Shown here one piece after another: positions 1 to 21,003 of a DNA stretch of 21,003 bases. Origin of the DNA: a virus; the IMG/VR virus record IMGVR_UViG_3300028008_000138, positions 1 to 21,003 of that record; one strand, 5' to 3'. The translations under genes were made by a program, and so were the position numbers. How positions within the stretch are numbered: position 1 is the stretch's first letter; every line of letters starts with the position of its first letter. The notes under the pieces were generated by a model that worked only from the letters and a program-made list of their open reading frames with translations, ran no database searches and had not been told where the DNA came from.

Positions 1-1060
1 GCGTCTTGATGACGTACTCGACCATCGCGCCGCCAAAGTTGCCTTCGCCTACCACTCGGTCCGCCTGGTGGCGGTCGTATGCCGATACGGCCACGCCGCC
101 CCATGTCGCCGGGCCAGCCTTCACCGCGCAGTCCTCCAGCACGTAGGCATTGCCATCGACGCCCAAGGCCACCACGAAGATGCCGATCTCGTCGTTGTCC
201 GCGTTGTCCGTGTCGCCCGATCCGCTGGGGTCCACGCTCACCACAACGCGCACGAAGTCAGGAGTCTCACCATCAAGGACGCGGTACCGGTCAATGTTCT
301 CGTCAGGGAACAAGGCATTCGGATTGGCGTCTGCGAATTCGCCGCGCAGGAAACGTTTCTGAAGCCGTGGGCTCAATGACTTGAGCGTTTCCAGGTATTC
401 GGCCGAGAGGTTCTCTGCGTTGTCTGTTGGGTTGATCTGGAAGCTGTCGTAGTTGGTTGGTTGGGCCAGCGGCTCACCGGTCTCGGGATCGCGCTTTTCC
501 TTGAACAGCTTGTAAGTCCAGTGATTCTTCGGGGGCGGGTTGCAGTCGTAATACATGCGCGGCTTTAGCGGCACACGCCGTTCGCTGCCATCCGGGTCCA
601 CGATCAGCTGGTCGACCTTCTGCGCCAGACGGGTGACCGCGATACCCACACTGCCCCACGGAATCTGTGACGACTCGTTCAAATAGATCGTCACGTACTC
701 TTGGCCGAGAATTTTCTCGGTGCGTTCCTTGTCGTCCAGGCCGCCAAACCAGATTTCCGCGCCGTTCTCCAGCCGAGCAAACCAGTCCGTCTTGTTCAGC
801 TCCCACTTCACGCCGGTGAACGCAATGCGCATCACCTTGGGGAACGTGTCCATGATCACTGACTGCTTCACCGCGTTGAACCGGAAGCGCAAGATCACAT
901 GCCGACTGCCTGGCGCCTTCAGCGCGCGCATCACGACGTTGCGCACCAGCAGGAAGGTCTTGCCGCTTCGCGAGCCACCGAAGAGCATCAGGTGAGTCGC
1001 AATCCCGGCCAGCACGTCATTCGCCAGCACCTGGCGAGCGTTGAGCTTAAAGTCGCTCAT
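1..1060 (-). CDS. terL: Phage terminase large subunit (partial, C-terminus outside the window)
   Basis: DNA-packaging motor: an ATPase that drives genome translocation into the prohead plus a nuclease that cuts the concatemer. The first 353 residues are visible. A Walker A motif GGSRSGKT is at 28-35, a Walker B-like VTIYLNE at 123-129 with the catalytic E129, a coupling-type motif CNPP at 173-176, and the start of the RNase H-like nuclease domain with VDPSGSG at 276-282 (D277 the likely metal ligand). The start ATG lies inside the end of the preceding gene (14-nt overlap), which indicates translational coupling to the small-terminase-like protein. The gene runs off the left edge, so the C-terminal nuclease residues cannot be checked. 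Confidence 0.95.
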   Translation of the reverse strand, partial: MSDFKLNARQVLANDVLAGIATHLMLFGGSRSGKTFLLVRNVVMRALKAPGSRHVILRFRFNAVKQSVIMDTFPKVMRIAFTGVKWELNKTDWFARLENGAEIWFGGLDDKERTEKILGQEYVTIYLNESSQIPWGSVGIAVTRLAQKVDQLIVDPDGSERRVPLKPRMYYDCNPPPKNHWTYKLFKEKRDPETGEPLAQPTNYDSFQINPTDNAENLSAEYLETLKSLSPRLQKRFLRGEFADANPNALFPDENIDRYRVLDGETPDFVRVVVSVDPSGSGDTDNADNDEIGIFVVALGVDGNAYVLEDCAVKAGPATWGGVAVSAYDRHQADRVVGEGNFGGAMVEYVIKT

Positions 1061-1352
1061 CGACTGGTGTCGCCATCACTCGAACAGGGCCGCCGCCTTC
1101 GCCGGTATGCTCAACCCGGTTCAGCTTCGGCGCCGCGTATTCGGCCAGCTTGGCCACCAGATCCAATGCCTTGGCCGGGTCGGGCTTCACGCGGTTCGCA
1201 CCACTGCCATAGCCTTCCGCAACCTGCTTTAGCCACTTTCCATAGTTCTGGGAGTTGTCTTCGAGAACCCGCGTGACGGCTTGCCGAAATTCGACTGTTG
1301 CCTTATTCGGTACACCTTTTTGCCGTCCGCCGGTTTTCTCGCCTTTCGCCAT
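1047..1352 (-). CDS. Small-terminase-like phage protein with N-terminal GGRQKGxPNK motif
   Basis: A 101-aa basic, mostly helical protein. It opens with a KTGGRQKGVPNK segment (residues 6-17), which is common in short proteins encoded just before phage large terminases. The C-terminal part has a KALDLVAKLAEYAAPKL helix. Position directly before terL with a 14-nt overlap suggests a role in packaging, as the DNA-recognising small subunit or an accessory to it. No classical HTH is obvious, so the small-terminase role is inferred from position and motif. The 43 bp upstream (1353-1395) hold no gene and only a weak ribosome-binding site. Confidence 0.78.
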   Translation of the reverse strand: MAKGEKTGGRQKGVPNKATVEFRQAVTRVLEDNSQNYGKWLKQVAEGYGSGANRVKPDPAKALDLVAKLAEYAAPKLNRVEHTGEGGGPVRVMATPVDERL

Positions 1353-1395
1353 CTATTTCGTTCCATTTTGGAAACAATTAGAGGGCATTCAGTGA

Positions 1396-1698
1396 TCAGT
1401 CGTTGCCCTCGAACAGGCTCAACTGTATTGACTTGCTCGCCCGATATGTCGGGCGTTTGCGGGGGGTTTTGATGGTCGGGGCCTCGCTTGGCTGTTTGAG
1501 GTGAACAGCGGCCCACAGGCAGATGAACCGGGCGCCTCGTGAATGAGAAGGCTCGGTACCATCGCGCCAGCTTTCGATAGTGCTTTTGGGAATTCCCGTG
1601 CATGCGGCCATGGACGAGAACGAGAACCCCCCGGCGATCAACTCAGTGATCAGCCGAGGGAAGTCTACGGGGGTGGCCTTGACCTGAATCAGCATCAT
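1396..1698 (-). CDS. Helix-turn-helix phage protein ending in a beta-clamp-binding-like motif
   Basis: A 100-aa protein. I place the start at the ATG that overlaps the upstream stop as ATGA; an in-frame start 12 codons earlier would lie deep inside the neighbour. Residues 16-48 form a helix-turn-helix (LITELIAGGFSFSSMAACTG, then KSTIESWRDG), so DNA binding is likely. The tail is basic and ends SIQLSLFEGND, in which QLSLF (92-96) matches the QLxLF consensus used by proteins that dock on the DnaN sliding clamp. It sits between replication-side genes and terminase. It might act as a late regulator or packaging accessory; the function is not established. Confidence 0.78.
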   Translation of the reverse strand: MMLIQVKATPVDFPRLITELIAGGFSFSSMAACTGIPKSTIESWRDGTEPSHSRGARFICLWAAVHLKQPSEAPTIKTPRKRPTYRASKSIQLSLFEGND

Positions 1699-2135
1699 TG
1701 ATTGAGAGTCAAGGTGTCGATGCCCTGGCCACAATGGATATCGAGAGCGCAGGCCACTTCTACGGCAGCGCGAGCATCCTTGCCTAGATAGAGGGCCGCC
1801 AATGCATAGTCTCTTCCGCAGCCGGCCGCGGTGAAGCGCTCTTCATAGATCGCATATTGGCCGCCACCGGTACCACCGTAGTAATGGATTTCGCTTTGTG
1901 ACGTGATGAACAGCGCATTCGCGTAATCATCCGCGTTCACCGGCTTCGGCCAGGCGCTGCGCTGTCGGCCCTCCTGAAACCATTTCAGCAGCTCCATACA
2001 ATGCGCGGAATCACCACATAAGCCTACGATGCCGTCAGGCACACGGAAAATCTTGGTGACTATGTGAGGGTAGCCGCTATGCGTGCACTGCTTATCTGCC
2101 GCTAAGGTGGTGCCGTCCCATGCGATTACTGTCAT
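1695..2135 (-). CDS. Proteasome-like Ntn hydrolase (putative phage N-terminal-threonine peptidase)
   Basis: A 146-aa protein whose sequence begins M-T-V-I-A-W-D-G-T-T-L-A-A-D-K. In proteasome beta/HslV-type Ntn hydrolases the initiator Met (or propeptide) is removed to expose a catalytic Thr1. Here Thr2 would take that place, the AAD aspartate 12 residues on matches Asp17, and the lysine of VTKIF matches Lys33. The following DGIVGLCGD segment fits the family's strand-turn pattern. It is shorter than HslV and has no partner ATPase gene nearby. It is coupled by ATGA overlaps on both sides. A role in proteolysis of phage or host proteins is inferred; no substrate can be named. Confidence 0.8.
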   Translation of the reverse strand: MTVIAWDGTTLAADKQCTHSGYPHIVTKIFRVPDGIVGLCGDSAHCMELLKWFQEGRQRSAWPKPVNADDYANALFITSQSEIHYYGGTGGGQYAIYEERFTAAGCGRDYALAALYLGKDARAAVEVACALDIHCGQGIDTLTLNQ

Positions 2136-2458
2136 TTCTTCTCCTTCACTTCAGAATGCCCCGGTTCCAAAAGCGTGCGCTGATACCAATCGGCTGGAAT
2201 GCCGATATCCACCGGCTTACCTTTGATGGTGATGTTTCCCATCGTGAAGTCTTTTTGACCGAACATCGGATTGAGCGCGGTCACCCAATAGCCGGATGAG
2301 TTCTTGTCCATGCCCTTGGCTCTCATTTCTTCGACTGTCATGCAACGGCGCGACTTGCCGAAATCGCCGTGGCGGTGCTTGTCGAATGCGGCCGAGCTGT
2401 TGAACAATTCGAGGCATCCCGGGCACTGATTTCGATCACCTGTGACTTTTGCTCTCAT
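2132..2458 (-). CDS. Phage protein with C2HC zinc-finger-like N-terminus
   Basis: A 108-aa protein. Residues 12-39 carry C12-x2-C15, H28 and C39 within QCPGCLELFNSSAAFDKHRHG...RRC, a C2H2/C2HC-type zinc finger followed by the segment MTVEEMRAKGM. The remainder contains a GYW motif and a hydrophilic tail ending EVKEKK. It probably binds nucleic acid, but the role is unknown. Start and stop overlap both neighbours by 4 nt (ATGA), so it is translated as part of the operon. Confidence 0.78.
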   Translation of the reverse strand: MRAKVTGDRNQCPGCLELFNSSAAFDKHRHGDFGKSRRCMTVEEMRAKGMDKNSSGYWVTALNPMFGQKDFTMGNITIKGKPVDIGIPADWYQRTLLEPGHSEVKEKK

Positions 2459-2601
2459 TTCTTACGCTCCTTGTTGGCTGTGGATGCCGTTTCCAACAAA
2501 CGTAGATTGGCTGGAAGGCGTTTTTCTTTATCGGTAAGGGGTAAGGCAGTCTTTCGCTCTTCGCGAGCCCACAGGCGCAGGAATCGGGTTCGGTTTTTCA
2601 T
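2455..2601 (-). CDS. Small basic phage protein, 48 aa
   Basis: A short ORF (MKNRTRFLRLWAREE...NKERKK), rich in Arg and Lys and without cysteines or membrane segments. A GAGGGGG ribosome-binding site lies just upstream of its ATG. Its TGA overlaps the next ATG as ATGA, the coupling used throughout the operon, which is the main evidence that it is real. Function unknown. Confidence 0.6.
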   Translation of the reverse strand: MKNRTRFLRLWAREERKTALPLTDKEKRLPANLRLLETASTANKERKK

Positions 2602-2602
2602 C

Positions 2603-2686
2603 TCACCCCCTCAGCGTGATCCACAGCGCAAACCCGAACGCCAGGCCGATTGCGGCCAGGGCCATGATGATGTCGATGGCGTCCAT
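2603..2686 (-). CDS. Tiny single-span membrane peptide, 27 aa
   Basis: An ATG overlaps the stop of the winged-helix gene as TGATG and opens a 27-residue frame. It is nearly all hydrophobic (residues 5-24, IIMALAAIGLAFGFALWITL) with a D-x-x-D start and an RG end. It stops 1 nt before the next start codon. The coupling and the clean single transmembrane helix support it. It has no recognised family. Confidence 0.5.
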   Translation of the reverse strand: MDAIDIIMALAAIGLAFGFALWITLRG

Positions 2687-3030
2687 CACACCACCCCCGT
2701 CTGCGAGTTGCGAGCGCCCTGGCAGAGGCGCATGAACTTGCCCATGTCGAGCGCGAGCGGCTTGAACTCGGGCGGCGTGCGCGACTGAGCAACGGAAGGC
2801 GGCGGAGGCAGGTTTGGCGCTTCGGCTGGCCAGAACAGGTAGCTGTTGTGGAAGCCGCCATTGGGCGTGGTGGTGATCAGGCCGTCACGGCGCAGCTCAT
2901 TGAGCAGACGCTTTGCCGTGGTCAGGCTGCAGTGCATCGCGTCCTTGATGCTCTGGAACGTGCTGCCCGGGTGCGCCACCAGAAACGCGCGGATGGCTTC
3001 GGTGGTGACAAGTGTGCGCGGTGTGCTCAT
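2686..3030 (-). CDS. Winged helix-turn-helix phage protein
   Basis: A 114-aa protein. Residues 8-62 resemble a winged helix: helix TEAIRAFLVAHPG, then FQSIKDAMHCS, recognition helix TTAKRLLNELRRDG, and a wing LITTTPNGGFHNSYLFW. The C-terminal third is proline-rich and then helical (FKPLALDMGKFMRLCQGARN). It likely binds DNA as a transcriptional or replication regulator. It overlaps the RuvC-like gene by ATGA. It might be the regulator of late genes, since no other antiterminator-like protein is seen, but that is speculation. Confidence 0.78.
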   Translation of the reverse strand: MSTPRTLVTTEAIRAFLVAHPGSTFQSIKDAMHCSLTTAKRLLNELRRDGLITTTPNGGFHNSYLFWPAEAPNLPPPPSVAQSRTPPEFKPLALDMGKFMRLCQGARNSQTGVV

Positions 3031-3509
3031 GCTGCCCTCCCAATCGGCTGCCGCACGAGCCCTTCGGCGTTCAGGCCATAGGCCAGGATGGCCAGGGCGT
3101 CGGCGTGGTTGTCATCGACCGGGGCGAATCCGCGCTTGCGGGCCTCGGCAATCATTGCTTGCTTGTCTGCATTGCCTTTGCCGGTCCAGTTTTTCTTGAT
3201 GGCGCCGAAGCCGACGCCGATCATCTGCACGTTGTTGACCATGCACCACAGCTCCAGTTGGGCCTTAAAGCCGCCGTAGATGTGCGCGGCAATGACGCCC
3301 TTGTGCATCTTGATGTCTTCGAAGTAGACCACCTGGATCTCCCCGGCCGCGCGCTTCACCTCGGCCAGGTGATTGCGGAAGTTCACCCAGCGCTGGCCGG
3401 CTGCATGCACGCCGGGCGCGCAGTTCACGGTGCCGCCGCTGATCTTGCCGCCGCGCACGTGCATGGCCCAGCCGGTTTTTGTCCCGAGGTCGAGGGCGAG
3501 AATGTTCAT
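3027..3509 (-). CDS. RuvC-like Holliday-junction resolvase
   Basis: A 160-aa RNase H-fold nuclease that would resolve branched recombination or replication intermediates before packaging. MNILALDLGTKTGWA gives the first catalytic Asp (D7) in the expected beta-strand. VVYFEDIK supplies the second acid (E64). DDNHADALAILAYG (132-145) supplies the C-terminal acids. The length is close to that of E. coli RuvC (173 aa). I chose the ATG that overlaps the upstream 29-aa gene as ATGA; an in-frame start 71 codons upstream would add a non-homologous Arg-rich tail. Its place after the helicase gene is usual in such phages. Confidence 0.85.
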   Translation of the reverse strand: MNILALDLGTKTGWAMHVRGGKISGGTVNCAPGVHAAGQRWVNFRNHLAEVKRAAGEIQVVYFEDIKMHKGVIAAHIYGGFKAQLELWCMVNNVQMIGVGFGAIKKNWTGKGNADKQAMIAEARKRGFAPVDDNHADALAILAYGLNAEGLVRQPIGRAA

Positions 3510-3595
3510 GCTGCACCCGTTGCCAGGCGCGCAAGCAAAAAGCCGATCGATCCGCACACGATGACAATCAGCAATTCCCGATACACTTTTTTCAT
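3506..3595 (-). CDS. Tiny single-span membrane peptide, 29 aa
   Basis: The frame MKKVYRELLIVIVCGSIGFLLARLATGAA has a basic N-terminus, one hydrophobic helix (residues 8-25) and a strong AAGGAG ribosome-binding site about 6 nt before the ATG. Its stop overlaps the RuvC-like start as ATGA. The strong ribosome-binding site after the only real gap in this stretch (3596-3625) suggests it initiates translation of the RuvC block. Function unknown. Confidence 0.6.
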   Translation of the reverse strand: MKKVYRELLIVIVCGSIGFLLARLATGAA

Positions 3596-3625
3596 CTTTT
3601 TCTCCTTGGTTGCGCTGGGCGCGGG

Positions 3626-4540
3626 TTATCCGAGCGCGCGCGCAAGTCCACGCGGCGCCTGGTTGAAATCGGTGAACTTCTGGCATTCGGGCGAGAACCA
3701 CAGCTTCGTGCGGCCTTCCCATTCGCCGTTGCGGCTCTTGTCGCAGATCAGCAACGTGTCGGCGGTGCCCGGGTCAACTTCCTTGCCCGAGTCACGGTCG
3801 CGCTCCTTGCGCTTGTTGCGCCAAACCAGCACTACGTTGTCCACCAGGTCGGCGATCGCGCCGCTACCGCTGATGTCCATGCGCGTCGGCTGGCGCTCGT
3901 CGCCTTCGCCCTTCTTGAGGTGCGCCACGAGGTGGATGTGGATGTTCAGGTCACGCGCCAGGATCGTGAGCATGTTCACGAAGTTTTTCTGGCCGTTGTA
4001 GTCGTCGGTGCCGCTGACGCACTTCATGAGCGAGTCCACGGCAAAATGCTGGATGCCCAGCTTGTCTGCGCAGTAGCGGATGACGGCGCGCAGCTTGTTC
4101 GGGTGCACGTCTCCCTGCTGGTCGTAGACGAACATGGTCTTGTCCGTGCGGCGGATGAAGTGCTGCACCTGCTCGGGCTTCGGCCAGCGATGGCCGGTGT
4201 TCTGCCGGATCATGCGCGAGATGGTCTTGCCGGGCTTCATCTCGAAGCTGGCGATGCAGCATTTGATGCCGTCTTGGGCGAACGTGGACAGAACCTGGCC
4301 CTGCACCATGGACTTACCACTGCCATTGAAGCCGGCCCACAGCGTGACTTCACCCGGGGCGAAATACAGCCAGAAATCAGCGAACGGCATCTTCGGATGC
4401 TTCGGCGTGTTGGCCGCGTCCGGCGTCAGTTCGGCCAGCACTTCCTGCTCGAACGCGCTGACGCTGCGCACCTTCTGCTGCGGATCGGTCTCGTCCTCGT
4501 ACTCGGAAAAGTCGATGTCGTCTGGGGTCAAAATTTCCAT
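3626..4540 (-). CDS. DnaB/Twinkle-type replicative helicase (RecA-like ATPase)
   Basis: A 304-aa protein with a single RecA-like core and no primase domain. Walker A GFNGSGKS is at 70-77, H1a glutamate in SFEMK (E100), Walker B HFAVDS with D169, the H3-type motif LVAHLKKGEG at 204-213, H4 DISGSGAIADLVDN at 222-235, and a basic CDKSRNGEWEG segment likely to contribute the trans-acting Lys/Arg. This motif set matches T7 gp4/Twinkle helicase domains. It should unwind the phage replication fork, probably loaded with help from the DUF1376 protein upstream. I prefer the second ATG (4540) because GAGGG lies 9 nt upstream; the first ATG (4549) would add three residues. The start overlaps the preceding gene by 13 nt. 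Confidence 0.9.
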   Translation of the reverse strand: MEILTPDDIDFSEYEDETDPQQKVRSVSAFEQEVLAELTPDAANTPKHPKMPFADFWLYFAPGEVTLWAGFNGSGKSMVQGQVLSTFAQDGIKCCIASFEMKPGKTISRMIRQNTGHRWPKPEQVQHFIRRTDKTMFVYDQQGDVHPNKLRAVIRYCADKLGIQHFAVDSLMKCVSGTDDYNGQKNFVNMLTILARDLNIHIHLVAHLKKGEGDERQPTRMDISGSGAIADLVDNVVLVWRNKRKERDRDSGKEVDPGTADTLLICDKSRNGEWEGRTKLWFSPECQKFTDFNQAPRGLARALG

Positions 4541-4884
4541 GCTCTCCATCCCTCAAAATCTCGAAAAAGAATCTCTTCGCCGGCGCATGCCACGATCGTG
4601 CGCGGCCGTTGCTCGTCCACCAGGTCCAGCAGCTTGCCCATGTCGTCGTCCATCTCGGCGCCGTGCACATGGACCGTCAAGCCCACCAGAAACCGTAGAT
4701 CCAACGCGGTCCGGAGATCGCTGCGCAGCACCTCGACGTTGGGGTAAAACCCGAAGCGGATGCCGTTCTCGGGCTCGTCGTACCGGTTGTCGATCGGCCG
4801 GGGTTCGTCCACCAAGTCGATGAACACAGCCGCAGGCCGGAGCCCTCCGCGACGTGCTGCGACGATTTGCCGGTGGCCGCGCAT
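4528..4884 (-). CDS. Phage protein of unknown function, 118 aa
   Basis: I do not recognise a family. The start ATG overlaps the DUF1376 stop as TGATG; a longer frame would extend into that gene. The sequence alternates hydrophobic strands (AAVFIDLV, IRFGFYPNV, LVGLTVHVHG, TIVACAG) with charged segments, suggesting a compact alpha/beta domain. It carries an acidic patch EMDDDMGKLLDLVDEQ. Lying between the DUF1376 replication protein and the helicase, with overlaps on both sides, it probably assists DNA replication. Confidence 0.75.
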   Translation of the reverse strand: MRGHRQIVAARRGGLRPAAVFIDLVDEPRPIDNRYDEPENGIRFGFYPNVEVLRSDLRTALDLRFLVGLTVHVHGAEMDDDMGKLLDLVDEQRPRTIVACAGEEILFRDFEGWRAWKF

Positions 4885-5576
4885 CACCGGAACGGATCGT
4901 GTTCGCCAACGCCGGAATCCTCCCAGCGCCGCTGGTTCAGGTAGGTCAGCGGGGCAGGCTCGAAGCCTTCCTGCCACTGGCGCGTCTGCTTCCGACTTGC
5001 AACGTCGGCGATGATCGTCGCGGCCATGCCCTCAAGCCCTCGGGCCTTCCAGCGCTTGGCGCATTCGGCCTTCGCGGTTTTCCGATCGGTCTTCGGCCAG
5101 GTCTCCCAAAACTGGGCAAAGCCGGGGTCGGGCGCGTCGGGAACCGACGAGTGTTTTTTATGGTGTCTGGTGTCTGGTGTCTGGTGAGCATTGCCTTCGC
5201 TATGCGTTCGCATTGCGTCCGGTGATGCGTTCGCATTGCCATCGGATTGCAAGCGCTGCTTGTTCCAGCGTGCGTCCGCAGATGCCTTTGCCTTCGCTTG
5301 CTTGTCCTGATAACGGCTGATTTCTTCATCGCAACGGGTGTTGTGATAGCCGTCTTCGCGCAGCTCGAAGAACTCAGCCAGGACAGTTTCAACGGCCTCG
5401 CGCTCTTCTTTCGATCGTGCGCCAACCAAGCGCTGCACAGCCTTCAGATCGGCCGGCAGGGCCTTCTCTTGCGCGTAATACTTGCGGATCAGGCGGCTAT
5501 AGGCGGCATCCTCCACGAAGGACAAATGAGCTGTGGCCTCTGCGTAGTCACCGATGTGGTGTTCGTAGTAATTAAT
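4884..5576 (-). CDS. DUF1376 (YdaU-like) phage replication protein, probable ATT start codon
   Basis: A 230-aa protein. Residues 1-100 are a DUF1376 domain (NYYEHHIGDYAEATAHLSF..., with AAYSRLIRKYY and DGYHNTRCDEEI). The low-complexity middle contains QTPDTRHHKKH, and the C-terminal part (FAQFWETWPKTDRKTAKAECAKRW...) resembles the C-terminal region of phage replication initiators. DUF1376 proteins usually begin M-N-Y-Y-E-H-H-I-G-D-Y. Here the matching position is an ATT codon (5576-5574), preceded by a perfect GGAGG at 5586-5582 with 5-nt spacing and overlapping the HNH stop as ATTAA. No ATG, GTG or TTG lies near that ribosome-binding site. The nearest ATG in frame (5726) would add 50 residues that look like out-of-frame HNH sequence. 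Confidence 0.85.
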   Translation of the reverse strand: MNYYEHHIGDYAEATAHLSFVEDAAYSRLIRKYYAQEKALPADLKAVQRLVGARSKEEREAVETVLAEFFELREDGYHNTRCDEEISRYQDKQAKAKASADARWNKQRLQSDGNANASPDAMRTHSEGNAHQTPDTRHHKKHSSVPDAPDPGFAQFWETWPKTDRKTAKAECAKRWKARGLEGMAATIIADVASRKQTRQWQEGFEPAPLTYLNQRRWEDSGVGEHDPFR

Positions 5577-6048
5577 TTTCGCCTCCGTCGATATGGAAGC
5601 GCTGCTTCGCGGCCAGATAGGCGCTGTGAGCTGTCTTCGGATCCGCAAAATAGCCGAGATGATGGCGCACCTTGTTTGCCACAATCTTGGCCTGCCATTT
5701 CTTGTGCTGCTTATTCCAGGTGACACCCTGCAATCCGCAGCTCATGTTGTCCCTGTGCGCATTACGACGGTTTTGCGAATTACCAGCCCGATCAACCACG
5801 CGAAGATTCGCAATGCGGTTGTCCTGTGGATTTCCATTGATATGGTCAATTTCTCCATTCGGCCATTCGCCATGCACCATGCGCCAGATCAAACGATGTG
5901 CTCGGTATTGCTTGCGATTGAGACACACAACCCAATAGCCGTGCGTTCCGGGACATCCTGCGATCCGGCCGGCACTGACTCCAGGGGCATTAACAGCCCA
6001 TGTAAGAAGCCCGGTCTCAGCGTCGTAGTTCAGTTTTGAGAGATCCAT
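5572..6048 (-). CDS. HNH endonuclease with AP2-like DNA-binding domain
   Basis: A 158-aa homing-type nuclease. The HNH region spans about 45-85: H51 in YRAHRLIW, the D68-H69 pair in GEIDHINGNPQDN and a downstream Asn near 77-81. Residues 107-150 (GVTWNKQHKKWQAKI...LGYFADPKTAHSAYLAAKQ) form an AP2-like DNA-binding fold. Both are typical of free-standing HNH-AP2 endonucleases in phages. It starts as TAATG after the 158-aa gene with a GGGAGG ribosome-binding site. It ends over the unusual ATT start of DUF1376. It is probably a selfish insert between two replication genes rather than a phage function. Confidence 0.9.
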   Translation of the reverse strand: MDLSKLNYDAETGLLTWAVNAPGVSAGRIAGCPGTHGYWVVCLNRKQYRAHRLIWRMVHGEWPNGEIDHINGNPQDNRIANLRVVDRAGNSQNRRNAHRDNMSCGLQGVTWNKQHKKWQAKIVANKVRHHLGYFADPKTAHSAYLAAKQRFHIDGGEN

Positions 6049-6524
6049 TACGCCGCCTCCCTCACCTGCTCCAGCCCTTCCTTGATCTGGAAATCCTTGA
6101 TGAGGTCGCGGGCATAGCCGGCGGTCATTTCCAGGGAAGCTGCGCGGATGTGTTGGAGCGAGACGCGCGCGGCGGCGGTCTGGTGCTCATTGATCGGCAT
6201 GTCGATTTGCAGGGCCTTGCCGAGCTTGCGGAGGCCGTCGAGGTGCAGGTCGACACCGAAGCGACGTTCATGGATTTCGAAGGCTTCTACGACGCCTGCA
6301 ATGGCCACAGCGGAGTCATACCAGTGGCCGTCAATCTGGTCCTTGAAGATGGCCACGCCGTTGCTGGCGACATCAATGGTGCCGTTCTGCTCCAGCTGGT
6401 CAATGATGGCCAGCAGCGGGTCCATGATGGCCTTGACCTTCCAGGGCTGCATCTTCAGCTTGATGTTGTCGCCTGCCATGCGGCCAGGCCGATAGGCCTT
6501 GTTGCGTTTCTTCTGGGCGCTCAT
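6048..6524 (-). CDS. Conserved-looking phage protein of unknown function, 158 aa
   Basis: It starts at an ATG with an AAGGAGG ribosome-binding site 4 nt upstream and overlaps the CII-like gene by ATGA. The first 25 residues are basic (SAQKKRNKAYRPGRM). The rest alternates helices (KVKAIMDPLLAIIDQLE, AVAIAGVVEAFEIHERR, AARVSLQHIRAASLEMT, KDFQIKEGLEQVRE). There are no cysteine clusters or catalytic motifs that I recognise. It lies between the CII-like regulator and replication genes, so a replication or regulatory role is plausible. Confidence 0.8.
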   Translation of the reverse strand: MSAQKKRNKAYRPGRMAGDNIKLKMQPWKVKAIMDPLLAIIDQLEQNGTIDVASNGVAIFKDQIDGHWYDSAVAIAGVVEAFEIHERRFGVDLHLDGLRKLGKALQIDMPINEHQTAAARVSLQHIRAASLEMTAGYARDLIKDFQIKEGLEQVREAA

Positions 6525-7135
6525 GCTGCCTCCTTGGCGCGCGGATGGCGCAGACGGCCCACGACGGCCTTGCCCATGTCCAGCGCCTTCTTGGCGCCTT
6601 CCAGCAAGCGCATGAGGCGCTTCTTCTTGTTGCGGGAGTTGGCCAGCATGGCGCGGGCGTGCTCGATGACGGCCGGCGAAGGGTTCTGCAGCACAGCAGA
6701 CAGGGCCTGCATCGCCGCGGCGTCGGTATTGGCCACATCGCACACGTCCTGGAGCGTGATCGGCGACAGCTCGCCGTCTTCCAGCTCGCGGATGCCCAGG
6801 CCCAGCGGGCGCAGATAATCGCACAGCCACGCATTGCGGCGCTCGACCGGCATGGCCAGCAGGATGGACGGCAGGAAGTTCACCGAGAGCAGGTTTTTTT
6901 CCTTGCTCGAATCATCCAGCCAGCGGTAGATGCGCACGCCGTTGGTGTACAGGCGCTTGCCCTCGTCGCGCATCGGTTCGAAAACGATCTTGGAAACCAG
7001 CTCGCGGCCGAAGGTCTCATGAGCAATGACGATCTCATCGGCAATGGCTTCATGCGTCAGCTGCTTCTCGGCGCCCCAAGCATTGAGCTGGTCAAGCAAG
7101 CCGCTGATGGGCGTTTTGTGTAAATGAGGAAACAT
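6521..7135 (-). CDS. CII/YdaT-like phage regulator
   Basis: A 204-aa protein. Residues 8-110 resemble Rac prophage YdaT and related CII-like regulators: an N-terminal helical region (LLDQLNAWGAEKQLTHEAIADEI), the core NGVRIYRWLDD (65-75) and SVNFLPSILLAMP (84-96). The similarity is recognised by eye and is moderate. The C-terminal 70 residues are helical and strongly basic (NSRNKKKRLMRLLEG...). In Rac-type elements the Cro-like YdaS is followed by YdaT, matching the order here. I use the ATG at 7135. An upstream in-frame ATG at 7171 (12 residues more) is possible, as neither has a strong ribosome-binding site. Confidence 0.72.
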   Translation of the reverse strand: MFPHLHKTPISGLLDQLNAWGAEKQLTHEAIADEIVIAHETFGRELVSKIVFEPMRDEGKRLYTNGVRIYRWLDDSSKEKNLLSVNFLPSILLAMPVERRNAWLCDYLRPLGLGIRELEDGELSPITLQDVCDVANTDAAAMQALSAVLQNPSPAVIEHARAMLANSRNKKKRLMRLLEGAKKALDMGKAVVGRLRHPRAKEAA

Positions 7136-7142
7136 GACTTTG

Positions 7143-7183
7143 CTGCCCCGCAAAATTAGAGTGATTGACATGCGGCGGGGCAG
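7143..7183. repeat. 9-bp perfect inverted repeat between the divergent CII-like and 64-aa genes
   Basis: CTGCCCCGC at 7143-7151 and GCGGGGCAG at 7175-7183 are separated by 23 nt. The repeat spans the upstream side of the CII-like gene and sits before the plus-strand 64-aa gene, so it could be an operator or a leader hairpin. It has no T-tract and is not an obvious terminator. It does not resemble the CI operators. Confidence 0.5.
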
Positions 7184-7219
7184 TTGCCGGCGCCGAAACG
7201 AACGACGAAAGGACGAACC

Positions 7220-7414
7220 ATGGAACTCACCGCCACGGCCCTGCTGCGGGCCAACCTGGAAGCGATCAGCCCGAAGAACGAGGTGGAGTGGCGCACACAG
7301 CGCGCGCTGCTGGACCTGGCCGAGCGCCAGCTGGAAATGGCCGAGGCCATCAAGAAGCTGGGCGACGACGGCCGGCTGCTGCGCACGATGGTCGAGCGCG
7401 TGGCGCATCGGTGA
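7220..7414 (+). CDS. Small helical protein of unknown function, antisense to the early operon
   Basis: A 64-aa frame from an ATG with AAGGA 6 nt upstream. The sequence is charged and predicted all-helical (EWRTQRALLDLAERQLEMAEAIKK), with a coiled-coil-like pattern, and does not look like a shadow frame. No protein-like minus-strand frame occupies this stretch. It is oriented against the cro-CII transcript. An upstream in-frame ATG (7184) lacks a ribosome-binding site. No convincing promoter was found. Confidence 0.55.
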   Translation: MELTATALLRANLEAISPKNEVEWRTQRALLDLAERQLEMAEAIKKLGDDGRLLRTMVERVAHR

Positions 7415-7486
7415 AGGGCGCGCATTCCAGACCGTGGGAGAATCAGGGCTCCACAACCTTGATCAACCCATTGGAAAGGAATGCGC

Positions 7487-7789
7487 ATGGAAAACAGGGT
7501 CCATTTGGACGCGGTGAATTTGAGGCTCATCATCGCTATCCTTGACGCAGTTTGCGTAGCACTGACGCCCGAACAACGCGAGGCAGTGTCGCAAAGGCTG
7601 AAGCAGCTTGCGGATGCGACAAATGACGCGGCAAAAGACGTGACCGAACAGAGCGCGACCGCAATCCTGTTCGCGTTGAGCCAGATTGCAGCAGGCACAG
7701 CAACCGAAGCTCTTCCTGCAGTTCTCGCTCTCTTTCAAGCGTTTGGATCGGCTCCAAAATCGCCGCCGTCAAAGCGTCCAGACGCTTGA
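7487..7789 (+). CDS. Small protein of unknown function, antisense to the early operon, 100 aa
   Basis: Starts at an ATG 6 nt after an AAGGA ribosome-binding site; an ATG 6 nt earlier sits directly on that site. The protein is helical and amphipathic (LRLIIAILDAVCVAL, EQREAVSQRLKQLADATNDAAKDVTEQ, AILFALSQIAAGTATEALPAVLALFQAF) and ends in a Pro/Lys/Ser tail. It may associate with membranes. It overlaps on the opposite strand a frame that follows cro, so one of the two may be spurious or truncated. Composition favours this frame for 7487-7690. Confidence 0.5.
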   Translation: MENRVHLDAVNLRLIIAILDAVCVALTPEQREAVSQRLKQLADATNDAAKDVTEQSATAILFALSQIAAGTATEALPAVLALFQAFGSAPKSPPSKRPDA

Positions 7790-7850
7790 ATTCAGCCATG
7801 GCGCTAGGATCGTTGCGCATGTGTTCGGGAAGGTCTTCGCGCCGGCTCAT
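7536..7850 (-). CDS. Possible cro-coupled protein, probably truncated or partly spurious
   Basis: The start overlaps the cro stop as ATGA and has GGAG 5 nt upstream, which favours real translation. The first about 52 residues look genuine (RREDLPEHMRNDPSAMAEF..., then an amphipathic helix QTLERERELQEELRLL). From about residue 55 the sequence becomes Arg/Ser-rich, as expected of an antisense shadow of the plus-strand gene. I read it as an early-operon gene whose 3' part was lost at a recombination junction near 7690. No family recognised. Confidence 0.35.
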   Translation of the reverse strand: MSRREDLPEHMRNDPSAMAEFKRLDALTAAILEPIQTLERERELQEELRLLCLLQSGSTRTGLRSRSVRSRLLPRHLSHPQAASAFATLPRVVRASVLRKLRQG

Positions 7851-8038
7851 TGCTGCTCCACCAGCTCGTCCAGACCTTCGAAGGCTTCAGGGTGTTTGAG
7901 GCGCAGGAATTGCTCACGCGCCTTGGGAATACCGTTCGTGCGCCACTCGGCAACTGAAGGCGGCTTGCACTCGCAGATGCGCGCTACTGCGTTGGTGCCG
8001 CCGAGGCGGTCAATGACGGTGTTTGCAACTTGGTTCAT
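7847..8038 (-). CDS. cro: Cro-like repressor of the YdaS type
   Basis: A 63-aa single-domain HTH protein: VIDRLGGTNAVARICECKPPSVAEWRTNGIP covers the helices, followed by KAREQFLRLKHPEAF. This is the arrangement of YdaS/Cro proteins. It is the first gene of the leftward operon, directly under a strong promoter embedded in CI operators, with AGGGG 6 nt before the ATG. It should bind the same operators as CI and shut off cI expression during lytic growth. Confidence 0.85.
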   Translation of the reverse strand: MNQVANTVIDRLGGTNAVARICECKPPSVAEWRTNGIPKAREQFLRLKHPEAFEGLDELVEQQ

Positions 8039-8066
8039 GAAATGCCCCTAAATGGAATTCACCCTA

Positions 8067-8095
8067 ATGTTAGGCATTCCTTATTCCGCAGTCAA
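8067..8095 (-). promoter_or_regulatory. Leftward early promoter (cro/replication operon)
   Basis: On the minus strand a -35 TTGACT (8095-8090) and a -10 TAACAT (8072-8067) are separated by exactly 17 nt. The spacer contains most of the palindrome TAAGGAATGCCTAA, so repressor bound there would block RNA polymerase directly. The start point should be near 8060, giving a short leader before cro. Confidence 0.8.
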
Positions 8096-8131
8096 GGCAT
8101 TCCTAATTGGAATTCCGTTAGGATTCCCTAA
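8070..8131. promoter_or_regulatory. Three-site CI/Cro operator array in the cro-cI intergenic region
   Basis: Three versions of a 14-bp palindrome occur at 8070-8083 (TTAGGCATTCCTTA), 8093-8106 (CAAGGCATTCCTAA) and 8118-8131 (TTAGGATTCCCTAA, degenerate), spaced 23 and 25 bp. This is the geometry of a lambda-type three-operator switch. The first site sits in the leftward promoter, and the third touches the cI start codon, so it could mediate cI autoregulation. A GGAATTC motif recurs at 8054-8060 and 8109-8115. Confidence 0.8.
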
Positions 8132-8829
8132 TGAATACTCTTGCAGAACGATTGCAGGCCGCCTTTGAGCGGCGTCCCGACCTGACACAGTCCGGGCTTG
8201 CCAAGGCCTGTGGCATCAAGGCTCCTTCGGTGGCCGACTGGTTGTCAGGTCGCACAAAAAAAATAGAGGGCGCCAACCTGTTGTTGGCTGCCCAATATCT
8301 TGACGTGAACCCCTGGTGGCTTGCGACAGGAAAGGGACAGATTGAATCCTCTCCGAATGCGCTGAAGGTCAGCCGCGTTCACGCTTTGGAGGAAGGCGAA
8401 GAGGATCCGAGGTTTGTGCCGATCAGGACGGTGAAGCTTCAGCTGCAAGCTGGTGTGAATGGAATTGCTTTGGACAAATCAGTGGAGGATGGACCGCCGC
8501 TTTACATGCCACGGCATGTGGTGCAGCGGCACGGATACGTTCCGGGGGACCTCATAGCGATCAAAGTGCGCGGCGGCAGTATGGAGCCGACGCTGTATGA
8601 GGACGATATCGTAGTGATCAATACGGCCGACAAAACGATCAAGGACAACCAGGTCTATGCAGTGAACTATGAGGGCGAAGACGTTGTAAAGCGGCTGGTC
8701 AGGGACAACGGCGATTGGTGGCTCTCTTCTGACAACCCCGATCAGCGGCGCTACCCGCGCAAGCTTTGCCGGGGTGGCGGCTGTGTTGTGATCGGCAGAA
8801 TTGTCTACAAGCAAAGCGAAAACATCTGA
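8131..8829 (+). CDS. cI: CI-type prophage repressor (HTH + S24 peptidase)
   Basis: A 232-aa lysogeny repressor. Residues 4-65 form the HTH domain (LTQSGLAKACGIKAPSVADWLSG). Residues 95-228 form the LexA/CI self-cleavage domain: a probable cleavage site A107-G108 in LQAGVNG, nucleophile S150 in RGGSMEPTL and base K187 in DVVKRL. This predicts SOS (RecA)-triggered autocleavage and prophage induction. It is divergent from cro. The ATG abuts the third operator, with AGGA 7 nt upstream as a modest ribosome-binding site. Its probable targets are the two sets of 14-bp palindromes at 8070-8131 and 10278-10336. Confidence 0.95.
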   Translation: MNTLAERLQAAFERRPDLTQSGLAKACGIKAPSVADWLSGRTKKIEGANLLLAAQYLDVNPWWLATGKGQIESSPNALKVSRVHALEEGEEDPRFVPIRTVKLQLQAGVNGIALDKSVEDGPPLYMPRHVVQRHGYVPGDLIAIKVRGGSMEPTLYEDDIVVINTADKTIKDNQVYAVNYEGEDVVKRLVRDNGDWWLSSDNPDQRRYPRKLCRGGGCVVIGRIVYKQSENI

Positions 8830-8841
8830 ACTGGAGGGGTG

Positions 8842-9486
8842 ATGAAAGGGATTTTTGCCATAGTAATGACTGCCGGAGCTTTGGCCGCATGCGCACCAAA
8901 TCAAGTGGTTCCATATCGTGGGGGCCAGTACAAAGAGTGCATGGATAAAGTTGCGGCAGATCCAAAGCTAGCGCCGCTCGCTGCCAAAACCTCTCTTGGC
9001 CAGGTTGCGAAAATCAGCACTTCCATGCTGGCAGACCCCTCGACCCCGACAGTTCAGGAGAGAGACCTTATCGCGCAATGGGCTGATTCGCGAGACCGCT
9101 GTTTTGTGACCTATACGAGCACGCTCAAAGAAGACTTGCCGCCGGAGGCATTCGCCGTCGCTCAAGTTTCTGTGAACAAGGCGAAACTTCTGGCCGCAGA
9201 TATGACCGCCGGGGGAATGTCCTTCGCGCAATTCAACCGGCTGCGGATTTCCCAAAACAGTGAAACTGAATCCGGATTCGAGCAAGTGCGCCAGCTCTAC
9301 GCTGCCCGTCAAGACGAGGAAAACCAAAGGCGCCGCCAGGTCCTGCTGATGCAGCTCCAGAGCCAGCTGAACAAGCCCGCTCCCGCGCCGATGCCAGCGC
9401 CCTACATGGTCCCCATGCCCGCGCCGACCACGAGCACCACCAACTGCACGACCATCGGCAACCAGGTCAACTGCATGAGCCGGTGA
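8842..9486 (+). CDS. Prophage-encoded lipoprotein, probable lysogenic-conversion gene
   Basis: A 214-aa protein with a signal peptide (KGIFAIVMTAGALAA) and a lipobox L-A-A-C, so Cys17 would be lipidated. It lacks Asp at +2, so outer-membrane sorting is possible. The mature part contains a helical middle, a Gln/Arg-rich coiled stretch (DEENQRRRQVLLMQLQSQLN), a Pro/Ala/Met linker (KPAPAPMPAPYMVPMPAP) and a short C-terminal segment with two cysteines (CTTIGNQVNC). The start is the ATG at 8842, 4 nt after GGAGG; a GTG lies one codon upstream. It follows cI by 12 bp and is likely transcribed with it in the lysogen. A surface-exclusion role is plausible but unproven. Confidence 0.82.
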   Translation: MKGIFAIVMTAGALAACAPNQVVPYRGGQYKECMDKVAADPKLAPLAAKTSLGQVAKISTSMLADPSTPTVQERDLIAQWADSRDRCFVTYTSTLKEDLPPEAFAVAQVSVNKAKLLAADMTAGGMSFAQFNRLRISQNSETESGFEQVRQLYAARQDEENQRRRQVLLMQLQSQLNKPAPAPMPAPYMVPMPAPTTSTTNCTTIGNQVNCMSR

Positions 9487-10046
9487 TGAGTGACACAGAA
9501 TTCTTTGCTGCCTATGGCAGATTCATGGCGGCCTGGGCAGACGTTGAGCTAGAAGTCTATAAGGTGCTTCTGCATTATTCGGGGGTAACAAAAGCCGTCG
9601 GTCGCGCTATATTTTCTGGTACTAGAGCTCGCCAAGCGATGGCCTTTATTGAAGCCATTGACGAAAATGAAAAGATAGACGAGGTTCGAATCAAAGACCT
9701 GAAATATGTTTTCGAACAGGTCAAGATAATCAACACCGTGCGAGATCGATTGGCGCATCATCTCTCAGAGATGAGTTATGGCGTTGATCCAAAAAGACCG
9801 GATGGACGAGCCTATACAAATGCATATAAAGCCAATAAATACACCAAAATTCAGGTTTGGTATGTAGACACGAGCGCGCTAAAAGAGATGACAGAAGATT
9901 TATATCTCTCCATGAACCATCTCAGTCAGCACTATGGGAATGCTCAGGAGAATGGGTTTCGCCCTTGGCGCGAAGATCCTGCAGATGACGCTCCCACGCC
10001 ATGGCTTTATAAATCTCCACAACCAGAGAAGATGGCGGGTAGGTAG
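9486..10046 (+). CDS. HEPN-like protein candidate in the lysogenic transcript
   Basis: A 186-aa, visibly AT-richer gene coupled to the lipoprotein stop as TGATG. It is mostly helical: FFAAYGRFMAAWADVELEVYKVLL, then RARQAMAFIEAIDENEK, then LKYVFEQVKIINTVRDRLAHH. R86-DRLA-H91 fits the RX4-6H motif of HEPN ribonucleases, located at the end of a helix as in that superfamily. Many HEPN proteins serve as RNase toxins or abortive-infection effectors. The assignment rests on this motif and helical layout only. Its last 125 bp overlap a convergent minus-strand gene. It could be a defence gene carried by the prophage, or an unrelated helical protein. Confidence 0.78.
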   Translation: MSDTEFFAAYGRFMAAWADVELEVYKVLLHYSGVTKAVGRAIFSGTRARQAMAFIEAIDENEKIDEVRIKDLKYVFEQVKIINTVRDRLAHHLSEMSYGVDPKRPDGRAYTNAYKANKYTKIQVWYVDTSALKEMTEDLYLSMNHLSQHYGNAQENGFRPWREDPADDAPTPWLYKSPQPEKMAGR

Positions 10047-10188
10047 CCTCCAAATTCTCGTATGTGTCCCATCCGGCTCTCATCATCTCAGGGGTGACGT
10101 CAAACGGGGCGGGCAGGTCGGGCGCTCCACCCCAGGTAAATGGTGAAAGCTGGTCGTTGCCTTTATCGGCGAAACAAGGGTGAGTCAT
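9922..10188 (-). CDS. Small phage protein of unknown function, convergent with the HEPN-like gene
   Basis: An 88-aa frame with a strong GGAGG ribosome-binding site 5 nt before the ATG. The core FDVTPEMMRAGWDTYEN... followed by LVVEIYKAMAWERHLQDL resembles a pattern common in small phage proteins (a T-x-E-M-x-x-A-G helix, a short loop, then an IY-x-AM helix). Function unknown. A minus-strand promoter candidate lies upstream. The 3' half overlaps the end of the HEPN-like gene head to head, so the two transcripts are partly antisense. Confidence 0.68.
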   Translation of the reverse strand: MTHPCFADKGNDQLSPFTWGGAPDLPAPFDVTPEMMRAGWDTYENLEATYPPSSLVVEIYKAMAWERHLQDLRAKGETHSPEHSHSAD

Positions 10189-10212
10189 TCAGGCCTCCGA
10201 ATGTGATGCTGA

Positions 10213-10241
10213 ATAGTAGTCTCTGCCAATCTGGTTTACAA
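10213..10241 (-). promoter_or_regulatory. Candidate minus-strand promoter for the 88-aa gene
   Basis: On the minus strand TTGTAA (10241-10236) and TACTAT (10218-10213) are separated by 17 nt. Each matches consensus at about four of six positions. It lies 25 bp upstream of the 88-aa ATG, free of the palindromic CI sites, so the gene might be expressed in the lysogen. Confidence 0.4.
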
Positions 10242-10244
10242 CCC

Positions 10245-10268
10245 AACCGCCGCCCGGCGGTTTTTTTT
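10245..10268 (+). terminator. Rho-independent terminator of the cI-lipoprotein-HEPN transcript
   Basis: A stem AACCGCC/GGCGGTT closes a GCCC loop and runs into eight T on the plus strand. It ends rightward transcription from cI and insulates the lysogenic block from the next promoter, whose operators start 10 bp later. Confidence 0.85.
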
Positions 10269-10277
10269 CGTCCCCCA

Positions 10278-10336
10278 AAAGGCATTCCTTAAATTTAGTT
10301 AGGCATTCCTATTGACACTCAATAAGGAATGCCTAA
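10278..10336. promoter_or_regulatory. Second three-site CI operator array
   Basis: Three more copies of the switch palindrome occur at 10278-10291 (AAAGGCATTCCTTA), 10299-10312 (TTAGGCATTCCTAT) and 10323-10336 (TAAGGAATGCCTAA), spaced 21 and 24 bp. Two of them flank or fill the rightward promoter. The match to the cro-cI sites shows that one repressor controls both arms, as lambda OL/OR do. Confidence 0.82.
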
Positions 10337-10339
10337 TAC
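10312..10339 (+). promoter_or_regulatory. Rightward early promoter (recombination/accessory/int operon)
   Basis: TTGACA at 10312-10317 and TAATAC at 10334-10339 with 16-nt spacing. The spacer holds an operator in the same placement as in the leftward promoter. Transcription would start near 10346, leaving about 30 nt of leader before the first gene at 10378. No other strong promoter was found up to the integrase. Confidence 0.82.
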
Positions 10340-10377
10340 TATCTCCATCGCAGCACACAACCGATGGAGAAAAAGCG

Positions 10378-10707
10378 ATGTCGATTCCTGCCAAATTTCC
10401 CGCCGTACCCAAGGGCCTGATGCTGATCCCCTACGTCACCAGCGTGGGCGATCTGCCGGTTGAGCTGTACGGCACCTTCTGCAGCTTCTCGGAGGAATTC
10501 GAAGCCGAGGCCATCGCCATCAACGTCGGCGGCCAGGTTGTCGACCTCACCGACGCACTGAGCCAGCGCATGCTGAACAACTTCAACCGCGAGATGCGCG
10601 CTGCTGGCATCGGCCAGCAGTACGCCGCCGAGCTCCGCGAAGAGGCTCGGGAGATGCTGCGCGAGCGTGAGCGGGATGAGCACTGCTATGCGGGGGTGGG
10701 CGCATGA
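10378..10707 (+). CDS. First gene of the rightward operon, unknown function, 109 aa
   Basis: The ATG follows TGGAG (9-nt spacing) and lies about 30 nt after the predicted transcription start. The N-terminal half is beta-rich (PKGLMLIPYVTSVGDLPVEL..., EAEAIAINVGGQVVDL). The C-terminal half is a charged helix (YAAELREEAREMLRERERDE). An in-frame ATG at 10312 lies inside the promoter and is rejected. The position, as the first gene under CI control, suggests an early host-takeover or anti-host-defence role, but no family is recognised. Confidence 0.78.
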   Translation: MSIPAKFPAVPKGLMLIPYVTSVGDLPVELYGTFCSFSEEFEAEAIAINVGGQVVDLTDALSQRMLNNFNREMRAAGIGQQYAAELREEAREMLRERERDEHCYAGVGA

Positions 10708-10814
10708 TGCTCCAGTCTCTCTACGCTGCATGCGCCTTTGCCATCTACGGCGTCTGCGATTGGGCGCTCACCAGCGTCACCGAATTCATCCTGCATCTGC
10801 TGGGGGTCGCATGA
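10704..10814 (+). CDS. Small hydrophobic peptide, 36 aa
   Basis: ATGATG overlaps the previous stop. The peptide (MMLQSLYAACAFAIYGVCDW, then a second hydrophobic stretch FILHLLGV) could span the membrane once. Its stop overlaps the next start as ATGA. Evidence is the coupling chain and the absence of any alternative gene in this interval. Function unknown. Confidence 0.55.
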   Translation: MMLQSLYAACAFAIYGVCDWALTSVTEFILHLLGVA

Positions 10815-10963
10815 AGACGGTTTTCGTGTTCCTGGTCGGCGTGCTTGCCGGCATCGTGCTGGCAGTCGCGTTCTTCGTCTTGTTTGCGCTGGCAATGACT
10901 GACCCGCTGACGCCAATCAACCCCACGTCGTCGCGGCCGGCGGCTTGCTGGAGGGCTGTGTGA
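10811..10963 (+). CDS. Small membrane-anchored protein, 50 aa
   Basis: MKTVFVFLVGVLAGIVLAVA starts a hydrophobic helix of about 24 residues (4-28) with a Lys at position 2. A short hydrophilic C-terminus follows (TDPLTPINPTSSRPAACWRAV). The predicted topology is a single-pass anchor with the tail outside. It is coupled by ATGA to the preceding gene and by TGATG to the next. Function unknown. Confidence 0.6.
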   Translation: MKTVFVFLVGVLAGIVLAVAFFVLFALAMTDPLTPINPTSSRPAACWRAV

Positions 10964-11463
10964 TGGCACTGACCAAGGACGAACGGCGGGCGCTGGAGTA
11001 TGCACGCAAAGGGATCAAAGAGCAGGGGCGTGAGTATATCTGCGTGCTTATTGAAGAAGCTTGCGACCGGGGAATTTGCAGCGAAGAAGAGTCGACCAGG
11101 TTGCGCACGCACATTGCCAAGCTTCTTTATCCGAAGGCGTCTCTTTCGGGATGGCATCTTTTTAAAAATTGGAACGGTCGTGACCGCGACCAGCGCCGCG
11201 CCGACCGCCTCGCCTGGATTGACTGGATGCTGGGGAAGCCATTGCCTGGCGAAGCCGTGAAGCTGGAATGGCGCGAGAAAAGCGATGAATGCGAAGAGGC
11301 CGAATACTGCGGCCGCCGCTTCCTGCTGACCTGGGCCGACTGGAACAGCCGGTATGTGGTCACTGAGCCTGATGCAGCCTACCACGTGATCGCAGAGCTT
11401 CCGATGAATCGCCGCGACGAAGTTGACGCCGCCATCGTCGCCCACGTGTGGCCAGAAGCATGA
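10963..11463 (+). CDS. Phage protein of unknown function, 166 aa
   Basis: Starts at an ATG overlapping the previous stop, with GGAGGG 7 nt upstream. The N-terminal helix (KDERRALEYARKGIKEQGREYICVLIEEACDRG) is followed by a Trp-rich alpha/beta region (GWHLFKNWNGRDRDQRR..., RLAWIDWMLGKPLPGEAVKLEW) and a C-terminal RRFLLTWADWNSRYVVTEPDAAYHVIAEL. No known motif. It lies before the RecT/exonuclease genes. Confidence 0.78.
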   Translation: MALTKDERRALEYARKGIKEQGREYICVLIEEACDRGICSEEESTRLRTHIAKLLYPKASLSGWHLFKNWNGRDRDQRRADRLAWIDWMLGKPLPGEAVKLEWREKSDECEEAEYCGRRFLLTWADWNSRYVVTEPDAAYHVIAELPMNRRDEVDAAIVAHVWPEA

Positions 11464-11672
11464 AAGCCATCTACGCCGCCGCCCTGCTCTGCCTGTGCTT
11501 CGGCGGTCCTGCAGTGATGTCGCCCGCCGAGCAGGTCTCCAACGAGCACGCCGAGCGCCAAGCCCGCGTGCGCGAAATCAACCAGCGGCACATGCCTTTC
11601 GTGCTGCGCATCGCCAACAAGTTTCCGGCCGCCGAGTTCGGCCAGCCTGTTCAACATCTGGAGAAGAAATGA
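11460..11672 (+). CDS. Small exported protein, 70 aa
   Basis: A signal peptide is visible (MKAIYAAALLCLCFGGPAVMS), with cleavage possible near residues 18-21. It is followed by a hydrophilic helical mature part (QVSNEHAERQARVREINQRH) and a tail ending HLEKK. It overlaps the previous gene by ATGA and the recT start likewise. A cysteine pair in the signal region makes a lipobox unlikely (no L-x-x-C at the right place). Role unknown; a periplasmic product within a recombination operon is unexpected. Confidence 0.65.
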   Translation: MKAIYAAALLCLCFGGPAVMSPAEQVSNEHAERQARVREINQRHMPFVLRIANKFPAAEFGQPVQHLEKK

Positions 11673-12571
11673 GCAACGAGATCGCCTTGCAGCAAGAGAA
11701 GACCGTGGCCGAAGTGTCGCAAATCAGCGCCAGCACCGGCTCGCTGGTCATGGACATCGCCGGTATGGAGCGCATCTATGCCCTGGCTGAGACCATGGCC
11801 GCCGGCCGCGCGACTGTTCCCAAGCACCTGCAGAACAACGCGGCCGATTGCATGGCCGTGGTCATGCAGGCCGTGCAGTGGGGCATGAATCCCTATGTGG
11901 TGGCGCAGAAGACGCACCTGGTCAACGGCACGCTGGGCTACGAGGCGCAGCTGGTGAACGCCGTGGTGCAGTCGTCGGGTGCCATCGTTGGCCGATTCCA
12001 CTACGAATACCAGGGCGAAGGCCAGACGCTGGCCTGCCGTGTCGGCGCAGTCATCGCTGGCGAGCAGGAAATCACCTGGAACGAGTGGCTTTGCATCAAG
12101 CAAGTCACCACCCAGAATTCCCCGCTGTGGAAGACGAACCCCAAGCAGCAGCTGGGCTACCTGCAGGTGAAGAACTGGGCGCGTGCATACAAGCCTGGCG
12201 CGATCCTGGGCGTCTACACCTCCGACGAGCTGTACGACATGCCGGCGCCTGCCGGTCGCAACATGGGCAGCGCTGACATCGTTGGCCCTTCTGCTGAACT
12301 GCTGCAGCAAGCCAATGCCGCCGCCGAACAAGGCGTGGCCGCGTACCAGGATTTCTTCCAGAACACCAGCAAGGAAAACCGCAAGGCGCTGGCCGGTGAG
12401 CATGATGCGCTGAAGAAGAAGGCACAGGCCGCAGATGCCGCGCGCACCGTGGACAACAAGCCTGCTACTCAGGCGCAGACCGATGCTGTGGATGTGGACT
12501 TCGTGGCCGCCATGGACGAGGCCGATGCAAAGCAGCAGGCCGGTGATGATGGCGACTACGTCCCGCAGTGA
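11669..12571 (+). CDS. recT: RecT-family single-strand annealing protein
   Basis: A 300-aa recombinase that binds ssDNA and anneals complementary strands in phage recombination. Residues 35-200 carry the RecT core: AGMERIYALAETMAAGRATVPKHL, CMAVVMQAVQWGMNPYVVAQKTHLV, YEAQLVNAVVQSSGAI, and the LQVKNWARAYKPGAILGVYT segment near 165. The C-terminal about 90 residues are Ala/Gln/Asp-rich and acidic (DDGDYVPQ end), as in RecT/Bet proteins that contact other factors. It starts as ATGA over the upstream stop. It is followed by a YqaJ-type exonuclease, the usual exonuclease-annealase pair. Confidence 0.93.
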   Translation: MSNEIALQQEKTVAEVSQISASTGSLVMDIAGMERIYALAETMAAGRATVPKHLQNNAADCMAVVMQAVQWGMNPYVVAQKTHLVNGTLGYEAQLVNAVVQSSGAIVGRFHYEYQGEGQTLACRVGAVIAGEQEITWNEWLCIKQVTTQNSPLWKTNPKQQLGYLQVKNWARAYKPGAILGVYTSDELYDMPAPAGRNMGSADIVGPSAELLQQANAAAEQGVAAYQDFFQNTSKENRKALAGEHDALKKKAQAADAARTVDNKPATQAQTDAVDVDFVAAMDEADAKQQAGDDGDYVPQ

Positions 12572-12578
12572 GCAGGCC

Positions 12579-13349
12579 ATGATCGTCTACAACTGCGAAC
12601 AAGGCACACAGGAATGGCACAACTGCCGAAGCGGCGTCATCACCGCCAGCATGTTTCGCGTGGCGCGCACGAAGGTGAACTGCCTGGATGAGCGCCAGCA
12701 GGATTACGTCAAGGCCATCCTGCGCGGGCAGTCGCAAAAGGAGGCCATGGAGTTCGCTGGCTACAAGGCAGCGCCCAAGGCCGAAGCCATCCAGCGCGCT
12801 TTGGACGGCGAGAAGGTCGGCGACTATTCCGACGCTGCCAAGGACTACGCATTCCGCCTGGCCGTCGAGCGCATCAGCGGAGCGCCACTGGATGAGGGCT
12901 TCGAAACCTACGCGATGCGGCGCGGGCATGAGATGGAGCCCGAGGCACGCATGGAGCACGAGGTACAGACCGGCCTGCTGGTCGAGCCGTGCGGCTTCGT
13001 GGCCACCGATGATCGTCTCTTCGGCGGCAGCGCTGACGGCCTGATTGGTGCAGACGGGGGTGCCGAATACAAGTGCCTGATCTCGCCGGAAGAAATCCGC
13101 CGCATCTGGTTCGGTGACGACTGGAGCAAGTACACCGACCAAGTGCAAGGTTGCCTGTGGCTGACCGGCCGCAAGTGGTGGGACTTCTGCATGTACTGCC
13201 CTGCGCTGGCGCCCATCGGCAAGCAGCTGTGGCGTCGCCGCGTGGAGCGCGACGAAGCATACATCGAGGCGCTGGAGGCCGATCTGATGGAGTTCAAGAC
13301 GCTGGTGGACGAGTGCGAGCGCAAGCTGCGGGAGGACGCATGCGCCTGA
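12579..13349 (+). CDS. YqaJ/lambda-type exonuclease
   Basis: A 256-aa nuclease of the PD-(D/E)XK class that would resect double-strand ends to feed RecT. The conserved opening CEQGTQEWHNCRSGVITAS is at 6-24. RRGHEMEPEAR supplies an early Glu (about E120), GGSADGLIG the catalytic D153, and AEYKC the E163-x-K165 pair. YTDQVQG (185-191) is the family's Gln motif. Residues 36-90 form the inserted helical region. The start is the ATG 7 nt after the recT stop; an earlier ATG at 12546 inside recT would add 11 residues. The end overlaps the next gene by 10 nt. Confidence 0.92.
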   Translation: MIVYNCEQGTQEWHNCRSGVITASMFRVARTKVNCLDERQQDYVKAILRGQSQKEAMEFAGYKAAPKAEAIQRALDGEKVGDYSDAAKDYAFRLAVERISGAPLDEGFETYAMRRGHEMEPEARMEHEVQTGLLVEPCGFVATDDRLFGGSADGLIGADGGAEYKCLISPEEIRRIWFGDDWSKYTDQVQGCLWLTGRKWWDFCMYCPALAPIGKQLWRRRVERDEAYIEALEADLMEFKTLVDECERKLREDACA

Positions 13350-13561
13350 GCACCTGGCTCGCCCTCCGCTGCCGCGAAGAGCAGTTCCAGCAGTTCCTGC
13401 GCGTGCCAGACGAGCATACGGCTACGCGCGTTGTACGAGCCCTGTGCGACGTTGAAAGCCGCGCCGAGGTAGACACCAACCCGGTGGCGCAAAAACGCTG
13501 CCATGACCTGATCCGCAAGCCGTATCTTGCATACACAGAAAGGAGCATCACCCATGTTTGA
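13340..13561 (+). CDS. Small phage protein of unknown function, 73 aa
   Basis: Starts with GGAGG 4 nt upstream, inside the end of the exonuclease gene. It is an Arg-rich helical protein (RLSTWLALRCREEQFQQFL, TRVVRALCDVESRAEVD, VAQKRCHDLIRKPYLAY). No motif is recognised. Tight overlaps on both sides place it in the recombination block, perhaps as an accessory. Confidence 0.7.
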   Translation: MRLSTWLALRCREEQFQQFLRVPDEHTATRVVRALCDVESRAEVDTNPVAQKRCHDLIRKPYLAYTERSITHV

Positions 13562-14072
13562 ATTCGTCGCACAGCCCGTGAAACTGAACAAGGTATCGAC
13601 CCCCATGGAAAACCACGGCCAAGAGCTGAAGCTCGGCGTCGTGCTGACCTGCCAGGCCGTTTTGCCCAACACCATCCTGAAGGCGTTTGGCGCTGGCCTG
13701 CTCGAATCGATGTATCGCAAGCCGACCGAAGAAGAGCGCGCCGACCTGGCCACCGATCCGGACTCGCTGTGCATGATCAAACATCCGCGCATGGGCCCCT
13801 TCAGCTGGGACTACGAGAGCGAGGGCTATACCGCTGTAGTCGACCATGGTCTCGGCGGCGAGAGCAATCTCAAGCTGGTGGACTGCAAGGTGCGCGAAAT
13901 CGAGATCACGCCGATGGAAGGCGCGGTCGTGCAGATCAGGTTCAACATCAACTGCCATCCGGATCCAAAGGACGTTGGCGCACTGGCCGCCAAGCAAAAG
14001 CAGGACATCAACATGCAGCTGAATGGGCCGGAGCCGCAAACGGCTGAAGACCTGTTCAACAAGGCAGCGTAA
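13554..14072 (+). CDS. Phage protein of unknown function in the recombination block, 172 aa
   Basis: Start ATG with AGGAG 8 nt upstream and an 8-nt overlap with the preceding gene. The protein looks beta-rich (ELKLGVVLTCQAVLPN, SWDYESEGYTAVVDHG, NLKLVDCKVREIEITPMEGAVVQIRFNINC), followed by a helical acidic tail (AALAAKQKQDI..., EDLFNKAA). The fold pattern and place after RecT/exonuclease suggest an ssDNA-binding or recombination accessory. I do not recognise the family, so this is inference. Confidence 0.78.
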   Translation: MFEFVAQPVKLNKVSTPMENHGQELKLGVVLTCQAVLPNTILKAFGAGLLESMYRKPTEEERADLATDPDSLCMIKHPRMGPFSWDYESEGYTAVVDHGLGGESNLKLVDCKVREIEITPMEGAVVQIRFNINCHPDPKDVGALAAKQKQDINMQLNGPEPQTAEDLFNKAA

Positions 14073-14451
14073 TCCCCCCGTGCCAGTCCCCCGCTGGCTT
14101 CGCGCTTCCTCCGACGCCGGAAATATCGGAGGGCCAACATCTGGAAGGTGTAACGGTTCATGCGTCCGGAGCACAGACGTTGCAGTGCGGATAAACACCG
14201 CCCTTCCAGATGTTGGTGAATGCCAGGGCTGACTGGCTTAGGGTCAATCTTAGGGAACCTGCGAACCCGGAATGCTGCAGGTGAGCCGAAAGTGCGAGAG
14301 ACAGGGTTCACAACTTGCCGCCCGACACAGGCGCAAAAGCTGGAGATCAGCACCAGCCACCAACACGCGGGGAATGCCAAGGACAGTTCCGCGAAAAGCT
14401 ACAGCTTGGCTGACAGCCGGGAAAGACCGGCACGAATTCACAGGAGCCCCC
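14073..14451 (+). ncRNA. Gene-free, hairpin-rich interval; candidate structured RNA or leader
   Basis: This is the only large gap in the rightward operon (379 bp), and its frames look like non-coding translations. It folds by eye into successive hairpins on the plus strand: GCCAG/CTGGC (14082-14098), CCTCCGA/TCGGAGG (14108-14132), a 15-bp perfect long-range stem (14134-14216), GCCAG/CTGGC again (14222-14237), ACCTGC/GCAGGT (14257-14282), GTGAGCC/GGTTCAC with one G-U pair (14281-14311), and GCCGG/CCGGC near 14416-14431. None has a terminator T-tract. It may be a regulatory RNA, an attenuator or an untranslated leader for the accessory genes. Confidence 0.45.
14134..14216. repeat. 15-bp perfect inverted repeat with 53-nt loop
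   Basis: CCAACATCTGGAAGG at 14134-14148 is the exact reverse complement of 14202-14216. The loop contains a smaller possible stem (TCC...GCAC with GTGC...GGA). Such a long perfect stem is unlikely by chance in an interval this short. It lies wholly within the gene-free region. Confidence 0.85.
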
Positions 14452-14616
14452 ATGGCAACAGAAGTGCAAAAAATCCTGCAGGCGAATCGCGAAGGCGTGA
14501 AGCTTGGCCTGCAGCAAGGTGCGGACATCATGCGCGAGCGCGTGCTTGCGCTGGGACTGCCGCAGGACATCGCCGCTAAGGTGGCGGCTATTCAGATTGG
14601 AGAGGTGAAGAAATGA
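14452..14616 (+). CDS. Small helical phage protein, 54 aa
   Basis: The start has AGGAG 5 nt upstream. Sequence: ATEVQKILQANREGVKLGLQ..., then MRERVLALGLPQDIAAKVAAIQIGE. Its two amphipathic helices suggest a small dimer. It is the first gene after the structured gap and is ATGA-coupled to the next. Longer frames reaching back into the gap lack ribosome-binding sites and look non-coding. Confidence 0.65.
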   Translation: MATEVQKILQANREGVKLGLQQGADIMRERVLALGLPQDIAAKVAAIQIGEVKK

Positions 14617-14927
14617 ACGTAAAACAACAGCAAGAAGAACATCTGGAATATCTCATGACCATTGGCCGTGGTGGAGAAATAGGAATTGGTAGTCTCATCA
14701 AATCGCCGCAAGATGAAGCTATCTATCGCCGCCACATTGAATGGATTGCAGAGACGATCCGCGAAGAGCAGCGCGCCCGATCTATCGCAATGTGCGCTGC
14801 CGTCTGCGATGGGATTGCGGATGGTCAAGATGGCAGCGAGTTTGGGCGTGGTGCCGAACAGTGCGCGGACAGCTTGCACAACTACATCCCGGACGCATAC
14901 AAGGCCAAGTACCCGAGGGGCCAATAA
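14613..14927 (+). CDS. Phage protein of unknown function, 104 aa
   Basis: Overlaps its upstream neighbour by ATGA and its downstream neighbour by TAATG. Helical and hydrophilic: NVKQQQEEHLEYLMTIGRGG, HIEWIAETIREEQRARSIAMCAAVCDG, FGRGAEQCADSLHNYIPDAY. No motif recognised. It belongs to the accessory cassette. Confidence 0.7.
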   Translation: MNVKQQQEEHLEYLMTIGRGGEIGIGSLIKSPQDEAIYRRHIEWIAETIREEQRARSIAMCAAVCDGIADGQDGSEFGRGAEQCADSLHNYIPDAYKAKYPRGQ

Positions 14928-15415
14928 TGACAATCCCCATCGCCTGGCCTGAAGCGCAGCGCATCTGCGACATACCTGAGGTGCGCGAAGCACTGGACAA
15001 GTTTGCTGCAGACGCGCACGACGAGAACATGCTGGCCATGGTCAGCGCGATCATGGGCCATGCCTCTGCCCAAGGGCGCGCAGCAGGGCTGGAGGAAGCG
15101 GCGAAGGACTGCAAGACGCATGCCGACATCTTTGCTGGCGACGAGCGCGAACTGGTCCGCATGGTGCGCGGAGCGCTGCTCACCGAAGCTGATCGTATCC
15201 GCGCCCTCTCCCCCACCTCCTCTGATGCAGGGAAGGATGATCCGATCATTGCAACATGGCCCGCTGAAATCTGGCTGCAAGCTGGCGATGAACCGCTGGG
15301 CCACTACAGCGAATATGAGGATGTGACCTGGTGCCGTATTCCTCAAGGTGAAAGCGATGTGCGTTACGTGCGCGCGTCCTCCCTGGAGGTAATTGGGAAG
15401 GGAGAGAAGGGATGA
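14927..15415 (+). CDS. Accessory phage protein with a C-terminal W-x-Q...YVR module, 162 aa
   Basis: The N-terminal half is helical (REALDKFAADAHDENMLAMVSAIMG, AAGLEEAAKDCKTHADIF, ELVRMVRGALLTEADRI). A Ser/Pro-rich linker leads to a C-terminal beta module (AEIWLQAGDEPLGHYSEYEDVTWC..., SDVRYVRASSLEV), a pattern seen at the ends of several small proteins in lambdoid accessory regions. The modular layout suggests assembly by recombination. Function unknown. Confidence 0.72.
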   Translation: MTIPIAWPEAQRICDIPEVREALDKFAADAHDENMLAMVSAIMGHASAQGRAAGLEEAAKDCKTHADIFAGDERELVRMVRGALLTEADRIRALSPTSSDAGKDDPIIATWPAEIWLQAGDEPLGHYSEYEDVTWCRIPQGESDVRYVRASSLEVIGKGEKG

Positions 15416-15726
15416 ACATCGATCATGCATTGATTGCAGTGTTTGGCGCATTCATCATCGGCTTCATCCTTGGACGCCTTCCACGTGTTGCAGATACCAC
15501 ATTGGCAGAACTTCGTGCGGATCGCTATTCACGTGCAGTTGATGATCTGGACAAGTGGTGCGGCCATCCATTCTCAGAAGCCAGAATCATTGCGAAGCAC
15601 CTGAAAGCCCATGGTGAAGGACTGTCGATTTATGCTGGCACTCCATGTGGCGAAGAGCCTTGCACTATTTCTGGATTGCGCGAACAACTGAATCGACTGA
15701 ATTCCAAGAAAGAGAGCCAACAATGA
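15412..15726 (+). CDS. Membrane-anchored accessory protein, 104 aa
   Basis: Residues 5-22 (HALIAVFGAFIIGFILGR) form a single N-terminal transmembrane helix. It is followed by a hydrophilic region (LAELRADRYSRAVDDLDKW) and a cysteine-containing segment (GTPCGEEPC). ATGA overlaps on both sides. No family recognised; it is likely an inner-membrane protein with a soluble tail. Confidence 0.7.
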   Translation: MNIDHALIAVFGAFIIGFILGRLPRVADTTLAELRADRYSRAVDDLDKWCGHPFSEARIIAKHLKAHGEGLSIYAGTPCGEEPCTISGLREQLNRLNSKKESQQ

Positions 15727-16778
15727 CCATGACAAGAGAGAAAATTGAGGAATTGAAGCGTACCGCACAGAACGCGTGGCCTGGCCCGTGGGCGATGAAT
15801 CCTGAGCCGTTTGATAACGACGGCACGCCTGAAACTGTCGTCTCTGCCATGGATGGGAAGGCTGCTATCTGCGTGACCATGGATTGGGGCAAGAACAATC
15901 CGCTGATGCGCGAAGCGAACGCCTTGCATATTGCGGCTTGCGATCCGAAAACCATCCTCTCCCTGCTCGCCCTAGCAGAGCGCGCACTGGAGCCGCAAAC
16001 TCCTATGGATGTGACCGTTTACACGCTGGAACGCCTGCGCGGAGCCATGACACGTTTCGGCATCTCGTGCGGGGAAGGCGGCATGGAGCATTTCAGCGTC
16101 AAGTTCGAATCGCATTTGCTGGAGTTCATCCGGGCCGCGACCGATAGCCTGGACAAGCTGCGCCAGGCATATGCTGATCTGGAAGCATCCCAGAGTGCAC
16201 TGGAGCCGCAAGGGCAGGCGCTGCCGCCTGAAGGCCAAGAAATCAGCGTGGATGTCAGCAACGGTGAGCATGATGCGCTGCATCGAGTGTTTGCGCGCCT
16301 GACTGGCGAACTTGGCAGCGACGGCAAGACTTGGCTTGCTGAAATGACCGAAGACAACGCCTCCCAGCTCGCGCTACCAGCAGGACCGGTTCCTGACAGC
16401 TTCGGCGCAATTCTGGCGCAGTTCATGACGCCGAAGCGCATCAAGGATCTGAAGCGATTTGACGAGTTCACGCAGGACGGCGAGGGATACGACATCGATG
16501 CGGAGGACATGGATTCCCTGGCAGACATCGGGCTCATTCGTCGCACCAGTGGCCGCCACTTCCAATTTACTGACCTGGGCCTGATCGCACTCTCGCACTA
16601 CGCGAATCCAGACAGGCACTCGCCAGCGGTGGCGCAGCCGGTGGCGGCATCTTTGCGGGAAAAGGCTTTGGAAGCGGCTGACAAAATTATCGCTGATTAC
16701 AAAGAGCATTACGATTTTCCGACAGGCGGCGAGTCCCACATGCACGACTGCATTACGCTCTATATCGAGGGTGAGTAA
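15723..16778 (+). CDS. Ead/Ea22-like accessory phage protein, 351 aa
   Basis: Residues 1-100 resemble the Ead/Ea22 family of lambdoid phages: REKIEELKRTAQNAWPGPW, a middle VVSAMDGKAAICVTMDW and the hallmark ANALHIAACDPKTILSLLALAE. After a coiled segment (LDKLRQAYADLEASQSAL), residues 240-310 look like a small winged-helix-type module (MTPKRIKDLKRFDEF, SLADIGLIRRTSGRHFQFTDLGLIALSHY). The C-terminus is another helix (KALEAADKIIADYKEHYDFP). It appears to be a chain of exchangeable modules. The biological role of Ea22 proteins is poorly known. Confidence 0.78.
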   Translation: MTMTREKIEELKRTAQNAWPGPWAMNPEPFDNDGTPETVVSAMDGKAAICVTMDWGKNNPLMREANALHIAACDPKTILSLLALAERALEPQTPMDVTVYTLERLRGAMTRFGISCGEGGMEHFSVKFESHLLEFIRAATDSLDKLRQAYADLEASQSALEPQGQALPPEGQEISVDVSNGEHDALHRVFARLTGELGSDGKTWLAEMTEDNASQLALPAGPVPDSFGAILAQFMTPKRIKDLKRFDEFTQDGEGYDIDAEDMDSLADIGLIRRTSGRHFQFTDLGLIALSHYANPDRHSPAVAQPVAASLREKALEAADKIIADYKEHYDFPTGGESHMHDCITLYIEGE

Positions 16779-17083
16779 TATGCCTAACAATAATCTAGAT
16801 TTTGTTTTGGACCAACTGCCTGGGTCAGATGCTGGTTTTTTTTGGAAAGGATTGCATGAAATTGCAAATGGCGATGTTTCTGTAACAAAGAAAAAAACAA
16901 TAAGAATCCCAATAGAAATTTCTCTAGAAGAATTGGGGCCAAAACATTTCGATGTTCGAGCAGTTCTCCCTCCCTACATTTCAGAAAACAAAATTGTCCC
17001 TCTGATTGTTTTTATTGATCCAGCAATTGCTTCAGATTTTTATCTGAAACAGAAAAAATCTAGTATTGCGCAGCCGGTGGCGG
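16632..17083. repeat. 16-bp direct repeat flanking the AT-rich module
   Basis: GCGCAGCCGGTGGCGG occurs at 16632-16647 and 17068-17083. Each copy encodes a Q-P-V-A linker in its own gene. The two copies bracket the end of the Ea22-like gene and the AT-rich domain, so they look like a site of module exchange. Confidence 0.75.
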
Positions 17084-17394
17084 ATGAGCGGGCAATTACT
17101 GAATTCGTGCAAAAACTTGCAATGGGTGAATTTGGCAAAGAGTTGAACGGACGAGCGATTGCACTGGCAGCGCAAGAAGTCTTGCGCCGCGCCGCACTCT
17201 GCCAGCCAGCAGAAGAGAAGAAGCCGCACGAATGGTCCACGCTGCGCCGTGGCTACTTCGATGTCTTCAATGACGACGGCACGGTATATGCCACCGTCTT
17301 CAACAGCCTGGAAGCTCTGAGCTACCTTGAAAACGGTTGGCGCGTCGAAGAGCAGAAGCCGGGCCAGCCAGCAGAAGAAGGAGGGAAATCGTGA
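16780..17394 (+). CDS. Chimeric accessory protein with an AT-rich N-terminal domain, 204 aa
   Basis: Residues 1-95 are encoded by visibly AT-rich DNA (16780-17065) and form a beta-rich domain (KKKTIRIPIEISLEEL, KIVPLIVFIDPAI). From residue 96 (SIAQPVADERA...) composition returns to phage-like GC and the sequence resembles neighbouring modules: helix RAIALAAQEVLRRAALC, a QPAEE linker, then EWSTLRRGYFDVFNDDGTVYATVFNSLEAL. A 16-bp direct repeat shared with the preceding gene marks the join. The start is the ATG 2 nt after the upstream stop; a GTG at 16771 is possible. Function unknown. Confidence 0.72.
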   Translation: MPNNNLDFVLDQLPGSDAGFFWKGLHEIANGDVSVTKKKTIRIPIEISLEELGPKHFDVRAVLPPYISENKIVPLIVFIDPAIASDFYLKQKKSSIAQPVADERAITEFVQKLAMGEFGKELNGRAIALAAQEVLRRAALCQPAEEKKPHEWSTLRRGYFDVFNDDGTVYATVFNSLEALSYLENGWRVEEQKPGQPAEEGGKS

Positions 17395-17566
17395 GCGCGA
17401 TCAAGCTTGAGCCATGCCCTTTTTGCGGGGAGCATCTGAAAGAAATCTCGGACGGCTACTTTCAACACTCGGTAAATGGATGCTTTTTTGAAGCATGGGA
17501 ATATGACTTTGGAGGATCACCGTCAATGGTTTTGGATTGGAACCGTCGCGCCCAGCCAGCAGAGGA
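17201..17566. repeat. Three short linker repeats encoding Q-P-A-E-E
   Basis: GCCAGCCAGCAGAAG lies at 17201-17215 and 17363-17377, and a close variant at 17552-17566. All encode the linker QPAEE between domains of adjacent proteins. Such repeated linkers allow homologous exchange of cassette domains. Confidence 0.65.
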
Positions 17567-17705
17567 AGTGCAGAAGGATGCGCTGAAAGAAGCCGACGCA
17601 CTGATATCTCGCATCGAAGCGTTTTACGATGGCGCAGATATGTTCGCATGGGCAAAGGTGCGCGAAAAGGTGCGCGCCGCCTTAGCAGCAAAGGACACCC
17701 CATGA
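17391..17705 (+). CDS. Lar-like (restriction alleviation family) zinc protein, GTG start
   Basis: A 104-aa protein. KLEPCPFCGEHL (C9-x2-C12), with a later H26 and C31 and the end motif LDWNRR, matches the Lar/restriction-alleviation domain layout of Rac prophage Lar. Lar proteins modulate type I restriction-modification to protect phage DNA. After a QPAEE linker, residues 58-102 form an added helical domain (KDALKEADALISRIEAFYD..., WAKVREKVRAALAA). The GTG start overlaps the previous stop, with GGAGGG upstream. Anti-restriction function is inferred from family resemblance only. Confidence 0.78.
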   Translation: MSAIKLEPCPFCGEHLKEISDGYFQHSVNGCFFEAWEYDFGGSPSMVLDWNRRAQPAEEVQKDALKEADALISRIEAFYDGADMFAWAKVREKVRAALAAKDTP

Positions 17706-17806
17706 CCCCCACCACCGCCATCCAACGCGCAGAGCAGAAGGTTTGCTGCTGCTGCGGCCAGATCGGCCATTCAGCTTGCAAGTGCCCTTGGGGTAGGAGG
17801 ATTTGA
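17702..17806 (+). CDS. 34-aa zinc-knuckle microprotein
   Basis: A short ATGA-coupled frame. It ends in four consecutive cysteines followed by GQIGHSACKCPWGRRI, fitting C15-x2-C18-x4-H23-x4-C28, the CCHC zinc knuckle of nucleic-acid-binding proteins. Its stop overlaps the next start as TGATG, and its last codons contain the GGAGG ribosome-binding site of that gene. Function unknown. Confidence 0.6.
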   Translation: MTPTTAIQRAEQKVCCCCGQIGHSACKCPWGRRI

Positions 17807-17952
17807 TGAGCGACTGTTATATCAACATGCGCATTGGTTTGTATCACGTGCAGCTCAAGCGAAATTTTCGCATCAACGTAGAGCGCAATGACTTCCATCT
17901 TGGCTATCCATATGGCCGATTCGAAGTTTACGAATTCTGGCCTTTCAAATAA
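17806..17952 (+). CDS. Small aromatic-rich protein, 48 aa
   Basis: Starts 4 nt after GGAGG and overlaps the previous stop. The sequence MSDCYINMRIGLYHVQLKRNF..., ending GRFEVYEFWPFK, is rich in Tyr and Phe with alternating strands, suggesting a tiny beta sheet. No family recognised. A 10-nt gap separates it from the next gene. Confidence 0.6.
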   Translation: MSDCYINMRIGLYHVQLKRNFRINVERNDFHLGYPYGRFEVYEFWPFK

Positions 17953-17962
17953 GGACACCATC

Positions 17963-18592
17963 ATGACCGACCAAACCGAAAACCAACAAGAGAAGCTTTC
18001 CGCGATTTTTATTGCCGACAATATGGCCCACATGGCCCGCAATGCAGAGGGGTGCTCAATTGCATTTGGCTTCGACTGGCAGCAAGAGCTTTGTGCAAAT
18101 GCATTGCGCCTGCTGGAAGAATACGACAGCGTTCTGCGTGGGCTGTGCAGCTACCTCGCCGCAGGTGGATATAACACCGATGGCTTGATCGAACCGAAGA
18201 CCGCCGACAGCAAGATCCGCGATGGCATCGATCACATTATCAAAGTCGAGAAGTCCCGCGCCATCCCAGAGGGGCACGTTGTGGTGCCGGGATGGTTGCC
18301 GATTGAGAGCGCGCCACAAAACAAAGCGTGCTTGATTCACTACCGGAATATCTGTAATCGGGATCGCGTCATCAAGGCTCAATACGTGAGTGCCCATACC
18401 ATTGAGGCAGATGAGGATTGGCCTGATGATGCCTGCGATATGGATGATGAAACCGAGACTGCATATATCCCTGCAGGCTGGTACGAAATGATCGACAACC
18501 ACGACGATTGCTCTCTGATTGAGATCAGTTCGAGCGTGAAAATTACCGGCTGGATGCCTTTACCCGCAGCACCGGCGAATAAGGAGGGATGA
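17963..18592 (+). CDS. Accessory phage protein with a C-terminal DUF551 domain, 209 aa
   Basis: The N-terminal about 100 residues are helical (KLSAIFIADNMAHMARNAEG, QELCANALRLLEEYDSVLRG). They end with a linker VEKSRAIPEGHVVVPG. Residues 112-205 fit DUF551: WLPIESAPQNKACLIHYRN at the front and VKITGWMPLPAAP at the end. DUF551 proteins are common in lambdoid accessory regions; their function is not established. An acidic insert EADEDWPDDACDMDDETE lies between the two ends. The ATG lies 10 nt after the previous stop, with AAGGA upstream. Confidence 0.8.
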   Translation: MTDQTENQQEKLSAIFIADNMAHMARNAEGCSIAFGFDWQQELCANALRLLEEYDSVLRGLCSYLAAGGYNTDGLIEPKTADSKIRDGIDHIIKVEKSRAIPEGHVVVPGWLPIESAPQNKACLIHYRNICNRDRVIKAQYVSAHTIEADEDWPDDACDMDDETETAYIPAGWYEMIDNHDDCSLIEISSSVKITGWMPLPAAPANKEG

Positions 18593-18789
18593 ACGTGTCT
18601 GAATGGATTGAGTGGAAGGGTGGGTATTTCCGCAATCGGCCTACTCCAAGCAACGTCAGGATTCAGGTCCGCTATCGTGATGGATCTGTTACGGCACCAG
18701 TTACAGGCCCGGTAAGCTATGACTGGAGCCACAGCGGATGCAGTCACGACATCATCGCCTACCGCATAGTCAAGGAGAAGGAAGAATGA
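18589..18789 (+). CDS. Small accessory phage protein, 66 aa
   Basis: ATGA overlap with the DUF551 gene, with GGAGG upstream. The pattern SEWIEWKGGYFRNRPTPSNV..., VRYRDGS and DIIAYRIVKEKEE resembles small phage proteins whose strands read W-x-x-W, RYRDG and DIIAYR. It is probably a small beta fold. Function unknown. Confidence 0.72.
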   Translation: MNVSEWIEWKGGYFRNRPTPSNVRIQVRYRDGSVTAPVTGPVSYDWSHSGCSHDIIAYRIVKEKEE

Positions 18790-19031
18790 GCAAACTTTAT
18801 CGCGTGACAGTGGAATTTGAAATGGTCGTTCAAGCCCGCGATGAAGATCATGCTTGGGCTCTTGCAACTACGCATGTGCCTAGCGCAGTACCGGATTGCC
18901 AGCCAGATGTAAGGGTCGGAAGCCAAGTCCTATCGATAGCCGACCTGCCGGAACATTGGGACGGGATGTGCCTTCCATACGGCGGAGATGGCAATCAGCG
19001 CATCAAGGACATCATCAAGGAGACGGCATGA
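18786..19031 (+). CDS. Small accessory phage protein, 81 aa
   Basis: ATGA-coupled, with AAGGA upstream. The N-terminal half reads LYRVTVEFEMVVQARDEDHAW, a beta-alpha unit in which a residue-rich strand is followed by a helix. The rest includes VGSQVLSIADLPEHWDG. It resembles small ferredoxin-like phage proteins but has no clear family. Function unknown. Confidence 0.7.
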   Translation: MSKLYRVTVEFEMVVQARDEDHAWALATTHVPSAVPDCQPDVRVGSQVLSIADLPEHWDGMCLPYGGDGNQRIKDIIKETA

Positions 19032-19390
19032 GCGACCAGAACATAGTTAGCTTTCCGGGCATTCCCCAGGAGCTACCAGAGCAGACCATCACGCTGGAAA
19101 AACGGCCTTTCAACTTCTGCCAGCACGCGAAGATATCTTTGGACTCGCATCAGCGCCTGGTCAACTGCGTGCAGTGCGGAGCGGTCCTCGATCCATTCGA
19201 GTACCTGGAAACCAATGCCGTGGTGCTACAGCGTGCTTGGTCCGATCATGCCAGCGTCAAGCGAACCTTGACCGACATGAACGACCGGGTCGCAACCTTG
19301 AAAAAGGAGGAGCAGCGCCTGAAGGCTTCGGTCCGCCGCCTCAAGGAAAAGCAGCCAGTCATTGATACGCGGGGAAAGGACATTTTATGA
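19028..19390 (+). CDS. Zinc-ribbon plus coiled-coil phage protein, 120 aa
   Basis: Residues 31-50 provide C31-x-H33 and C47-x2-C50 (FCQHAKISLDSHQRL, NCVQCGAVLDP), a probable zinc ribbon. Residues 80-112 (TLTDMNDRVATLKKEEQRLK...) are a coiled coil that should mediate oligomerisation. ATGA-coupled at both ends. It probably binds nucleic acid or protein; the role is unknown. Confidence 0.75.
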   Translation: MSDQNIVSFPGIPQELPEQTITLEKRPFNFCQHAKISLDSHQRLVNCVQCGAVLDPFEYLETNAVVLQRAWSDHASVKRTLTDMNDRVATLKKEEQRLKASVRRLKEKQPVIDTRGKDIL

Positions 19391-19467
19391 GCAAGCGCCC
19401 CCGCCGAGACGACCGCAGGAACGCAAGGGAGAGGAATGGGTGGCCGGGAGATGATGATGAAAAGTAA
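19387..19467 (+). CDS. Very small Arg-rich peptide, 26 aa
   Basis: The frame MSKRPRRDDRRNARERNGWP... is ATGA-coupled to the zinc-ribbon gene and ends 11 nt inside the DUF4224 gene. Composition is strongly basic then acidic (GDDDEK). Evidence is the coupling only. It also places a GGGAG ribosome-binding site for the next gene. Confidence 0.4.
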   Translation: MSKRPRRDDRRNARERNGWPGDDDEK

Positions 19468-19693
19468 TTACTTGGACGCGCATGAGGTGGCTGCACTTGT
19501 AGGGTGTCTGCCAGGTAGCAAAGCATGCATGCGCCGCTGGCTGGATCGTAATAATTGGCCATACGAATGCAACCGCGTTGGTTTTCCATTGGTATCGCGT
19601 GCCTATCACGATGCGCGCCTGGCTGGCGCTTCTGTGGATGTGGCGCAGGCCGAGCAACGCGTCGAGCCGAACTTCGCGGCGCTGCTGGCATGA
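19457..19693 (+). CDS. DUF4224-family protein preceding the integrase
   Basis: A 78-aa protein: YLDAHEVAALVGCLPGSKACMRRWLDRNNWPYECNRVGFPLV..., ending VEPNFAALLA. It matches the DUF4224 layout (helical N-terminal part with a W-P-x-E segment, then R-AYHDARL, then P-NF). Such proteins are commonly encoded just before phage integrases; a role in excision or regulating int is suggested by position. I chose the third of three consecutive ATGs because GGGAG lies 6 nt upstream. It overlaps int by ATGA. Confidence 0.82.
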   Translation: MKSNYLDAHEVAALVGCLPGSKACMRRWLDRNNWPYECNRVGFPLVSRAYHDARLAGASVDVAQAEQRVEPNFAALLA

Positions 19694-20802
19694 TCGGCCG
19701 TCGCAAGACTCCGGACGGCCTGCCGTTCCGCCTGTATGTGACCAAGGGAAAGTTCAAGGTCCGCTACTTCTACAAGCTGCCAGGCGGCAAGCTGGCGTTC
19801 AGCCTCACCGCGCGCGCCAACAATGCCGCTGAGGTGGCCGCCGTGCGCAAGGATGCCATTGGCCGAGCCGAAATCCTGAATGGGCATGCGGCTGCGCCCG
19901 GCACCGTTGGCGCGCTCATCACCGCCTATTTCCGCTGGCAGGACAAGATGCCGCGCGATAGCGAGGACCGGAAGGCCGAAGGAACGCTGATCGAGAACAA
20001 GCGCGAGAAGAAGAACCTGGAGAAGGTGTTCGGCTTGATGGCGCCGCAGGACATCCGCCCCAAGGATGTCTATGGCTACCTGGCCGCGCGCGCCGCGCAG
20101 GGGGCACCGGCCAAGGCCAACAAGGAAATCGCCCTGCTGTCGGCGATTCTGGAATATGGGCGCCGCCTGGGCCAGCTGGAAGTGAACCCATGCCGCGACA
20201 TCCGCTACAACAAGACTCGGCCCAGCACCAAGTTCGTGGAGTGGTCTCACGTGGAGTTTGCTATAGCAGAGGCTCGTCGCCGGGGCGGTAGTTATCTGGT
20301 CTGCGCGCTGTGCGTCATGGCCGCCTACCTGACCGTCAGCCGGCCTACCGAGATGCGCATGCTGACGCGGCAGAGCGAGTCGCCGGAAGGGCTGCGCATC
20401 GCCGTGGGCAAACGCAAGGCAGGCCAGGCCCAGAAACACAAGCTGATCGAGTGGTCTCCGGAGTTGCGCGCAGTGATTGATGAGGCCAAGACGCTGCAGC
20501 GCACCGCAAGCATCTACCTTTTCGGCAATGCCGAAGGCCAGCCATACACCCGCAGCGGCTGGAACACGATCTGGACACGCCTGATGGTCTACTGCGAGGA
20601 ACTGGCCAAGGAGGAAGGCAAGACGTTCGAGCGGTTTACCCTGGCCAACATGCGGCCTACGTCGATCACAGACCGCCTGGACTCCAACGATGAGACCACG
20701 CGCACCGGTGAGGCCAGCGGACACGCCGACGGCAGAATGGTAGCGAAGGTCTACGACCGGCGCACCGTGAAGCGATCAAAGGCCACGCCGATTAAGGGCT
20801 GA
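19690..20802 (+). CDS. int: Tyrosine-family phage integrase
   Basis: A 370-aa site-specific recombinase. Residues 1-65 are the arm-binding type N-terminus and 70-165 the core-binding domain. The catalytic domain begins near 185, with R218 in TVSRPTEMR, a beta-hairpin Lys in KRKAGQAQKHK, box II R322 in LANMRPT, H345 in SGHADGR and nucleophile Y355 in KVYDRR. The usual first His of HxxR is Ala (A319). The gene reads toward the tRNA-His fragment about 105 bp downstream, the attachment site it presumably recognises. The start overlaps the DUF4224 stop, so int seems expressed from the long rightward operon. Confidence 0.93.
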   Translation: MIGRRKTPDGLPFRLYVTKGKFKVRYFYKLPGGKLAFSLTARANNAAEVAAVRKDAIGRAEILNGHAAAPGTVGALITAYFRWQDKMPRDSEDRKAEGTLIENKREKKNLEKVFGLMAPQDIRPKDVYGYLAARAAQGAPAKANKEIALLSAILEYGRRLGQLEVNPCRDIRYNKTRPSTKFVEWSHVEFAIAEARRRGGSYLVCALCVMAAYLTVSRPTEMRMLTRQSESPEGLRIAVGKRKAGQAQKHKLIEWSPELRAVIDEAKTLQRTASIYLFGNAEGQPYTRSGWNTIWTRLMVYCEELAKEEGKTFERFTLANMRPTSITDRLDSNDETTRTGEASGHADGRMVAKVYDRRTVKRSKATPIKG

Positions 20803-20807
20803 TTTTC

Positions 20808-20867
20808 CGGGAACATGCCGTAAACAAGCGCGGCAGTATGCGGTTTTGCCGAATGCGTATGTTCCCG
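20808..20867. repeat. 9-bp inverted repeat downstream of int; part of a candidate integrase arm region
   Basis: CGGGAACAT at 20808-20816 and ATGTTCCCG at 20859-20867 are exact inverted copies. The hexamer ATGTTC recurs at 20896-20901. No T-tract follows, so a terminator is unlikely. The repeats may be arm-type integrase or excisionase sites. Confidence 0.5.
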
Positions 20868-20880
20868 CAATATCGGCCAA

Positions 20881-20907
20881 GTTGTTGATTTTCTTATGTT
20901 CAACAAC
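20881..20907. repeat. 8-bp inverted repeat abutting the tRNA-His fragment
   Basis: GTTGTTGA (20881-20888) and TCAACAAC (20900-20907) are exact inverted copies around an 11-nt loop. The last base is also the first base of the tRNA anticodon stem. It may be a core or arm binding site at the phage side of the attachment site. Confidence 0.55.
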
Positions 20908-20956
20908 AGGATTGTGATTCCTGTCGTCGTGGGTTCGAGTCCCATCAGCCACCCCA
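20907..20956 (+). other. Prophage attachment site: 3' part of tRNA-His (GTG anticodon) without its 5' half
   Basis: The anticodon stem CAGGA/TCCTG (20907-20911, 20919-20923) closes the loop TTGTGAT with anticodon GTG. It is followed by a TCGTC variable region, T arm GTGGG-TTCGAGT-CCCAT, acceptor strand CAGCCAC, the His-specific discriminator C and an encoded CCA (20954-20956). Upstream sequence does not supply a D arm or 5' acceptor strand. This is therefore the displaced host copy left by integration, not an intact tRNA. The intact gene should be at the other prophage end. Confidence 0.9.
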
Positions 20957-20967
20957 AAGATTCAAGC

Positions 20968-21003
20968 AAAAAGCCCGGTCCTGGTGACCGGGCTTTTTGT
21001 TTT
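20968..21003 (+). terminator. Rho-independent terminator after the tRNA-His fragment (host sequence)
   Basis: A 13-bp stem AAAAAGCCCGGTC/GACCGGGCTTTTT with a CTGGT loop and a following T-rich run. It lies 12 bp after the CCA. It most likely terminated the original tRNA-His transcript before integration separated them, and now also stops transcripts coming from int. Confidence 0.88.

Follow-up and report, generated by a model that had tools for sequence, protein, structure and literature searches.

A phage-borne family of structured RNAs with a predicted tRNA-like junction and two competing stems

The window analyzed here is a stretch of 21,003 nt of viral DNA (IMG/VR record IMGVR_UViG_3300028008_000138, positions 1–21,003). 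Comparison with homologs shows that the gap between genes at positions 14073–14451 encodes, on the plus strand, a member of a structured RNA family, in which a hairpin termed P1 is followed by a tRNA-like four-way junction that is predicted to be closed by a kiss between two of its loops. The family occurs in phages and prophages of Pseudomonadota, with many bacterial viruses carrying members, often within or next to clusters of tRNA genes, and it is apparently new relative to Rfam 15 and open-access papers. The explanation that we favor on balance, with moderate confidence, is that the element may be a trans-acting accessory RNA of the tRNA-operon type, excised from a longer transcript and containing a strand-exchange switch between stem P1 and a second stem, P2.

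The window contains, in order, genes for a CI-like repressor (8131–8829), a RecT-like annealing protein (11423–12571), and a RecE-like exonuclease (within 12435–13349). The exonuclease gene is followed by two genes to which no named function was assigned, and then by the gap; beyond it come several small genes in a row and an integrase gene (19555–20802). The gap is bounded by a gene stop at 14072 and an ATG at 14452, which is preceded by a Shine–Dalgarno sequence (AGGAG) and is conserved in relatives that have different upstream sequence. The original prediction held that the gap is real and lacks a credible gene, and our data agree, as none of the open reading frames crossing it has a match among PHROG or Pfam families; a conserved open reading frame was rejected, none having been found in the gap. 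The hairpins that it described are also real and beyond chance. The predicted folding energy of the interval is better than that of 100 of 100 shuffled sequences on both strands (z = −3.5 on the plus and −4.0 on the minus strand), the 15-bp perfect stem with a 53-nt loop is present as the inverted repeat 14134–14148/14202–14216, and the two hairpins with a GCCAG/CTGGC stem are found at 14082–14098 and 14222–14237. What it overlooked is a second stem, 14211–14218/14358–14365, with which the 15-bp stem competes. Folding energy alone is weak evidence, and relatives were therefore sought; covariation among homologs in every helix is much stronger evidence. The interval contains no sigma-70-like promoter and no plus-strand terminator-like site, so that an independent transcript of it is not supported.

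The whole element is a structured RNA of approximately 234 nt (14133–14366; this and all features below are on the plus strand), with borders placed by reference to members that sit in tRNA arrays. At its 5′ end is stem P1, in which the 5′ strand GCCAACATCTGGAAGG (14133–14148) pairs with 14202–14217. The conserved core (14211–14365) is the tRNA-like four-way junction, arranged in the order P2, AA, hairpin A, variable domain, hairpin B, and the 3′ strand of P2. The P2 5′ strand TGTTGGTG (14211–14218) takes the position of an acceptor stem and is joined to hairpin A by an AA linker (14219–14220) equivalent to tRNA positions 8–9. Hairpin A (GCCAG-GGCTGA-CTGGC, 14222–14237) occupies the D-arm position, and hairpin B (GCTGG-AGATCAGCA-CCAGC, 14339–14357) occupies the T-arm position, where it directly abuts the P2 3′ strand CACCAACA (14358–14365) with 0 nt between them. 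Loop A (GCUGA in the RNA; GCTGA at 14228–14232) is complementary to loop B (UCAGC; TCAGC at 14347–14351), with which it is predicted to pair, and invariant positions in the family fall mainly in these loops and in the inner pairs of hairpin B. The variable middle domain (14238–14338) is 101 nt long here and about 37–176 nt in other members. No shared sequence was found in this domain across members; stems of at least 6 bp occur within it in 52% of members versus 25% of shuffled sequences, and a helix at the anticodon-arm position is weakly supported. In one member (L221, 3944–4056) the middle domain carries tRNA-like D-arm and T-arm sequence but lacks an anticodon arm, as might result from capture of a tRNA.

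The last 7 nt of the P1 3′ strand (14202–14217) also belong to the 5′ strand of P2. Because the two stems share this strand they compete, and the RNA has two mutually exclusive arrangements. Among 30 distinct members whose P1 is strong, 25–27 allow shared positions 3–6 to pair with both the P1 and the P2 partner, even as the identity of the shared base differs between members; the 5′ strand of P1 is therefore nearly a copy of the 3′ strand of P2. With the kiss excluded, the predicted energy gap between the P1 and P2 states is about 0–10 kcal/mol; in the window the corresponding values are −87.4 kcal/mol for P1 and −82.3 kcal/mol for P2 with inner P1. The kiss could tip the balance between the two states.

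A BLAST search with the whole interval matched only 27–29 nt of it (14336–14364), in Iodobacter phage PhiPLPE and in an Edwardsiella plasmid. The matched stretch is hairpin B with its flanks, and no gene is annotated there in either sequence. The plasmid copy (L019, 2600 onwards) is located just upstream of the apparent start of an IS3-type transposase. More members were collected using pattern scans of IMG/VR and BLAST with a 32-nt core against phages, plasmids, and E. coli, where counts from the core are upper bounds because so short a query yields some chance matches by itself. A structural filter left 97 distinct members and removed some of the first IMG/VR pattern matches, which were chance hits in coding-like sequence; pattern matches from GTDB in Actinobacteria, Bacteroidota, and others were discarded, as they scored little beyond the pattern itself. 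Confirmed genome matches lie in Gamma-, Beta-, and Alphaproteobacteria, one Magnetococcales MAG, and one Verrucomicrobiota MAG. Among 398 genomes drawn across one phylum, 8 contain a match, three of them weak. The element travels with phages and is not a core gene.

A covariance search, which the original prediction had proposed among its checks, reveals compensatory changes among homologs in every helix. In an alignment of 59 members and 24 pairs, 95.6% of the cells are paired and 18 of the 24 pairs have changed on both sides, compared with 7–11 pairs in slid controls. The covariation score of these 59 members is 0.382, versus 0.111 for shuffled and 0.04–0.10 for slid alignments (maximum 0.104), and double-sided changes are seen among them for every one of the nine P2 and five hairpin A pairs. 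As the members had been prefiltered for a P2 of at least 6 bp, the P2 test was repeated without this filter: P2 is present in 56 of 65 matches that have both hairpins and in 4 of 83 that do not, and it appears in 9% of cases when partners are swapped between members. A partly independent set of 53 sequences, consisting of model matches mostly from outside the training set with a few rows in or near it, scores 0.448 versus 0.121, in an alignment that was fitted to the structure and so favors the score. The kiss covaries as well, with GCUGA/UCAGC replaced by ACUGA/UCAGU in PhiPLPE and others and by GGUGAU/AUCACC in the diverged second copy of L008. One pair is broken in a few members (L051, L065). 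When the two end pairs of P2 are excluded, the non-Watson–Crick cells comprise 20 G-U, 5 A-C, and 4 others. In a DNA palindrome, G-T and A-C mismatches would be equally expected, and the asymmetry therefore points to RNA of the plus strand; together with the compensatory changes, it supports an RNA and disfavors a DNA site.

To place the element in its locus, we compared the window with four relatives whose flanks are about 93–94% identical, in one case about 90% over a longer stretch. The position that the element fills in the window is an exchangeable slot, which is empty in two relatives (L339 and L340), holds a tRNA-Thr(UGU) gene in a third (L341; confirmed by ARAGORN, as L336), and in the fourth (L338) is taken up by another long hairpin, whose base stem measures 15 bp. 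Upstream of the slot, two hairpins are kept in all five loci. The first (GCCAGT-CCCCC-GCTGGC, 14082–14098) is constant in all relatives of the locus. The second (14107–14133) is present with the slot filled or empty, and across the five relatives its stem has four different sequences, always paired, around the constant loop GCCGGAAATA; with its fully covarying stem, it is a second structured RNA element. Downstream, within 14366–14432, are further hairpins at 14366–14393, 14397–14411, and 14416–14431. These may represent a second, degenerate unit in a tandem array, and the last of them (GCCGGGAAAGACCGGC) appears to resemble a hairpin found just upstream of stem P1 in other members. The downstream gene is the same in four of the five loci. 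Its retention in phages whose slot is empty or carries a tRNA gene speaks against a role in cis on this gene and for an interchangeable RNA cassette; at other loci, what follows the element is a tRNA or an unrelated gene. The premise that phages rarely keep such a gap unless it works is not quite right here, as close relatives manage without the element. A parallel is provided by the lambdoid late-operon slot, which holds tRNA genes in phages L and Sf6 and none in P22 (PMC8022706); in lambda, the same late-operon gap contains a P1/P2 element in which hairpins A and B are absent.

The association with tRNA genes extends beyond this locus. A tRNA gene is found no more than 600 nt away from 16 of the 97 members, compared with 4.9% for random placements in the same DNA, and the other 81 lack a tRNA within that distance in the DNA examined. 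In arrays, several members are spaced 1–13 nt from tRNAs. The element starts 1 nt after a tRNA in L217 and L251 and ends 4–7 nt before the next one in L217, L119, L143, L201, and L246, and it is this spacing that suggests the element borders. The neighboring tRNAs in arrays are on the same strand as the element. Units also occur in tandem, alternate with tRNA genes in phages similar to P1, P7, and D6, and in some cases flank a tRNA gene on both sides. T-arm-like sequence is present in 7 of 57 P1 loops, where about 0.1 would be expected, and in some members (L018, L032, L104) a terminator-like hairpin with a T-run comes soon after P2. In phage P1 (L334, 973–1542), the annotated minus-strand genes plp and upl overlap tRNA-Thr and tandem RNA units, and these two may be spurious open reading frames.

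The Rfam 15 search suggested in the original prediction returned no family overlapping the element at gathering or relaxed thresholds. The best sub-threshold matches, to Transposase-2 (window, minus strand, E = 0.041) and to tRNA-Sec (P1 region of L246), were both well below the cut-off, and the Transposase-2 match and one to rydB (18 nt, also sub-threshold) were chance-like. Neither the tRNA covariance model RF00005 nor ARAGORN calls a tRNA in the element. It nevertheless has the order and spacing of the canonical cloverleaf, with an acceptor-like P2, a 2-nt linker, a D-arm-like hairpin, and a T-arm-like hairpin abutting P2, and it shares with tRNAs a T-arm-like hairpin of 5 bp, a loop–loop contact, and the ability to exchange with a tRNA gene in one slot. 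It differs from them in its 9-nt T-type loop AGAUCAGCA, which is not a TψC loop, and in its Watson–Crick kiss of 5–6 bp; in addition, it has no anticodon-arm consensus, its P2 is often longer than 7 bp, and it possesses an extra 5′ hairpin, P1. GOLLD and ROOL are likewise structured RNAs that phages carry near tRNA islands, and they too combine kissing loops with variable parts (PMC12286853), but they differ in size, secondary structure, and sequence, and their Rfam models give no match to the element at gathering score. T4 rnaC and rnaD resemble it in being small stable RNAs (119–139 nt) at the end of a phage tRNA cluster; however, rnaC has an ordinary GTTCGAATC T-arm sequence, and both were rejected as homologs, having no match to the family model R1. 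The Pas sRNAs were rejected on their description (PasA is 84 nt, terminator-ended, and has esterase/holin neighbors; PMC13192938). A riboswitch should have a consistent downstream gene under cis control, whereas here the downstream genes are unrelated and the slot is dispensable. The HK022 put RNA consists of phage leader RNA hairpins, with a size and layout different from those of the element.

Simpler P1/P2 relatives also occur in the tRNA operons of phages P1 and P7, in lambda, and in the Rac prophage of E. coli K-12. The Rac-type and phage P1/P7 units were recognized by architecture together with model scores that range from weak to strong, and the lambda relative by layout and BLAST only. 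The lambda sequence (NC_001416, 44787–44941; L332, 388–542) contains CACAACAGGTAAGAGCATTG...CAGTGCTCTTTCCGTTGTG and GTTGTGCTG/CAGCACAAC, and in its minimum-energy fold P2 forms together with the inner portion of P1. It is found in the Q–S gap, a short distance past the T-run of the preceding terminator, where no feature is annotated. In Rac, a diverged unit (1418262–1418390; L365, 2763–2891) lies in the kilR leader with a P1-like hairpin upstream of it (1418481–1418566), and the loops of this unit, GCUAA and AGGCA, differ from those of the element and pair poorly. Between the hairpin and the diverged P2 unit is KilS (b4833; 1418405–1418502), which overlaps the P1 3′ strand and has its 5′ end in the 3′ half of the P1-like hairpin. 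KilS is a northern-verified sRNA that is reported to be able to use its own promoter (PMC8175672). Unlike the element, it is a terminator-ended sRNA of 98 nt and not a cloverleaf, and no short terminator-ended sRNA of this type was found in the interval of the window. KilS 3′-like sequence (GCTGTGTGTAGTCTTGGCGG, then a GC-rich hairpin) is present downstream of the element in L004 and L013, and a KilS-type sRNA may often follow the element. Of 5426 E. coli genomes, 4685 gave a BLAST match to a query of the phage P1/P7 type that includes a related unit, counting matches to any part of the query.

Three roles had originally been offered for the interval: a trans-acting RNA, a cis-acting element, and a recombination or replication site. 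That it specifies an RNA stands, and a trans-acting RNA appears to fit best, with a cis role for the next gene and a DNA site both disfavored. We envisage that the RNA would be cut, as tRNAs are, from a longer phage transcript, here that of the recombination operon and elsewhere those of tRNA or late operons. During transcription stem P1 would fold first, and as hairpin B and the last 8–9 nt emerge, the kiss would form and the 3′ strand would displace the lower part of P1. The stable product would then act in trans as an accessory (moron-like) RNA. The cloverleaf layout of the element and its place in tRNA slots suggest that its likeliest partners would be tRNA-handling proteins or ribosomes; it might, for example, divert as a decoy a host nuclease directed at tRNA in the course of infection. 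Its function is perhaps that of a decoy or tRNA mimic.

The competing stems P1 and P2 also look like an expression platform, and members sit within long operons of phages (in the window that of recombination, in lambda the late leader immediately downstream of tR′, and in Rac the kil leader), as would suit a cis element that acts as an attenuator or as a nascent RNA passing terminators or polarity like the HK022 put RNA, with P1/P2 as the switch. We consider this unlikely, as near-identical phages retain the downstream gene whether their slot is vacant or has a tRNA in it, the genes or tRNAs that follow the element are unrelated, copies occur in tandem as well as to either side of a tRNA gene, and in three members a terminator-like hairpin and T-run come soon after P2. 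The close spacing to tRNAs and the position of the KilS 5′ end within the Rac P1-like hairpin are what would be expected if P1 and the cloverleaf were processing signals, that is, substrates that set cuts by RNase III, RNase P, or RNase E and free neighboring tRNAs, sRNAs, and mRNAs. This seems quite improbable to us: conserved kissing loops and a cloverleaf exceed the needs of a cleavage site, phage tRNA genes exist without the element (as in L341), and KilS reportedly can use its own promoter (PMC8175672).

The kiss might instead form between molecules and build homo-oligomers like those of GOLLD and ROOL, which are similarly phage-borne, near tRNA genes, and endowed with conserved kissing loops and variable inserts, some with tRNA-like pieces (PMC12286853). 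There is little to recommend this for an RNA of about 200–300 nt, when GOLLD often exceeds 800 nt (PMC12286853), the Rfam scans match neither family, and the positions of the loops make an intramolecular kiss easy. The palindromes, tandem arrays, and exchangeable slot behind the recombination operon could also suggest a recombination, replication, or packaging site at the DNA level, in the form of cruciforms or attC-like folded single strands; the excess of G-U over A-C in the stems, the conservation of single-stranded loops, and the location of array tRNAs on the same strand make this the most remote of the alternatives, and we give it very little credence.

Taken more broadly, and here we are tentative, the family may represent a widespread class of phage RNAs that are tRNA-shaped by virtue of a kissing-loop elbow, toggle between two folds through strand exchange, interchange with tRNA genes as cassettes, and act in trans on host tRNA-handling systems, for instance as decoys against tRNA-cutting defense. 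If the analysis is correct, a structured RNA family of many phages and prophages has escaped both Rfam and genome annotation, in which such stretches are left blank or filled with hypothetical open reading frames. Simpler relatives would be present in model phages, namely in the lambda Q–S gap, the phage P1/P7 tRNA operon, and Rac, and their presence in standard laboratory phages makes testing easy. The finding would also raise the question of why phages swap tRNA genes for tRNA-shaped RNAs that are unlike working tRNAs.
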